60,881 nt of DNA. It comes from Lachnospiraceae bacterium (GTDB lineage: Bacteria; Bacillota; Clostridia; Lachnospirales; Lachnospiraceae). Of the stretch, positions 1 through 60,881 are shown one piece after another. The translations under genes and the position numbers were made by a program. Location of the stretch: positions 1-60,881 of the forward strand of contig JAUNOA010000005.1 of the NCBI GenBank assembly GCA_030531245.1, written 5' to 3'. The stretch's first letter is position 1. Each line of letters opens with the position of its first letter. The notes beneath the pieces were generated by a model. The model was not told where the DNA came from and did not search any database. It saw only the letters and a program-made list of their open reading frames with translations.

Positions 1-1
1 A

Positions 2-19
2 CCCCTCAAGATTGAGGGG
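2..19. other. short hairpin near window start
   Basis: CCCCTCA and TGAGGGG form a perfect 7-bp stem around a 4-base loop. No T-run follows. It lies just before a clear plus-strand terminator, so it probably belongs to the 3' end of a plus-strand transcript that begins outside the window. No coding sequence is supported between 1 and 234. Confidence 0.4.
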
Positions 20-30
20 CAGGGGAGTTG

Positions 31-51
31 AAGTGTCGAAGACACTTTTTT
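31..51 (+). terminator. intrinsic terminator of a plus-strand gene outside the window
   Basis: AAGTGTC, a GAA loop and GACACTT form a perfect 7-bp stem followed by a run of T to position 51. It must end a plus-strand transcript entering from the left, which makes this junction convergent with the transketolase operon. Confidence 0.75.
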
Positions 52-60
52 ATGTCAAAA

Positions 61-158
61 AAAGCATATCGCCTGCGATATGCATGCACCGGGAACGGAT
101 GCTTCAGCGGCATAATACTTTTGCATAATAAGCGTATCCCGCGGAGCATTTTATAAAT
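61..158 (+). repeat. interspersed ~97-bp repeat, copy 1 (full)
   Basis: Module A (61-104) begins with the palindrome GCATATCG-N4-CGATATGC at 64-83 and continues to a GG(A/T)(T/C)GCTT motif. After 27 bases comes module B (132-158), which contains ATCCCGCGGAGCA. The same two modules, again 27 bases apart, occur in opposite orientation at 33546-33642. A truncated module A occurs at 10985-11030. This copy sits between two terminators at a convergent junction. Confidence 0.75.
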
Positions 159-186
159 AGTAAATGCAGTGCAATTTCATGTGATA

Positions 187-217
187 CAAAAAAGGCAAGG
201 GTTAGTCCCTTGCCTTT
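187..217 (-). terminator. terminator of the transketolase operon
   Basis: AAAGGCAAGGG (191-201) and CCCTTGCCTTT (207-217) form a perfect 11-bp stem with a 5-base loop. On the minus strand it is followed by a T-run (A's at 188-193). It lies 18 bases past the stop codon of the C-terminal transketolase subunit. Confidence 0.85.
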
Positions 218-234
218 AACTCTATTATATCAAA

Positions 235-1182
235 TTATTTCTTTGCGATAGCTTCTTTTGCTTTCTTTGCAATTTCAGCAGCAGTAATTCCATATGCCTC
301 AAGGACAAGTGGAGCCTTGCCTGATCTTCCGAAGCAATCATTAACTCCGTGTCTGATAACGGGAACTCTTACATCTGATTCGGCAATAAGCTCTGCAACT
401 GCCGATCCAAGACCTCCTTTGATTGTTGCTTCTTCGGAAGTAACAATAGCACCGGTTTCTTTTGCACATTTAAGTACAAGAGCCTCATCAAGAGGTTTGA
501 TTGTATGCATATCAACAACTCTTGCGGAAATGCCTTCAGCGGCAAGAATCTCTGCAGCTTCAAGTGCCATCTGTACGTTCATTCCTACTGCAACAAGAGT
601 TACATCAGTACCGTCCTTAAGAACAGCACCCTTTCCGATTTCGAACTTGTAATCCGGAATCTGGTCTGTAACGGTCTCAACGGCAAGACGTCCGAGACGC
701 ATATAAGCCGGCTTATCATAATTGATGAGTGCCTCAACAGCCTGCTCCATCTCATTTGCATCGCAAGGACAGAGAACCGTCATACCCGGGATTGCTCTCA
801 TAATAGCAAAGTCTTCGATACACTGATGTGTTGCACCGTCTTCACCTACTGAAAGTCCACCGTGTGAACCTACTACTTTAACATTGATCTGTGGATATGC
901 AACGGAGTTTCTTACCTGCTCCCATGCTCTTCCTGCTGAAAAGATAGCAAATGAGTTTGCAAACGGTTTAAGTCCGCATAATGCAAGACCGGTTGCTGTT
1001 CCTATCATATTGGCTTCGGCGATTCCCATATCAAAGAATCTGTCCGGGCAGGCATCCTTAAAAAACTTGGTCATTGTTGCACCAGCAAGGTCAGCATCAA
1101 GTACAACAAGTTCCGGATATTTATCGGCAAATTTAGCAAGTGCTTTTCCATATGCCTGACGTGTAGCAATCTTATCTCCCAT
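235..1182 (-). CDS. transketolase, C-terminal subunit (split form)
   Basis: This is the second half of a two-gene transketolase, carrying the pyrimidine-binding domain and the C-terminal domain. With the N-terminal subunit it moves two-carbon ketol units between sugar phosphates in the non-oxidative pentose phosphate pathway, using thiamine diphosphate. The GIAEANM segment near residue 56 carries the conserved glutamate that activates the cofactor. At 315 residues it has the usual length for split bacterial forms. The ATG at 1182 has an upstream GGAGG and lies four bases after the stop of the N-terminal subunit, so the two are co-translated at matched levels. A DXS-like domain can look similar, but the adjacent N-terminal half decides the call. 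Confidence 0.93.
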   Translation of the reverse strand: MGDKIATRQAYGKALAKFADKYPELVVLDADLAGATMTKFFKDACPDRFFDMGIAEANMIGTATGLALCGLKPFANSFAIFSAGRAWEQVRNSVAYPQINVKVVGSHGGLSVGEDGATHQCIEDFAIMRAIPGMTVLCPCDANEMEQAVEALINYDKPAYMRLGRLAVETVTDQIPDYKFEIGKGAVLKDGTDVTLVAVGMNVQMALEAAEILAAEGISARVVDMHTIKPLDEALVLKCAKETGAIVTSEEATIKGGLGSAVAELIAESDVRVPVIRHGVNDCFGRSGKAPLVLEAYGITAAEIAKKAKEAIAKK

Positions 1183-1186
1183 TGTT

Positions 1187-2017
1187 TCAACCCTCCAGAC
1201 TCTTTATAGTTGCTTCAAGCTCTTCCTTTGCCTGAGCATACTGCTCATCGTTCGGAGCTTTGCCGTGCCATCCAACCTGATTCTCCATAAAGCTTACGCC
1301 CTTGCCTTTAACAGACTTAGCAAGAACAACAGTCGGCTGGCCTTTTGTAGCCTTAGCTTCATCATATGCTGCCTTGATTGAATCGAAATCATGTGCATCG
1401 CATTTTACAACATGCCATCCGAATGCTTCGAATTTCTTGTCAAGCGGTTCTGTAGGCATAACATCTTTTGTTGCGCCATCGATCTGGAGTCCATTCACAT
1501 CAACACAGATACAGAAATTATCGAGACTGTACTTTGCAGCTGACATCATTGCTTCCCACACTTCACCTTCTGCAAGTTCACCGTCACCAAGGATTGCATA
1601 TACTCTGTAATCTTTATTGTTGATTTTGCCTGCCAGTGCCATACCTCCGGCTACAGCAACACCCTGTCCTAAAGATCCGGTACTCATATCAACGCCTTTA
1701 ATGCTCATCTCAACGTGACCTGACATATGGCAGTCAATACGACGGAACTGATCGAGATCTGATACCGGGAAGAATCCTCTCTCTGCAAGTACTGAATACA
1801 TTGCAGGTGAACAGTGACCCTTACTCATAACGAATCTGTCACGATCCGGATCCTGATATGTTTCAGGAGTAACATTCATCTCTTCATTATAGAGATATGT
1901 GAGAACATCGATACAGCTCAATGAACCGCCCGGATGTCCTGATGCTGCTTTGTAAACCATCGTTACTGCATCGAGTCTAGCTTTCGCAGCTGAAAGTGCC
2001 AACTTTTTCTTGTCCAT
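1187..2017 (-). CDS. transketolase, N-terminal subunit (split form)
   Basis: This is the thiamine-diphosphate-binding half of transketolase. The GDGELAEGEVWEA stretch at about residues 144-156, with an Asn about 25 residues later, is the diphosphate/Mg binding motif. SGHPGGSLS near the N-terminus is the usual substrate and cofactor loop. I place the start at the ATG at 2017. A GGAGG at 2023-2027 sits five bases before it, while the upstream ATG at 2029 overlaps that ribosome-binding site and cannot use it. The product is then 276 aa. It has its own promoter in the 75-bp gap after the sugar kinase gene. Confidence 0.93.
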   Translation of the reverse strand: MDKKKLALSAAKARLDAVTMVYKAASGHPGGSLSCIDVLTYLYNEEMNVTPETYQDPDRDRFVMSKGHCSPAMYSVLAERGFFPVSDLDQFRRIDCHMSGHVEMSIKGVDMSTGSLGQGVAVAGGMALAGKINNKDYRVYAILGDGELAEGEVWEAMMSAAKYSLDNFCICVDVNGLQIDGATKDVMPTEPLDKKFEAFGWHVVKCDAHDFDSIKAAYDEAKATKGQPTVVLAKSVKGKGVSFMENQVGWHGKAPNDEQYAQAKEELEATIKSLEG

Positions 2018-2069
2018 CTTTTCCTCCATATATATATTTATATTATGTTCTATAAATTAACCATTTAAT

Positions 2070-2097
2070 ATTATACGCTTAATATTGGTTTAAGCAA
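2070..2097 (-). promoter_or_regulatory. promoter for the transketolase pair
   Basis: On the minus strand, TTGCTT (2092-2097) and TATAAT (2070-2075) are separated by 16 bases. The site lies in the AT-rich gap between the FGGY kinase stop and the transketolase start, so the transketolase genes can be expressed apart from ribF and the kinase. Confidence 0.6.
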
Positions 2098-2104
2098 GAA
2101 CGAA

Positions 2105-3676
2105 TTACTTGAGACAGGCAGCACTTTCTTTTTCGAGTTTAAGTGCGCTTTCGTAAGCTTCCAGATATTTTGCATATCCTTCAACGTCTTCGGGCCCGGC
2201 CATAACAGTTGTTGAATCTACCTGGCTGAAAACTTTGTTTTTAAGATAATCATCTATGCTCTCACCGTTATCTTTATTTATCTGATATGCTGCGAGTACA
2301 GCCATTCCGTAGGGACCGCCTTCTCCGGCATTGATATTTACCGTAACGGGAACATTTAATGCTGCTGACAGGAACTTCTGTGATGCATTTGTTGTCTTGA
2401 AGAGTCCTCCGTGTCCTGTAAGAGATTTTCTCTCAACTCCCTCTTCATCGAATATCTTGTTTTTGCTTGCTATTGCGGCAAATACACCATAGATGTTCGA
2501 ACGCATAAAATTAGGAAGTGTAAGTTTTGACTCCGGCTTTCTGACCATAAGCGGTCTTCCTTCCGGACAGTCCATGACAGCTTCACCGGCCAGATAATTG
2601 TATACAATTATATTATCAGCGTCTGCTTTTCCTTCAAGCGCTGCACTGAAAACCGTTTCGTAAATCTTACCGATCTCAATCGGCTGCCCGGCCCTTACAC
2701 TCATTTCATGGAACATATTGACCCATGCATCTATTTCGGATGCACCGTTCCCGAGATGAATCATGGCAACAGGTTTTCCGCCGGGAGTATTTACAATATC
2801 GATTTCACGGTAAACTTTACTTAAATTCTTATTCAGAACAAGCATAAGAAATGTTGACGTACCGGCAGAAAGATTTGCTGTGCCGGGTTCGACCGCATTT
2901 GTACATACCATTCCGGTTGCGGCATCTCCCTCAGGAGGTGCCATGATACATCCGGCCTTTAGTTTTCCGCTCGGATCTATCAGTTTTGCACCTTCTTCTG
3001 TAAGTGTTCCTGCATCACATCCTGCAGCAACAGGCTGAGGAAGTATATCAAGAAGCTTCCACGAATATCCCTTACCGGCTATCAGCGTATCGAACTTTTC
3101 CACTCTTTCCTTGTCATAACTCATACTCTCACAGTCAAACGGGAACATGCCGGATGCCTCATCAATGCCGACAACCTTTTTTCCGGTCAGAAGATAATGA
3201 ATATATCCTGCCAGTGTAAAGAGATGGGAAATCTGCGAAACGTGAGCTGCATTCTCAAGTATCTGCTCATAAAGATGAGAAACACTCCATCTCATCGGCA
3301 TATTGAAATCAAGCAGTTCCGATAGCTCGTCGGCTGCTTTTCCTGTATTGGTGTTTCTCCATGTCAGGAAAGGAAACAGTTGATTATTATCTTTGTCAAG
3401 CGCTATATATCCGTGCATCATACCGGAAATACCTATTGAATCGATTTCGGTAAGCGGTTCACCGAAGTTTTTCTCATAGTCCGAATTCAAATCGGCATAA
3501 CTTGCCTGCAAACCTTTGACAGCATCTTCCAGCTTATATGTCCATAAATTATCCGTAAGCTCGTTTTCCCATGTATAGGAACCGCTTGCAAGGACTTTGT
3601 GATTCATATCGATCAGGACTGATTTGATACGTGTAGACCCGAATTCGATACCGAGTGCAATCTTTGATCTGCTCAT
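2105..3676 (-). CDS. FGGY-family carbohydrate kinase
   Basis: This 523-aa protein has the two-lobed FGGY sugar kinase fold. The N-terminal GIEFGSTRIKS is the first phosphate-binding loop, GISGMMHG lies in the sugar-binding region, GDAATG near residue 250 carries the catalytic aspartate, and GEGGPYGMA is the C-terminal nucleotide loop. The family phosphorylates pentoses, ketoses or polyols. The exact sugar cannot be read from sequence. The following transketolase genes suggest a pentulose such as xylulose or ribulose feeding the pentose phosphate pathway. Its ATG shares one base with the ribF stop (TAATG), so it is translationally coupled to ribF. Confidence 0.85.
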   Translation of the reverse strand: MSRSKIALGIEFGSTRIKSVLIDMNHKVLASGSYTWENELTDNLWTYKLEDAVKGLQASYADLNSDYEKNFGEPLTEIDSIGISGMMHGYIALDKDNNQLFPFLTWRNTNTGKAADELSELLDFNMPMRWSVSHLYEQILENAAHVSQISHLFTLAGYIHYLLTGKKVVGIDEASGMFPFDCESMSYDKERVEKFDTLIAGKGYSWKLLDILPQPVAAGCDAGTLTEEGAKLIDPSGKLKAGCIMAPPEGDAATGMVCTNAVEPGTANLSAGTSTFLMLVLNKNLSKVYREIDIVNTPGGKPVAMIHLGNGASEIDAWVNMFHEMSVRAGQPIEIGKIYETVFSAALEGKADADNIIVYNYLAGEAVMDCPEGRPLMVRKPESKLTLPNFMRSNIYGVFAAIASKNKIFDEEGVERKSLTGHGGLFKTTNASQKFLSAALNVPVTVNINAGEGGPYGMAVLAAYQINKDNGESIDDYLKNKVFSQVDSTTVMAGPEDVEGYAKYLEAYESALKLEKESAACLK

Positions 3677-4608
3677 TATGTTTCTCCTTTCACCATGTAA
3701 TTCTGATTAAAACATTGCTTGATTACATCTTTATCCTTTTGAAGCTGAATTTTTAAAGCATCTAGTGAATTAAATCGTTTCTCTTCTCTTATAAACCGAA
3801 TAAATGCAACTTTTATTATCTGTCCGTAAATATCTTCATCAAAATCAAAAATATGTGTTTCGCATTTTATACCTGTGATATCTGATTCACAGACGGTGGG
3901 ATTGTACCCGATATTCGTCATGGATGACAGTACTCTTCCGTCTTCAAGCTGTGTTGTTGTAGCGTAAACACCCGGTTTGGGAAGAATCTTGTCTCCGGGC
4001 GGTGAGATATTGGCAGTAGGAAATCCGAGCTTTTTTCCAAGATTCTTATAATGCTCAACCTGCCCGGAAAGAGAATAATAATTTCCTTTTACTTTATAAA
4101 TCCTGTCGACATCTCCCTCGGAAAGCAACTGTCGTATCATAGTAGAACTTATATCAGTATCGTTGAATTGTATCTTTTGAATAATAGTTACTTTATAATC
4201 ATAAACCGAAGAAAACTTTCGAAGCAATTCCGCATTTCCGGACTTATTATACCCGAAAGAGCAATCATCTCCTGCAACGATCCATGCCATCTTCATCTTA
4301 TCAATCAGGAGGTTTTTTAAAAATTCATGACCGTCGGTCATACGTATTTCATCAGTGAATGGATATTCAATCAGATAATCAATTCCTTCATCCTCAAGAG
4401 AAAGGTGTTTTTCTCCCATAGAAGCAATTTGCTTATTGCCCGGATAAACAAAAGTAAAGGCTGCCATCTTCAGCCCGTACTTTTGTTTGATTGCACGCAT
4501 TTCCTCAAATATTCTCTGATGGCCAAGGTGATCACCGTCGAATTTTCCTATGGAGACTACTGTGCGTACCGGTAATATGAAATCCGTATTATCACTGATT
4601 ATTTCCAC
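3676..4608 (-). CDS. ribF: bifunctional riboflavin kinase / FAD synthetase
   Basis: This 310-aa cytoplasmic enzyme makes FMN from riboflavin and then FAD. The N-terminal adenylyltransferase domain (about 1-180) shows SIGKFDGDHLGHQ, the family's nucleotidyltransferase motif. The C-terminal flavokinase domain (about 185-305) shows GFPTANI. The start is a GTG at 4608. A perfect TATAAT on the minus strand (4615-4620) ends six bases before it, so the transcript should begin at the GTG itself and no Shine-Dalgarno exists. There is no space for an FMN riboswitch. It is divergent from aroA across 74 bp. Confidence 0.93.
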   Translation of the reverse strand: MEIISDNTDFILPVRTVVSIGKFDGDHLGHQRIFEEMRAIKQKYGLKMAAFTFVYPGNKQIASMGEKHLSLEDEGIDYLIEYPFTDEIRMTDGHEFLKNLLIDKMKMAWIVAGDDCSFGYNKSGNAELLRKFSSVYDYKVTIIQKIQFNDTDISSTMIRQLLSEGDVDRIYKVKGNYYSLSGQVEHYKNLGKKLGFPTANISPPGDKILPKPGVYATTTQLEDGRVLSSMTNIGYNPTVCESDITGIKCETHIFDFDEDIYGQIIKVAFIRFIREEKRFNSLDALKIQLQKDKDVIKQCFNQNYMVKGET

Positions 4609-4614
4609 TTTTTC

Positions 4615-4623
4615 ATTATATCA
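4615..4623 (-). promoter_or_regulatory. extended -10 promoter of ribF, predicted leaderless
   Basis: The minus strand reads TGATATAAT, a TGn-extended consensus -10 box. It ends six bases before the GTG start at 4608, which places the expected +1 on the first base of the start codon. No convincing -35 is seen, as is common with extended -10 promoters. Confidence 0.6.
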
Positions 4624-4647
4624 TAAAGGTATTTTCCATGCGAGTGT

Positions 4648-4676
4648 TTGACATATTTCCATATAAAAATTACAAT
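4648..4676 (+). promoter_or_regulatory. consensus promoter of aroA, predicted leaderless
   Basis: A perfect TTGACA (4648-4653), a 17-base spacer and TACAAT (4671-4676) precede the aroA ATG at 4683 by six bases. The expected transcription start is therefore the A of the ATG, and there is no room for a ribosome-binding site. Confidence 0.75.
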
Positions 4677-4682
4677 TGAAAC

Positions 4683-5882
4683 ATGAAGAAAAAGATCAGA
4701 AAAATCAGTGTTCCCGGTGATAAATCCATCACTCACAGAGCTATAATCATAGGATCTTTAGCAAGAGGAAAGACTCGTATAATCAATCCTCTTGTTTGTG
4801 ATGATACCATGTCGACTGTCTCCGCAATGAGAAGTCTGGGTATTACAGTGCTTAAAGAGGAAAAAAGTCTGACAGTCTTAGGTCATGGAATAAACGGGCT
4901 GAAAAAACCATCGTATATAATCGACTGCGGTAACAGTGCTACAACCATGCGCCTGCTGATGGGGATTCTATCCGGTCAGGAATTCGATTCATATCTTACC
5001 GGAGATGAAAGTCTGATGAAAAGGCCCATGGACCGTGTAATCATTCCTCTTTCACAAATGGGAGCTTTAATTACCAGGGAAGGTAATGCTTATCATATTT
5101 CAGGCAGAAAACTGCACTCTATAAACTATACCATGCCGGTATCAAGTGCACAGGTAAAATCAGCTATAATGCTTGCAGATTTATTTGCTGAACGCAATTC
5201 GGTAATCAATGATCCCGGGAAAAGCAGAAATCATACAGAACTCATGCTCGATTATTTCGGCAAAACACTTAAAGGAAAGAAAATAATAATACCCGGGGAT
5301 ATAAGTTCGGCGGCATATCATATTGCAGAAACCTTAATATCTCCCGGAGCGGAAATTATCATAAAAAATGTAGGAATCAACGAAACCAGAACCGGCTTTA
5401 TAGATGTCATACGCTCTATGGGGGCTCAGGTTCAGATAAAAAACAAAAAGTCTTTTGCAAATGAACCCGTTGCAGATATACATGTCAGAAATTCGGCATT
5501 ATACGGAACAAGCATAAAAAATCCGGTTATTCCAAGAGTAATTGATGAGATTCCTCTGCTGGCGGTTCTTGCTGCATTTGCCGAAGGAAAAACCGAAATA
5601 CGTGATTCCTCCGAATTAAGGCTAAAGGAGTCCGACCGGATCAATTCCGTCATACAGGGACTTAAATCCATAGGTGTAAACGTATCCGAAAGAGCCGATG
5701 GTATGGATATAACCGGAACTATGCCCGAAGATATGCAGGCAGCAGAAATTGATTCGTACGCTGACCATAGGATTGCAATGTCATTTTTAATTCTGACACA
5801 TATCATTCCGGGTCTTAAAGTAAAAAACAAAGAATGTGTGGCAGTTTCCTACCCCACATTCTTTAAGGATTTTCACATTTGA
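4683..5882 (+). CDS. aroA: 3-phosphoshikimate 1-carboxyvinyltransferase (EPSP synthase)
   Basis: This enzyme joins phosphoenolpyruvate to shikimate-3-phosphate, the sixth step of chorismate synthesis. PGDKSITHR (11-19) carries the phosphate-binding lysine; SAQVK, RNHTE and the C-terminal DHRIAMS are also present. At 399 aa it is shorter than the usual ~430. A segment of about 15 residues between RNHTE and PGDISSAAY is missing compared with Bacillus-type enzymes. The position of the classical glyphosate-contact glycine (Gly96 in E. coli) is Ala86 here, in GNSATTMR. It is monocistronic, and its 3' end overlaps typA by 10 bp tail-to-tail. The reading frame is intact and the other motifs are kept, so it should be active. 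Confidence 0.93.
   Translation: MKKKIRKISVPGDKSITHRAIIIGSLARGKTRIINPLVCDDTMSTVSAMRSLGITVLKEEKSLTVLGHGINGLKKPSYIIDCGNSATTMRLLMGILSGQEFDSYLTGDESLMKRPMDRVIIPLSQMGALITREGNAYHISGRKLHSINYTMPVSSAQVKSAIMLADLFAERNSVINDPGKSRNHTELMLDYFGKTLKGKKIIIPGDISSAAYHIAETLISPGAEIIIKNVGINETRTGFIDVIRSMGAQVQIKNKKSFANEPVADIHVRNSALYGTSIKNPVIPRVIDEIPLLAVLAAFAEGKTEIRDSSELRLKESDRINSVIQGLKSIGVNVSERADGMDITGTMPEDMQAAEIDSYADHRIAMSFLILTHIIPGLKVKNKECVAVSYPTFFKDFHI
5822..5864 (-). terminator. typA terminator embedded in aroA coding sequence
   Basis: AAAGAATGTG (5829-5838) and CACATTCTTT (5855-5864) form a perfect 10-bp stem. On the minus strand the stem is followed by a T-run (A's at 5822-5827). It lies just past the typA stop codon, entirely within the last 60 bases of aroA. 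Confidence 0.7.
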
Positions 5883-7714
5883 GATTTTGTTTTAAACATA
5901 GCTCTCTTCCGAAGCACCGGATCAAGAATCTTTTTTCTGATTCTGAGATTCTGCGGTGTGATTTCAAGAAGCTCGTCTGTGTCTATAAATTCCAGACTCT
6001 GCTCAAGACTCATGATCTTGGGCGGAACAAGTCTTAAAGCCTCATCGGCACTCGATGAACGGGTGTTGGTGAGTTTTTTCGTTTTACAAACGTTAATCTC
6101 TACGTCTTCTGATTTACCGGTTTGTCCGATGATCATCCCTGCATATACTTTTTGTCCGGGACCGATGAAGAGCTCTCCTCTTTCCTGAGCATTGAATAAT
6201 CCATAGGTGATGGATTCCCCGCTTTCGAAACAGATGATTGAACCGTTTCTTCTGTAGAACATTTCCCCCTTGAAAGGCGCGTATCCGTCGAACTCGGTAT
6301 TGATGATTCCCTCACCCTTTGTATCGGTCATGAATTCTCCTCTGTAACCTATAAGACCTCTTGAGGGTATGGAAAATTCGAGCCTCGTATATCCACCGTG
6401 AATAGGCGTCATTCCCATCAGATCACCTTTTCGTGCTGTCAGCTTCTGTATAACCGAACCCGTGTATGCTTCTGGAACATCTATATAAGCTATCTCCATC
6501 GGTTCCTGTTTCTGGTTGTTTTCGTTGTATTTATAGATTACTTCAGCTTTACTTACTGCAAACTCATATCCCTCTCTTCTCATATTTTCAATGAGTACCG
6601 AAAGATGCAGTTCACCTCGACCGCTGACCTTATATGTATCCGGTGAATCCGTCTCTTCGACTCTGAGTGAAACATCTGTATTAAGTTCACGGAAAAGTCT
6701 GTCACGTATGTGTCGGGATGTGACATACTTACCTTCCTGTCCAGCAAGAGGCGAATCATTAACCATAAAGAACATAGATATGGTAGGTTCGGAAATTTTC
6801 TGGAAAGGAATAGCCTTGGGATTTTCAGGTGAAGTTATAGTATCTCCTATATGAATATCGCTAATACCGCTTATAGCTACTATACTTCCTACAGTAGCTT
6901 CATTCACTTCTACTCTGGCCAGTCCGTCAAACTCATACAGTTTTCCTATTTTTATTTTTCTGAGTTTATCAGGCTCATGATGATTGACTATAGCGCATTC
7001 CTGGTTTACCTTTATGGTCCCGTTATCCACCTTGCCTACACCGATACGACCTACATATTCATTGTAATCTATGGTACTGATAAGGACCTGTGTATCTGCT
7101 TCAGGATCACCTTCCGGAGCAGGTATTGATTTGATTATGGTTTCAAACAGCGGAACCATATCATTGTTGCTGTCATCAAGTGAATATCTGCACCATCCTG
7201 TTCTTGCGCTTGCAAATACAAACGGACATTCTAGCTGTCTGTCATTTGCCTCCAAATCCATAAGGAGTTCCAGTACTTCATCTACGACTTCGTCTGCCCG
7301 GGCTTCCGCGCGGTCGCATTTATTGATGCAGCAGATGATATCAAGATCGAGTTCGATAGCTTTCTTAAGAACAAATTTTGTCTGGGGCATAACTCCTTCA
7401 TATGCATCTACGACCAGAATTACTCCGTTTACCATCTTAAGTACGCGCTCAACTTCTCCTCCGAAATCAGCATGTCCGGGTGTGTCGATAATGTTGATTT
7501 TAGTATCTTTATATGTAACGGCCGTGTTTTTTGACAATATGGTTATACCGCGTTCACGCTCTATATCATTCGAATCCATGACACGGTCAACAAGCTCCTG
7601 ATTAGCTCTGAAGATACCGCTCTGTCTCAAAAGCTGATCGACAAGGGTAGTTTTTCCGTGATCTACGTGTGCGATGATGGCTACATTTCTGACATTATCT
7701 CTTTTAATCTTCAT
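5873..7714 (-). CDS. typA: ribosome-associated translational GTPase TypA/BipA
   Basis: TypA is an EF-G-like GTPase that binds the ribosome and supports 50S assembly and growth under stress or cold. IAHVDHGKTTLVDQLL near the N-terminus is G1, RGITI is G2, DTPGHADFGGEV is G3 and NKCDR is G4. The translation-factor domains and the TypA-specific C-terminal domain (GRGELHLSVL, PSRGLIGYRGEFMT) follow. Its 613 aa matches the family. The stop codon lies 10 bp inside aroA on the opposite strand. The start overlaps the stop of the upstream YigZ gene by four bases. Confidence 0.96.
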   Translation of the reverse strand: MKIKRDNVRNVAIIAHVDHGKTTLVDQLLRQSGIFRANQELVDRVMDSNDIERERGITILSKNTAVTYKDTKINIIDTPGHADFGGEVERVLKMVNGVILVVDAYEGVMPQTKFVLKKAIELDLDIICCINKCDRAEARADEVVDEVLELLMDLEANDRQLECPFVFASARTGWCRYSLDDSNNDMVPLFETIIKSIPAPEGDPEADTQVLISTIDYNEYVGRIGVGKVDNGTIKVNQECAIVNHHEPDKLRKIKIGKLYEFDGLARVEVNEATVGSIVAISGISDIHIGDTITSPENPKAIPFQKISEPTISMFFMVNDSPLAGQEGKYVTSRHIRDRLFRELNTDVSLRVEETDSPDTYKVSGRGELHLSVLIENMRREGYEFAVSKAEVIYKYNENNQKQEPMEIAYIDVPEAYTGSVIQKLTARKGDLMGMTPIHGGYTRLEFSIPSRGLIGYRGEFMTDTKGEGIINTEFDGYAPFKGEMFYRRNGSIICFESGESITYGLFNAQERGELFIGPGQKVYAGMIIGQTGKSEDVEINVCKTKKLTNTRSSSADEALRLVPPKIMSLEQSLEFIDTDELLEITPQNLRIRKKILDPVLRKRAMFKTKSQM

Positions 7715-8361
7715 AAAATCTCAACCTTACCATTGATGTATATAAAACTAATATCCTGTTTGTCTGTTAATTCTGCTTTTGCAGCACTCAACTCTTCAAC
7801 CTTATCTATTATATTCTCAGAATCGGATTTGTCTACTGCAATATTTAAATTTATACGGTCTGTAAACTCCGGGTCCAGCAGATACATCGGTTCATTTTCC
7901 GACATTTTCCGAAGTTTACCGTATAAATCGTAATCAATCGTATATCTGAGAAGAATGCCGTCATGCCTTTCGGTAATAACAGAATCAGCAATACCCTCTC
8001 TGGCAGCGGCCTGATAAGCTCTTACAAGACCTCCGGTACCAAGCAAGGTGCCACCGAAATATCTTGTCACTATGATCATTATGTCGTGCAGACCGTTACC
8101 CTCAATAACATCCAGAATCGGTTTACCTGCAGTACCGGAAGGTTCACCGGCATCGGAAAACTTTTTTGGCGCCGGTTCGCCGCTCAGGACATATGCGTAA
8201 CAGTGATGGCTGGCATCCCAGTATTTCTTTTTTGTTTCGTCCATAAATGCTGATATTTCGTCATCATTATGCACGGGGCGTACATCCGCAATAAATACGG
8301 ACTTTTTTTCTTCTATTCTACCGGAACCACCGGAATACAATATATTGTAAGTATTCTTCAT
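7711..8361 (-). CDS. YigZ/IMPACT family protein
   Basis: This 216-aa protein has the N-terminal IMPACT domain, with SRFxA-like EKKSVFIADV, the AGEPSGTAGKPIL signature (about 85-97) and TRYFGGTLLGTGGLVRAY (about 115-132). A C-terminal ferredoxin-like domain follows. The family is broadly conserved and its bacterial role is poorly defined; links to translation control are proposed from the eukaryotic IMPACT protein. It heads an operon with typA (four-base overlap), which fits a ribosome-linked role. A perfect TATAAT lies six bases before the ATG, predicting a leaderless mRNA. Confidence 0.85.
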   Translation of the reverse strand: MKNTYNILYSGGSGRIEEKKSVFIADVRPVHNDDEISAFMDETKKKYWDASHHCYAYVLSGEPAPKKFSDAGEPSGTAGKPILDVIEGNGLHDIMIIVTRYFGGTLLGTGGLVRAYQAAAREGIADSVITERHDGILLRYTIDYDLYGKLRKMSENEPMYLLDPEFTDRINLNIAVDKSDSENIIDKVEELSAAKAELTDKQDISFIYINGKVEIL

Positions 8362-8367
8362 ACATCC

Positions 8368-8373
8368 ATTATA
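8368..8373 (-). promoter_or_regulatory. -10 box of yigZ-typA, predicted leaderless
   Basis: The minus strand carries TATAAT ending six bases before the yigZ ATG at 8361, so +1 would be the A of the start codon. The -35 region is weak. It is divergent from the PBP promoter about 20 bp away. Confidence 0.5.
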
Positions 8374-8391
8374 GAACTTTTACCATTGTTT

Positions 8392-8400
8392 TGGTATAAT
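8392..8400 (+). promoter_or_regulatory. extended -10 promoter of the PBP gene
   Basis: TGGTATAAT is a TGn-extended consensus -10 box. It predicts a start near 8407 and a 13-base leader holding GGGGG before the ATG at 8420. The in-frame TTG at 8405 would lie upstream of the transcript start, which supports the ATG. Confidence 0.6.
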
Positions 8401-8419
8401 AATTTTGTTTGGGGGCATT

Positions 8420-10975
8420 ATGGATTTTTCAAAAAATGCTGTTGAAAAAAAGCTGAAAGACAATAAAACAAACTCCAGAAAATACTTCAACAAGGTAATC
8501 GTTTGGGTTTTAAAGATCGTACTTGTTGCTGTTATTTTGCTTACCATTTTCGGGTTGAGTGCAGGTGTCGGTGTATTTATGGGAATCATAGACAATACAC
8601 CTGAAATCAGCATGGAGAGTATCGTACCGATGGGATATGCTACAACGGTATACAATGCTAAGGGTCAGCTTACCGACACTTTGGTTATGGAAGGTTCAAA
8701 CCGTGCCGAGGTTACCTATGATGAATTGCCGCAGGACCTTATTGATGCTTTCGTAGCTATTGAGGATTCACGTTTCTGGGAACATAACGGCATTGATACA
8801 CGTGCTATCTTTCGTGCTGCAAAGGGTGTCCTCACCGGTAATTCAGAAGGCGGTGGCTCAACCATTACTCAGCAGCTTATAAAAAACAATGTGTTCAACG
8901 GAGGTTTTGAAAAGAGTTTCGGAGAAAAGCTTGAACGTAAATTCCAGGAACAGTATCTTGCTGTCGAACTTGAAAAAGTAATGGATAAAAAGCTGATCCT
9001 GACCAACTATTTAAATACCATTAACCTCGGCAACAACTCTCTCGGGGTAAAAGTCGCAGCCAAAAGATATTTTGATAAGGATGTTTCCGAACTGACCCTT
9101 TCCGAGTGCGCCGTAATTGCAGGTATTACTCAGAATCCTTCAAAACTCAACCCCATAACCGGCAAAGAAAAAAATGCCGAAAAACGTGAAGTAATACTCC
9201 AATACATGGAGGATCAGGGATATATCTCTGAAGAAGAAAGACTGGAAGCTTTAGAGGATCCTGTATATGACAGAATTCAGAATGTTGATATTGTATCAAA
9301 AGAAAATATAAAAACATATTCATATTTTACCGATGAGCTGGTAGATCAGGTTACCCAGGTGCTGAAAGATGAATTCGGATATACAGATACACAGGCTCAC
9401 AATATGCTTTACAGCGGCGGACTGTCAATATATACGACTCAGGATCCCGATATTCAGGAAATCGTGGATTCCGAAGTCAATAATCCGGATAACTATGTTT
9501 CCTCAAAATATGCCATTCAATACAGGCTGTCAGTAAAAGATAAACATGGCGAGACTTCCCATTATTCCGAAAAAACAATGAAAGAATGGGCAAAAGTCAA
9601 TGACAAGACATTTATCACTCTCTATGAAACAGAGGAAGAAGCAAAGGCAGCTGTTGACGAATACCGTGACAGCATAGTTGGCGAGGATGATGAAGTTGTC
9701 GGTGAGTCGCTTGTTACAACCCTTGAGCCTCAGGTAAGCTTTGTTATCATGGATCATACTACCGGATATGTCAAAGCAATATCCGGAGGACGCGGAACAA
9801 AAAAAGCATCTCTTACACTTAACAGGGCAACTAATTCCCTGAGACAGCCCGGATCGACTTTTAAGGTTATCTCCGCTTTCGGACCTGCGATCGATGCCTG
9901 CGGGGCAACGCTTGCAACGGTTTATTATGACGCTCCGTACACCGTCGGTTCCAAAACTTTCAGAAACTGGTATTCATCCGGATATGCAGGTTGGTGCAAC
10001 ATACGTGATGGTATAGTTTATTCAATGAATATTATTGCCGTGCGATGCCTGATCGAAACCGTAGGACCGGAACTTGCCATAGATTACTGTCGCCGTTTAG
10101 GTATTACTACTCTTACGGATTCAGATTATAACGCTGCCACTGCTCTGGGAGGTATCACGCTTGGTGTAAGTAATCTCGAACTAACCGGTGCATATGCTGC
10201 AATCGCAAACAACGGTAAGTACATAAAGCCGAAATTTTTCACTAAAATACTTGATCATAACGGCAAAGTTATATATGAAGTCAAAAAAGAACCGGTTCAG
10301 GTATTCAATGAATCCACGGCATTCCTTCTCACCGATGCCATGAAGGATTCCATGCTGCCCAAACGACTGTATACCAGTGATGAAATGAGTGTCAACTCCA
10401 CATCTACGGCTGCGCATCTGGACGGAATGAGCTGTGCAGGAAAATCAGGAACCACAACCAACAGCTTTGATATATGGTTTGCCGGATTTACACCTTATTA
10501 CACCGCTACGGTATGGGCCGGTTATGATAACAATGAGAATACTCTTTCGGGTCAGACATCATTCCACAAACAGATATGGAAAAATATAATGACAAGAGTA
10601 CATGAAGGGCTTGAAGATCCCGGTTTTCCGGTTCCGGAGTCAGTAACCAGAGCTACTGTCTGTCGGAAATCAGGATTTATACCTACTGACTATTGTGCAC
10701 TTGATACCAGAGGGAATCCATCATATACGGAGTATTTTGCAATCGGAACGGAACCACACAACATATGTAATCATCATACAGAAACCGGTATAATCGTGCC
10801 GGACGAATCCGAATATACAGATGATTTGACTTATATTCCTCCGGAGCCTGAAACAGAAACCGTAGACCCGTTCGATGCCGAGGGTTACGGACCGGGATTT
10901 GTTGCTCCCAGAGCGCCTAAAGAACCCGAGCAGTTTACAGGGCCCGGATTGGTTGAACCTCCACCTCCGGATTAA
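8420..10975 (+). CDS. class A penicillin-binding protein (PBP1A-type)
   Basis: This is a bifunctional peptidoglycan synthase anchored in the membrane by one N-terminal segment (about residues 26-55). The glycosyltransferase domain shows EDSRFWEHNG (near residue 115, catalytic Glu), GGSTITQQLIKN and the downstream NTINLG. The transpeptidase domain shows STFK (about 478), SMN (about 535) and KSGTT (about 675). A cysteine-containing C-terminal region and an acidic, proline-rich tail end the protein. From the ATG at 8420 it is 851 aa. It is a single-gene unit, convergent with the TPR operon and sharing the hairpin at 11041-11071. Confidence 0.95.
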   Translation: MDFSKNAVEKKLKDNKTNSRKYFNKVIVWVLKIVLVAVILLTIFGLSAGVGVFMGIIDNTPEISMESIVPMGYATTVYNAKGQLTDTLVMEGSNRAEVTYDELPQDLIDAFVAIEDSRFWEHNGIDTRAIFRAAKGVLTGNSEGGGSTITQQLIKNNVFNGGFEKSFGEKLERKFQEQYLAVELEKVMDKKLILTNYLNTINLGNNSLGVKVAAKRYFDKDVSELTLSECAVIAGITQNPSKLNPITGKEKNAEKREVILQYMEDQGYISEEERLEALEDPVYDRIQNVDIVSKENIKTYSYFTDELVDQVTQVLKDEFGYTDTQAHNMLYSGGLSIYTTQDPDIQEIVDSEVNNPDNYVSSKYAIQYRLSVKDKHGETSHYSEKTMKEWAKVNDKTFITLYETEEEAKAAVDEYRDSIVGEDDEVVGESLVTTLEPQVSFVIMDHTTGYVKAISGGRGTKKASLTLNRATNSLRQPGSTFKVISAFGPAIDACGATLATVYYDAPYTVGSKTFRNWYSSGYAGWCNIRDGIVYSMNIIAVRCLIETVGPELAIDYCRRLGITTLTDSDYNAATALGGITLGVSNLELTGAYAAIANNGKYIKPKFFTKILDHNGKVIYEVKKEPVQVFNESTAFLLTDAMKDSMLPKRLYTSDEMSVNSTSTAAHLDGMSCAGKSGTTTNSFDIWFAGFTPYYTATVWAGYDNNENTLSGQTSFHKQIWKNIMTRVHEGLEDPGFPVPESVTRATVCRKSGFIPTDYCALDTRGNPSYTEYFAIGTEPHNICNHHTETGIIVPDESEYTDDLTYIPPEPETETVDPFDAEGYGPGFVAPRAPKEPEQFTGPGLVEPPPPD

Positions 10976-10984
10976 AAAACAGAC

Positions 10985-11030
10985 TAAAGCATATCGCTTG
11001 CGATATGCTCGCGCCGAGCACGGTCGCTTT
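10985..11030 (+). repeat. interspersed repeat, copy 2 (module A only)
   Basis: AAAGCATATCG, CGATATGC and CGGTCGCTT match module A of the repeats at 61-158 and 33546-33642. Module B is absent and the sequence runs into the PBP/TPR terminator. The palindromic core is 10989-11008. Like the other copies it lies at a convergent gene junction. Confidence 0.7.
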
Positions 11031-11040
11031 TTAGTTGAAA

Positions 11041-11071
11041 AAAAGAGCGGGATTAAACTCCCCGCTCTTTT
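11041..11071. terminator. bidirectional terminator shared by PBP and TPR genes
   Basis: AAAAGAGCGGG (11041-11051) and CCCGCTCTTTT (11061-11071) form a near-perfect stem with A-rich and T-rich edges, so it can stop transcription from both sides. The TPR gene's stop codon (11053-11055) lies in the loop. Its last residues (KERG) are encoded by the right arm. Confidence 0.8.
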
Positions 11072-12396
11072 CTTGCCATTTCTGCAACATCGTGATCCGG
11101 ATAATTATCAATTACTTCCGTAAACATTTCATTAGCTTTTTTTCTGTCTCCCATCTGGAAATAACACAAACCTTTTTTGTAGATGGCAACCGGATTATTC
11201 GGATGTACTGAAATACTCAAATCATAACAGTCCATAGCACTTTGATAATCCTGATCCTCATAGAACTTATCTCCGTTATGGGTTATGGCAACATATCCGT
11301 CATCATCAAAATAGGTCTTTAGCTCATTATAGTATGCAACAGGAGAAGGTATGGATACTCCGGACTCGTCTTCAGCTTCGGAAACATCCTCAATCAGATC
11401 AGGATTGATTTCTGCGAACAGCTTTGCGGATTCCTCGATTTTTCCTGCATCATATGCCCGAATTGAACCCATTAGAATCTGCATATTCAGACGTTTTTCA
11501 TCATTTACATCGTTGATGCTGTCCATCTGATCCTGAATACGAGCCATTTCTTCGTGTATACTGCTTTCCTCTTCTTCCTTTTGTTTCAGTTCATTATTGG
11601 CTCCCGAAAGCTGCTGACTGACATTGATAACCTGTTTGTTATATTCTCTGGAAATTGCAGCTTCTTTTACAGGCAGATAAATAAAAACAACACTGGCTAT
11701 ACCTATAAGCAATCCGATGAGCACATTTCCGGCTGTAAGCAAAGCCTGATGTTCCTTATAAGGTTCAGGAATAATAATATCCGAATCCTCTTTGGCTTTT
11801 TCCGGATTAATAACTTTGGTAATAGATTTCTTAGACCCCTTTGAACTCTTCTGATAGCTCCTGAGTTCTTCAATGCATCTTAATGCAAGTAGATTGCCCC
11901 TGTCTATTCTGATAACATTCTGGAAGCTTCTGTAGGCTTTAGGATAGTCTCCGGTTTCCATATACAACAGACCCAGAAGCAGATGTGCTCTCATGTAGGA
12001 TTTGTGGGTTTCGGCTATTTTAGCAAGCTGGAGTATTGCGAGATCATCCGTTCCGTTCTGAGCCAGTTCCAGCGCCTGATTGAACTTTATTATAGCCTGT
12101 TCGTATGAATCAAGTAATCCGCTCTGACGCTGGACTTCATTCAAAAACCGGTCAGCATCATTATTCTGCGGTTGCATATTAAGGCTCAGCACCCACTGAA
12201 CCAATGCATCCGAGGCTTCCCCGATATGGTAATAAATCAGTCCCAGGAGGTTTCTGGCATCTATGTTTCTTTTATTGAACTGAAGAGCTTTTTTTAGATT
12301 TTCAGTCGCATCTGTCAGATTCTTTTCCCGGGCTGATTTAAGACCTTTATTATAATAGCTGTTGGAGATGTAAAAACATCTTCTTGCTATATCCAT
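11053..12396 (-). CDS. membrane-anchored TPR protein of unknown function
   Basis: Tetratricopeptide-type helical repeats fill about residues 1-190 and appear again near the C-terminus (about 360-445). Between them lie a basic linker, one membrane segment (about residues 218-240, GLLIGIASVVFIYL) and an acidic coiled coil (NNELKQKEEEESS). This suggests one TPR lobe on each side of the membrane or a bitopic scaffold. The start is the ATG at 12396, with AAGGAG five bases upstream. The GTG at 12402 directly abuts that ribosome-binding site and is rejected. It is last in the operon with the 46-aa gene and valS. I do not recognise a specific function; similar proteins are common in Lachnospiraceae. 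Confidence 0.8.
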   Translation of the reverse strand: MDIARRCFYISNSYYNKGLKSAREKNLTDATENLKKALQFNKRNIDARNLLGLIYYHIGEASDALVQWVLSLNMQPQNNDADRFLNEVQRQSGLLDSYEQAIIKFNQALELAQNGTDDLAILQLAKIAETHKSYMRAHLLLGLLYMETGDYPKAYRSFQNVIRIDRGNLLALRCIEELRSYQKSSKGSKKSITKVINPEKAKEDSDIIIPEPYKEHQALLTAGNVLIGLLIGIASVVFIYLPVKEAAISREYNKQVINVSQQLSGANNELKQKEEEESSIHEEMARIQDQMDSINDVNDEKRLNMQILMGSIRAYDAGKIEESAKLFAEINPDLIEDVSEAEDESGVSIPSPVAYYNELKTYFDDDGYVAITHNGDKFYEDQDYQSAMDCYDLSISVHPNNPVAIYKKGLCYFQMGDRKKANEMFTEVIDNYPDHDVAEMARKERGV

Positions 12397-12398
12397 AA

Positions 12399-12539
12399 TC
12401 ACTCCTTGGAAATGTTTTTTAACATTTCAAGCATGATGTCCTGAACATCCGTGATATCGCTGTGGACAATCGCTTCCTCAACTTTTGATATTTCCAGGCT
12501 TGGTTTGAAATTATTTATTTCTTCATCGAAATTAATCAT
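12399..12539 (-). CDS. 46-aa conserved-looking small protein coupled to valS
   Basis: This short gene encodes an acidic 46-residue protein beginning MINFDEEINNF and ending KNISKE. It looks largely helical, with a repeating hydrophobic pattern in its second half (DVQDIMLEMLKNI). Its ATG overlaps the valS stop as ATGA (12536-12539). Its own TGA lies just before the TPR gene's ATG at 12396, with the TPR Shine-Dalgarno inside its last codons. Start, stop and spacing all fit a real gene in a tightly coupled operon. The function is unknown; a partner of the downstream TPR protein is a reasonable guess. Confidence 0.7.
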   Translation of the reverse strand: MINFDEEINNFKPSLEISKVEEAIVHSDITDVQDIMLEMLKNISKE

Positions 12540-15181
12540 TGTTTAGCCCTCAAAACGCTAAGCTGTTCTCTTACCTGTTTAAGCATAGTTTCATATTTAA
12601 CCAGTTTTTCTTTTTCTTCGTTGATTTTTGATTCTGGAGCTTTTGAAATAAATTTTTCATTGCTCAACATGTTGTTTGATCTCTTGATCTCACTGAGAAG
12701 ACGATCCTCCTCTTTTGATAGTCTTTCTGTTTCTTTTTTGAAATCCACCAGATCTTCAAGAGGAATGAACATTGTTGCCCCCGGTATCAATGCCGATACG
12801 GCATCTTCTGCTATTCCTGTCTTATCTTTCTGAAGTATCATTTCACTCGCACTTGCAAGAGTCTTAAAGAAATCCGAACAGCTTGCAAAGCTTTCTTCAA
12901 GGTTTTTATCATTAAGAATAATATGAACAGAAGCTTTTCTGCCGGGGACAACATTCATATTTGTCCTGAGATTTCTGATTACACGTATGGCTTCTTTAAC
13001 TGTCTCGACTTCTTTTTCTTCTTTTCCAAAACTAAACGCCTGATCATATACCGGCCATGGTGATACCATAATGGATTTCTCATCTTCGTTCAGATTTTTA
13101 TATATCTCCTCCGTGATGAAAGGCATAAACGGATGAAGCAGTTTGAGAGATTTATTCAGTACGGTAATAAGTGTCCATAAAGCAGCGTCACGTGTTGTAT
13201 CTTCTTTGTTCCAGAGACGAGGCTTGACCATTTCGATGTACCAGTCACAGAACTCTTCCCAGATAAAATCATAAATCTTGGACAGAGCTATACCCAGTTC
13301 GTATTTATCGAGATTCTCGGTTACTTCCCTGACAACATTATTACATCTTGAAAGAATCCATTTATCGGAAAGCTGCAGTTCGGAAGGCTGTGAAACTATC
13401 TTGCCATCCTCAAGGTTCATCATAATAAATCTTGAAGCATTCCATACTTTGTTGCCGAAATTACGGCTTGCTTCAACTCTCTCCCAGTAAAAACGCATAT
13501 CATTGCCGGGAGCATTTCCGGTAATCAATGTCATCCTGAGTGCATCGGCACCATACTTGTCTATAACTTCAATCGGATCAATACCGTTTCCGAGAGATTT
13601 ACTCATTTTACGACCCAGTGAATCACGAACGAGGCCATGAATGAGAACCGTGTGGAACGGACTCTTTCCGGTCTGCTCATACGCCGAGAATACCATACGT
13701 ACAACCCAGAAAAAGATGATATCATATCCGGTTACGAGCACATCTGTCGGATAGAAATAATTCATCTCAGGTGTATCCTCAGGCCATCCGAGTGTTGAGA
13801 ATGGCCATAATGCAGAAGAGAACCATGTATCAAGTGTATCTTCATCCTGAGTCAGATGTGTGCATCCGCATTTCGGACATACATGCGGTTTTTCGCGCGC
13901 AACTACTATCTCACCGCATTCATCACAGTAATATGCCGGAATACGGTGTCCCCACCAGAGCTGTCGGCTTATGCACCAGTCTTTAATGTTATTAAGCCAG
14001 TGGAGGTAAGTCTTTGTGAAACTTTCAGGAACAAATTTCAGCTCTTCTTTTTCTATAGCTGCTATGGCAGGTTTAGCCATTTCGTCCATTTTTACAAACC
14101 ACTGGGGTTTGATCATAGGTTCTATCGTAGTTCCGCATCGATCATGGGTTCCGACTGCATGTGTATGCGGAACAATCTTTACAAGAAGACCCTGCTCTTT
14201 GAGATCTTCAACCATAGCTTTACGGGCCTCATAACGGTCCATACCATTGTATTTTGACCCCTCATACTGGATAGTTGCATCATCAGTGAGCATATTGATC
14301 TGAGGAAGATTATGACGAAGTCCCACTTCAAAATCGTTCGGATCATGTGCCGGGGTGATTTTAACACATCCGGTACCGAATTCCATATCTGCATGCTCAT
14401 CCGCAACAACAGGGATTTCTCTGTCAGTAAGAGGCAGTTTAACATACTTTCCGATAAGATCTTTATATCTTGGATCTTCGGGATTTACAGCAACTGCGGT
14501 ATCTCCGAGAAGTGTTTCCGGTCTTGTTGTTGCAATCTCAAGAAATCTTCCGGGTTCATCAACAACAGGATAGTTTATGTGCCAGAAAAAGCTGTCCTGA
14601 TCAACATGTTCAACTTCTGCATCCGAAATGGATGTATGGCATACCGGACACCAGTTGATAATGCGGTTTCCTTTGTAGATATAGCCTTTTTCGTATAATC
14701 TGATGAATACTTCCTGAACAGCATTGGAGCATCCCTCGTCCATAGTGAATCGCTCTCTGTCCCAGTCAGCTGAGGAACCGAGTTTATGAAGCTGATGGAT
14801 TATTCTGCTGCCGTATTCCTCTCTCCATTCCCAGGCTTTTTCCAGAAATCCTTCACGGCCTAAATCCTGCTTGTTGATACCTTCTTCTTTAAGCTTATTA
14901 ATGACCTTGACCTCAGTAGCAATTGCAGCATGGTCAGTACCGGGCTGCCAAAGTGCTTCGTAACCCTGCATTCTTTTATATCTGATAAGAATATCCTGCA
15001 TTGTATTATCAAGAGCGTGTCCCATATGAAGCTGTCCCGTGATGTTTGGCGGCGGCATAACAATGGTAAAAGGCAGTTTATTAGGATTTACTTCTGCATG
15101 AAAGTATTTATTCTGTAACCAGTCTTCATAAATACGACCTTCAATTTCGGATGGATTGTAGTTTTTCTCAAGTTCTTTCAT
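12536..15181 (-). CDS. valS: valyl-tRNA synthetase
   Basis: This 881-aa class I synthetase charges tRNA-Val. PPPNITGQLHMGHALDN (about 42-58) is the HIGH region and GRKMSKSLGN (about 522) is the KMSKS loop. Between them lies the CP1 editing domain that hydrolyses Thr-tRNA-Val, and CPKCGCTH indicates a zinc knuckle. The C-terminal anticodon-binding region ends in the family's coiled coil. The ATG at 15181 has AAGGAG upstream. Only 13 bp separate it from the upstream gene, so there is no T-box leader here; it is expressed from the DUF5717-like operon. Confidence 0.97.
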   Translation of the reverse strand: MKELEKNYNPSEIEGRIYEDWLQNKYFHAEVNPNKLPFTIVMPPPNITGQLHMGHALDNTMQDILIRYKRMQGYEALWQPGTDHAAIATEVKVINKLKEEGINKQDLGREGFLEKAWEWREEYGSRIIHQLHKLGSSADWDRERFTMDEGCSNAVQEVFIRLYEKGYIYKGNRIINWCPVCHTSISDAEVEHVDQDSFFWHINYPVVDEPGRFLEIATTRPETLLGDTAVAVNPEDPRYKDLIGKYVKLPLTDREIPVVADEHADMEFGTGCVKITPAHDPNDFEVGLRHNLPQINMLTDDATIQYEGSKYNGMDRYEARKAMVEDLKEQGLLVKIVPHTHAVGTHDRCGTTIEPMIKPQWFVKMDEMAKPAIAAIEKEELKFVPESFTKTYLHWLNNIKDWCISRQLWWGHRIPAYYCDECGEIVVAREKPHVCPKCGCTHLTQDEDTLDTWFSSALWPFSTLGWPEDTPEMNYFYPTDVLVTGYDIIFFWVVRMVFSAYEQTGKSPFHTVLIHGLVRDSLGRKMSKSLGNGIDPIEVIDKYGADALRMTLITGNAPGNDMRFYWERVEASRNFGNKVWNASRFIMMNLEDGKIVSQPSELQLSDKWILSRCNNVVREVTENLDKYELGIALSKIYDFIWEEFCDWYIEMVKPRLWNKEDTTRDAALWTLITVLNKSLKLLHPFMPFITEEIYKNLNEDEKSIMVSPWPVYDQAFSFGKEEKEVETVKEAIRVIRNLRTNMNVVPGRKASVHIILNDKNLEESFASCSDFFKTLASASEMILQKDKTGIAEDAVSALIPGATMFIPLEDLVDFKKETERLSKEEDRLLSEIKRSNNMLSNEKFISKAPESKINEEKEKLVKYETMLKQVREQLSVLRAKQ

Positions 15182-15194
15182 AATATCTCCTTTA

Positions 15195-15977
15195 TTAAAG
15201 CATATTTCTATAATCTGTTTTCAGATTTTTCACTTCGTTTTCAAGTACCTTTCGACGGCGGATCAAATCGGTATCAAGCAATTTTTCAAGCTTATCGATT
15301 TCTTTACAATGACTCGCTGAAGAAACCATATTCTCATACTCTTTATCCCATGAGTCATCGACTCGGTCATCCAGAAATTGAAGAAATTCCTGTTTTCTTG
15401 TTATATTGGACTGCTCTTTAGAGAGAAAATATATATATCTTAATATTGAATCATCACTTTTTTGCTCATAGGAATTTCTGAATGCATCATACGCTGCGTC
15501 TGTCCGGAACATATTCGCTCTGCAGCATCCGATTTTTTTCCATAACTGTGCTATGAAATCAGAATCTGTCTTTTGAAGTTCAGACTCTTTCAACGCTGTT
15601 TTATAATAATACTCTGCCTTTCCGTACATTTTCAGCCGGAAAAGAAAATCTGCTTTCTTACTGATAAACTCAAATCCTGACAGCTTTCGCAGATCACTTA
15701 TCTTTTCCTTGAATTCGTCGATTTCTTTATATGAATAATAATCCGAACAATACAATATCGATATAATTATTTCATCATTGCTATCACCATGCACCGGAAG
15801 TCTAAGTTCACCGGTAACAAAATCAACAAGTTTTCCATCAGCGAAATTATCCAGGGAAATAAAAGGATAATTTACTATCAGGTAGCATAATTCCTCAAGT
15901 GAATAGATGTTTATGCCGAGTTCTTTGACATAAAAAGGATTCGATACGGATTTTGCATCACATAAGATCAACCCCAT
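15195..15977 (-). CDS. 260-aa helical-repeat protein of unknown function
   Basis: The N-terminal ~75 residues start MGLILCDAKSVSNPFYV and are conserved-looking; the rest is helical with TPR-like repeats (about 95-200) and a charged C-terminal coiled coil (about 225-260). It has no signal peptide or membrane segment. It overlaps the end of the Hsp70-fold gene by 10 bp, and its ATG has a strong AGGAGGTGA site. The tight coupling to the Hsp70-fold and DUF5717-like genes suggests a three-protein system. I know of no assigned function; comparable proteins occur in the same place in other Lachnospiraceae (from memory). Confidence 0.75.
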   Translation of the reverse strand: MGLILCDAKSVSNPFYVKELGINIYSLEELCYLIVNYPFISLDNFADGKLVDFVTGELRLPVHGDSNDEIIISILYCSDYYSYKEIDEFKEKISDLRKLSGFEFISKKADFLFRLKMYGKAEYYYKTALKESELQKTDSDFIAQLWKKIGCCRANMFRTDAAYDAFRNSYEQKSDDSILRYIYFLSKEQSNITRKQEFLQFLDDRVDDSWDKEYENMVSSASHCKEIDKLEKLLDTDLIRRRKVLENEVKNLKTDYRNML

Positions 15978-17191
15978 AGCGTCACCTCCTGAGATATTTT
16001 CTGATGTGATGAAGGATAGAAATCACCAAACCCAAGATCCTCGATATCTATCGTCATAACATGAGCATTCGAAAAATGAAGCCCCAAACCAAGTGCAGTC
16101 GTTCTTGCAGGACGTTGTATCAGAAACGGAACAGGAACATGGACAGTTCTTCTCATCCTCTCATCCAGCGGAACTACAGACAGTTCTATCTCTTTACGCT
16201 CAGTGGGAATAATCTTCACCTGTCTGTCAATGGAATACCATGGATCTCCGATATTGATAATAGGATAAGCCATAGTACGGTCTTTCTTGTTTATTGTAAG
16301 AAAGATTGAACAATCTACACGTCCGTCACAGATCGGAACAAACTGGAATACCGGTCTTTCACTGACTATATCAGCACCCCGGAATCCGGCACCTCTTGAA
16401 AATATCTCGTCATCTAAAAATACTTTTCTTCTTTTGCAGATTAGTTTTGTAAACTCGGGTGCCCAGTCGATAGTCTGAAATCCCTTACCGGTAAGTATAA
16501 CAGCTGAAAAAACCTTATTTTTAAATAATCGTTCTACACAGGAAACCAGAATATGATCTGCAAGCTTGGCGCCGGCATCAGTATTTGAGATTTCTATATT
16601 GAAGCTTTCATCCATCAGCACTTTTTCGGCATACACCAGTGTAGTCTTGGGTTTTCGCTGTGTTTTCATTTCATAATAAGTCAGAGCATTATCCTCAAGT
16701 GAAAACAAAGCAACGTTATTATTATGAAAATCCTGCGACTGACTCATTGAATAGTAGATAAATGCTTCCGATCTGCTGATGATATGTACATTTGTACCTT
16801 TTATCCCGAGATAATTTATACACTCTGTGAGACTGTTAATTATTCCCATTGTAATATCGGGTACACAGATAACGATCTCATCCGGTATATCAGTATCAGA
16901 GCACACATCATTAATAATCGCTTTAAAGAAATTACCGACAAGTTCTGTTGCTGTATAGGAGACTCCATGCAAAGTCGTAGTCTTATGTTTATCAAGGAAT
17001 GTCAGGAGCTTATCCGTTATTATACCCGTCCCGTTCAGAGCTGATTCATATGCTGCTCTTCCGATGAGCCATGAATGGCTTATTTCATCTCTGCTTACGG
17101 CTGCCGGATAATACCATTTTCTTTCATCTGAATAAAAAGACAGAAGTATGCCGTTATCAGAAAAATCAATACCCAATATTTTCTTATCCAT
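15968..17191 (-). CDS. Hsp70/actin-fold protein (DUF5716-like), probable pseudo-ATPase
   Basis: The 407-aa sequence follows the Hsp70 ATPase fold in order. An N-terminal first-phosphate strand (ILGIDFSDNGILLS) comes first, then a strand-helix equivalent to the Hsp70 VPAYF region (IVICVPDITMGIINSLTEC). A SRSEAFIYYSM helix matches INEPTAAALAYG, and FSAVILTGKGFQ to FSRGAGFRGA matches the adenosine motif and last helix. Both phosphate loops are degenerate: the DLGGGT strand is replaced by LFSLEDNALTY. The chain ends soon after the ATPase core, so there is no substrate-binding domain. I recall this as the DUF5716 family, paired with DUF5717. It probably acts as a scaffold or a nucleotide-binding partner of its neighbours. 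Confidence 0.7.
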   Translation of the reverse strand: MDKKILGIDFSDNGILLSFYSDERKWYYPAAVSRDEISHSWLIGRAAYESALNGTGIITDKLLTFLDKHKTTTLHGVSYTATELVGNFFKAIINDVCSDTDIPDEIVICVPDITMGIINSLTECINYLGIKGTNVHIISRSEAFIYYSMSQSQDFHNNNVALFSLEDNALTYYEMKTQRKPKTTLVYAEKVLMDESFNIEISNTDAGAKLADHILVSCVERLFKNKVFSAVILTGKGFQTIDWAPEFTKLICKRRKVFLDDEIFSRGAGFRGADIVSERPVFQFVPICDGRVDCSIFLTINKKDRTMAYPIINIGDPWYSIDRQVKIIPTERKEIELSVVPLDERMRRTVHVPVPFLIQRPARTTALGLGLHFSNAHVMTIDIEDLGFGDFYPSSHQKISQEVTLWG

Positions 17192-17221
17192 GGTATACCC
17201 CTCCCTTCTTATATTCTATAT

Positions 17222-20200
17222 TCAGTCAATTACGAATAATTCCTTATTGAGTTCAGCTTTCCGGATATAATTCTTGATTTCGTCAGTAGTTCTCATTTCA
17301 TCATTGTTCTGAAGATGATGACTGATGGAATTTATATATGAATATCGGTCGCTGCCGGAATCTGAAATATCAACTTTCAAAGAACCTCTGACCTCAAATG
17401 CATCATCTCCTGTACCGTCAATGATACAGTATTCCCATTCTTCATCTTCAAACAGAATCTGCTCTTTGATAAATAACCCCATATAACTGTTTGAAAAAGT
17501 ATCCTGATGGAAAATCTCTTCATTCGGAGTAATTCTTGATTTCAGCACAGGAGTCGAATTGTTTTTTGATTTATATACCAGAATCACAGAATTCTTCAAT
17601 CTGGAAGGTAAAGAAAAGTACTTTCCGAACTGACTGAAATAAGGAAATATCAGCCCTTTATCAGTAAGGAACCTGATATAAAACTCAGATTTATTAATAC
17701 GTTCCTTATCCAGTTTCGTTCTGGTTGAATACTGTCTGGTCAGTGCAAGCATATAAATAGCGGGAATTTCATGATTATCATGTATTGCCTCTATCATTTT
17801 TTCAAGATATGCAAACACCTTCTGGTCAACATTCACCTCATTTATAAAGTAGTCGACCGATTTTAAAGTGAAATATGCTTTCAGTATACTTTCACTGACA
17901 TTTTTTCTGGAAACATACCATTCGAAAACCTGATCGATATGATTAAAATCATTGATAAATATAATCTGTGCAAGAAGACGTTCCTCCAGGTCAAACGTAG
18001 CAGTCTTGCTGTCGATGCATTTTTTCAGAATACGGTACATGGTTTCCGTCTTTCCGTTATAGTTTTCGGCAAGATACTCTAAAACGGTATTATCATATAT
18101 TTCCTTGTTGAAAATATACAGGCAAAGACTTAAAAGTGTACGGTCGGAATCTGATTTCCCGTCTGCAATCATCCTTGAACATAAAATCTTTAAGTTTTTA
18201 TCACTGACTCCGTCAACACCGAACGAAGAAATCAGTTCATACGCCTCTCTGTAACAATTACAGGATATATATGCGTTACAAAGATCCTTTCGTTCATTTT
18301 CAGTCAGATTATTTTTGTCGATTTTTAAAATAAACTCGGGATTATAACCATTTGCTGTGTGCTGATTATAATACCTGATAAGGGAAGAAATAATACCTGC
18401 CTTAAACTGATCCGAAAGATTAAGCTCGTATATAGCTGCTTCGAGAAACGCAACATCATCTCCGTTTAAATTCTTTTTATTTAATAAATCATTACATTTC
18501 CCTGCAACAATATACCGGTTATCCGTCGCGGATTTCTCGGCATATGCTTCAAGTGAATCAGAATCTATAAGTTTTGTTCTGGTATAATTGATATCATAAT
18601 AACGGTTTCCGTAAGCATCCTGAAATACCAGTTCTGCATTGTCATCATAAATATTCAGAATTGTGTTACCTTCCTTACAGATATATGTTTCAGGTGTCCT
18701 GAACTGGGGGTACACAACCAGAATGCTTCTGATAAAAGCATTATTTGTTCTTATATCATATGATTTACAAATATCAATAAGCTTCGAGGCAATCTCTTTA
18801 TCCAAAAGATACGGTTTTAAAACACCCTTGTATATATCTGCAAGATATATGCTGATTTTTCCTTCTTTCAGTGAAGATAAGGCAAGGTTTACAATTCTTT
18901 TTTCATATGATCTGTATATGCCTGAATTATGGTTCTTGTATTTTACAAGATTTGCATATAACCTTGTTTTTGAATTCTGATCCAGAGAATCATCATCTTT
19001 GTAATGATTGATGACTTTGTCGGATATTATATAATTATCATCCTGAGGAATAGAATACATGTAGTATTCGTAAAGTCCGTTAATGTTCAATCCTAAATCA
19101 ATGCCGTCGGAATATGTCTTATGGACACTGACTGATCTTCTGTCTGCCCTGATAAATGCCAGACACGATGCATTAATTACAGCAGAACTTATACTGTCGG
19201 AAAGCACGTGATACTTTTGCGCGAAATTCAAAGCCTGATTATCTATTCCCTTCGGAGAGTACAGATATTCGGGATGATCATTGAGCAGCATGGAATAATG
19301 ATAGTAAAGCATGGGACTTCTTGAACCGTAGTTATAGACGTCTGTAAGAAAATCATGCAGTTTATTATCATCCGCCCTCAGTTCCTCATCCAGGTTTAAA
19401 ATAAAGATGAAAAGATTATACATTCTTTCTTCTTCAATAAACTTATGGCATAATCTGATGAATGATTGTGTTTTTGCTTTGCTTTCATAAAGCAAAAGTT
19501 TCATATATTCAAGCAGAAAGTACTCTTTCAGCATTTCCTGTCTGTTCTGTGTAACAATACCGGATACACTTTCAACCAGTGCTTTGGCTCTGTCATAGTC
19601 TCCTGACATGTACATGAGTTCCGATTTGAGCAGATAAGCATATTCGGAAATACTTTGAACGTTAACCAGCTTATTAAGCTCTGCATCCATCTGAGCAATC
19701 AGTTCATCTCTGTTTCCTCTTTCCATCTCATATGCAAGACGCAGTCTGGAATAATTGAAATAAGCCTGTTTCAGATACAGTTTCCGCTTCCGGGCAATAT
19801 CATAGCTGTCATTACTATCCACAGAGCGATTATCAGCCCCGGATAAAGACTCTTCGGTTTCGTATTTATATTCATTTAATGGTTTGTCGAATACAGACGG
19901 ATCAATTCCGCAGCTTATAAGAAACTGTTCCAGCGCAATCTCTTTATTGGAGCTGTGATAAAAAGTATTATAAAGAGCCTGTACTCTTATATCCTGCATA
20001 CACGGAGCTTTGATAAAATTCCTGTATTGGAAGATTTTCAGTGCAGTGTTTTTATCTTCTTTAGCTATGCGGGCGAGATCTTCTATTGTCTGCAGGCCCT
20101 CAAGAACATCATCAGAACTAACCGGCTTACGTATAATCGAAACCGGTACATCAAATTCTCCACCGTTTGTCACAAGAGTAATAGAGCAATCAATATGACT

Positions 20201-20470
20201 GTCATCGTCAGACGACGTAATCAGACCTTCTATAATGATTTTTGTGCTGTATCCACCGAAAGTCGGATTGAGGACAGAAACTCTTTTATCTGAAGAGTAT
20301 GCTAATCCCTTAACATATCCTCCGCCTTTTCCGGTTATTTCTATTTCCTGCCGTTTTGCTTCACCCTCAATCAGTTCGAATTGCAGTTGATTTGGTTCCA
20401 CACAAACAAGTGGAGTGCTGTCAGTTATGATGCCTTTAGCAAGCTTGTTGATTTTTTCTCTCACGGGCAC
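17222..20470 (-). CDS. large beta-sandwich/alpha-solenoid protein (DUF5717-like)
   Basis: This 1082-aa cytoplasmic protein lacks a signal peptide and membrane segments. Residues 15-115 look like one or two Ig-like beta-sandwich units (VEPNQLQFELIEGEAKRQEI to FDVPVSIIRK). About 120-960 is a long helical solenoid with irregular TPR-like pairs, and about 960-1060 is a further beta-rich domain before a helical tail. I recall such proteins as DUF5717, with no known function. It is first in the operon that continues through the Hsp70-fold gene (30-bp gap), the 260-aa gene and valS. The start is GTG at 20470 with GGAG upstream; a second GTG two codons later is an alternative. Confidence 0.7.
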   Translation of the reverse strand: MPVREKINKLAKGIITDSTPLVCVEPNQLQFELIEGEAKRQEIEITGKGGGYVKGLAYSSDKRVSVLNPTFGGYSTKIIIEGLITSSDDDSHIDCSITLVTNGGEFDVPVSIIRKPVSSDDVLEGLQTIEDLARIAKEDKNTALKIFQYRNFIKAPCMQDIRVQALYNTFYHSSNKEIALEQFLISCGIDPSVFDKPLNEYKYETEESLSGADNRSVDSNDSYDIARKRKLYLKQAYFNYSRLRLAYEMERGNRDELIAQMDAELNKLVNVQSISEYAYLLKSELMYMSGDYDRAKALVESVSGIVTQNRQEMLKEYFLLEYMKLLLYESKAKTQSFIRLCHKFIEEERMYNLFIFILNLDEELRADDNKLHDFLTDVYNYGSRSPMLYYHYSMLLNDHPEYLYSPKGIDNQALNFAQKYHVLSDSISSAVINASCLAFIRADRRSVSVHKTYSDGIDLGLNINGLYEYYMYSIPQDDNYIISDKVINHYKDDDSLDQNSKTRLYANLVKYKNHNSGIYRSYEKRIVNLALSSLKEGKISIYLADIYKGVLKPYLLDKEIASKLIDICKSYDIRTNNAFIRSILVVYPQFRTPETYICKEGNTILNIYDDNAELVFQDAYGNRYYDINYTRTKLIDSDSLEAYAEKSATDNRYIVAGKCNDLLNKKNLNGDDVAFLEAAIYELNLSDQFKAGIISSLIRYYNQHTANGYNPEFILKIDKNNLTENERKDLCNAYISCNCYREAYELISSFGVDGVSDKNLKILCSRMIADGKSDSDRTLLSLCLYIFNKEIYDNTVLEYLAENYNGKTETMYRILKKCIDSKTATFDLEERLLAQIIFINDFNHIDQVFEWYVSRKNVSESILKAYFTLKSVDYFINEVNVDQKVFAYLEKMIEAIHDNHEIPAIYMLALTRQYSTRTKLDKERINKSEFYIRFLTDKGLIFPYFSQFGKYFSLPSRLKNSVILVYKSKNNSTPVLKSRITPNEEIFHQDTFSNSYMGLFIKEQILFEDEEWEYCIIDGTGDDAFEVRGSLKVDISDSGSDRYSYINSISHHLQNNDEMRTTDEIKNYIRKAELNKELFVID

Positions 20471-20513
20471 AGTACTCCAAAATAAAGGTACTTATATTTT
20501 ATCACATAAATGC

Positions 20514-20542
20514 TTGAAATAAAAGAAATCAGTTGGTATAGT
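20514..20542 (+). promoter_or_regulatory. promoter of the DUF4364 gene, predicted leaderless
   Basis: TTGAAA (20514-20519), a 17-base spacer and TATAGT (20537-20542) lie six bases before the ATG at 20549, placing +1 on the start codon. The upstream ATG at 20510 lies before the -35 and would not be in this transcript. Confidence 0.7.
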
Positions 20543-20548
20543 TTACTC

Positions 20549-21076
20549 ATGAATAATGAACCGAAAACATTATACAAACTGATGGTTTTGCATATGCTCA
20601 GGCAGGTCAATTTCCCTCTTACGGAAAATCAGCTGTCCGAGTTCTTTTTAAGCAGGGAGTATACAAATTACTTTACGCTTAAAGAAGTTCTTGCGGAGCT
20701 TACAAACGCATCTCTTATCTCCGTCGAATCCATACACAACACCTCAAGATATGAAATCACCGAAGAAGGTGATAATACCCTCGATTTTTTCGATAAAAAA
20801 ATACCCTCGATAATCATCGAGGATATAGAAAAGTATCTGAAGGATAACCGGTTCAAAATGAGAAACGAGGTTGCCAATATCTCCGACTATTACAAATCAA
20901 CATCCGGTGATTATGTTGTGCATTACGAAGTCAGGGAGGGCAAATCCAAACTTCTTTCAATTGATCTGGCTGTACCTGATGAAGAACAGGCAAAACTTAT
21001 GGTTAGCAACTGGAAAGATAAAAACAGCGAAATCTACTCATATCTTTTAAAAACATTAATGACTAATCCGGACTGA
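20549..21076 (+). CDS. DUF4364 family protein (winged-helix-like)
   Basis: From the ATG at 20549 the product is 175 aa. Its N-terminal ~80 residues (LYKLMVLHMLRQVNFPLTENQLSEF and onward, ending in RYEITEEG) have the pattern of a winged-helix DNA-binding domain. The C-terminal half is an alpha/beta domain with a YVVHYEVREG strand. The family is common in Clostridia as a predicted transcription regulator of unknown target. The longer start at 20510 is less likely, because the promoter lies between the two ATGs and the N-terminus MNNEPKTLYKL fits the family better. It overlaps ysxC by 14 bp tail-to-tail and its terminator lies within ysxC. Confidence 0.8.
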   Translation: MNNEPKTLYKLMVLHMLRQVNFPLTENQLSEFFLSREYTNYFTLKEVLAELTNASLISVESIHNTSRYEITEEGDNTLDFFDKKIPSIIIEDIEKYLKDNRFKMRNEVANISDYYKSTSGDYVVHYEVREGKSKLLSIDLAVPDEEQAKLMVSNWKDKNSEIYSYLLKTLMTNPD

Positions 21077-21653
21077 CCACTGATTCAATCAAATTCAGCA
21101 ATTCTTCTCTGCCATCTCCTGTTTTGGCAGAGAATTTTATTATTTCAGCGGAACTGTCAAGACCAAGCCCTGTTTTGATCTCTTTTATGGCCTTAGAGAC
21201 CTCGGATCTTTTTAATTTATCCAGTTTGGTGGCAACAATGACCGGTGTGAATCCGCTTTGAACAATCCAGTCATACATAGTTCTGTCATTTTCGCCCGGA
21301 GCATGTCTTATATCAAGAAGCAGGATGACCGACTTAAGCTGTTTTGAGGTATACAGATAATTTTCTATCATCTTTCCCCATTTTTCTTTTGTTTCTTTGC
21401 TGACTTTTGCATAACCGTATCCGGGAAGATCAACAAAATAAAAACACTTATTGATGAGATAATAATTAATGGTCTGCGTTTTGCCCGGCTCAGAAGAAGT
21501 CCTGGCCAATGCTTTTCTGCAGACCAAATTATTAATAAGACTCGATTTTCCTACATTAGATTTACCCGCCATAGCAATCTCCGGAAATGAGTTTTCCGGG
21601 AGTTTACTTGTAATTCCGCAGACGGTTTCCAGTATAGCGTCTTTAATTATCAT
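21063..21653 (-). CDS. ysxC: ribosome biogenesis GTPase YsxC/EngB
   Basis: This 196-aa small GTPase is needed for late 50S subunit assembly. [13 protein letters not shown] (29-41) is G1, the [11 protein letters not shown] segment is G3 and TKLDKL is G4. It lies in the conserved tig-clpP-clpX-ysxC operon and its ATG overlaps the clpX stop as ATGA. Its last ~30 codons carry, on the other strand, the terminator of the DUF4364 gene. Confidence 0.96.
21105..21138 (+). terminator. DUF4364 terminator embedded in ysxC coding sequence
   Basis: TTCTCTGCCA (21105-21114) and TGGCAGAGAA (21125-21134) form a perfect 10-bp stem with a 10-base loop, followed by TTTTATTATTT on the plus strand. It is located 29 bases after the DUF4364 stop, within the ysxC reading frame. 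Confidence 0.75.
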
Positions 21654-22894
21654 TTTCTGTCACTTTTCTTTGTGATTTTTGGTGGAGTTTTTTTTGTAAT
21701 GCAGTCCACATCAACAATACATTCCGCAATATCATCATTTGACGGGATTTCAAACATGATATCCGTCATTGAAGCTTCAAGTATGCTTCTTAAACCTCTG
21801 GCACCTGTCTTGCGTTCCAATGCCTCTTTTGCAACAGCCTCCATCGCTTCATCTGTAAAACTCAAAGCAACATCATCCATTTTAAAGAGCTGAATATACT
21901 GCTTAGTAAGAGCATTTTTCGGTTCTTTAAGGATACGCACAAGAGCTGCTTCATCAAGATTATCAAGGCTGACCGTTACAGGTACACGACCTATGAATTC
22001 CGGAATGAGTCCGAATTTCATAAGATCCTGAGGCATTACCTGTTTGAAAAGTTCATCGGCATTTTCTGAATTCTTTTCTACAAGGACACCGTTAAAGCCG
22101 ATGGAACCGGTACTCAGTCTCTTATCAATGATCTTTTCAAGTCCGTCAAAGGCTCCTCCGCAAATAAAAAGGATATTTGTGGTGTTTATATGAATAAGCT
22201 CCTGATGAGGGTGTTTTCTTCCGCCCTGAGGGGGAACATTTGCATCGGTTCCTTCAAGTATCTTAAGGAGCGCCTGCTGAACACCTTCTCCCGATACATC
22301 ACGTGTAATTGAGAGATTTTCAGCCTTTTTTGTGATTTTATCTATCTCATCAATATAAACAATACCGTATTCGGCTTTGCTTACATCCCCGTCGGCTGCC
22401 TGAATAAGCTTAAGAAGAATGTTTTCAACATCCTCGCCGACATAACCGGCTTCGGTGAGTGTTGTGGCATCCGCAATTGCAAAGGGTACATTAAGTATTC
22501 TTGCAAGGGTCTGTGCCAGATATGTTTTTCCTGATCCTGTCGGTCCCAGCATGAGGATATTACTTTTCTGTATCTCAACATCTGACTCCTGCCCGGGTTT
22601 AATCCTTTTATAATGATTATAAACGGCAACCGAAAGAACTTTTTTTGCGTCTTCCTGCCCGATGACATACTCATCGAGCTTCTTTTTAATCTCTACAGGT
22701 TTAAGTAAATTAATCCCTTCGGAAACTATAGCATTTTTCTGACCGACATGTTCTTCCTCTATGATCTCATGACATAATTCTATACATTCGTCACAGATAT
22801 ATACACCGTTAGGACCACTGAGAAGCCTCTCGACCATGTCTTGAGGCTTCCCGCAAAATGAACAATAAATTGTGTTTTTAGGCTTTCCTGCCAT
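21650..22894 (-). CDS. clpX: ATP-dependent Clp protease ATP-binding subunit ClpX
   Basis: ClpX is the AAA+ hexamer that unfolds substrates and threads them into ClpP. The N-terminal zinc domain has Cys pairs in CSFCGK and [19 protein letters not shown] is Walker [11 protein letters not shown] is Walker B and GYVGEDVE is the pore loop. The C-terminal AAA lid ([13 protein letters not shown]) is complete. Its 414 aa matches the family. It follows clpP by 20 bp with AGGAG before the ATG. Confidence 0.97.
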
Positions 22895-22914
22895 ATATTC
22901 TCCTGATAGATGAA

Positions 22915-23496
22915 TTAATGATGATCAATGATCTTATCAATAATACCGTATTCCAAAGCCTGCTGAGCTGTCATGAAATTATCGCGTTCCGTATCAAGAG
23001 CGATCTGCTCAACGGATTTACCTGTGTTTGCTGCAAGAATCTCATTCATCTTCCGGCGTGTTCTTAGTATCTGCTCGGCAACGATACTGATTTCAGTAGC
23101 CTGGCCCTGAGCACCGCCTGAAGGCTGATGAATCATTATTTCTGAATTCGGAAGTGAATATCTCTTGCCTTTAGTACCTCCTGCAAGAAGAAATGCTCCC
23201 ATACTTGCAGCCATACCTATACAAATCGTTGAAACATCACATTTTACATACTGCATTGTATCATAGATAGCCATACCGGATGTTATAACGCCGCCTGGGC
23301 TGTTGATATAAAGGTTGATATCTTTATTCGGATCCTCTGATTCAAGAAACAGAATCTGAGCTACGACAAGACTTGCCGTAACATCATTTACTTCTTCACC
23401 AAGAAAGATGATTCTGTCATTGAGAAGTCGTGAAAAAATATCATATGACCTTTCTCCGCGGCTAGTCTGTTCGATTACATATGGAACCAAACCCAT
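22915..23496 (-). CDS. clpP: ATP-dependent Clp protease proteolytic subunit ClpP
   Basis: ClpP is the serine protease barrel used by ClpX. The catalytic triad is visible as Ser98 (GMAASMGA), His123 (MIHQPSGG) and Asp172 (DTERDNF). The 193-aa length is standard. A GGAGGTAATT site precedes the ATG, and it lies 13 bp after tig in the classic operon. Confidence 0.97.
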
Positions 23497-23509
23497 AATT
23501 ACCTCCTGA

Positions 23510-24796
23510 TTATTTCAGAACAGCACTGTCAACAAGGAGCTGAACTGCTTTCTGAATCTTAAGATTTTCACCGATATTTTCTTTATCGGCATCTGTCATG
23601 TATTTCTTGATATCTTCAAGCTTCATCTGATATGAATCAGCCATCTTCTGAAGTTCATCTTCAATTTCTTTATCGTCTACAGTGAAATTCTCGGCTTTGG
23701 CAATTGCCTCAAGAACAAGACCGGTCTTAAGATCCTTTTCTGCCTGCGGCTTAACCTGCTCACGAAGCTTCTCCAAAGTCATACCGGTAAACTTCATATA
23801 ATCCTCAATCGTCATGCCCTGAGACTGCATCTGACGTGAGTAATCCTCAATCGTAGAATCGATCTTTGTTTCAACCATAAGCTCCGGAAGATCAAGTTTA
23901 CAGTTTTCAATAGCCTTATCGACTACACGGTTTTCTTTTATAGCTTTATTTCTGTTTGCTTTTTCAGTCTCAAGCTTCTTCTGAAGATCGGCTTTATACT
24001 CGGCAAGTGTATCGAACTCGCTTACTTCACTTGCAAACTCATCATCAAGTTCCGGAAGTTCCTCTGCTTTGATTTCTTTAACTCTGATAGCAAATACTGC
24101 AGGCTTACCGGCAAGATCCTTGGAACCGTAATTCTCAGGGAATGTAACATTGATATCGAATTCATCACCTGCGTTGTGTCCGACAACCTGATCCTCAAAA
24201 CCTTCTATGAATGAATGTGATCCCAGCTTAAGTGAATAATCCTCTGCCTTGCCTCCGTCAAAATGCACTCCGTCCACGCTGCCGTCAAAGTCAATGACTA
24301 CTGTATCGCCTTCTGCTGCAGCACGATCTGTTACGGCAATAAGTCTTGAATTTCTCTTCTGTTCCTGCTCAATAGCCTTATTAAGATCTTCTTCTGTTAC
24401 AGTATCATCCGTATTTTCGATTTCAAGTCCTTTATACTGTCCGAGTTCAACCTCAGGTCTCGTAGCAACTTCTGCAGTATAAACGAAATCCTTGCCTTTA
24501 CCGAAATCAGCAAGATCAAAGTTTGCTCTTGAAACTATGTCAAGTCCGGATTCTTTGATGGCATCGGAATATGTGGCGTCAATAATATGATTAATAGCAT
24601 CTTCAAAGAAAACACCTTCTCCGTAGGTATTCTCAATCATTTTCTGCGGTGCATGACCTTTTCTGAATCCCTGTACGGGATACTTTCCTTTATTTCTGTT
24701 ATAACTATCTGTAACAGCTTTTGTAAATTCCTCGGCAGGAACTGTTACGGTTATCTTTGCCATGTTGTTTTCAAGTTTATCAGCTTTAACGTTCAT
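23510..24796 (-). CDS. tig: trigger factor
   Basis: Trigger factor is a ribosome-bound chaperone and peptidyl-prolyl isomerase. The N-terminal ribosome-binding domain contains the [13 protein letters not shown] loop (about 43-55). The FKBP-type domain (about 150-240) has [15 protein letters not shown] long helical C-terminal chaperone domain completes 428 aa. It is the first gene of the tig-clpP-clpX-ysxC operon, so nascent-chain folding and Clp proteolysis are expressed together. A TGn-extended TATAAT lies 40 bp upstream and an AGAGGAG site precedes the ATG. Confidence 0.96.
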
Positions 24797-24835
24797 AATA
24801 GATACTCCTCTTTCTTATTGGTTATGCAAAAAAAT

Positions 24836-24844
24836 ATTATAACA
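24836..24844 (-). promoter_or_regulatory. extended -10 promoter of tig operon
   Basis: The minus strand reads TGTTATAAT, a TGn-extended consensus box about 40 bp before the tig ATG, in the 65-bp gap after argS. No strong -35 is evident. I see no CIRCE or CtsR-like operator around it. Confidence 0.5.
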
Positions 24845-24861
24845 TACATAATGTACCAAAT

Positions 24862-26571
24862 CTACATCTTATCGGGGGCTTCAAAGCCAAGAATATGAAT
24901 GCAGTCCAACAGAACATTCATAGTTAACTCAATTTTCGCCAGATAAGATTTTTTCAGTTCATCCGATGGTTCACTCAGTATTTTAACCTCGTGGTAGAAT
25001 GAATTGAAAGCTTCAGCAACTGAATATATATACTGACACAGCTTATGCGGTGCAAGCTCAGTCCATGCATTTTCAATAACTTCGTTGTAGCGTACAAGCT
25101 CAAGCTCAAGCTTTTTCTCGGAATCACTGTTTGAAGGTCTGATGTCAGCAGATGTAAAAGCACTGCCACCGGCCGATCTGTATTTGTTGATTATGGATTT
25201 GATCCTTACTATCGTGTATAGGATGTATGGACCTGTATTACCTTCAAAAGCAGTGAATTTATCAAGATCGAAAATATAATCCTTGGAAGCCTGATTGGAA
25301 AGATCTCCGTATTTGATAGCCGCAAGGCCTACGATTTCTGCTGTTTTACGTGCTTCTTCTTCGGTGATGTCTCTGCTCTCGGTAATCCTGTTATAAACTG
25401 CTTCATTCGTGTCTGAAATCAGCTCTTCAAGTCTCATAACTCCGCCTGAACGTGTCTTGAACGGTTTCCCGTCCTTTCCATTCATCGTACCAAAGCCAAT
25501 ATGCACAAGTGAATGATTTTCGGGAACTATTGAAGCTTTTCTTGCTGTTCTGAAAACCTGCACAAAATGCATTGCTTGTCTTTTGTCTGTAATATATATA
25601 TACAGATCGGGTTTAAACAGTTCTTCTCTTTGCTCAAGAGTAGCAAGGTCACTTGTTGCATACAGAGCTGCACCATCCGATTTCCTGACAATACACGGAG
25701 GAATCTCTTTTTTATCTTCTGCTTCTGCAACATTTACAACCAATGCACCGTCAGATTCATATGCCAGACCCTTATCTATGAGATTCTGTATCATTCCCGG
25801 AATAAGATCATTTACGGTTGATTCACCATTCCAAAGGTCAAAATGAACATCGAGTTTTTCATAGTTCTTTTTCAGATCCCTCAAAGAAACATCCATGATC
25901 TGATTCCATTTTTTCAGACATTCAGGATCTCCGCTTTGAAGAAGAAGAGTTTTCTGATGAGCCCTTTCTGCAAAATCCGGATCTTCTTTGGCTTTTGCAG
26001 ATGCAGCAGGATATATCTTTTCCAGTTCATCTATGGACACGGTATGATCCGGCATCATCTCGATAATAAGACCCATCTGAAGTCCCCAGTCTCCGAGATG
26101 AACGTCACCGATCATATTGTGACCCATATATGCACCAAGTCGTTTTATGCTCTCTCCGATGATGGCTGACCTCAAATGTCCAATGTGCAGAGGTTTTGCT
26201 ACGTTTGCCCCGCCGTAATCAACAATGATTGTCTTGGGCTGCTCTTCCTCTACTCCGTATTTCTTTTCTTCGGACATCTGCTTTACAAAAAAAGACAGTG
26301 CCTCCTTCGAAAGCTTAATATTAATGAATCCAGGCGCTACTGCCTCGACGCTTTCGAAATCAGAACTGTTTTTTAGTACTGAAGCAACCTGACCGGCCAT
26401 TTCAAGCGGATTTCTATGAAGTACCTTTGCTGCTGACAGACATCCGTTGCATTGGTACTCGCACAGGTCCGGCCTGTTTGAGAGGCCGACCCGTCCGTAT
26501 GATTCATCAAGTCCTGCTTCCCGGAAAGCTTCCTGAAGCTTCGACTCAATGAGTTCAGTCATTTTTTTCAT
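24862..26571 (-). CDS. argS: arginyl-tRNA synthetase
   Basis: This 569-aa class I synthetase charges tRNA-Arg. The additional N-terminal domain (about 1-100) recognises the tRNA D-loop. ANVAKPLHIGHLRSAIIG (about 123-140) is the HIGH region. A KMSKS-like loop occurs as GKPFKTRSGG, the form typical of ArgRS. The C-terminal helical DALR anticodon domain begins near GNTGPYILYTIVR. The ATG at 26571 has AGGAG nine bases upstream; a second ATG three codons later is possible. It lies 27 bp after efp. Confidence 0.96.
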   Translation of the reverse strand: MKKMTELIESKLQEAFREAGLDESYGRVGLSNRPDLCEYQCNGCLSAAKVLHRNPLEMAGQVASVLKNSSDFESVEAVAPGFINIKLSKEALSFFVKQMSEEKKYGVEEEQPKTIIVDYGGANVAKPLHIGHLRSAIIGESIKRLGAYMGHNMIGDVHLGDWGLQMGLIIEMMPDHTVSIDELEKIYPAASAKAKEDPDFAERAHQKTLLLQSGDPECLKKWNQIMDVSLRDLKKNYEKLDVHFDLWNGESTVNDLIPGMIQNLIDKGLAYESDGALVVNVAEAEDKKEIPPCIVRKSDGAALYATSDLATLEQREELFKPDLYIYITDKRQAMHFVQVFRTARKASIVPENHSLVHIGFGTMNGKDGKPFKTRSGGVMRLEELISDTNEAVYNRITESRDITEEEARKTAEIVGLAAIKYGDLSNQASKDYIFDLDKFTAFEGNTGPYILYTIVRIKSIINKYRSAGGSAFTSADIRPSNSDSEKKLELELVRYNEVIENAWTELAPHKLCQYIYSVAEAFNSFYHEVKILSEPSDELKKSYLAKIELTMNVLLDCIHILGFEAPDKM

Positions 26572-26598
26572 TGTACCAAACTCCTGAAGGAATTATTG

Positions 26599-27156
26599 TT
26601 ATACTCGCTGTAAGTACTCGCCTGTTCTTGTATCAATTTTAAGCTTATCGCCGATATTTACAAACAGAGGAACCGTAACCTGAGCTCCTGTCTCAACTGT
26701 TGCAGGCTTTGTGGCATTTGTGGCAGTATTTCCTGCTACGCCTGGTTCTGTATCTGTTACTTCAAGTTCAACAAAAAGAGGAGGTTCAACAGAAAAAACC
26801 TTTCCGTTATATGAACAGATCTTGCACATATCATTCTCTTTAACGAATTTGAGAGCATCGCCGACTGTTTCGGAATTCAAAGAGATCTGCTCGTAGTTTT
26901 CTGTATTCATGAAATTGAACATATCTCCGTCAGCATACAGATACTGCATCTCTACTCTGTCTATACGTGCAGAAGGGAATTTTTCAGTAGGTCTGAAAGT
27001 AGTCTCGACAACTCCGCCAGTCATAACGTTTTTGAGTTTTGTACGAACAAAAGCAGCACCTTTGCCTGGTTTTACGTGCTGGAATTCAACAATCTGAAAT
27101 ACCTGTCCGTCCATATCAAGTGTTAAACCGTTTTTAAAATCACCTGCAGAAATCAT
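26599..27156 (-). CDS. efp: translation elongation factor P
   Basis: EF-P binds between the P and E sites and relieves stalling at polyproline. The KOW-like first domain carries the tip loop [14 protein letters not shown] with the lysine that is modified in many bacteria; two OB domains follow. The start is the ATG at 27156 (MISAGDF), with GGGAGG eight bases upstream; the in-frame extension to 27192 lies before this site. The product is 185 aa, the family length. It follows aroQ by about 50 bp and precedes argS. Confidence 0.96.
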
Positions 27157-27205
27157 AACGCAGTCCTCCCTGTATAAAATCGTTATAAACAACTAATTAA
27201 TTGTA

Positions 27206-27646
27206 CTATACATTGTGAGTCTTATCAAGTAAAAAATCCAATGCCAGCAAGTATCCTTCAGGTCCTAAGCCATATATGGTCCTGTCACACACATCACTCA
27301 AAACAAGTGTTTTTCTGAAATCCTCTCTCTGCATCACATTGCTCAGATGAACTTCAACTTTCGGGAAATGACAGATCTCCAGTGCATCTCTTATAGCGTA
27401 GCTGTAGTGTGAATAAGCTCCTGCATTGATGACAATAGCGTCGAAATCACCGTGACAGGACTCCTGTATGCAATCAATCAGTTCTCCTTCATGATTGGAC
27501 TGAAAAAAAGCCGTATTCATACCTTTGCTTTTTGCATATACGGATATGTATTCTTTAAGACCTTCGTAAGTCATGGATCCATATATTTTTTTGTCCCTGT
27601 ATCCCAGCATATTCAGGTTAGGACCATGAATAATCAGAACATTCAT
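27206..27646 (-). CDS. aroQ: 3-dehydroquinate dehydratase, type II
   Basis: This enzyme removes water from 3-dehydroquinate in the third step of the shikimate pathway, as a dodecamer. HGPNLNMLG begins the fold, Arg17 and Tyr22 (YRDKKIYG) form the active-site lid, INAGAYSHYS gives the conserved Asn74, and EVHLSN holds the catalytic His100. At 146 aa it has the usual length. It overlaps the end of aroE by 29 bp, suggesting co-translation of consecutive enzymes. Confidence 0.95.
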   Translation of the reverse strand: MNVLIIHGPNLNMLGYRDKKIYGSMTYEGLKEYISVYAKSKGMNTAFFQSNHEGELIDCIQESCHGDFDAIVINAGAYSHYSYAIRDALEICHFPKVEVHLSNVMQREDFRKTLVLSDVCDRTIYGLGPEGYLLALDFLLDKTHNV

Positions 27647-28451
27647 TATAAACTTTTCTCCTTATCTCTCCCGGGATTGTCTGTTCGGGATGCCATATCA
27701 GTCTTGATGCCAGTGCCTGATTGACCAGCATTGAAAAACCGTTAATGATTTTTGCACCCGTCTTACTGACAGAATTAATAAAGGCAGTCTCCTTTGGATT
27801 ATATATTACTTCAATACCTGCCGAGAATCTGGAATATAGTGATTCAGGAACGGGCAGCATGGCGTTCACATCCGGATACATCCCAACGCTTGTAGTCTGA
27901 AATACTATATATTCAGGTTTGCTGATCTTATTTAATGATGAATAATCAAAAGCATCCGCTTCAAAATCTTCAGCAAGAAGTATTGCCTTTTCAAGGGTTC
28001 TGTTTAAAACAGATATGCTGCTGCATCCTGAGACGGAACTTACATAAGCAGCTGCTCTTGCCGCTCCTCCCGCTCCGAGAATCAGAACATCTTTATCCTT
28101 TAAAGATATTCCTGCTTCCATAAGACTTAGTTTAAGTCCTTCTGCATCAGTATTATATCCGACATAACCGGCATCAGTATATTTCAGAGTATTTACCGCT
28201 CCGATTTTTTTTGCACATTCATCAATATCGCAGATGCAGTTCAGGATCTTCTGCTTATACGGTATTGTAACATTCAGGCCCAGAACAGATTCGTCATGCA
28301 GTTTTTTTATATCCTCCGAAAGTCTTTCGGGTAATATTTCAAAAGCTTCATATGATTCTTTCTGACCCATATAATAAGCATATCTGTTATGCATAAAAGG
28401 CGACAGTGAATGCATCAGGGGATATCCGATTATTCCGTACTTTTCAGGCAT
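27618..28451 (-). CDS. aroE: shikimate dehydrogenase
   Basis: AroE reduces 3-dehydroshikimate with NADPH, the step after AroQ. SLSPFMHN binds shikimate, Lys66 (NVTIPYKQK) and Asp102 (YNTDAEG) are the catalytic pair, and GAGGAARAA (127-135) is the nucleotide-binding loop. It is 277 aa. Only one base separates it from yqeG upstream. Its last ten codons overlap aroQ. Confidence 0.95.
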   Translation of the reverse strand: MPEKYGIIGYPLMHSLSPFMHNRYAYYMGQKESYEAFEILPERLSEDIKKLHDESVLGLNVTIPYKQKILNCICDIDECAKKIGAVNTLKYTDAGYVGYNTDAEGLKLSLMEAGISLKDKDVLILGAGGAARAAAYVSSVSGCSSISVLNRTLEKAILLAEDFEADAFDYSSLNKISKPEYIVFQTTSVGMYPDVNAMLPVPESLYSRFSAGIEVIYNPKETAFINSVSKTGAKIINGFSMLVNQALASRLIWHPEQTIPGEIRRKVYNECSDYSWS

Positions 28452-28452
28452 T

Positions 28453-28944
28453 CTATTTTCTCTTTCTGTAATAGCTGCTTAAAACAGGCTTTTCCAGCAG
28501 TCGTTTCAGTTTGATATGAAAATACTTTTCCGGACCTATCGGTTTGACCAGTACGGAATAGATTCCGCTGTTATTTGCTCCCCAGATGTCCGTAAACAGC
28601 TGATCTCCGACAGCAATTACGGATTCCCTGTCCAGGCACATGGCTTCAAGTGCTTTTCGGTATCCTTCCGTACCGGGCTTTCCTGCATTTTCAACATAAA
28701 GAGAGCCCACATCCTCGGCAAAACATTTTACTCTCTCGAGGCCGTTATTGGATACTATACATGTTTTAAATCCGATGTTTTTCAGTCTGTTAAATAATTC
28801 TCTGCTTCTGTTATCAGCCGGTGCATCATGAAGTACAAGTGTATTGTCTATATCAAATATTACCCCTCGAACACCTTTATCATAAAAGCGTTCGAAGGGT
28901 ATCTCATATGTTCCGTTATAATCTTCTTTCGGTAATAATGACAT
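28453..28944 (-). CDS. yqeG: YqeG-family HAD phosphatase
   Basis: This small HAD-superfamily (subclass IIIA) phosphatase carries DIDNTL (Asp31, Asp33) as nucleophile and acid, VSNN as motif II, a lysine after GKP as motif III, and GDQLFTDIWG as motif IV. The substrate is not established; yeast relatives act on phosphatidylglycerophosphate. I prefer the ATG at 28944, which overlaps the nrdR TGA by one base (TGATG); the track-style GTG start one codon earlier is possible. It is co-expressed with nrdR and the shikimate genes. Confidence 0.85.
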   Translation of the reverse strand: MSLLPKEDYNGTYEIPFERFYDKGVRGVIFDIDNTLVLHDAPADNRSRELFNRLKNIGFKTCIVSNNGLERVKCFAEDVGSLYVENAGKPGTEGYRKALEAMCLDRESVIAVGDQLFTDIWGANNSGIYSVLVKPIGPEKYFHIKLKRLLEKPVLSSYYRKRK

Positions 28945-29396
28945 CACTTCTTAAGCAGGTTCTCTATTTCACTCATAAATGTATTGACGTCTTTGAATTC
29001 TCTGTATACAGATGCGAATCTTACATATGCAACCGCATCCACATTTTTAAGTCTGTCCATAACCATCTCACCGATGGCTGTGGTCGGAATTTCACGATCT
29101 TCAAGACTGAAGATCCTGTTCTCGATATCGTTAACGATTTCTTCAACCTGAGCAGAGGATACCGATCTCTTATGGCATGATCTGATAATACCGGATTCTA
29201 TTTTGCTTCTGTCATACGGTTCACGGGTACTGTCCTTTTTAACAACCATAAGAGGCATAGTCTCAAGCTTCTCATATGTGGTAAATCTTTTGTTGCATTT
29301 AATACACTGTCTTCTTCTTCTTATGGATGCATTATCTTCAGCCGGTCTTGAATCGATAACTTTTGTGTCTGGTGTGTTACAGAATGGGCACTTCAT
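28944..29396 (-). CDS. nrdR: transcriptional repressor NrdR
   Basis: NrdR senses dATP/ATP and represses ribonucleotide reductase genes. The N-terminal zinc ribbon uses Cys3, Cys6, Cys31 and Cys34 (CPFC and CIKC). An ATP-cone domain (about 48-140) follows. At 150 aa it is full length. It has a GGAGG site and its own extended -10 promoter, and begins the nrdR-yqeG-aroE-aroQ-efp run. I see no clear NrdR box in this window. Confidence 0.95.
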   Translation of the reverse strand: MKCPFCNTPDTKVIDSRPAEDNASIRRRRQCIKCNKRFTTYEKLETMPLMVVKKDSTREPYDRSKIESGIIRSCHKRSVSSAQVEEIVNDIENRIFSLEDREIPTTAIGEMVMDRLKNVDAVAYVRFASVYREFKDVNTFMSEIENLLKK

Positions 29397-29443
29397 CTTA
29401 TATCCTCCGGAACAAAATCAAAATAATGTATAAAACCAATCTT

Positions 29444-29452
29444 ATTATACCA
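29444..29452 (-). promoter_or_regulatory. extended -10 promoter of nrdR
   Basis: The minus strand reads TGGTATAAT, about 48 bp before the nrdR ATG. It predicts a leader of about 41 bases that includes the GGAGG site. A perfect inverted repeat, AACAATGC-GA-GCATTGTT, lies at 29463-29480, just upstream; it could end the yycJ transcript (no good T-run) or bind a regulator. Confidence 0.5.
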
Positions 29453-29501
29453 TATAATGTTTAACAATGCGAGCATTGTTTGTAAGCATATTGATGTATA
29501 T

Positions 29502-30302
29502 TCAGTTCAGATCGATTATCATTGACGGTTTATCCCGATCTGCAACATCAATAAAGAAATCGTCAGGATTATAAGGGCATTCTGACTGTAGTATTTCGCA
29601 TCTCACAGCTTCAAAAGCCAGATCCGGATAATTGTTTTCCTTGCTTAAATGTCCCAGAAAAATGTGGGCAACATCATCATGAAGAATTCTTGATATCAGT
29701 CTTCCGCAGTTTTCATTACTCAGATGTCCGTTATCAGACAGTATTCTTCTTTTCAGATAATATGGATATGATCCTGTTTCAAGCATTCTCACATCATGAT
29801 TTGCTTCCAGAAGAAGGTTCTGAACATTCATAAGATTATCTACAATATAATCGTCAAAATGTCCCATATCGGTTGCTATCGCTGCTGTCCTGCCATTGCA
29901 TTCAAATTTATATCCTACAGGGTCCAGCGCATCATGATAGATATGGAACGGTTTTATTTTGATATCTCCTACTGTAAAATCAGTATCTTTTTCTATTTCA
30001 TGAAAGAGAGAATACGAAAATGTCCCCAGAGACATATCCTGTTTTATGGCATAAATAGTGTCTCCGGTTGCATAAATCGGTATTTCGTATTTTCTGGCCA
30101 AAACCCCGAGTCCCTTTATATGATCGGAATGTTCATGTGTAATACAGATGGCATTAATATCGGAGCCGTTCAAACCGGCAGTTTTAAGTCCTTCTTCGAT
30201 TTTCTTGTTGCTTATTCCTGCATCAACAAGGATATGTGTGTTATCCGATCCGATATATATGGAGTTTCCGCTGCTGCCACTGGCTATGCTTAATAATCTC
30301 AT
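29502..30302 (-). CDS. metallo-beta-lactamase-fold hydrolase (YycJ/WalJ-like)
   Basis: The HEHSDH motif (His56, His58, Asp60, His61) plus downstream metal ligands (ATDMGHFD, LGHLSKENN) identify the MBL fold. The start MRLLSIASGSSGNS is typical of the YycJ/WalJ group of cytoplasmic hydrolases, sometimes linked to cell-wall or DNA metabolism; the substrate is unknown. It is 266 aa. Here it is not with walRK but follows coaE, and its first 62 bases overlap the end of coaE in another frame. A GGAAG site lies nine bases before the ATG. Confidence 0.85.
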   Translation of the reverse strand: MRLLSIASGSSGNSIYIGSDNTHILVDAGISNKKIEEGLKTAGLNGSDINAICITHEHSDHIKGLGVLARKYEIPIYATGDTIYAIKQDMSLGTFSYSLFHEIEKDTDFTVGDIKIKPFHIYHDALDPVGYKFECNGRTAAIATDMGHFDDYIVDNLMNVQNLLLEANHDVRMLETGSYPYYLKRRILSDNGHLSNENCGRLISRILHDDVAHIFLGHLSKENNYPDLAFEAVRCEILQSECPYNPDDFFIDVADRDKPSMIIDLN

Positions 30303-30879
30303 CTATTTGTTCTTCCATTTTTTCAATATTTCCGTCATTGACGATCACTTTATCACAAAATTCTCTGTACTCATCATCGTCCGGCTGATTTGACATTATC
30401 TCATCAATCCGTTTGATGCTGTATCCGCGTGTGTCTGCAAGTCGTTTTCTTCGTTCATCTTTCGGTGTATATATATACCAGCTTTCGTCGATAAATCCGG
30501 CTCTGATACCGGAGATAACAGCCGCCTCATACGCTATCAGCCCGTTGTTGTGATTCTTTTTGTAATTTAAAATCATTTCATCCGTTTTCTTATATACAAG
30601 AGGATGAATGGCTGCATTGATTTTTTTTATCAATTCTCTGTCGGAATACAGCAGATTTGCAAGTTTGTTTCTGTCAATTTCACCATCGGCATCAAGAATA
30701 CTCTTTTTACATATTCGGATTACCGCTTTATATCCCGGCTGTCCTTTTCTGTATAATCTGTGAGCTATATCATCCGCATGAATCACATAAGCATGGTATT
30801 CTGTTTTGAGGTATTCAGTTGCAAGACTTTTTCCGGACCCTACTCCCCCGAATATCCCTATTACTTTGCATCCAGCCAT
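30241..30879 (-). CDS. coaE: dephospho-CoA kinase
   Basis: CoaE phosphorylates dephospho-CoA at the ribose 3' position, the last step of coenzyme A synthesis. GIFGGVGSGKS (8-18) is the P-loop, HADDIAHRL contains the substrate-binding Asp, and the lid includes the LADTRGYS segment. The 212 aa is normal plus a basic C-terminal tail (about 20 residues) that is encoded inside yycJ's first codons. It overlaps polA by 19 bp. The polA-coaE order is widely conserved. Confidence 0.94.
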   Translation of the reverse strand: MAGCKVIGIFGGVGSGKSLATEYLKTEYHAYVIHADDIAHRLYRKGQPGYKAVIRICKKSILDADGEIDRNKLANLLYSDRELIKKINAAIHPLVYKKTDEMILNYKKNHNNGLIAYEAAVISGIRAGFIDESWYIYTPKDERRKRLADTRGYSIKRIDEIMSNQPDDDEYREFCDKVIVNDGNIEKMEEQIDEIIKHSQWQQRKLHIYRIG

Positions 30880-33176
30880 GTCTTACCTATTTTGGCATCA
30901 ACTTCAAGTGCTACTTTGAGTTCTGCCGCACCTTTCATAATGTCACAAACAAGATTTCGTACCTTTTCTGCCTGATCCTCTTTGACTTCCACGAGAAGTT
31001 CATCATGAATCTGCAGGACTATCCTCGCATCATAACCACCGTCTTTTAATGCTTTATCGACGTTGATCATTGCAATCTTCATTATATCCGCAGCTGTTCC
31101 CTGTATAGGCGAATTCATTGCCACACGTTCACCGAACTGCCTTTGCATAAAATTGGAAGCTTTCAGTTCGGGGATAGGTCTCTTCCTTCCGTATATAGTA
31201 GAAACATATCCGTTTGCTTTTGCAAATGCTATCTGAGAATCCAGATATTTCTTTACTTCCGGATAAGTCCTGAAGTAATTGTTGATATATTCCTGAGCCT
31301 CTTTTCTTGAAATACTTAGTCCTTCAGACAGTCCGAACGCACTGATTCCGTATACCACTCCGAAATTTACAGCTTTTGCATTTCTTCGCATTAAAGGTGT
31401 AACCTGATCAAGCGGTACATGAAATACATTCGAAGCAGTTACAGTGTGGATGTCAATTGCATTTTCGTATGCTTTTATAAGTTTTTCATCTCCGGACATG
31501 GATGCAAGCACACGCAATTCAATCTGTGAGTAATCAGCATCCACAAACAAGTACCCATCCTCGGGAATAAAAACATCACGTATCCGGCTTCCCATCTCCG
31601 TCCTTATGGGAATGTTCTGCAGATTTGGTTCTGTCGACGAAATCCTTCCGGTTGCGGTTACTGTCTGATTAAAAGTTCCGTGAATCCGTCCGTCTTCTCC
31701 GATGTAGGAAGCAAGGCCTATGGCATATGTGGAATAAAGCTTTGTCAGTGTCCGGTATTCCAGAATTTTATTTACAAAGGGATAATCAACAGCCAGCTTA
31801 TCAAGAACATCAGCTGATGTGGAATAGCCGGTTTTTGTCTTTTTCCCTCCCGGCAGTCCCATCTTCTCAAACAAAACATTTCCCAGCTGTTTCGGTGAAC
31901 TGATATTGAAGCTTTCTCCCGCTTCTGCGTAGATTTCCAGTTCAACTCTGTCTATATCCTTTTTTAATTCCTTCCCGTAGTCTTCAAGTTTTTTTCCGTC
32001 CACCCTGATTCCGGCTGTCTCCATATCAGCCAAAGCATAAACAAGCGGCAGTTCTATATCTGTATACAGGTTCCACATATCCTCATCTTTCAGACGATTC
32101 AGAATATCATGCGCTTTCGTCAGATCAAAGAAGGTCTGCGGACTTGAGAGCGGATTGAGCAGATACTGTGCGATACATATATCATATACAGGCTTATCGC
32201 TGCCGAGTTTTTTTTCTTTTACTAATTCCTTTAAATTGCTGACATATATTCCTTCCGCATCATCAAAGACCATATTCTCATTTTCGTCATACAATTCATT
32301 CGAATCATTATTGGCTGTAAATCTCTTCAGTAAGGATTTCAAATTAAACTGAAGACACAGATTGTACGCCTCTTTTGTATATATATTATTAAGCTTTATA
32401 TCATCTTCCGTAACATTAACCGGAACATCTGTCCTGATTGTAGCAAGCCATTTGGAAAGGACTGCTTTATCATATTCCTCAATAAGTGCTTTGGAAGCTC
32501 TCGGAGGTTTGATATCCATAGCGTGATCATGAGCATTCTCGATGGAATGATACCGGGAAATAATCTGAGTCGCGGTTTTCTCTCCTACGCCCGGAAGACC
32601 GGGTATATTGTCTGAACTGTCTCCCATAAGTGCTTTTAATTCAATTATTTCAGATGGAGTTACACCATAATCACGAACAACATCTTCCGGATAATAATTC
32701 AGTACTGTTGTCTGTCCTTTTGAAGTTTTAGGAAGGGATATTTTAATATTCTCATCAGATAACTGAAGCAGGTCCCTGTCTCCGGAAACTATGGTAACAT
32801 TAAAACCATCATTCCGGTATTTCTTCGCGATTGTCCCCAGAATATCATCTGCCTCATATCCGGACAATGTAAGGATCGGGATATTCATGGCTGTAAGCAT
32901 ATCTTTCAAATATCCTACCTGCTCATGTAATTCTACAGGCATTGGTTTTCTTGTCCCTTTGTATTCCTTATATGCCTGATGTCTGAATGTAGGATCTTTA
33001 AGGTCAAATGCTACCGCAAGACCGTCGGGTTTTTCATCATCGAGTATTTTGAACATTATGTTCAAAAAACCGTACAAAGCATTTGTATGCTGTCCGTCAG
33101 TGTTTGTAAGCATTGGAACTCCGTAAAATGCTCTGTTAAGTATGCTGTGACCATCAATTAAAACTATTTTTTTCAT
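30861..33176 (-). CDS. polA: DNA polymerase I lacking a proofreading domain
   Basis: The N-terminal 5'-3' exonuclease/flap domain (about 1-285) is intact. The C-terminal polymerase has motif A (DADYSQIELR), motif B (RRNAKAVNFGVVYG) and motif C (QIHDELLVEV). The 3'-5' exonuclease domain is reduced to about 85 residues (roughly 290-375), with no DxE active site. The family usually has 170-200 residues there even when inactive, so the protein is only 771 aa instead of about 870-930. The frame is continuous. It is the first gene of polA-coaE-yycJ and is divergent from the tRNA cluster. Confidence 0.95.
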   Translation of the reverse strand: MKKIVLIDGHSILNRAFYGVPMLTNTDGQHTNALYGFLNIMFKILDDEKPDGLAVAFDLKDPTFRHQAYKEYKGTRKPMPVELHEQVGYLKDMLTAMNIPILTLSGYEADDILGTIAKKYRNDGFNVTIVSGDRDLLQLSDENIKISLPKTSKGQTTVLNYYPEDVVRDYGVTPSEIIELKALMGDSSDNIPGLPGVGEKTATQIISRYHSIENAHDHAMDIKPPRASKALIEEYDKAVLSKWLATIRTDVPVNVTEDDIKLNNIYTKEAYNLCLQFNLKSLLKRFTANNDSNELYDENENMVFDDAEGIYVSNLKELVKEKKLGSDKPVYDICIAQYLLNPLSSPQTFFDLTKAHDILNRLKDEDMWNLYTDIELPLVYALADMETAGIRVDGKKLEDYGKELKKDIDRVELEIYAEAGESFNISSPKQLGNVLFEKMGLPGGKKTKTGYSTSADVLDKLAVDYPFVNKILEYRTLTKLYSTYAIGLASYIGEDGRIHGTFNQTVTATGRISSTEPNLQNIPIRTEMGSRIRDVFIPEDGYLFVDADYSQIELRVLASMSGDEKLIKAYENAIDIHTVTASNVFHVPLDQVTPLMRRNAKAVNFGVVYGISAFGLSEGLSISRKEAQEYINNYFRTYPEVKKYLDSQIAFAKANGYVSTIYGRKRPIPELKASNFMQRQFGERVAMNSPIQGTAADIMKIAMINVDKALKDGGYDARIVLQIHDELLVEVKEDQAEKVRNLVCDIMKGAAELKVALEVDAKIGKTWLDAK

Positions 33177-33194
33177 AAATACCTCAAAAATGAT

Positions 33195-33223
33195 TTGACA
33201 TTTTGTCCTTGTTAACTTATACT
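33195..33223 (+). promoter_or_regulatory. consensus promoter of the tRNA cluster
   Basis: TTGACA (33195-33200), a 17-base spacer and TATACT (33218-33223) predict a start near 33230, five bases before the tRNA-Pro acceptor stem. Confidence 0.8.
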
Positions 33224-33234
33224 ACTATTCGTGT

Positions 33235-33308
33235 CGAGGCGTGGCTCAGTTTGGTAGAGCGCCGCGTTCGGGACGCGGAGGCCGCAAGTTCAAGTCTTGT
33301 CGCCTCGA
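33235..33308 (+). tRNA. tRNA-Pro (anticodon CGG)
   Basis: The acceptor stem CGAGGCG pairs with CGCCTCG. The anticodon arm CCGCG-TTCGGGA-CGCGG gives CGG with G37, typical of tRNA-Pro. The T-loop is TTCAAGT. The discriminator is A and the CCA end is not encoded. It decodes CCG. Confidence 0.95.
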
Positions 33309-33320
33309 CTATCATCGACT

Positions 33321-33392
33321 GGCCAATTAGTCAAGCGGCTAAGACGCCGCCCTCTCACGGCGGAGACCCGGGTTCGATTCCCGGATTGGTCA
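33321..33392 (+). tRNA. tRNA-Glu (anticodon CTC)
   Basis: The acceptor GGCCAAT pairs with ATTGGTC with one G-T pair. The anticodon arm CCGCC-CTCTCAC-GGCGG gives CTC, decoding GAG. The T-arm is CCGGG-TTCGATT-CCCGG. No CCA is encoded. It lies 12 bp after tRNA-Pro in the same transcript. Confidence 0.94.
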
Positions 33393-33429
33393 TAACTGCT
33401 TCGGTCATCCGGAGCTCTTTTTTTACCAT

Positions 33430-33502
33430 GCTTCCGTTGCACAGTCGGTAGTGCACTTCATTCGTAATGAAGGGGTCGCCGGTTCGAGTCCGGCCGGGAG
33501 CT
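33430..33502 (+). tRNA. tRNA-Thr (anticodon CGT)
   Basis: The acceptor GCTTCCG pairs with CGGGAGC (one T-G pair). The anticodon arm CTTCA-TTCGTAA-TGAAG gives CGT, decoding ACG. The T-arm is GCCGG-TTCGAGT-CCGGC. The acceptor stem runs directly into a T-run (33502-33507), which probably ends the transcript. Confidence 0.94.
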
Positions 33503-33511
33503 TTTTTGATG

Positions 33512-33554
33512 CTTATTTATCTGACATAAAATTACGTACTGCCAGATAAATAAG
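33512..33554. other. 12-bp inverted repeat next to repeat copy 3
   Basis: CTTATTTATCTG (33512-33523) and CAGATAAATAAG (33543-33554) are perfect inverse copies around a 19-base loop. The right arm overlaps module B of the interspersed repeat. It may be a weak AT-rich terminator or part of the repeat's tail. The stretch 33503-33642 holds only this hairpin and the repeat. Confidence 0.5.
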
Positions 33555-33642
33555 TGCTCCGCGGGATGCGCACTCGCGCGTAAAGAAATATGTCGCTTAA
33601 GCGACCGCGCTCGACACGGGCATATCGGAGACGATATGCTTT
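33546..33642 (-). repeat. interspersed ~97-bp repeat, copy 3 (full, inverted)
   Basis: Read on the minus strand, this holds module A (33599-33642, palindrome core 33620-33639), then 27 bases, then module B (33546-33571) with ATCCCGCGGAGCA. Order and spacing are the same as copy 1 at 61-158, and 13 of the first 17 bases of the gap also match. It starts right at the polC stop codon and faces the convergent tRNA cluster. Confidence 0.75.
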
Positions 33643-36600
33643 TTATAAAGAATCAAAAAAGCTGATTTGATCTGTTTCGGGTATTCCCTTTAATACACCG
33701 AACGAATCAAGCAGATCACATATCGACCGTCCGGCCTTGCATCTTGATCTGAAATCGTCTTTACTGATAAATCTGCCTTTAGCTGCCTCTTCTTCTATCA
33801 GTTTTCCTACCGATTCTCCCAATCCGTCGATACTGGTAAAACACGGCCGCAGTTTACCGTCTTCTATGGTAAACGAAGTTCCTCTCGATTTATACAGATC
33901 TATCGGCAGCATCTCTATTCCTCTTGCATACATCTCTTCCGCAATACGCATATCTCTGTACTGTTCTTCTTCTCTGGGTGACAGGGAATCCTGTCGGCTC
34001 TTATAATCCTTCATTACATATCTCAGTTTATCAAGGCCCTGTCCCATCAGTTCATAGGAAAATCCGTTTCCCATTATTGAAAAATAAGCTGCATAATATG
34101 CCTGAGGATAAAAAATCTTGCAGTACGCGATACGCCAGCTCATCATGACATATGCTGCTGCATGCGCCTTTGGGAACATATATTTGATTTTCTTGCAGGA
34201 ATTTATATACCATTCAGGAACGCCTGCCGTAACCATGTGTTCTTCCTGATCCGGTTTCAGCCCTTTACCCTTTCGTACACTTTCCATTATCTTGAATGAT
34301 TCACCCGGATCCATACCCTTTTGAATCAAATAAATCATAATGTCATCACGTGTACATATAGCCGTTGAAATTGTCGCCTGTCCGCTTGTGATGAGGTCAT
34401 GGGCATTTCCGATCCAGACGTCTGTTCCGTGAGCCAGACCTGCTATTCTGACCAGATCCGAGAAATAGTTAGGATCTGCATCTATAAGCATCTGCATGGC
34501 AAAATCGGTTCCGAACTCAGGAATACCCAGAGAACCCAGCTGACAGCCGGAAATATCTGAAGGTTTAATACCGAGAGCCTCTGTTGATTTGAACAGACTC
34601 ATAGTCTCTTTTGAGTCCAAAGGAATATCCTTTACCGGATCTATTCCTGTCAGATCCTGCAACATCCTGATCATTGTCGGTGCCTGATGACCGAGAATAT
34701 CCAGTTTAAGCAAATTGTGATCGATGGCATGATAATCAAAATGTGTAGTTATCGTGTCGGAAGTCTGATCATTTGCAGGACGCTGAACAGGAGTAAAGCT
34801 GTATATTTCTTCTCCGTGGGGCAATACAATAATACCTCCGGGATGCTGACCGGTCGTCCTTTTTACTCCCACACATCCTTTAAGAAGTCTGTTTATCTCG
34901 CACTTTCTTTTGTTTTCTCCATGTTCCTCAAAATATTTCTTTACATATCCGAATGCTGTCTTTTCAGCAATCGAACCAACTGTTCCGGCACGGAATGTAT
35001 GCCCCTTTCCGAAAATAACTTCTGTTTCTGCATGAGCTCTGGACTGATATTCTCCTGAAAAATTCAGGTCAATATCCGGCTCTTTATCACCGTTGAATCC
35101 TAAAAAAGTTTCGAAAGGAATATCAAATCCATCCTTTTTAAGCTGACTGCCGCAAACCGGACAGATTTTGTCCGGCATATCACAACCCGCTTTTCCGGCA
35201 AAGGCCTTTACTTCCGGAGTATCGAATTCTGAATATCGGCAATTGGCACAATAATAATGAGGTGGCAACGGGTTAACCTCTGTAATCCCGGATGTATATG
35301 CCGCAAAGGATGAGCCTACTGATCCTCTTGATCCAACAAGATAACCGTCGGAATTGCTTTTTTCCACCAGCTTTTTGGCTATTATATACATTACCGAAAA
35401 TCCGTTGTTAATAATAGAATCCAGCTCTTTAATAAGTCTTTTTTCAACTATTTCGGGAAGAACATCTCCGTACTGACGGTGTGCATTGGCATAGCAGGAT
35501 TCCTTCAGTATCTTTTCCGAATCCGGAATGACCGGCGGACATTTATCGGGACGGACCGGGGAAAGTTTATCAACCGAATCAGCAATCATTCTTGAATTGG
35601 TAACTACAACCTCAAATGCCTTTTCCTGTCCCAGATAATCGAATTCCCGAAGCATCTCTTCTGTCGTTCTCAGGTAAAGAGGAGGCTGCCGGTCGGCATC
35701 CTCAAAGCCCATACCAAACATGATAATACGTCTGTATATCTCATCATCAGGATCCAGAAAATGAACATCACCGGTAGCTACAACAGGTTTATTGTATTTC
35801 TCTCCCAGATTGGCAATCTGTTTATTGATATCAATCAGCTGTTCCCTGCTGTTTACCGGATATGTATCATCCTCCAGCATAAACATATTATTTCCAAGAG
35901 GCTGTATCTCAAGATAATCATAAAAATCAACTATTCTTTTAAGTTCCTGTTCAGAGTAGCCTTTTAGAATTGCAGTGTATAATTCTCCGGCTTCGCAGGC
36001 AGAACCCACAATAAGACCCTCGCGGTATTTTTCAAGCAATGATTTCGGTATACGGGGGCGCTTACTGAAATAATCTATATGTGCATATGAAATAAGACGG
36101 TAAAGATTTACGCGGCCTGTTTCGTTTTTGATAAGAATGATAACATGATATGTACGTTGTTTTTTTATAAAATCAGGATTGGATTCCGAAAGCTTCTGAA
36201 TATCTGAAAGTCTGTAGATATCTTTTTCATTAAGCATTTTGCATAACTTCATGAAAATGAGTGCCGTACATTCAGCATCATCTACAGCACGATGATGATT
36301 TTCGAGTGATATCTCCAATGCCTTGGCAAGATAATCCAGCTTGTATTTTGCCAGATGCGGTAAAAGCAAATGAGAAAGCGTAACCGTGTCGACTATAGTT
36401 GGATTCCAGTTAATATTGTTTTCAATACAATCCCTTATGATCATTCCTGTATCAAATGAAGCATTGTGAGCAACAACAGCACAACCTTCACAGAATGATA
36501 TGAATTCCGGGAGAATCTGTCTTATAGCCGGCGCGTTTGAAACCATTGAATCGTTTATCCCGGTAAGTTCTTCTATACGGAAAGGTATAGGCATCTCAGG

Positions 36601-38043
36601 ATTGACAAACGCAGAAAATCTATCGGTAATCTCTCCGTTCTCAATTTTTACGGCACCGATTTCTATAACTCTGTCATCTTTAACCGATAAACCGGTAGAT
36701 TCTATGTCAAATACAACAAAACTACCCTCTGTAGTGTATTCTCCTGGATTGGTGATGATATCCGTCATGTCATCGACAAGATAACCTTCGACACCGTATA
36801 TGATTTTCGGAGGATTTTCCATTTTCTGTATGGTATGAAGTGCTTCCGGAAAAGCCTGCACATTTCCGTGATCGGTAATAGCGATAGCATCCATACCCCA
36901 TTTGGAAACGCGTTTGATTATATCTTCTGCAGAAGTAACCCCGTCATTTTCACTCATTTTGGTATGACAATGAAGTTCAACTCTTTTCAATGCGGCATTG
37001 TCGGTACGTTTATTAACGGACAGGTTTTCACATTTCTTAATTCCACGCACCGACCCTATGGATAGTTCTTTATCAAAACGGTCAATCATAGTAGTACCGC
37101 GCAGTCTGACGAAATCACCGTTATGTACAGCATCTTTGAAGGATTCGTTATCCTCTTCTTTAACGAACATTTTTACGCAAATAGAATCCGTAAAATCAGT
37201 AAGTGTAAAGCTGTACAGATCCAGATTTTTTGATTCGATATGCCTTGATTCAAGATCACAGATTTTCCCTTTTACCGTGACATCTGTCATTTCAGTATAA
37301 ATCTCTTTAATCGGTGTGATTTCATCATCAAAATCACGTCCGTATATTACATCCGGATTTACAGCTTTTTTGACATAGTTGGACTTCCTGCGGGATTCCT
37401 TTTTAACAGGTTTTGTATCTTTATCCGCAGATAAAAATGCGGCGTTTGCTTTGATATCCTCGGGCTGAATAAATTCTTCCTTTTGCTTAGTGTATGCCTG
37501 CGGAACGGCATATTCCTCTTTGTATTCAGTATTTTTTTTAGGCGTATCTATATAATTGCATGTTACACTGCACATTATTCCGCATCTGTCATTAAATACA
37601 CTCCGGAGATACTGGGCAAGATCTTCTGCAAGATGTTTATTAATACTATTATTTTCAACATTCAAGGTCAAACCATCTTCGAAAAATGCGATATCCGAAT
37701 GAGTCAACAGACGATATTCCAGGAAATTCCGCTCTTTCAGTTCCGAGTAAATGCTCTGCTTATAACTGTTGAAAAGTGTTTCCGGATTATAGTGTTCGGA
37801 AAGGATAAATCTTTCGATTATGTTGATTCTGATTTCTTTTTCAGGAAATACCTGGTTTTTGATTATCTGTTCCATTCTGCTGATTAATTCCTTATCAATA
37901 AGCCGTGGAATACAGACATGAATGTTCAGGTAACTCATATCAGGCGGAGCCGAAACATGCTCCACCTCTGCAATTTCAAAAAGATTTTTCAATTCACCTT
38001 CATAACCTGAAAATGAAGGTAAAACTTCTGACAGTTTTTTCAT
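33643..38043 (-). CDS. polC: DNA polymerase III alpha subunit, PolC type
   Basis: PolC is the main replicative polymerase of low-GC Gram-positives. In order it shows an N-terminal region, an OB fold (about 250-330, VTVKGKICDLE), the PHP domain (ELHCHTKMSENDG, near 356), an inserted 3'-5' exonuclease (FDIESTG near 446; HNASFDT; HRAVDDAE), the polymerase core with catalytic acidic residues in PDIDLNFSGE (near 994), and the helix-hairpin-helix/C-terminal region. At 1466 aa it has the normal length. Its ATG follows the ispG stop with no gap. It ends the pyrH-polC gene run. Confidence 0.97.
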   Translation of the reverse strand: MKKLSEVLPSFSGYEGELKNLFEIAEVEHVSAPPDMSYLNIHVCIPRLIDKELISRMEQIIKNQVFPEKEIRINIIERFILSEHYNPETLFNSYKQSIYSELKERNFLEYRLLTHSDIAFFEDGLTLNVENNSINKHLAEDLAQYLRSVFNDRCGIMCSVTCNYIDTPKKNTEYKEEYAVPQAYTKQKEEFIQPEDIKANAAFLSADKDTKPVKKESRRKSNYVKKAVNPDVIYGRDFDDEITPIKEIYTEMTDVTVKGKICDLESRHIESKNLDLYSFTLTDFTDSICVKMFVKEEDNESFKDAVHNGDFVRLRGTTMIDRFDKELSIGSVRGIKKCENLSVNKRTDNAALKRVELHCHTKMSENDGVTSAEDIIKRVSKWGMDAIAITDHGNVQAFPEALHTIQKMENPPKIIYGVEGYLVDDMTDIITNPGEYTTEGSFVVFDIESTGLSVKDDRVIEIGAVKIENGEITDRFSAFVNPEMPIPFRIEELTGINDSMVSNAPAIRQILPEFISFCEGCAVVAHNASFDTGMIIRDCIENNINWNPTIVDTVTLSHLLLPHLAKYKLDYLAKALEISLENHHRAVDDAECTALIFMKLCKMLNEKDIYRLSDIQKLSESNPDFIKKQRTYHVIILIKNETGRVNLYRLISYAHIDYFSKRPRIPKSLLEKYREGLIVGSACEAGELYTAILKGYSEQELKRIVDFYDYLEIQPLGNNMFMLEDDTYPVNSREQLIDINKQIANLGEKYNKPVVATGDVHFLDPDDEIYRRIIMFGMGFEDADRQPPLYLRTTEEMLREFDYLGQEKAFEVVVTNSRMIADSVDKLSPVRPDKCPPVIPDSEKILKESCYANAHRQYGDVLPEIVEKRLIKELDSIINNGFSVMYIIAKKLVEKSNSDGYLVGSRGSVGSSFAAYTSGITEVNPLPPHYYCANCRYSEFDTPEVKAFAGKAGCDMPDKICPVCGSQLKKDGFDIPFETFLGFNGDKEPDIDLNFSGEYQSRAHAETEVIFGKGHTFRAGTVGSIAEKTAFGYVKKYFEEHGENKRKCEINRLLKGCVGVKRTTGQHPGGIIVLPHGEEIYSFTPVQRPANDQTSDTITTHFDYHAIDHNLLKLDILGHQAPTMIRMLQDLTGIDPVKDIPLDSKETMSLFKSTEALGIKPSDISGCQLGSLGIPEFGTDFAMQMLIDADPNYFSDLVRIAGLAHGTDVWIGNAHDLITSGQATISTAICTRDDIMIYLIQKGMDPGESFKIMESVRKGKGLKPDQEEHMVTAGVPEWYINSCKKIKYMFPKAHAAAYVMMSWRIAYCKIFYPQAYYAAYFSIMGNGFSYELMGQGLDKLRYVMKDYKSRQDSLSPREEEQYRDMRIAEEMYARGIEMLPIDLYKSRGTSFTIEDGKLRPCFTSIDGLGESVGKLIEEEAAKGRFISKDDFRSRCKAGRSICDLLDSFGVLKGIPETDQISFFDSL

Positions 38044-39093
38044 TTAAACCAGTTTATCCAATTCTTCTTTTAATGCATTCAACAATTCGTTTTCGGGAAG
38101 CTTTCTGATGATCTCACCTTTTTTAAAAAGCATACCCTCACCGTTTCCTCCGGCAATTCCAAGATCCGCTTCTTTTGCTTCACCGGGTCCGTTAACTCCA
38201 CAGCCCATAACAGCCACTTTGATATCGAGATCATATTTTTCAACCATCTGTGTGACCTGATTGGCCAGGCTGATCAAATCTATCTGCGTCCTTCCGCATG
38301 TAGGACATGATATCACCTCAACACCGCCTTTACGCAGTCCCAGTGTTTTCAGTATTCTTTTTGCACAAAGTACTTCCTCCACAGGATCTCCTGTAAGTGA
38401 GACACGGATGGTATCACCTATTCCTTCGTACAATATGATTCCAAGTCCGACCGACGATTTTACTGTTCCGTTGTACAAGGTCCCGGACTCTGTAATACCG
38501 ATATGCAACGGATAATGTGTCTTCAGGCTGATAAGTTCATGCGCTTTTATACACATCGGAACATCTGAGGATTTTATGGAAATGACAATATTGTCATAAC
38601 CGCAGTCTTCTATCATATGTACTTTATCCAGTGCCGATTCAACTATGCCTTCGGCCGTAACACGCCCGTACTTCTCAAGAATGTGTTTTTCCAGACTTCC
38701 TGAATTAACCCCGACTCTTATGGGAATGATGCGTTCTCTCGCTGCATCAACTACGGCACGCACCTTATCATTCCCTCCGATATTTCCCGGATTGATACGT
38801 ATCTTATCCGCGCCGTTCTCTATAGAAGCTATAGCCAGTCTGTAATCAAAATGAATATCTGCTACTATAGGGATACTGATATGTTTTTTTATCTCTCCGA
38901 TAGCTTTTGCTGCTGACATATCAGGAACAGCAACTCTGATGATCTCGCATCCGGCCTCCGTCAGTCTGTTTATCTGATTGACCGTCGATTCGACGTCATT
39001 TGTTTTTGTATTGCACATGGACTGAATCGCAATAGGATTCCCTCCGCCGATTACAGTCTTTCCGATATTTATTTCTTTTGTATCCTGTCTCAT
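38044..39093 (-). CDS. ispG: 4-hydroxy-3-methylbut-2-enyl diphosphate synthase
   Basis: IspG (GcpE) converts methylerythritol cyclodiphosphate to HMBPP in the MEP isoprenoid pathway, with a 4Fe-4S cluster. The N-terminal TIM-barrel starts at [12 protein letters not shown]. The cluster ligands are the cysteines of CPTCGRT and [10 protein letters not shown] with a conserved Glu. At 349 aa it matches the short bacterial form. It overlaps rseP by four bases and is followed directly by polC. With dxr two genes upstream it supplies isoprenoid precursors for UppS. Confidence 0.96.
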
Positions 39094-40145
39094 AATAATC
39101 TTCCTATATCATTAATGGAAATAATAAGCATAAAGACCATCAGTAAAGCAAAGCCGATAAAATTTATATAGTTTTCGACTTTCCGGTTTACAGGTTTTCC
39201 TATAATAATTTCAATTATGATAAGCAGCAGCCTTCCGCCGTCAAGAGCGGGAAACGGAATAAGATTAAATACTCCGACATTGGTTCCGAATAACAGAATA
39301 TAATCGGCAACAGTGAGAAGAAGTATTTTAATCCCGTATGGAATGGTCTCTTCTACCGTTTCGGATATATTGCTTATAATACCTACCGGTCCCATAACAT
39401 TATCCGGTGAAAAATGTCCGTTTATCAGATATATAAGAGAATCCAGAGCCAACAGTACATTGTATCTCAGCTCATAATATGAATACTTTAAGGTTTCGAA
39501 TACATTTTGAGGAAAAACATAGTTACCGGAACTGCTGATACCAATCATATATTTCCCATATTGATTGTCATATTCCGGAACAAGACTGAATTTGTATTTC
39601 TGCCCATTCCGTAATACTGTTATTTCCTGCTGCTGACCCTCATGAAGTGAATTGTATAAAATAAGTTCCCGGTAAAGTTTGATATTTCTTGAATTGATTT
39701 TTGTAATCCGGTCTCCGGGAAGGATTCCTGCAATTTCCGCCGGCTTTCCGCTTATCACTGAATCTACCACCGGCAGATCCGAGCCGATACTTGTGCAAAG
39801 GATAATCGCAACAATAAATGATAGAATAAAATTAAATGCCGGTCCCGCAGCAATTATAAGAAATCTCTGCCAGGGTGCTTTGTTCTGAAAGGAATCAGGA
39901 TCCGGAGCCTCTTCCGGATCATCATCCATCTCTCCTTTCATCTGGCAGGAACCTCCCAGCGGAAGAAGTTTCAAAGAATAATCGGTTTCTTTTCCGTGTA
40001 TCGTAAATAATCTGGGACCCATTCCCAGTGAAAACTCCAGAACACACACACCGCAGGCCTTGGCTGCTATAAAGTGACCGAATTCATGAACCAGGATAAT
40101 AATCCCGAATATTATGAGTGCTGCAAGTATTTTTATAATTGTCAT
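39090..40145 (-). CDS. rseP: site-2 intramembrane metalloprotease RseP/RasP
   Basis: This multi-pass zinc protease cleaves transmembrane segments such as anti-sigma factors and signal peptides. HEFGH (20-24) in the first membrane helix gives the zinc ligands, and LDGGRLL near residue 300 gives the third. A PDZ domain (about 125-205, [14 protein letters not shown]) lies between. It is 351 aa with about four membrane segments. It lies between dxr and ispG, the usual place in Firmicutes. Confidence 0.95.
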
Positions 40146-40147
40146 TA

Positions 40148-41269
40148 TTAAATCAATTCCTCTTTGACTGACAAAATGACATCCTCGTCAGGATCAGCTA
40201 TCAGCTTATGATCCTCCATGGATCTCTGAATGAATTCTGGAATCTCATAAAAAGAGATTTCACCTTTCAGAAATCTTGAAACCGCAATTTCGTTAGAAGC
40301 ATTAAACACAGTCGGCATACTTCCTCCGGTCTTAAGCGCATCATACGCAAGCCGCAGTGCGGGAAACGTCTCCATATCGGGTTTCTCAAAATGAAGATCC
40401 TTAATGTCCCAGAAATTCAGAAGATTTGTATTGAGATATCTTCTGTCCGGATAAAACAAAGCATAGTTTATCGGAAGACGCATATCGGGTTCGGACATTT
40501 GTGCCATTACAGATCCGTCTTCATATCTGACCATGGAATGAACAATACTCTGAGGATGTATTACAACCTGAACATCATCCGGTTCAACATCAAACAGCCA
40601 TTTTGCTTCCATCACTTCAAGACCTTTGTTTGCCAGGGTAGCACAGTCGATAGTAATCTTTTTACCCATGTTCCAGGTTGGGTGTTTCAGTGCGTCTATT
40701 AAAGTAACTTCTCTGAGCTGCTCCTTACTGTACCCTCTGAAAGGTCCTCCGGATGCAGTAAGAAGAATCTTGCTGATTCTGTTGTTTTTATTTCCCTGAA
40801 TACACTGAAAAATCGCTGAATGTTCCGAATCAACGGGAAGTATTTTCACGTTATGCTTTTTTGCAAGCGGCATGATTATATGTCCTGCACAGACCAGAGT
40901 TTCCTTATTGGCCAATGCAATATCCTTACCGGCTTTGAGCGCGGCAATAGTAGGTTTGATACCAATCATTCCGACAATTGCAGTAACGACCATATCGCAT
41001 TTTTCAATTGTCGCTATCTCCATCAGCCCTTCCATCCCGGAAACAACCCTGCACGATGTATCTTTGATCCTTAACGACAAATCAGCAGCAGCCTTTGTAT
41101 CATAAACTGCTGCTACTTCCGGATGAAACTCTCTTATTTGTTTTTCTAATAAATCTATGTTTTTATCGCATGAAAGTGCACATACAGATATGTCATCATT
41201 ATTTCTGACCACATCAAGTGTCTGTGTGCCTATTGAGCCCGTAGAGCCTATTACAGCAATACTGTGCAT
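40148..41269 (-). CDS. dxr: 1-deoxy-D-xylulose 5-phosphate reductoisomerase
   Basis: Dxr is the committed step of the MEP pathway, turning DXP into MEP with NADPH and a divalent metal. GSTGSIGTQTLD (8-19) is the Rossmann loop, and LPVDSEHSAIFQ holds the metal-binding Asp and Glu. TASGGPF and the MEAKWLF segment with its metal ligand follow. At 373 aa it is full length. It overlaps cdsA by 19 bp. Confidence 0.96.
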   Translation of the reverse strand: MHSIAVIGSTGSIGTQTLDVVRNNDDISVCALSCDKNIDLLEKQIREFHPEVAAVYDTKAAADLSLRIKDTSCRVVSGMEGLMEIATIEKCDMVVTAIVGMIGIKPTIAALKAGKDIALANKETLVCAGHIIMPLAKKHNVKILPVDSEHSAIFQCIQGNKNNRISKILLTASGGPFRGYSKEQLREVTLIDALKHPTWNMGKKITIDCATLANKGLEVMEAKWLFDVEPDDVQVVIHPQSIVHSMVRYEDGSVMAQMSEPDMRLPINYALFYPDRRYLNTNLLNFWDIKDLHFEKPDMETFPALRLAYDALKTGGSMPTVFNASNEIAVSRFLKGEISFYEIPEFIQRSMEDHKLIADPDEDVILSVKEELI

Positions 41270-42021
41270 ATCAGAATAATACCTCCGGCAAATAATGATG
41301 AATCGAATCTGTCAAGCATCCCTCCATGTCCCGGAATAAGATTACTGTAATCCTTGATTCCGAACTGGCGCTTTATTCCGGATGCGGCCAGATCACCTAT
41401 TTCAGAAAATACTGACACTAACGGCAACATCCATATGGCTTTTCCTATCGGACGCGACAATAGCATCGTCAATATGCAGCCTATTATAGTTGAGCAGACA
41501 ATACCTCCGATGCAGCCTTCCACTGATTTTTTGGGGCTTAAAACAGGGAATGGATGATGTTTTCCGAATTTTGACCCGACAAAATATGCAAATATATCCG
41601 TACCGAAACATCCGGTCACGTATAAGATGACATTGTATGCTCCGTCTCCGGTAGTACGCAGCAGATAAATACTGGATCCGAGGATACCTATATAAAACAG
41701 GCTTAATGGGATCAGTGACAAAGGTGCAAAACGGATTCGAGGGTAGACAAATACATAAACTGTCATGAAAACCAGAGTTAAAACAGCCAGTACTGCAATA
41801 ATTACAGTCATCTTCCTGCAAAACAAAAGAATGGTGATCAACAGTGGATAAACGATCCAGGTCAGTTTATTGTTTTGAATTCCCGCGGCTTTAAACAGTT
41901 CAAAAGCACAAAAAACAACAATAACGGCATTTAAGCACCATAAAGGATATCCCCCGCATACCAATGCCGTTACGCCTATAAGTGCGATTACTATTCCGCT
42001 GACAACACGTTGTTTCAACAT
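41251..42021 (-). CDS. cdsA: phosphatidate cytidylyltransferase
   Basis: This polytopic membrane enzyme makes CDP-diacylglycerol, the branch point of phospholipid synthesis. The C-terminal family signature is complete: SGIKRQFGIKDYSNLIPGHG, then MLDRFDS. It is 256 aa with about seven hydrophobic segments. It sits between uppS and dxr, tying lipid head-group and undecaprenyl carrier synthesis together. Confidence 0.95.
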   Translation of the reverse strand: MLKQRVVSGIVIALIGVTALVCGGYPLWCLNAVIVVFCAFELFKAAGIQNNKLTWIVYPLLITILLFCRKMTVIIAVLAVLTLVFMTVYVFVYPRIRFAPLSLIPLSLFYIGILGSSIYLLRTTGDGAYNVILYVTGCFGTDIFAYFVGSKFGKHHPFPVLSPKKSVEGCIGGIVCSTIIGCILTMLLSRPIGKAIWMLPLVSVFSEIGDLAASGIKRQFGIKDYSNLIPGHGGMLDRFDSSLFAGGIILICTVLL

Positions 42022-42023
42022 TA

Positions 42024-42734
42024 CTATCTGCCTCCGAAACGTCTGTTTCTTTTGTTATAAGCAATAATCGCTTTTTCAAGTTCTTCTCTGTGGAAATCCG
42101 GCCATAAAGTATCTGTAATATACATTTCTGAATAAGCTATCTGCCAGAGCATGAAATTGGATACTCTGAGTTCTCCGCTGGTCCTGATGAGAAGATCAGG
42201 GTCCGGAATACCTGATGTATCAAGATGATCTGATATATCCTGTTCGGTAAGTAAAGACATATCCATGCCTTCTTCGCTCATTTTTTTAATGCATCTGCGG
42301 ATTTCATCCCGTCCTCCGTAGTTTACGGCAAACGTGAAAGTCATCCCTTCGTTGTCTTTGGTTTTATCAACGACTTTCAGGATTCCTTTTTGAATATCAC
42401 TGTCAAATCTGCTGATATCACCTATCATTTTCACTCTGATATCGTTTTTCATAGCGATATCCACAAGTTTGATCACATAAAAACGGAACAGCTGCATAAG
42501 CGCAGCAACTTCCTCTGCACTTCTTTTCCAGTTTTCAGTTGAAAAAGCATACACGGTCAGGTATCTGACTCCCAACCGTGTACAATCTTCTACAATTCCT
42601 TCAAGAGTCTCGCAGCCGGCTTTGTGGCCCTGCGCTCTGGGAACATTATGCTTTGCGGCCCATCTTCCGTTTCCATCAAGAATAATAGCAATATGTTCAG
42701 GGACTGTAAGCCCGTTTATAGTATCTGTCATCAT
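42024..42734 (-). CDS. uppS: isoprenyl transferase (undecaprenyl diphosphate synthase)
   Basis: UppS condenses isopentenyl diphosphate units onto farnesyl diphosphate to make the lipid carrier of cell-wall synthesis. IAIILDGNGRWA holds the catalytic Asp (near residue 20), with RAQGHKAG and the later RTSGELRVSNFMLWQ segment. It is 236 aa. Its ATG overlaps the frr stop as ATGA. Confidence 0.95.
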   Translation of the reverse strand: MMTDTINGLTVPEHIAIILDGNGRWAAKHNVPRAQGHKAGCETLEGIVEDCTRLGVRYLTVYAFSTENWKRSAEEVAALMQLFRFYVIKLVDIAMKNDIRVKMIGDISRFDSDIQKGILKVVDKTKDNEGMTFTFAVNYGGRDEIRRCIKKMSEEGMDMSLLTEQDISDHLDTSGIPDPDLLIRTSGELRVSNFMLWQIAYSEMYITDTLWPDFHREELEKAIIAYNKRNRRFGGR

Positions 42735-43285
42735 ACAGTCATGATCTCTTTTGTCTTGTTTTCAATTACCGTATCGACCTTCTTTATTGCATCATCGGTA
42801 GTCTTCTGGATCTCTTCCTCTCCGTCCTTAAGATCATCCTCAGTTATCTCTGATGCCTTTTCCATCTTCTTGATTTTATCGACAGCATCACGTCTGATAT
42901 TGCGGATAGCAACTTTTGTTTCCTCGCCTTTTTTCTTTATATCCCTGGCAAGCTCTTTACGTCTCTCTTCCGTCAGTTCAGGGAAAACAAGACGGATAGC
43001 CGTACCGTCATTTGTAGGGTTGATTCCGATATCAGCCTGATTAATAGATCTTTCTATTTCTTTCAGGAGTGTCTTTTCCCACGGTGTAATAAGAATAATA
43101 CGTGCTTCGGGAACAGAAATATTACCTACCTGCTGAATCGGTGTTGGCGTACCGTAATAGTTCACCTTGATTTTGTCCAGAAGGTGTGGATTTGCACGTC
43201 CGGCACGTATTGAAGCAAAATCCTCCTGAAGAACATCAATGGATTTAGACATTTTTTCTTCAAACTGTTTGATTACTTCTTTCAT
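42731..43285 (-). CDS. frr: ribosome recycling factor
   Basis: RRF splits post-termination ribosomes together with EF-G. The three-helix bundle is clear, with the conserved IRAGRANPHLLD near residue 26 and PELTEERRKEL near residue 105. Its 184 aa is standard. It follows pyrH by 10 bp and is coupled to uppS. Confidence 0.97.
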   Translation of the reverse strand: MKEVIKQFEEKMSKSIDVLQEDFASIRAGRANPHLLDKIKVNYYGTPTPIQQVGNISVPEARIILITPWEKTLLKEIERSINQADIGINPTNDGTAIRLVFPELTEERRKELARDIKKKGEETKVAIRNIRRDAVDKIKKMEKASEITEDDLKDGEEEIQKTTDDAIKKVDTVIENKTKEIMTV

Positions 43286-43295
43286 ATTTATCCTC

Positions 43296-43997
43296 CTATA
43301 CTGTTACGATGGTACCGTGAATATCACCCTTCATAGCGGCGGATATTGCACCTTCTTCTTTCAGATCAAACACTGCAAGCGGCATCTTATAGTCTGCGCA
43401 TAATGCCGAAGCCGTAAGATCAACAACTTTCAACTGTTTTTCGATGACTTCCTGAATGGATACAGTATCGTATTTTTTTGCATCAGGATTCTTGCCCGGA
43501 TCCGAATCATAGACACCGTCAATGGATTTTGCAAGAAGTATAACATCGGCATCTAACTCTATTCCTCTTAATACTATCCCTGTATCAGTTGAGAAATAGG
43601 GATGACCTGTACCACCTGCAAAGAACAGTACATATCCTTCTTTAAAAAGTATATTGCACCGGTCTTTTGAGAACAGATCAGTCATGGTTCCGCAGGCAAA
43701 CGGTGAGAATATGGCTGTTTTCATGCCTTCGGCTCTGAAAATCTCGGAAACATAAATACAGTTCATAACAGTTGCAAGCATACCTATCTGATCTGCTTTG
43801 GTTCTGTCGATATCTTTGGATGAACGTCCTCTCCAGTAATTTCCTCCTCCGATAACAATACCGACCTCTACTCCCTGATCAACAGACTCTTTGACCTGGC
43901 GGGCTACGTCTCTGATTTCCTCTTCATCATATCCTCCGCCGTTGGGCAGGGATAAAGCTTCACCGCTCAATTTGAGCATCACTCTGCGATTTTTCAC
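43296..43997 (-). CDS. pyrH: UMP kinase
   Basis: PyrH makes UDP from UMP and belongs to the amino-acid-kinase fold (hexameric, GTP/UTP regulated). VMLKLSGEAL begins the fold, VIGGGNYWRG and FAGGTGHPYFSTDT line the active site. I place the start at the GTG at 43997 (MKNRRVML), which has AGGGGTG six bases upstream and fits the family N-terminus. The GTG at 44006 directly abuts that site. The product is 233 aa. It has its own promoter and begins the eight-gene run to polC. Confidence 0.95.
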   Translation of the reverse strand: MKNRRVMLKLSGEALSLPNGGGYDEEEIRDVARQVKESVDQGVEVGIVIGGGNYWRGRSSKDIDRTKADQIGMLATVMNCIYVSEIFRAEGMKTAIFSPFACGTMTDLFSKDRCNILFKEGYVLFFAGGTGHPYFSTDTGIVLRGIELDADVILLAKSIDGVYDSDPGKNPDAKKYDTVSIQEVIEKQLKVVDLTASALCADYKMPLAVFDLKEEGAISAAMKGDIHGTIVTV

Positions 43998-44025
43998 TGT
44001 TTTCACCCCTATATTTGGTAGTTAA

Positions 44026-44054
44026 ATGATACCATATACACTTTATTTAGGCAA
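44026..44054 (-). promoter_or_regulatory. promoter of the pyrH-polC operon
   Basis: On the minus strand TTGCCT (44049-44054), a 17-base spacer ending in TGG, and TATCAT (44026-44031) combine a -35, a TGn extension and a -10. It lies in the 78-bp gap after the MscS gene. Confidence 0.65.
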
Positions 44055-44075
44055 GAATAGTTGTGTCTGACGATT

Positions 44076-46901
44076 TTATTCATCAGATTCAAGTTCTATC
44101 TTCATTGTATTCTTACCAAGCTTAATTCCCTTATCACGGAAAAGTTCCAATGTGGCAAGCAGAACTTTACGACGTGTTGAACCGGTTTTCTCTTCACTGC
44201 AAGATGCCCACATACAGATAGTTATACCTGAAGAACTGAAAGAGTCGATATAGGAAAAGAAAGGTCCTGCAGTAATCTGCGGAATTCTTGTCTGGTACCA
44301 TTCAGACGATTCTGCAATAAGAGTATCAATTCTGTTTATATCTTCATCCGGCCCGACTTCAAGTTCAATCCATACCGAAGACATTTCATCTGACAGACGG
44401 TAAAACTGCTTAAGATCAGAATTATTTACGATAAGTTTCTTATTATGTTTTTTAATTACGGTGACTCTTGCACCTACTTCACTCACCTCTCCACGGAATC
44501 CATCAAATCTTACATAATCTCCGACTTTTATGTTGCCTTCAAAAATCAAGAATAATCCGGCAATAAGGTCTCCGCAGATATCCTTTGCAGCAATACCTAT
44601 TACCAGCCCTGCCAACCCTGCGCTTGCCAACAACGCAGTTGTATTGACTCCGAATTGATAGAGTGTATGCATAATGATAAAAAACAAGCCTAAAAATTTT
44701 AGAATACTGTTTATTATGGTGCTTATCGTGGTTCCTTTATCTCCTATACAATTAGCTACTAAACTGATTAATTTTGATAAAAGATAAACCACAATCACTG
44801 TAACGACTGCAATTATGACGCTGGCATTAATTGAAAACAGATTAATACCCTTATCCCATTTTCCTCCGAATATAAATCCAACTACAGTCTGATCTCCCGC
44901 AGTCTCCTTAAATATCATAAATACATAACTGACTATCAGGACTATAAATTCATATTTGAGCATATTACGGAAAAAGGAATCTGCAAATAATGTCTCTTTT
45001 CTTCCTGCAATATCTTGTTCCGGAATACAAATCTCATTCTGACATTTATCTGTTTCTTCGGCATCAAAAGAGCAGATACAACCCAAAAACAGAACGATCA
45101 TCATCAACACAAATCCTGACAGAAGTAAAATAAGATTTAACATGAGGTTGAAATCAAGCAGCGTACAGTCAATAGCACTGATTATTAAAAGGCTGTCATT
45201 CTTTCTTGTGTTAACATAAGATTTTGAACCATCAATTGTTGCAAGTCCGGAATAATTATTCTCCTCAATTTCTTCCGGTATCTTACTCTCGGTTTTTAAA
45301 ACATCTGTACTGTACGGGCGGATAATATATGTTGTAATATCGTCTTCAAATTTGATATAGAACATAGTGGCATTTCCAAAGTCTGTATCCCGGATAGCAG
45401 AATCTTTGGAATAATACTTAAGTATACGGGACAGATATTCATTTTCAAATTTGAGACAGATGGCTCCGGGAGCATCTTTACGTTTGACTGAAATAAGATA
45501 ACTACCTGCATTTTCATCGTAATTCACAAAACAGGAATCTTTATCTTCGTTAAGTACAATACGAACTGAATACATCGGATCTTCTTGATTTTGTGTCAGT
45601 TCATATCCATAATAGTCATCGGAGGAGGCTTCAAGAACACCGTTTTTGTCATATACGGATATTTCCTTTAATAAACATTCTCCGGCAATTTTATTCAGCT
45701 GTTCATGTGAATTTAACCCGGGATGAATACAAAGGAGATCCGACAGTTTGTCCGCAATTCCCAACAGATAATCTTCTACCAACCCTTCAAGTATAATCTT
45801 ATCCTCTTCGCATGCCTGAATATTTTCTGTAAGCATATCGAGATTTTGAGTAGAAAGAACATTTTGAACAGAATAAGTAGAAAACTTCAGGACATGAGTA
45901 TTAAAGAGCAATGTGATAATCAGCACCAGAACAACAAAACTCAGAACATATCGTATAATTGTTCCCTCAATATATTTTTTTGTATTGAATATCCGTATCC
46001 ATTTTGCATTTTTTTCTTCAAAATTATTCCAAAGTGCGAAGAAAAATATGAGTATAACAATAAAACTGCCAATCAGCATTACAGAAGGTGTTACTATTTC
46101 ATTAATTATTGCCTTTATAATTTCTTCATAACTGAAATACAGCCCCAATACATAACCATCCAACTCAGATGTCATGCAATAAACTGTTCCTGTGTTGAAT
46201 TCTGTAAATCCGTATTTGAAATCAGAATTCTTGCTTTTACAATTTTTATCACTGCCTATGGATGATGGTTTAAAATCCCGGGAAATATAATCACCGATAA
46301 GATTAGTATCATATGCATCAATTATAATTCCGTCTGAGGATGCTATAAAATACGGAAATCTTTCGGAAATTCCGGTTAATCTACTGTTGTTTCCGAGTTT
46401 TATGTTTTTTTCATAACAAATAATCAAACTCCCCTGTGGAATTTCTTTGCAATAATAATTCAACTCGTTTCCGGAACTATTTACAACAAGCTCCCGGTTA
46501 TTAAACAGCTGATTCAGTTGTTGCTGAGAAAGGTCAAGTGATCGTGCATTCTTTGATGAGAAAACTTTTCCGGCTGAATCAATTAAATAAAAACTATTGA
46601 CATCATTTTCAAGAAAATCCAATGAATCCTGAATATCTGCTTCTTCGTTAAATAGAATGTCAATAATGCATTCGTTTCCTTTCCTAATATCTTCAGATAT
46701 AACTGAATACATTTCCTGGATACTTATTTCACGCTGATACTTGTTCTCAAATGTTGACAATGTACTGCTCATACCTGAATGAATTAAAGACATGGTGTCT
46801 AATGCATTACTATAAGTCAATATTGCGATACATGCTAAAAGTATTAGTATCGAACAAACAATGACAAATATCTTTTTATGGGCATTTAAAGCTGTTTTCA
46901 T
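44076..46901 (-). CDS. MscS-family channel with two extracytoplasmic domains
   Basis: The C-terminal ~250 residues are MscS-like: the pore helix TALLASAGLAGLVIGIAAKD, the beta domain (VGDYVRFDGFRGEVSEVG) and the alpha/beta C-terminal domain. The N-terminal two-thirds is unusual. A first membrane helix (about 10-28) and a ~235-residue Cache-like extracytoplasmic domain are followed by a membrane hairpin (about 265-335). A second ~230-residue outside domain comes next, and then further helices before the pore. At 941 aa it is far longer than MscS (about 290). It follows the ABC pair by 24 bp with GGAGG, so it is probably co-transcribed. The likely role is ligand- or tension-gated release of solutes; the ligand is unknown. 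Confidence 0.85.
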   Translation of the reverse strand: MKTALNAHKKIFVIVCSILILLACIAILTYSNALDTMSLIHSGMSSTLSTFENKYQREISIQEMYSVISEDIRKGNECIIDILFNEEADIQDSLDFLENDVNSFYLIDSAGKVFSSKNARSLDLSQQQLNQLFNNRELVVNSSGNELNYYCKEIPQGSLIICYEKNIKLGNNSRLTGISERFPYFIASSDGIIIDAYDTNLIGDYISRDFKPSSIGSDKNCKSKNSDFKYGFTEFNTGTVYCMTSELDGYVLGLYFSYEEIIKAIINEIVTPSVMLIGSFIVILIFFFALWNNFEEKNAKWIRIFNTKKYIEGTIIRYVLSFVVLVLIITLLFNTHVLKFSTYSVQNVLSTQNLDMLTENIQACEEDKIILEGLVEDYLLGIADKLSDLLCIHPGLNSHEQLNKIAGECLLKEISVYDKNGVLEASSDDYYGYELTQNQEDPMYSVRIVLNEDKDSCFVNYDENAGSYLISVKRKDAPGAICLKFENEYLSRILKYYSKDSAIRDTDFGNATMFYIKFEDDITTYIIRPYSTDVLKTESKIPEEIEENNYSGLATIDGSKSYVNTRKNDSLLIISAIDCTLLDFNLMLNLILLLSGFVLMMIVLFLGCICSFDAEETDKCQNEICIPEQDIAGRKETLFADSFFRNMLKYEFIVLIVSYVFMIFKETAGDQTVVGFIFGGKWDKGINLFSINASVIIAVVTVIVVYLLSKLISLVANCIGDKGTTISTIINSILKFLGLFFIIMHTLYQFGVNTTALLASAGLAGLVIGIAAKDICGDLIAGLFLIFEGNIKVGDYVRFDGFRGEVSEVGARVTVIKKHNKKLIVNNSDLKQFYRLSDEMSSVWIELEVGPDEDINRIDTLIAESSEWYQTRIPQITAGPFFSYIDSFSSSGITICMWASCSEEKTGSTRRKVLLATLELFRDKGIKLGKNTMKIELESDE

Positions 46902-46924
46902 TATGGTCCTCCGCGTTCAAAAAA

Positions 46925-48820
46925 CTATGAAACGGCATTTCCCGTATAAAGCTGGTAGTATCTTCCTTTTTGTTCCAGAAGTTCTTCATGAGAACCTCTT
47001 TCGATGATGTGTCCTTTTTCCAGTACCATGATACAGTCAGCGTTCTGAACTGTAGAAAGTCTGTGCGCAATAACAAATGTGGTTCTGCCTTTCATAAGAC
47101 TGTCCATGCCTTTCTGAACAAGTTGCTCCGTTCTTGTGTCAATAGAAGAAGTAGCCTCATCCAGAATCAGTACCGGCGGATTTGAAACAGCTGCCCTGGC
47201 GATGGCAATCAGCTGTCTCTGACCCTGCGAAAGATTTGTACCGTCTCCTGTAATTACCGTATTATATCCATCGGGCATTCTTGTTATAAAGCTGTGAGCA
47301 TTTGCAAGTTTTGCAGCAGCTATACAGTCTTCATCCGACGCACCGAGCCATCCGTAACGGATATTATCAATTATAGTACCGGTAAACAGATGTGTATCCT
47401 GAAGTACTATTCCGAGAGAATTCCGTAAAGAAGCTTTTTTAATATTATTTATATTGATGCCGTCATAACGTATCTTCCCGTCCTGAATGTCATAGAATCT
47501 GTTAAGCAGATTTGTGATTGTAGTCTTGCCGGCACCCGTTGAACCTACAAAAGCAATCTTCTGGCCTTTATGGGCATACATATTTATATCATACAGTATC
47601 TGATGGTCCGGTCTGTATCCGAAGTCAACATTGTCAAATACTATGTCTCCTTCCAGTTTTACTATCCTGTCAGGAAGAATCCAGCCCCACTCCCCGGTAA
47701 ATGTGTCAGACACATGAAGCTTACCGTCCTCATCTTCTTTAACTGCCTTTAACAGAACAATACCATTATCGACCTCCGGCGTTTCATCCATAAGCTCATA
47801 TACTCGCTCCGCACCGGCGGCAGCCATGACTATTGAGTTTAGCTGCATCGACATCTGTGCAAACGGCCTGTTGAAGCTCTTGTTAAGTGTCATAAATGAT
47901 ACCAGAGTGCCTATCGTCATTCCGAAGTTGCCGTTCAGAGCAAATATGGCACCTATGACGGCCACGATCACGTAATTCAGGTTTCCGAGCTGAGCCGTTG
48001 CAGGCATAAGTATATTGGCAATTCCGTGAGCATTGTTCGATACTTTTCGCAGTTCTTCGTTATGCTCCTCCATCTCTGTAATCGTCTGATCTTCATGCGT
48101 AAATACTTTTATTACTTTCTGGCCGCTCATCATTTCTTCTATATATCCGTTTACGGCTCCGAGCTGTCTTTGCTGTGCTCCGAAATATCGTCCGGACAAA
48201 GTCGAAACCTTAACTGTTATCATAACAACAAATGAAACAAGAATCAGCGACACTATAGACAGCGGTACAGACAGAATGAACATACTGATCAAAGTGCTGA
48301 TCAGTGTTGCCAGGAGATTGACTATTTCCGGAAATGATCTGCCGATAAACTCTCTGAGAGTATCCGTATCATTGGTATATATCGACATGACATCACCGAA
48401 AGGATGTGTATCAAAGTATCTTATGGGCAATTTTTCCATTTTACTGAAAAGCTGCTGTCTGATGATACGCAGAGATCCCTGCCCTACTTTTACCATTATC
48501 AGATTATACGAAAAGGCAGCAACCGCGCCGACTGCATACAACAGTGCAACCTTGATTATGGCATGAAACAGAGGCTGATAATCAGGGCTTTGCTGTCCGA
48601 TAAGCGGTATAATATAAGTATCAATCAGAGTCTGAGTAAACAGAGTGCCTTTTACGGAAGCAATCGCAGCAACTATTATACCTGCAAGAACGATTATCAG
48701 ATGAATCCAGTAATGTTCCAATACAAGCTTAATAACCCTTAACATACTTCCTGATGTAAGACTCTTTATTATTTCTTTCGGAGAAGCTCCACGGCGCCCG
48801 CCTTTACCCGGTCCTGCCAT
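46925..48820 (-). CDS. ABC exporter half-transporter, catalytic subunit
   Basis: Six membrane helices (about 40-330) are followed by a nucleotide-binding domain with Walker A GSTGAGKTT, signature LSQGQ, Walker B LILDEATS with the catalytic Glu, and H-loop IAHRLS. It is a type IV exporter of the heterodimeric BmrCD/TM287-288 kind and pairs with the preceding gene. The start is the ATG at 48820 (MAGPGKGGRRG), one base after the stop of the partner gene; the track-style extension to 48871 would overlap that gene by 50 bp. The product is 631 aa with a basic glycine-rich N-terminus. The substrate (drug, lipid or peptide) is not readable. Confidence 0.9.
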   Translation of the reverse strand: MAGPGKGGRRGASPKEIIKSLTSGSMLRVIKLVLEHYWIHLIIVLAGIIVAAIASVKGTLFTQTLIDTYIIPLIGQQSPDYQPLFHAIIKVALLYAVGAVAAFSYNLIMVKVGQGSLRIIRQQLFSKMEKLPIRYFDTHPFGDVMSIYTNDTDTLREFIGRSFPEIVNLLATLISTLISMFILSVPLSIVSLILVSFVVMITVKVSTLSGRYFGAQQRQLGAVNGYIEEMMSGQKVIKVFTHEDQTITEMEEHNEELRKVSNNAHGIANILMPATAQLGNLNYVIVAVIGAIFALNGNFGMTIGTLVSFMTLNKSFNRPFAQMSMQLNSIVMAAAGAERVYELMDETPEVDNGIVLLKAVKEDEDGKLHVSDTFTGEWGWILPDRIVKLEGDIVFDNVDFGYRPDHQILYDINMYAHKGQKIAFVGSTGAGKTTITNLLNRFYDIQDGKIRYDGININNIKKASLRNSLGIVLQDTHLFTGTIIDNIRYGWLGASDEDCIAAAKLANAHSFITRMPDGYNTVITGDGTNLSQGQRQLIAIARAAVSNPPVLILDEATSSIDTRTEQLVQKGMDSLMKGRTTFVIAHRLSTVQNADCIMVLEKGHIIERGSHEELLEQKGRYYQLYTGNAVS

Positions 48821-48821
48821 A

Positions 48822-50567
48822 TTACACCCCCATTCTGTCGAAGTCGCGGACACCGTTCTGCTGGCCTTCAACTACTGCTTTATATATTTCATTTGATTCC
48901 AGAAGCTCGTCATGAGTTCCGAATCCGTTAATCTTACCATCATCCATGACTATAATACGGTCTGCATTTTTCACGGAAGAAATCCTCTGCGCAATAATGA
49001 TTTTTGTTGTGTCCGGTATATTTTCGGCAAAGGCTTTCTGAATACGAGCTTCTGTCGCTGTATCGACAGCACTTGTCGAATCATCAAGAATCAGTATTTT
49101 AGGTTTCTTAAGCAATGCTCTCGCAATACATAATCTCTGTTTCTGTCCTCCCGAAACATTATTGCCGCCTCTTTCTATTCTGGTCTCATACTTCTCCGGC
49201 AAGGTTTCGATAAAATCATCGATACAGGCAAGTCTGCACGCTTTTATACACTCTTCAAGACTTGCATCTGGATTTCCCCATCTCAGGTTATCAAGTATAG
49301 TACCTGTAAACAGTACATTATTCTGAAGAACCATACTCACGGCGTCACGCAGTGTTTTCACATCATACTGCCTTACATCTGTCCCTCCGACTTTGACACA
49401 TCCCTTTGTGGCATCATATAATCTCGGAATAAGGTTTACAAGTGATGATTTTGAAGATCCTGTGGTACCGATTATGCCGATGGTTTCACCGGAATTGATA
49501 TGCAGACTGATGTCATTTAAAACATATTCCGAAGAACCGGGTTTATATGCAAAATACACATTTTCAAAATCAACAGATCCGCTCTCAAGATTATACAGAG
49601 GATTTTCAGGATCCTTGATATCCGGTTCCTCATTAAACACCTGACAGATACGTTCAGCACTTGCCGATGATAAAGTAAGCATGACAAAAGCCATGGAAAG
49701 CATCATGAGACTTATAAGAATATTCATGACATATGTCAGCAGACTTGTGAGCTGACCGGTCGTTATTGCACCTCCGACAACCTCGTGTGCACCGAACCAC
49801 GACAAGGCCAGTATACAGCCATATACTGTCATCAGCATTATAGGGTTATTTATACATACTATAGTTTCGGCTTTACAGAACAATGTGTATAATCTGTCAA
49901 TTGCCTTTTGAAATTTATTTATTTCATAATCTTCACGGACAAAGGATTTAACAACCCTGATACCCCGGATATTTTCCTGAATTGAAGCATTAAGTTCGTC
50001 ATACTCTCCGAACACTTTCTTGAATGATTTCATTGCATTCAGTATTATCAGGAATAAAGCCAGTCCGAGAAATACTATCGCAACCACAAAAATCAATGAC
50101 AGCTTCGGGCTGATTATCATACACATTACTAAGGCAAATAACATATTCAGAGGAGAACGTACACACATTCTTATAAGCATCTGATATGCCATCTGCATGT
50201 TGGATGCGTCGGTTGTCAGACGCGTAATCAATCCGGCCGTCGAGAAATTATCAATATTCTTGAAAGAAAAGGTTTGAACTTTTCTGAACATTGCGGCTCT
50301 GAGATTTGCCACAAATCCGGTCGAAGCCCTGGAGGCAAGTCTTCCGGACGCGACGCCTGTAATAAAAGCAAGGATGCTTAATACAGCCATTATGATGCCA
50401 TAGCGGTATATCGCACCTAAATCACCCTTTTGAATACCTTCATCAATAATCTTGGCCATACATACAGGCAAAAAGATATCCAGGACTACTTCCGCAGCCG
50501 TAAGCAGAATTGTGATAATGGAAGTCTTCTTATACTTCCCGATATATTTACTTAAAGTCTTAATCAT
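48822..50567 (-). CDS. ABC exporter half-transporter, degenerate-site subunit
   Basis: Six membrane helices and an ATPase domain with Walker A GTTGSSKSS, signature VSGGQ, Walker B LILDDSTS (Asp in place of the catalytic Glu) and a Gln in the H-loop (IAQRISS). This is the non-catalytic partner of a heterodimeric exporter, as in TM287. The start is the ATG at 50567 (MIKTLSKYI), with GAGGTG about seven bases upstream; the GTG at 50576 overlaps that site. The product is 581 aa. It is the first gene of the ABC-ABC-MscS operon, with a palindrome-centred promoter. Confidence 0.9.
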   Translation of the reverse strand: MIKTLSKYIGKYKKTSIITILLTAAEVVLDIFLPVCMAKIIDEGIQKGDLGAIYRYGIIMAVLSILAFITGVASGRLASRASTGFVANLRAAMFRKVQTFSFKNIDNFSTAGLITRLTTDASNMQMAYQMLIRMCVRSPLNMLFALVMCMIISPKLSLIFVVAIVFLGLALFLIILNAMKSFKKVFGEYDELNASIQENIRGIRVVKSFVREDYEINKFQKAIDRLYTLFCKAETIVCINNPIMLMTVYGCILALSWFGAHEVVGGAITTGQLTSLLTYVMNILISLMMLSMAFVMLTLSSASAERICQVFNEEPDIKDPENPLYNLESGSVDFENVYFAYKPGSSEYVLNDISLHINSGETIGIIGTTGSSKSSLVNLIPRLYDATKGCVKVGGTDVRQYDVKTLRDAVSMVLQNNVLFTGTILDNLRWGNPDASLEECIKACRLACIDDFIETLPEKYETRIERGGNNVSGGQKQRLCIARALLKKPKILILDDSTSAVDTATEARIQKAFAENIPDTTKIIIAQRISSVKNADRIIVMDDGKINGFGTHDELLESNEIYKAVVEGQQNGVRDFDRMGV

Positions 50568-50572
50568 AAAAA

Positions 50573-50611
50573 GCACCTCAACTCATGTATTATAACATGA
50601 ATTTGAGGTGC
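50573..50611 (-). promoter_or_regulatory. palindromic operator/promoter of the ABC operon
   Basis: GCACCTCAACTCATGT (50573-50588) is repeated in reverse, with one extra base, as ACATGAATTTGAGGTGC (50595-50611). The six central bases are TATAAT on the minus strand, so the -10 box sits exactly at the dyad centre. The expected start lies just inside the right-hand arm as transcribed, so only part of the palindrome is in the mRNA. It looks like a repressor site rather than an RNA hairpin. Confidence 0.65.
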
Positions 50612-50644
50612 AGTAATATAAAAATACAAATAATGAGTTTTAAG

Positions 50645-50671
50645 AAAAAAACAGCAAAACCGGCCCTGTTT
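50645..50671 (-). terminator. probable terminator of the giant secreted-protein gene
   Basis: On the minus strand AAACAG and CTGTTT form a 6-bp stem with an 11-base G/C-rich loop and a run of seven T. It is 80 bp after the stop codon. The stem is short, so confidence is moderate. Confidence 0.45.
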
Positions 50672-50750
50672 CAGTTCGCGATGAAATAATAACCATCAGG
50701 AAGATTTGGAATATTCAGCTTTAGAATTTCGGCTTGTTTTATGCCCGGAT

Positions 50751-53700
50751 TTAATGCTTTATCCAGGCACCGTTTGCATCCACTTCATATCCGTCCGGTG
50801 TTTTCTCCGAAACGTACATGGAACCTAACGAACGTCCGGATCCTTTGTAGATCCATATGCCTTTCTCATCCTGTATCCAAGTATGATTACCGGAACCGGT
50901 GAATAAATAATACCATTTTCCCTTGTCTTCTATCCATCCTGTCCGCATACTGCCATCTTCAGGATCCAGATAATACCACTTTCCATCCTGTCTGTCCAGA
51001 TGCCATCCCTTAATCATTACTCCGAAGCTACTTCCGGGATTTTCATTAAGATAATACCATTTCTTTTCACTCTGGTCAAAGAACCATCCGCTGTCCAGGA
51101 TACCGTCGGCATTCATGTGGTAGTAATTATATCCGTTTGAGGCCGGAATATATCCCCAGCCTTTGAATGAAGAACCGTCATAGCAGATGAACCTCCAGTC
51201 CCCGTCTTCATTCTGCTTCCATTTTCCTGTCATATGTTTTGCGCTCTTCGGGCCGTTTCCCGGTCTGAATGAACTGCTATGTCCTGAAGTGCCACCTCCG
51301 GCGGCAGCGTCTTTAACCTCTATGTTAAAGACGCTTTCCGAGCCATAGGGATCAATAGAGACATGAAGCTTTGTTGTTCCTTTCTTTAAGCCGCGAAGTA
51401 TACCGTTTTCCACAACGGCAATGTCTGTATCTTCTATCATACATACTGCAGTACCGTTCCTGTAATAGCTGTCAGGACTGTATGATACATTAAGTTTCTG
51501 GGACTCACCGCATCTTATGGAAATGGTCTCACCATCCACAGCATTATTTACACGTATATTAAGAACTGTATCCAGATATGCACGTATACTGCAGTAATCT
51601 GAAAGCCTGTCACCGTTTTTATCGACAAGGACAGCAGTCATGTCCTGATAACCAGACTCGCACAGTCCGGCGTCTGCAGGTACTTTTACTTCGAAACGGC
51701 CGCTCTTATTGATAGCTATATCCGGAAGCGGAGCTGAGATATCAACATTCTTACCGCCGTTGGCATCATAAATCAATATATGATCCGTTTCTCCCAGAGA
51801 ACGGAAGGAATAGTTTGTAATTGTTCCGCTGATTATGAAATCATTGCCGTCCTGCCTTGATTCAATATCAGAAAGCCCGATATCTGAATTTTCGAAAACG
51901 CAATACAAATCATATGAAATGAATGCCTCATTGCCAGAACGGTTAATGAACATAAGTGAATCTTTTTCCTCATCAAGTTCAGCTTCTACTGTAAAGAATG
52001 TCGTACTTCCGGCCGGAAGGCGTTTCTCATATCTGTCGGTAAGCATGCCGGAATCAGGAGATGCTTCATTTCCGTTTACCATGCATAGGCCATAATCAAA
52101 CGACTCTGTAGCTTTCAGTCCGGTATTTCTTACACCAACCTTAAGGCGGAATCTGTCTCCTGGTTTTTCGGGATAAGTCTCTACTGTTACAGAATCCAGT
52201 TCAAGCTGCGGCATTGGCTCAAATAATGTGGAAACCAGTTCCTGTTCCGAAGCCTGATAAGCTTCACCGTTCTCGTTTGAATTGAATTTGAAACGGTTGC
52301 CTACCATCATTATTTTGTTATCGGCACAAGCAAATTCAGGCAGCTCATTCATTTTATTGCTGCGGCTCATACGAACACCGTCTGACCATGAAGTCCCGGA
52401 CATATCGCTTTCTTCTGCATTGTAATCGTCAAATACCAGACCGGAAACATAGATGTCCTGACTGAAATCTCCGTCTTCCTCTTTTGAATCCGAGGATTCC
52501 TGCCATGCAACATACATATCACACTTGCAGTCTGTGCATTCATCAGATGTCTCTGAAGTCATCGGATTTCCTGAGAATATCCTGTAATTATTGACGGTAA
52601 CTCCTTTTATTCCTTTTGAAGTCATGTTAGTACCGGCTGTCGACTGAAATCCGTTATATTTTCCATCAGAGCTATTCAGAAGAAGACCGGAAAGATTGAC
52701 GTACTTAAGGACTTTTCCGTCAGATAACCATACAAGATAAGCAGTGCTATCGCACTTTACAATCTGCGGGAGGCTGTCATTGACAGTATTATCTGTTATA
52801 CGGATCGGTTCTGAATATTCATGATTATCAAAATCATATGTCTGAACAAATATCTCGCGGTCTTTTTCGGTAGAAAGTACCTGATCTGTATCTACCGAGT
52901 AAGCCAGTACTCCCATATTCTTTTTGGTATTCAGGATTTCCTCTTTTAATTGTATGGCTTTTTCACTGTCGATGTCTCCTGCATCGTATATTTCTTTTCT
53001 TCTGGCTTCCAGTTCATCTGCGTCATAAACTATAATATCGGCATCTGACAGCACTGCATCACCTATTGCGGGATTGTTGATGCCCTCTGAAACTATAGGA
53101 GATTTTACAAATCTCTGTCCGTTTAATTCACGAATCAGCGGTGCAGGATCTGTTCCTTCTGCCAGTTCACCTGAATAATATCTGTCACGTACCCATTCGC
53201 CGTCTTCATAAAGCATATACATAAGCTCTGAGTTGTTCAGCTCCGGAGAAGCAGAAGTAATCAGAGTCTGTGCATTTTCAATTTCCGGGACCTCAGACTT
53301 GTAATACATAACTAAAATCTGTTCCTTGCCTCCTTCATTGCTGTAAAGCGCAAAAGGAGTAGTATCATAGTTCTGATCATCGGTCAGCTGCACTGTATCT
53401 GATATCTGAAGAGAATCCTTATCAAAATCAGCGGCATATATTTCCAGACTCTCAAGATAGTTTTTATATTCTGGGTTGCCTACCAGTTTCTGTTCTCTGG
53501 ATACCCATGTTATCAGAATCCTGTTGCCGGCATCACACAGCGACGGTGAGAAATCTGCCGTGCAGTCACCCTGAACTGTCAGCGGCTTTGTCCATGTATT
53601 GTCCTCAATATCATATACAGTGTACTTAAGCTCAGTTCGTTCATCATCGTTAAGATCCATGTTGTCATCCAGATATACCATAAGGATCTTCTCTTTTCCT

Positions 53701-56700
53701 TCGGAGGTGAAGTTCATAAGCTTTTGTGAAGGATTGTCAAACCCGTTTCTGACAATTGTCTGCTCTTCTGAATATGAGTATAACTGCTGTCTGTCCTGTG
53801 AATACTCCGAAATTCCGGATACGATCTTTTCGGCAGGCTGATCTCCTTCAAAAACAGATGATGATTCATTTCTCGGCTTTCTGACAATAACAGCATCGGA
53901 TATGGAACCGAGAACATCAGAATCTGATTCTGTCTTCTTTTTCTTTTTGTCCAGATCTTCAAAATAACCCATTTTGTACCAGTCATCCCAGGTATGAATC
54001 GGAATAGGAATAGACAGAAGAATAACATCCGCCCAGAATCTGATTCCTCCGATTACTGCAAATCCGACTTCGCGCATATCTGAATATGACCTCTTTATCG
54101 TTGGATTATATATAAACAAAAGAGTCAGATTAAATCCTCCGCGGATACCTAATGTTCCGCATATACCAACTCCGGCATAGGCATTAGCAGTTAATACAGA
54201 CTGGAAAATGAACTCAAAATGTGTATTTTTAATAAGGTCATCGAAGAAACTCTGATCCGGATCACCGCCTGAAAAAGGAATCTGTTTTCCTTCATCGACT
54301 GCGGCACCGAATTCTCCGAGCAGAGTAAGGCTGACATCTCCTCCGACATAAACCGGTACACCATATATAAGCATATAGTAGGTATACCTGAATGTTCCCA
54401 TGACTCCGATATATCCGCCGCCGCCTTTGAACATCCATTGATTCTGAATCTGATCGTCGTTATTCTTGGTTATTCCGAATTCGAAATAAATACCGGCCAT
54501 CGGTTCAATACTCCATGCCGGAATACCCAATGACATGGCATTAAGAATATTTTTAGAACCAAAGGTTGACACCATATCAGACATATCCTTGAAAACATTT
54601 GTAATATTGGCTACATCTGTCACACTGTAGTCAAATCCGGTGTCTGAAGCAATTTTTCCGTTTCCGTCAAAGTGATTGTTTCTTGATTTTATCTGCTTAC
54701 CGAAGAATATTCGGATACCGCCAGGTTCTCCCGACGGAGAAATACCGAAAGACATTCCCAATGCATTAACAAAGCATGTCAGATCTCCGATAATCGGAAG
54801 TTGATAGAATTCTTTTACCGGAAAATTAATGTTTATGAGATTTGGAACCTTCGGATTTGGTTCGCTGAATACGATACCGGTATTGATCATTGCATATTCA
54901 CAGACTTTCTTGCCCGTATCTTCACCGGTAATTCTGTCGGTAATCATTTTCACATAAAGCCGGTCTCCGCTCTTATACTGTGAATAGTAACCTGTCTGAA
55001 ATGTATCTTCATAAGTCCATTCAGCCGGATTCGTATCTGATTTTTTAGCCTTATAGGTGGCTTTCTGTTTTTTTGTATCAGGATCAACAACAACAAAAAT
55101 AACATCCGTCACGTTTTCAGACGCACTATGTGTATTTCCGTCTGCATCTGTATAAGAGTACTCATAGGACTTGCCGGTAAGTGGATCCACAAGCTGTAAA
55201 GTAGCCGTAAGATCAGTAATGTCATCGTTGATGGAAATGGTCCTTGATACACCGGAAATCCTTTGTTTTGCCACTACAGTATTAAAATGAACCCTGTCTG
55301 TTGAAATAGGGTTAACAAGGAATGAACCCATATCATTATAATAATAGGTAACCGTCTTTCCGGTAGCCGGGTCTTCCTTCGCTTTTCCTGATGACTTGTT
55401 CAGTTTTACGTTTTTCCAGATTTCGTCTCCGTCTGCATAGAAACGGTATTTGATACAGTATCCTTCTTTTCCCGGAAAGAGCATAGTCTCGAACTTTCCT
55501 TCACTGTCACTGATACCGTAATGTGTACGGTCGGTTGTAATATAGACACCGGGCGCTTTATGCCACTTGTCGGATGATACGGAACCGTCAAGAGAAGAAT
55601 CACTGTAATAGACCTGACCTCCTAGTGAATATAAATTGTCAGGCTTTTCTGCAGAAAGATAAACTGTGTTTGTATCAGGATCTTCGGTTCCTTCGAAATA
55701 GTATTCATTCTGCATGAACTTTGCTCCATCCAGATACTTTCCTTCCCATACAGGTGTCAGATTCTTATCTATTGTTGATGCGGACAGGATGTAACGTGTT
55801 CCGGCAACATGCGAAGTGCCTGTTTGTGCCTCAGAATAAGAGACATCTTTATCAATGACATATCGGAAGTATTGTCCGTCTGTTTCCGGAGTGATTGAAA
55901 AAATGCCGGTTTTCTCAAATTTATCAGCATCCTCTTTACGTACACAGACTGTCATGGAATTCTGTTTTTTTGAATACTGTGTCTCTGCCTGTGTCTGTGC
56001 TGCCGTAAGAACAGCCCTTGTCGTATCGAGAGCTATATCTTTTCCCTGGGCATCTTTTTCATGTTCACGCAATCTTCCGACAGTTTCTCCTTTAGGAACA
56101 ACATTTGTTACATTTATCTGATTCCATGTGAAACCGGAATCCTTCATATCCACATGATAAATGACTGTATCACCGAGATGGAAATCGTAATTTGTAGAAC
56201 CGGCTTTGGATGTTCCCTGCCTGATAGTTCCATTTCCGCCTTCAACAGTTACCGAAGCTCTGTCATCATTTTTTACGGACAGCTGTGCTGACTTGGTTTT
56301 AAGCAGAGCACGAACGCGAAAACGTCCGTAATCACCACGGTCACCGCCGTCTATCTGACAGAATTCTATAAGATCTTTATTGTTACTGATCAGCTTATTG
56401 GTAATCGGCAGTGAAACACTTGTTGTGCTTTCATCAAGACCGTCCATAATAACAACAGATTTTGTACCGTCCCAGGATTCAAGTACAAGTCCGGAAATAT
56501 AAGTATATTTTGCATTGTCCAGTGCTACGGTAATGCTGTTGTTATTTGTGTTGGTAATAAGTACATTGTCATTGGAATTTAACAAAATTGTCCTGTTTTC
56601 CGACTCCATACCGGAAATCTCAGTGTTTTTTTTGATTTTTCCGTCGGGCGCAATGAATTCTACTGAGTTTGAGCCCGAAAGACCTATCATAAAAGGACGA

Positions 56701-58724
56701 TAAACAGGCTTTACGTCATAGATAGTAAGAGTAGGACTCCTGCCGAAAAATCCGCCATTTCTTAATATATAAAAACCATATTCAAAGCATTCCTTTACTC
56801 CATGTCTGAAAAAATAACAGTTGGATTGCCTCTCCCAATCTCTGTCATCGCCTTCCCACAAGGACACCCATCCGGCTCCGGTTTCATGTTCGTAGAATTG
56901 AAACTTTGTCTTTCCGTAGCCAGGCCAGCCCTGCTCTCTTTTCCAGTCTACCATCAGACCGCTGTAATCGTAATGAGGTTCAGAAAAAGCAAAAAAGGCT
57001 CCGGCCGATACGTCTTTCAAATCGTTTTCTGCATGCAGAACCCAGGAGGTTCCGTCAGCCCGGGAGTAGCATTTGGGACAGTCAGCGCCGGAAGAGTATA
57101 CTCCTTTTTCACTTACATCAGCAGTAATAATGTCCCGAAGACCGATGATTCTTCCGTTTGAAGTATCATCCTCGGTCTGTCCGGTTTCGGAAGAGGATGC
57201 TTTTGCCGCAGCTTCAGCATCAAAACTTAAATCTGTTGTACGGATGATGCCTGCTGCCTCGTTTCGTTCACCTATTACACAATCAACAGCTTCCTGAAGT
57301 TTAAGTTTGAACGAAACGTCTTTATTTAGATATGTGCTTACTACGGGTATTTTTACAATACGTTTTGTGATGCCATACCCGAAAATCACCTGTGCGTGCA
57401 CCTTGGAATAATCTCTGGTATTCATGGCAGAAATATCCTCGGTATCAAGCATGACACTTGCAATACTGTTGGTGTTCACAGACCTTTCAATTGTAACTGT
57501 GATGAATCCGTTCTCGGGGTAATAGCTGTCATCAGAGAATTCCACAACTGCCGGTTCATATTCCTCATCATCGAGAATTTTCAGTGTGAAATTGCTGTAA
57601 ATACCTGAAATCTGTTCATCGTTTTCGCCTGACAGATTAAAACCGGATTGTTTGTCTCCTTCTCCGTCTGAATTATCGATAGTGCGTATATCTATATACT
57701 TTTCTGTATCACCTTCATCAAATTCAAGAATTACATAAGCGGAAGAAAGAGCATCTGTTATTGAAGAAATACTGTTACTCATGTAACCTGAGGACTGTGA
57801 TGACAGATCGTCTGTTATAGACATCGGTGATATTTCATCTCCGAGAGCCATCACCTGTCTATCATCTTTTAATCCGGTGGCATACTCCTTGGCCCGGGCA
57901 AGTGAAGAAAACTCTGATGGAGTTGCTGTGGTATCCATATAATCTCCGATAGCATCTGCAGACTCTTCATAATCAGATAAGGAAGGAGATGCAATTGTGA
58001 CAGCATCTGCAGACTCTTCATAATCAGATGATGAAGGAGAGGCAATTGTAACAGCATCTGCAGGCTCTTCATCAGCAGACGAGGAAGGAGAGGCAATTGT
58101 AATAGCATCTGTATGGTCTTCATCCTCCGTTTCTGTTATAGCTTGATTGTCATTGCCGGAGGATCCGTTCAGAAGAAAATCCGCAGCTGTTTCCAAAGAC
58201 TGCTGCATTTGTGCGGTTTCCTCATCACTAAGAGCGAGATTTTCAATCTCCTCATCAGACATCTGATTATCAGATGTTATCGTTCCGTCAATGATTGCAT
58301 CGGAATAGTTGTATTCAGATAAAGAATCTTCATGCTCAAGCATATAGTCTTTTATGGAGATACTTTCATTTTGATTATTCACTCCTCCGGTAAATATATT
58401 TGCATCTTCAGCACTGACTATGTAATCTTTTCCATAGGATGCGGTCATATCCAGCATAGTTACTCTGATGTCCGCTTTTGGCAGATCTGTCCCGTTACGT
58501 TTTATATACAACCTGTATATCCCTGGATCATCTTCTCCTATTTCCGCTTCAGCTGCATTAAAATAAAACATACCATCGGTAATGCAGGTTTCGTCAATTT
58601 GCTGTTCCGGGATTATGACCGGTTCTTCTGCAGCAAATGCAGTCACCGGGACTGACATAATCATCAACGTACCGGCGAGCAGAAATGCTGTAAATCTCTT
58701 AATAGCACTCGTTAATTTCTTCAT
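50751..58724 (-). CDS. giant secreted multidomain protein with cell-wall-binding repeats
   Basis: A 2657-aa exported protein. Residues 1-32 are a Sec signal peptide ending in VTAFAAEE. Calx-beta-like sandwiches appear at about 45-115 and 325-495. An acidic Ser/Asp-rich linker (about 195-275) holds three tandem 17-residue repeats (DAVTIASPSSSDYEESA). A glycine- and aromatic-rich region of alternating hydrophobic strands spans about 1330-1590. About 1660-2160 looks like a beta-propeller (repeating strands such as ILMVYLDDN and YLVWLSDG). CARDB-like (about 2175-2380) and Big_2-like (about 2390-2480) Ig domains follow. Aromatic wall-binding repeats (about 2495-2657; GKWYYLDPEDGSMRTGWI) probably hold it on the surface. 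There is no LPxTG. The function is unknown: adhesion, glycan binding or surface assembly are possible. Confidence 0.85.
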   Translation of the reverse strand: MKKLTSAIKRFTAFLLAGTLMIMSVPVTAFAAEEPVIIPEQQIDETCITDGMFYFNAAEAEIGEDDPGIYRLYIKRNGTDLPKADIRVTMLDMTASYGKDYIVSAEDANIFTGGVNNQNESISIKDYMLEHEDSLSEYNYSDAIIDGTITSDNQMSDEEIENLALSDEETAQMQQSLETAADFLLNGSSGNDNQAITETEDEDHTDAITIASPSSSADEEPADAVTIASPSSSDYEESADAVTIASPSLSDYEESADAIGDYMDTTATPSEFSSLARAKEYATGLKDDRQVMALGDEISPMSITDDLSSQSSGYMSNSISSITDALSSAYVILEFDEGDTEKYIDIRTIDNSDGEGDKQSGFNLSGENDEQISGIYSNFTLKILDDEEYEPAVVEFSDDSYYPENGFITVTIERSVNTNSIASVMLDTEDISAMNTRDYSKVHAQVIFGYGITKRIVKIPVVSTYLNKDVSFKLKLQEAVDCVIGERNEAAGIIRTTDLSFDAEAAAKASSSETGQTEDDTSNGRIIGLRDIITADVSEKGVYSSGADCPKCYSRADGTSWVLHAENDLKDVSAGAFFAFSEPHYDYSGLMVDWKREQGWPGYGKTKFQFYEHETGAGWVSLWEGDDRDWERQSNCYFFRHGVKECFEYGFYILRNGGFFGRSPTLTIYDVKPVYRPFMIGLSGSNSVEFIAPDGKIKKNTEISGMESENRTILLNSNDNVLITNTNNNSITVALDNAKYTYISGLVLESWDGTKSVVIMDGLDESTTSVSLPITNKLISNNKDLIEFCQIDGGDRGDYGRFRVRALLKTKSAQLSVKNDDRASVTVEGGNGTIRQGTSKAGSTNYDFHLGDTVIYHVDMKDSGFTWNQINVTNVVPKGETVGRLREHEKDAQGKDIALDTTRAVLTAAQTQAETQYSKKQNSMTVCVRKEDADKFEKTGIFSITPETDGQYFRYVIDKDVSYSEAQTGTSHVAGTRYILSASTIDKNLTPVWEGKYLDGAKFMQNEYYFEGTEDPDTNTVYLSAEKPDNLYSLGGQVYYSDSSLDGSVSSDKWHKAPGVYITTDRTHYGISDSEGKFETMLFPGKEGYCIKYRFYADGDEIWKNVKLNKSSGKAKEDPATGKTVTYYYNDMGSFLVNPISTDRVHFNTVVAKQRISGVSRTISINDDITDLTATLQLVDPLTGKSYEYSYTDADGNTHSASENVTDVIFVVVDPDTKKQKATYKAKKSDTNPAEWTYEDTFQTGYYSQYKSGDRLYVKMITDRITGEDTGKKVCEYAMINTGIVFSEPNPKVPNLININFPVKEFYQLPIIGDLTCFVNALGMSFGISPSGEPGGIRIFFGKQIKSRNNHFDGNGKIASDTGFDYSVTDVANITNVFKDMSDMVSTFGSKNILNAMSLGIPAWSIEPMAGIYFEFGITKNNDDQIQNQWMFKGGGGYIGVMGTFRYTYYMLIYGVPVYVGGDVSLTLLGEFGAAVDEGKQIPFSGGDPDQSFFDDLIKNTHFEFIFQSVLTANAYAGVGICGTLGIRGGFNLTLLFIYNPTIKRSYSDMREVGFAVIGGIRFWADVILLSIPIPIHTWDDWYKMGYFEDLDKKKKKTESDSDVLGSISDAVIVRKPRNESSSVFEGDQPAEKIVSGISEYSQDRQQLYSYSEEQTIVRNGFDNPSQKLMNFTSEGKEKILMVYLDDNMDLNDDERTELKYTVYDIEDNTWTKPLTVQGDCTADFSPSLCDAGNRILITWVSREQKLVGNPEYKNYLESLEIYAADFDKDSLQISDTVQLTDDQNYDTTPFALYSNEGGKEQILVMYYKSEVPEIENAQTLITSASPELNNSELMYMLYEDGEWVRDRYYSGELAEGTDPAPLIRELNGQRFVKSPIVSEGINNPAIGDAVLSDADIIVYDADELEARRKEIYDAGDIDSEKAIQLKEEILNTKKNMGVLAYSVDTDQVLSTEKDREIFVQTYDFDNHEYSEPIRITDNTVNDSLPQIVKCDSTAYLVWLSDGKVLKYVNLSGLLLNSSDGKYNGFQSTAGTNMTSKGIKGVTVNNYRIFSGNPMTSETSDECTDCKCDMYVAWQESSDSKEEDGDFSQDIYVSGLVFDDYNAEESDMSGTSWSDGVRMSRSNKMNELPEFACADNKIMMVGNRFKFNSNENGEAYQASEQELVSTLFEPMPQLELDSVTVETYPEKPGDRFRLKVGVRNTGLKATESFDYGLCMVNGNEASPDSGMLTDRYEKRLPAGSTTFFTVEAELDEEKDSLMFINRSGNEAFISYDLYCVFENSDIGLSDIESRQDGNDFIISGTITNYSFRSLGETDHILIYDANGGKNVDISAPLPDIAINKSGRFEVKVPADAGLCESGYQDMTAVLVDKNGDRLSDYCSIRAYLDTVLNIRVNNAVDGETISIRCGESQKLNVSYSPDSYYRNGTAVCMIEDTDIAVVENGILRGLKKGTTKLHVSIDPYGSESVFNIEVKDAAAGGGTSGHSSSFRPGNGPKSAKHMTGKWKQNEDGDWRFICYDGSSFKGWGYIPASNGYNYYHMNADGILDSGWFFDQSEKKWYYLNENPGSSFGVMIKGWHLDRQDGKWYYLDPEDGSMRTGWIEDKGKWYYLFTGSGNHTWIQDEKGIWIYKGSGRSLGSMYVSEKTPDGYEVDANGAWIKH
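57952..58104. repeat. three tandem 51-bp repeats inside the giant gene
   Basis: Three head-to-tail 51-bp units (57952-58002, 58003-58053, 58054-58104) encode 17-residue repeats, with a decayed fourth starting at 58105. The unit length is a multiple of three, so changes in copy number keep the reading frame. Units 1 and 2 are nearly identical, suggesting recent duplication. Confidence 0.9.
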
Positions 58725-58766
58725 AACAAAAACACCTCTCTTTCAGACTATTAATCTGATAAGGAT

Positions 58767-58775
58767 ATTATAGCA
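58767..58775 (-). promoter_or_regulatory. extended -10 promoter of the giant gene
   Basis: The minus strand reads TGCTATAAT, a TGn-extended consensus box 42 bp before the ATG. A TCAGA/TCTGA inverted repeat and a GAGAGGTG ribosome-binding site follow in the leader. The rest of the 58725-58986 gap holds only this promoter and the tsf terminator. Confidence 0.6.
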
Positions 58776-58867
58776 TAGTAAAAAGCACTGAAATACACAT
58801 ATTGATTCATTTATATATAGTTAATTTATTAACATGTACCCCGGGAATCCCCCTTGTTCTGATATGC

Positions 58868-58896
58868 AAAAAGAGAGTCGCTGCCCGACTCTCTTT
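58868..58896 (-). terminator. terminator of the rpsB-tsf operon
   Basis: AAAGAGAGTCG (58870-58880) and CGACTCTCTTT (58886-58896) form a perfect 11-bp stem with a 5-base loop, followed on the minus strand by a T-run. It lies about 90 bp after the tsf stop and cleanly separates tsf from the accessory genes. Confidence 0.85.
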
Positions 58897-58986
58897 CATG
58901 CTTCCAACTCTAAAAAAGCACTACCCGTCTTTCTACCAGACTCATCAGAAAACCGAGTTGTTTTGCGGAAGGCTTTATTATATAAA

Positions 58987-59928
58987 TTAACCCTGCATCT
59001 GCTTTGCAACTTCTTCTGCAAAGTTCTCGCTCTTCTTCTCAAGACCCTCACCTGTCTCGAAACGAACGAACTTCTGAATGATTATATTTGCATTGTTTGC
59101 CTTGGCAACCTGATCAACATACTGTTTAACAGTCTGCTTTCCGTCTTCTGCCTTAACATAAACCTGATCAAGAAGAACGATGTCTTTCAGCTCTTTATTG
59201 ATACGTCCCTGTACGATACCTTCGATAACCTTCTCCGATTTTGCTGCCTCCTTCGGATCATTCTTGATCTGAGCAAGAAGGATTTCTTTTTCCTTTGCAA
59301 TGTAATCAGCATCAACTTCATCACGTGATGTATAGAGCGGCTTAAGTGCAGCGACCTGCATACAGATGTTTCTTGCCATCTCATGGAGATCAGGATTATC
59401 TACATTTGAAGCAACCTGAAGGAGAACTCCGATTTTTCCGCCTGCATGAATATAAGACTCTACGAAACCGTCACAAGCTTTAACCTTCTCGAATCTGCGG
59501 ATATGCATATTCTCTCCGATGATAGCAATCATTGATGAAAGCTTCTGAGCAACTGTAAGAGAAGTGTCATTTGCCCAAGGCTCGTTAAGAAATGCATCGA
59601 TTCCGTCAGATACGGTTGTAAGAGCCTGAAGAGCAACTTCCTTAACATAATCACGGAACTTTTCGTTCTTTGCAACGAAATCTGTCTCTGCATTTACTTC
59701 AACGATTACAGCATCCTTACCGTCATCGGAAATCTTGGTATCAACAACACCTTCAGCTGCAATTCTGCCGGCTTTCTTCTGTGCGCCTGCAAGTCCTTTT
59801 TCACGAAGGAAATCAACAGCCTTATCCATATCAGCGCCTACTGCTGCAAGAGCTTTCTTGCAATCCATCATGCCGGCACCTGTCAATTCTCTTAATTCTT
59901 TTACTAAAGCAGCTGTAACTTCTGCCAT
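58987..59928 (-). CDS. tsf: translation elongation factor Ts
   Basis: EF-Ts recycles EF-Tu by exchanging GDP for GTP. The UBA-like N-terminus (LVKELRELTGAGMMDCKKAL) and the TDFVAKNEKFRDYV core contact are typical. At 313 aa it is normal. It follows rpsB by 23 bp. In most Firmicutes pyrH and frr come next, but here a terminator and about 14.9 kb of other genes intervene. Confidence 0.97.
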   Translation of the reverse strand: MAEVTAALVKELRELTGAGMMDCKKALAAVGADMDKAVDFLREKGLAGAQKKAGRIAAEGVVDTKISDDGKDAVIVEVNAETDFVAKNEKFRDYVKEVALQALTTVSDGIDAFLNEPWANDTSLTVAQKLSSMIAIIGENMHIRRFEKVKACDGFVESYIHAGGKIGVLLQVASNVDNPDLHEMARNICMQVAALKPLYTSRDEVDADYIAKEKEILLAQIKNDPKEAAKSEKVIEGIVQGRINKELKDIVLLDQVYVKAEDGKQTVKQYVDQVAKANNANIIIQKFVRFETGEGLEKKSENFAEEVAKQMQG

Positions 59929-59951
59929 AATTATATCCTCCTATTATATGA

Positions 59952-60683
59952 TTATTCTTCTGTTGCTGCTGTTTCAGCTTCTGCCTCTACAGGCGCAGCT
60001 TCACCCTGGTTAGCTTCAATAACTGCATCTGCCATCTTTGCTACAATAAGCTTAACGGCACGGATTGCATCATCATTTCCCGGAATAACAACATCGAGTT
60101 CTTCCGGATCACAGTTTGTATCAGCAATACCGAAAAGCGGAATTCCGAGTGTGTGTGCTTCCTGTACGCAGATTCTCTCCTTCTTGGGATCAACAACAAA
60201 GATAGCATCAGGAAGTCTCTTCATAGTCTTGATACCGCCGAGGTTCTTTTCAAGCTTTTCCCATTCTTTCTTTATCTCGATAACTTCCTTCTTTGGAAGA
60301 ACATCGAATGTACCGTCCTGGCTCATCTCCTCGATCTTGTTAAGTCTCTTGATACGGCTCTGGATAGTCTTGAAATTTGTCAGCATACCGCCGAGCCATC
60401 TCTCATTAACATAGTACTGACCGCAGCGCTCTGCTTCTTCTTTGACAGCATCCTGTGCCTGCTTCTTTGTTCCTACAAAAAGAATAGTTCCGCCGTCTTT
60501 GGCTACATCTGCAACTGCGTTATAAGCTTCGTCAACCTTACCGACTGATTTCTGAAGATCGATAATGTGGATGCCGTTACGCTCTGTGTAAATGTATGGA
60601 GCCATCTTGGGATTCCATCTTCTTGTCTGATGTCCGAAATGAACACCCGCCTCGAGTAACTGTTTCATTGATAAAACGCTCAT
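59952..60683 (-). CDS. rpsB: 30S ribosomal protein S2
   Basis: S2 sits on the 30S neck and is needed for S1 binding. The start [27 protein letters not shown] (shown in part: [19 protein letters not shown]) and [16 protein letters not shown] are family landmarks. It is 243 aa with an acidic Ala/Glu tail. GGAGG lies about eight bases before the ATG. The 160-bp leader contains a short GC-rich hairpin (CCGG repeats near 60735-60750), and I see no certain promoter. Confidence 0.97.
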
Positions 60684-60805
60684 TTTTCTTTTCCTCCGTT
60701 TTTAATCTTCCGTCTGAACTTAATTTAAGGAACCGGCGAGCACCGGCAACACCGAAACATATTCAAACGTGTTTTATCGCAACTTCATTACTTTATCATA
60801 AAACG

Positions 60806-60832
60806 GCGGATGAGTCAATCGGACTCATCCGC
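60806..60832 (-). terminator. terminator of the gene upstream of rpsB
   Basis: GCGGATGAGTC (60806-60816) and GACTCATCCGC (60822-60832) form a perfect 11-bp stem with a 5-base loop, followed on the minus strand by CGTTTTA. It lies 12 bases past the stop of the partial gene at the window edge. Confidence 0.7.
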
Positions 60833-60844
60833 TGAAATACCGGA

Positions 60845-60881
60845 TTATTTGGATTCAGGCTTCTTCCAGGACATATAATCA
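60845..60881 (-). CDS. C-terminal end of an unidentified protein (partial)
   Basis: The minus strand from the window edge reads DYMSWKKPESK and a TAA stop at 60845-60847, followed by a strong terminator hairpin. Only 11 residues are visible, so the product cannot be named. The terminator position is the main reason to trust this frame. Confidence 0.5.
   Translation of the reverse strand, partial: DYMSWKKPESK

Follow-up and report, generated by a model that had tools for sequence, protein, structure and literature searches.

A predicted amphipathic, possibly barrel-like beta-meander within a family of giant, putatively wall-anchored surface proteins of Clostridia

Introduction

The stretch of 60,881 nucleotides from a Lachnospiraceae bacterium analysed here (in the following referred to as the window) carries a giant gene on the minus strand, and the question raised by this locus is what a segment of long amphipathic beta-strands in the middle of the encoded chain may form, and what it may do on the surface of a Gram-positive cell. 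A preliminary description of the DNA, made from the sequence alone, had considered a surface pore, a fibre or a carrier. The protein belongs to a large and conserved family that occurs in Clostridia of gut and rumen. Its core has no model in Pfam, NCBIfam or PDB, so that a name for the family and a single solved core structure would provide annotation for many giant proteins now listed as hypothetical. In the literature searched, which comprised main texts accessible without subscription, no description of the giant family or of the peptide paired with some of its members was found.

Location and domain layout of the giant gene

The open reading frame at 50751–58724 on the minus strand was confirmed and encodes 2657 aa (P0001). 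The giant gene is present in a single copy in the source genome (1.84 Mb in 101 contigs), and further matches to the giant in this genome are restricted to its wall-binding repeats. Upstream of the giant gene, and on its strand, lie rpsB and tsf; a pair of genes for MsbA-type ABC transporters follows downstream. The giant's system probably does not include these neighbours, since a full-length relative from the same genus as the window (34% identity) has different neighbouring genes. Elsewhere in the window, a 941-aa protein is encoded on the minus strand at 44076–46901, its only clear Pfam domains being mechanosensitive-channel domains near the C-terminus (residues 733–827), with no assignment for the long N-terminal portion, and a tRNA cluster for Pro, Glu and Thr lies at 33235–33502.

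All features of the giant given in the following are encoded on the minus strand. As read from the sequence, the chain starts with a signal peptide (residues about 1–32, 58629–58724) with a basic start, a hydrophobic stretch and the motif AFA-A (hydropathy 1.93). A Calx-beta-like stretch follows (residues 40–115, 58380–58607), which is conserved in the family alignment and whose window copy has no Pfam match. The Calx-beta domain proper is located at residues 391–478 (57291–57554; Pfam PF03160, E 5.4e-10, above the cut-off); at E ≤ 0.01 this domain was found in 15 of 18 family members, the window included, in one scan and in 17 of 18 in another. Residues 540–1030 (55635–57107) form a beta-rich region without Pfam match that was delimited by its conservation along the family, and residues 1031–1290 (54855–55634) probably comprise carboxypeptidase-regulatory-like and Ig-like modules, as judged by sequence reading and conservation only. 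The core, residues 1300–1592 (53949–54827), was defined by alignment, hydropathy and structure models. It is followed by a repeat region that may form a propeller (residues 1645–2165, 52230–53792), which has the highest mean conservation score among the blocks compared and gave no credible match in a profile search of PDB. A CARDB-like and Big2-like stalk (residues 2170–2470, 51315–52217) was assigned by CARDB and Big_2 matches in homologues, the sole Pfam match of the window protein in this stretch being a sub-threshold one to HL_N-beta.

The chain ends in a predicted choline-binding wall anchor (residues 2498–2657, 50754–51233; Pfam PF19127, E 3.1e-11, above the cut-off), whose repeats match solved structures of choline-binding proteins (best 2.6e-13, phmmer against PDB). 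By sequence, the window protein thus carries the tandem choline-binding repeats of choline-binding wall-anchored surface proteins, and the wall-binding repeats proposed earlier for its end were borne out. The core had also been placed between Calx-beta-like and propeller-like parts; a Calx-beta domain is indeed present, but about 800 residues ahead of the core.

Distribution of the family and exchange of wall anchors

Searches with the single core sequence gave matches in 4 of 299 genomes of the same taxonomic family, the source genome counted, and a 6-row core profile matched 9 of 392 genomes of the order and, among 398 genomes of the phylum, the source genome only. At class level, the only level at which an 18-row core profile was applied, 34 of 391 Clostridia genomes were matched, with frames mostly of 2200–3400 aa and with two or more copies in several genomes. 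The scan of named genomes yielded 7 loci, all from Lachnospiraceae, Clostridiales or Clostridia MAGs, some of them from goat and water-deer reticulum. No relative of the giant was found on viral contigs, and on plasmids the wall-binding repeat alone was matched, in 1 record. Taken by their sequences, these proteins would constitute a family of giant wall-anchored surface proteins with a patchy distribution in Clostridia.

The relatives align over most of the length of the body and differ at the C-terminus. Among the 36 giants scanned for anchors, SLH domains were found in 21, choline-binding repeats in 6 and CWB2 in 1; one further giant outside this set (L093) has a sortase-substrate-like end by eye. 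That the body is conserved while the wall anchor changes from member to member argues most strongly for surface display, which is strongly implied for the family and likewise for the giant of the window. The giant would be exported by a Sec-type route, as the signal peptide strongly implies, and would be attached to the wall by whichever wall-binding module its host uses, here the choline-binding repeats.

Some members depart from the common layout. Two of them (L042 and L043) have about 300 extra residues between core and propeller-like block that read as a ricin-type lectin; two Pfam scans of 18 members each gave a RicinB match in a single member, and L043 had no match. Behind another giant, two more predicted secreted proteins with similar N-termini are encoded (L052:8428–11683).

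Composition and strand pattern of the core

Residues 1330–1590 had been described as strands rich in Gly, Tyr and Phe, and the two motifs quoted for them begin at residues 1434 and 1515. The enrichment holds for Gly (13.4% against 8.2% in the whole protein) and Phe (8.4% against 4.0%), but Tyr on its own shows no enrichment (5.0% against 5.3%). Aromatic residues taken together (FWY) account for 15.4% of residues 1300–1592 and for 10.0% of the remainder of the protein. The core sequence by itself matched nothing in Pfam, NCBIfam or PDB, nor did its 18-row profile in PDB. The core is one of the better conserved blocks of the family alignment and lies in mid-chain, flanked by large soluble regions.

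The core is markedly amphipathic. In an alignment of 37 sequences (effective number 27), strong alternation of hydrophobic and polar positions, i.e. at least 2.5 KD units in 15-residue windows, was found in 40.5% of 158 core windows and in 3.6% of 1154 windows elsewhere. In 18 of 18 giants it is also the core that contains the strongest 19-residue hydropathy peak, the signal region excluded. In 20 aligned sequences the two faces of single strands are sharply separated: mean values on the KD scale are +2.34 on the apolar face and −1.06 on the other at residues 1456–1476, +2.59 (polar fraction 0.00) and −1.07 at residues 1501–1521, and +2.82 and −1.52 at residues 1553–1567. In both alternation and hydropathy the core departs widely from the remaining beta-domains of these proteins.

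Runs of alternating apolar positions extend over 11–21 positions in 34 cores, 7–11 in five E. coli K-12 barrels, with limits that we take to be those of these barrels, and 7–9 in three soluble proteins; the longest runs in the cores cross hairpin turns. An argument that the strands are too long for a membrane was dropped, as the E. coli barrels reach 11 as well and the longer runs of the cores pass turns. As judged from the sequence pattern, the core has the long alternating apolar/polar strands of outer-membrane barrels, and the centre of the body is strongly implied to be a meander of about 290 residues with long antiparallel strands, one face of which is almost fully apolar.

The richness in Gly and aromatic residues would also suit amyloid-like or fibre-forming strands, as had been suggested alongside amphipathic barrel strands. 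On reading, however, no tandem repetition of the core strands was seen, every strand has its own conserved signature across the family, and the models described below show a compact meander, so that an amyloid or fibre is regarded as very improbable. The barrel part of the suggestion gained partial support from the alternation and the models, while nothing specific supports the amyloid part.

Structure models of the core

The AlphaFold model of the window core, computed together with 7 relatives, had a pLDDT of 50.7 (60–70 over most of the meander) and a pTM of 0.49, with strands at model positions 139–156, 162–189, 192–212, 237–257, 261–275 and 289–303. A second AlphaFold model, obtained for a relative that is about 26% identical in the core, showed the same strand order at a pLDDT of 52.3 and a pTM of 0.44; both runs were based on 8-row alignments of the same eight proteins and are therefore not fully independent. 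Foldseek returned nothing at E ≤ 0.001 for either model.

In VIA comparisons, for which rows were drawn only from Foldseek's own shortlist, outer-membrane barrels headed the lists of both models. The best row was CymA (4v3g; Z 10.8, rmsd 4.2, 201 aligned) for the window core and EspP (2qom; Z 11.0, rmsd 5.0, 174 aligned) for the relative, and both values exceed the best Z of 7–8 that is typical of models without a clear match. Because the models are of low confidence and the shortlist was chosen by Foldseek, this resemblance is taken as a lead and not as a fold assignment. Segment-wise modelling thus gave a barrel-like meander with low pLDDT and no significant Foldseek match. No enzyme or adhesin fold, which would have contradicted the preliminary description, was found for the core, and both models align best with outer-membrane barrels.

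The main rival to a receptor or carrier is a structural adhesin. The protein would then be a large adhesin or stalk, binding host or fibre surfaces via its propeller-like and Ig-like parts, and the core would be a beta-domain of unusual kind but structural role only, such as a big sandwich; the barrel of the models would be spurious, produced by aligning too few sequences with long Gly-rich strands. The low pLDDT, the missing significant match in Foldseek and the domain company of Calx-beta, CARDB, Big_2 and wall anchors, which is that of adhesins, are in line with this, as is the origin of some named records from reticulum MAGs. Two divergent queries nevertheless led to barrel-like models, and the core, which ranks among the better conserved blocks, differs greatly in alternation and hydropathy from its companion beta-domains; an adhesin is therefore considered possible, if somewhat unlikely.

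Orientation of the apolar face

As a rule, beta-barrels of the membrane type go together with an outer membrane and Omp85. In 16 of 16 giant-bearing genomes no Omp85 (PF01103) was detected, while the same control search was positive in 7 of 14 named genomes, and an outer membrane in the giant-bearing hosts is therefore very unlikely.

Genuine outer-membrane barrels usually vary at the positions that face the lipid. Over all columns of the core, the mean JSD was 0.427 on the apolar and 0.397 on the polar face (p = 0.08; entropy p = 0.30), which amounts to no difference between them. With Gly and Pro columns removed the values were 0.423 and 0.344, i.e. the apolar face is the more conserved one, and of all the blocks compared within the protein, the core shows the strongest correlation between hydropathy and conservation. 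The inside-out conservation test thus failed to support a membrane barrel, as the apolar face is not more variable. Since the apolar face does not exceed the polar face in variability, and is more conserved without Gly and Pro, the pattern points weakly to a buried apolar face, which would be that of a soluble barrel or half-pipe. The polar face carries the conserved charged residues R1528, D1566 and E1504 together with glycines, which would also suit a barrel with a polar lumen.

With the apolar face outward, the core might be a membrane-inserting barrel that forms a wall-tethered pore in the own membrane or in that of another cell. The outer-membrane barrels at the top of both VIA lists, the apolar runs of 11–21 positions as compared with 7–11 in the E. 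coli barrels, and the charges and glycines of the polar face are consistent with it. We nevertheless regard such a pore as quite unlikely, given that without Omp85 the usual assembly route is missing, that the apolar face does not vary more than the polar one and that the core is situated in mid-chain amid large soluble regions.

A double-glycine peptide in one branch of the family

The survey of homologues and their neighbours, proposed in the preliminary description, revealed the giant family of Clostridia and, in a branch other than that of the window, peptide and exporter genes beside the giant. NHLP-type exporter genes lie next to or near the giant in 7 of 37 loci searched besides the window (L011, L042, L043, L076, L080, L083 and L084). 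The fullest of these loci have the order HlyD-like, C39 ABC and second ABC, and L042 and L083 additionally contain a gene for a Peripla_BP_6 lipoprotein. The exporter genes of L011, L042 and L043 have the NHLP models TIGR03794, TIGR03796 and TIGR03797 as best NCBIfam matches, all below the curated cut-offs. Matches to TIGR03794 occurred in 12 of 13 genomes, none over the cut-off, with the control search positive in 12 of 14, and are mostly generic.

A generic motif search for a peptide succeeded at one locus only, and a profile search did better. Built from five ORFs, the profile was applied to 38 loci, one of them the window, with 11,370 small frames in total, and at E ≤ 0.01 gave matches in 11 loci, 5 of which had supplied training rows; all matches abut the giant gene. 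The peptide ORF is located on the same strand −15 to +27 nt downstream of the giant in 9 of the 11 loci and just upstream in 2. Double-glycine-leader peptide genes that abut the giant and share a related mature part were located at L042:1162–1311, L043:14882–15025, L074:4570–4731, L075:12341–12502, L076:12768–12905, L077:5317–5454, L080:13481–13636, L083:14226–14378 and L084:3354–3542, and a loose consensus of this mature part centres on PRVP..xDDxxKxxI. In Pfam and NCBIfam the peptide ORFs gave nothing beyond double-glycine leaders and matches at chance level, below cut-off, and the adjoining small ORF scored far below the cut-off of the NHLP leader model. Four of the 38 giant loci lack a 3′ flank, and most giants that have one are without an adjoining peptide ORF.

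In the class sample, 6 of 391 genomes matched the peptide at E ≤ 1e-6, and all 6 are among the 34 core-bearing ones (Fisher p 2.8e-7, or 0.006 without the four of the six genomes that supplied training rows, assuming that both 391-genome samples are the same draw). The source genome, which is one of the six, has leader-part matches only, on other contigs. In the held-out genome G1131, a peptide ORF is located 41 nt behind the giant. The frame of this giant (L123) is interrupted close to the C-terminus, near the SLH end, and the remainder continues in another frame.

Beside the window giant, neither an NHLP exporter nor a peptide gene is present, there being no double-glycine ORF on either side, and its near relatives L041, L049, L051, L052 and L055 have no match to the peptide profile. 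Because window flanks and near relatives show none, the peptide gene is a property of a branch of the family that excludes the window. An NHLP exporter for the window giant was rejected, as the downstream ABC genes best match MsbA-type models, with NHLP below the cut-off, and as the near relatives are without them.

It is conceivable that in the branch with the peptide gene the giant serves as receptor, display scaffold or processing site of the double-glycine peptide, perhaps with a peptide strand completing the core, and that the window member is derived, its peptide being elsewhere or lost. All 11 loci with a profile match have the peptide ORF abutting the giant, all 6 peptide-matching class genomes bear the core, the held-out genome agrees, and NHLP-type exporter genes adjoin 7 giants. 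On the other hand, the window gene and its near relatives have no such ORF beside them, the source genome has leader-part matches only, and most giants with a 3′ flank are without the ORF; as an account of the giant, this is rated as having a small chance.

Further small ORFs were observed in this context. Between exporter and giant, the region L084:1188–3590 contains, by reading, two double-glycine-type ORFs, an ECF-like sigma factor and a subtilisin-like protease. On contig C42 of the source genome (L117/L109, about 5000–6500), several double-glycine-leader ORFs with unlike mature parts stand in a run, and one leader reads in frame into an ABC-ATPase signature (LSGGQRQRLAIARA), like the relic of a transporter gene. 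In genome G559, several small double-glycine-leader ORFs and an NHLP HlyD-like gene are found on one contig (C79, L100), and fragments of the giant are found on other contigs.

Discussion

The reading preferred here, tentatively and at somewhat less than an even chance, is that of a surface receptor or carrier, in which a wall-displayed long-stranded barrel or half-pipe binds something, its apolar face probably pointing inward. The meander would close into this barrel or half-pipe and hold an apolar ligand or a partner strand, and the propeller-like region and the Ig-like stalk would present the core away from the wall. In one branch of the family, which is not that of the window, the partner may be the co-encoded secreted peptide, and giant and double-glycine peptide form a concrete system of their own. 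If the core were a membrane-type barrel in a monoderm, it would either have survived from diderm ancestors or be a fold re-used on the cell surface. A more far-reaching proposal, namely that a single-membrane lineage uses outer-membrane-type barrels as modules of wall-tethered giants, in part together with an operon-exported double-glycine peptide, as a so far undescribed two-component surface device, is considered unlikely.

Among known systems, NHLP-type bacteriocin export systems, the original family being that of PMC2887384, are the source of the best NCBIfam matches, below cut-offs, beside the giants of L011, L042 and L043, and are absent beside the window gene. With the choline-binding, SLH and CWB2 surface proteins of Gram-positive bacteria, the giants have wall-binding repeats and, as read from the sequence, a signal peptide in common; they differ in that the core was matched in none of these families and in that the giants keep the body and exchange the anchor. 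The barrels of the autotransporters EspP, NalP and BrkA and of CymA are the best structural neighbours of the core models; these are outer-membrane proteins of diderms, no sequence relation of the core to them was found, and the models are too uncertain for membership. OmpM of diderm Firmicutes, the nearest known arrangement, has an N-terminal SLH domain, a coiled-coil stalk and a C-terminal 16-strand porin in the outer membrane (PMC10628300). OmpM and the giants share a wall-binding module (SLH in OmpM) and a beta-barrel in one chain, the latter being a low-confidence prediction in the giants, whereas the giants are much larger, live in hosts without Omp85 and show the reverse order, with the core in mid-chain and the anchor, choline-binding in the window and SLH in others, at the C-terminus.
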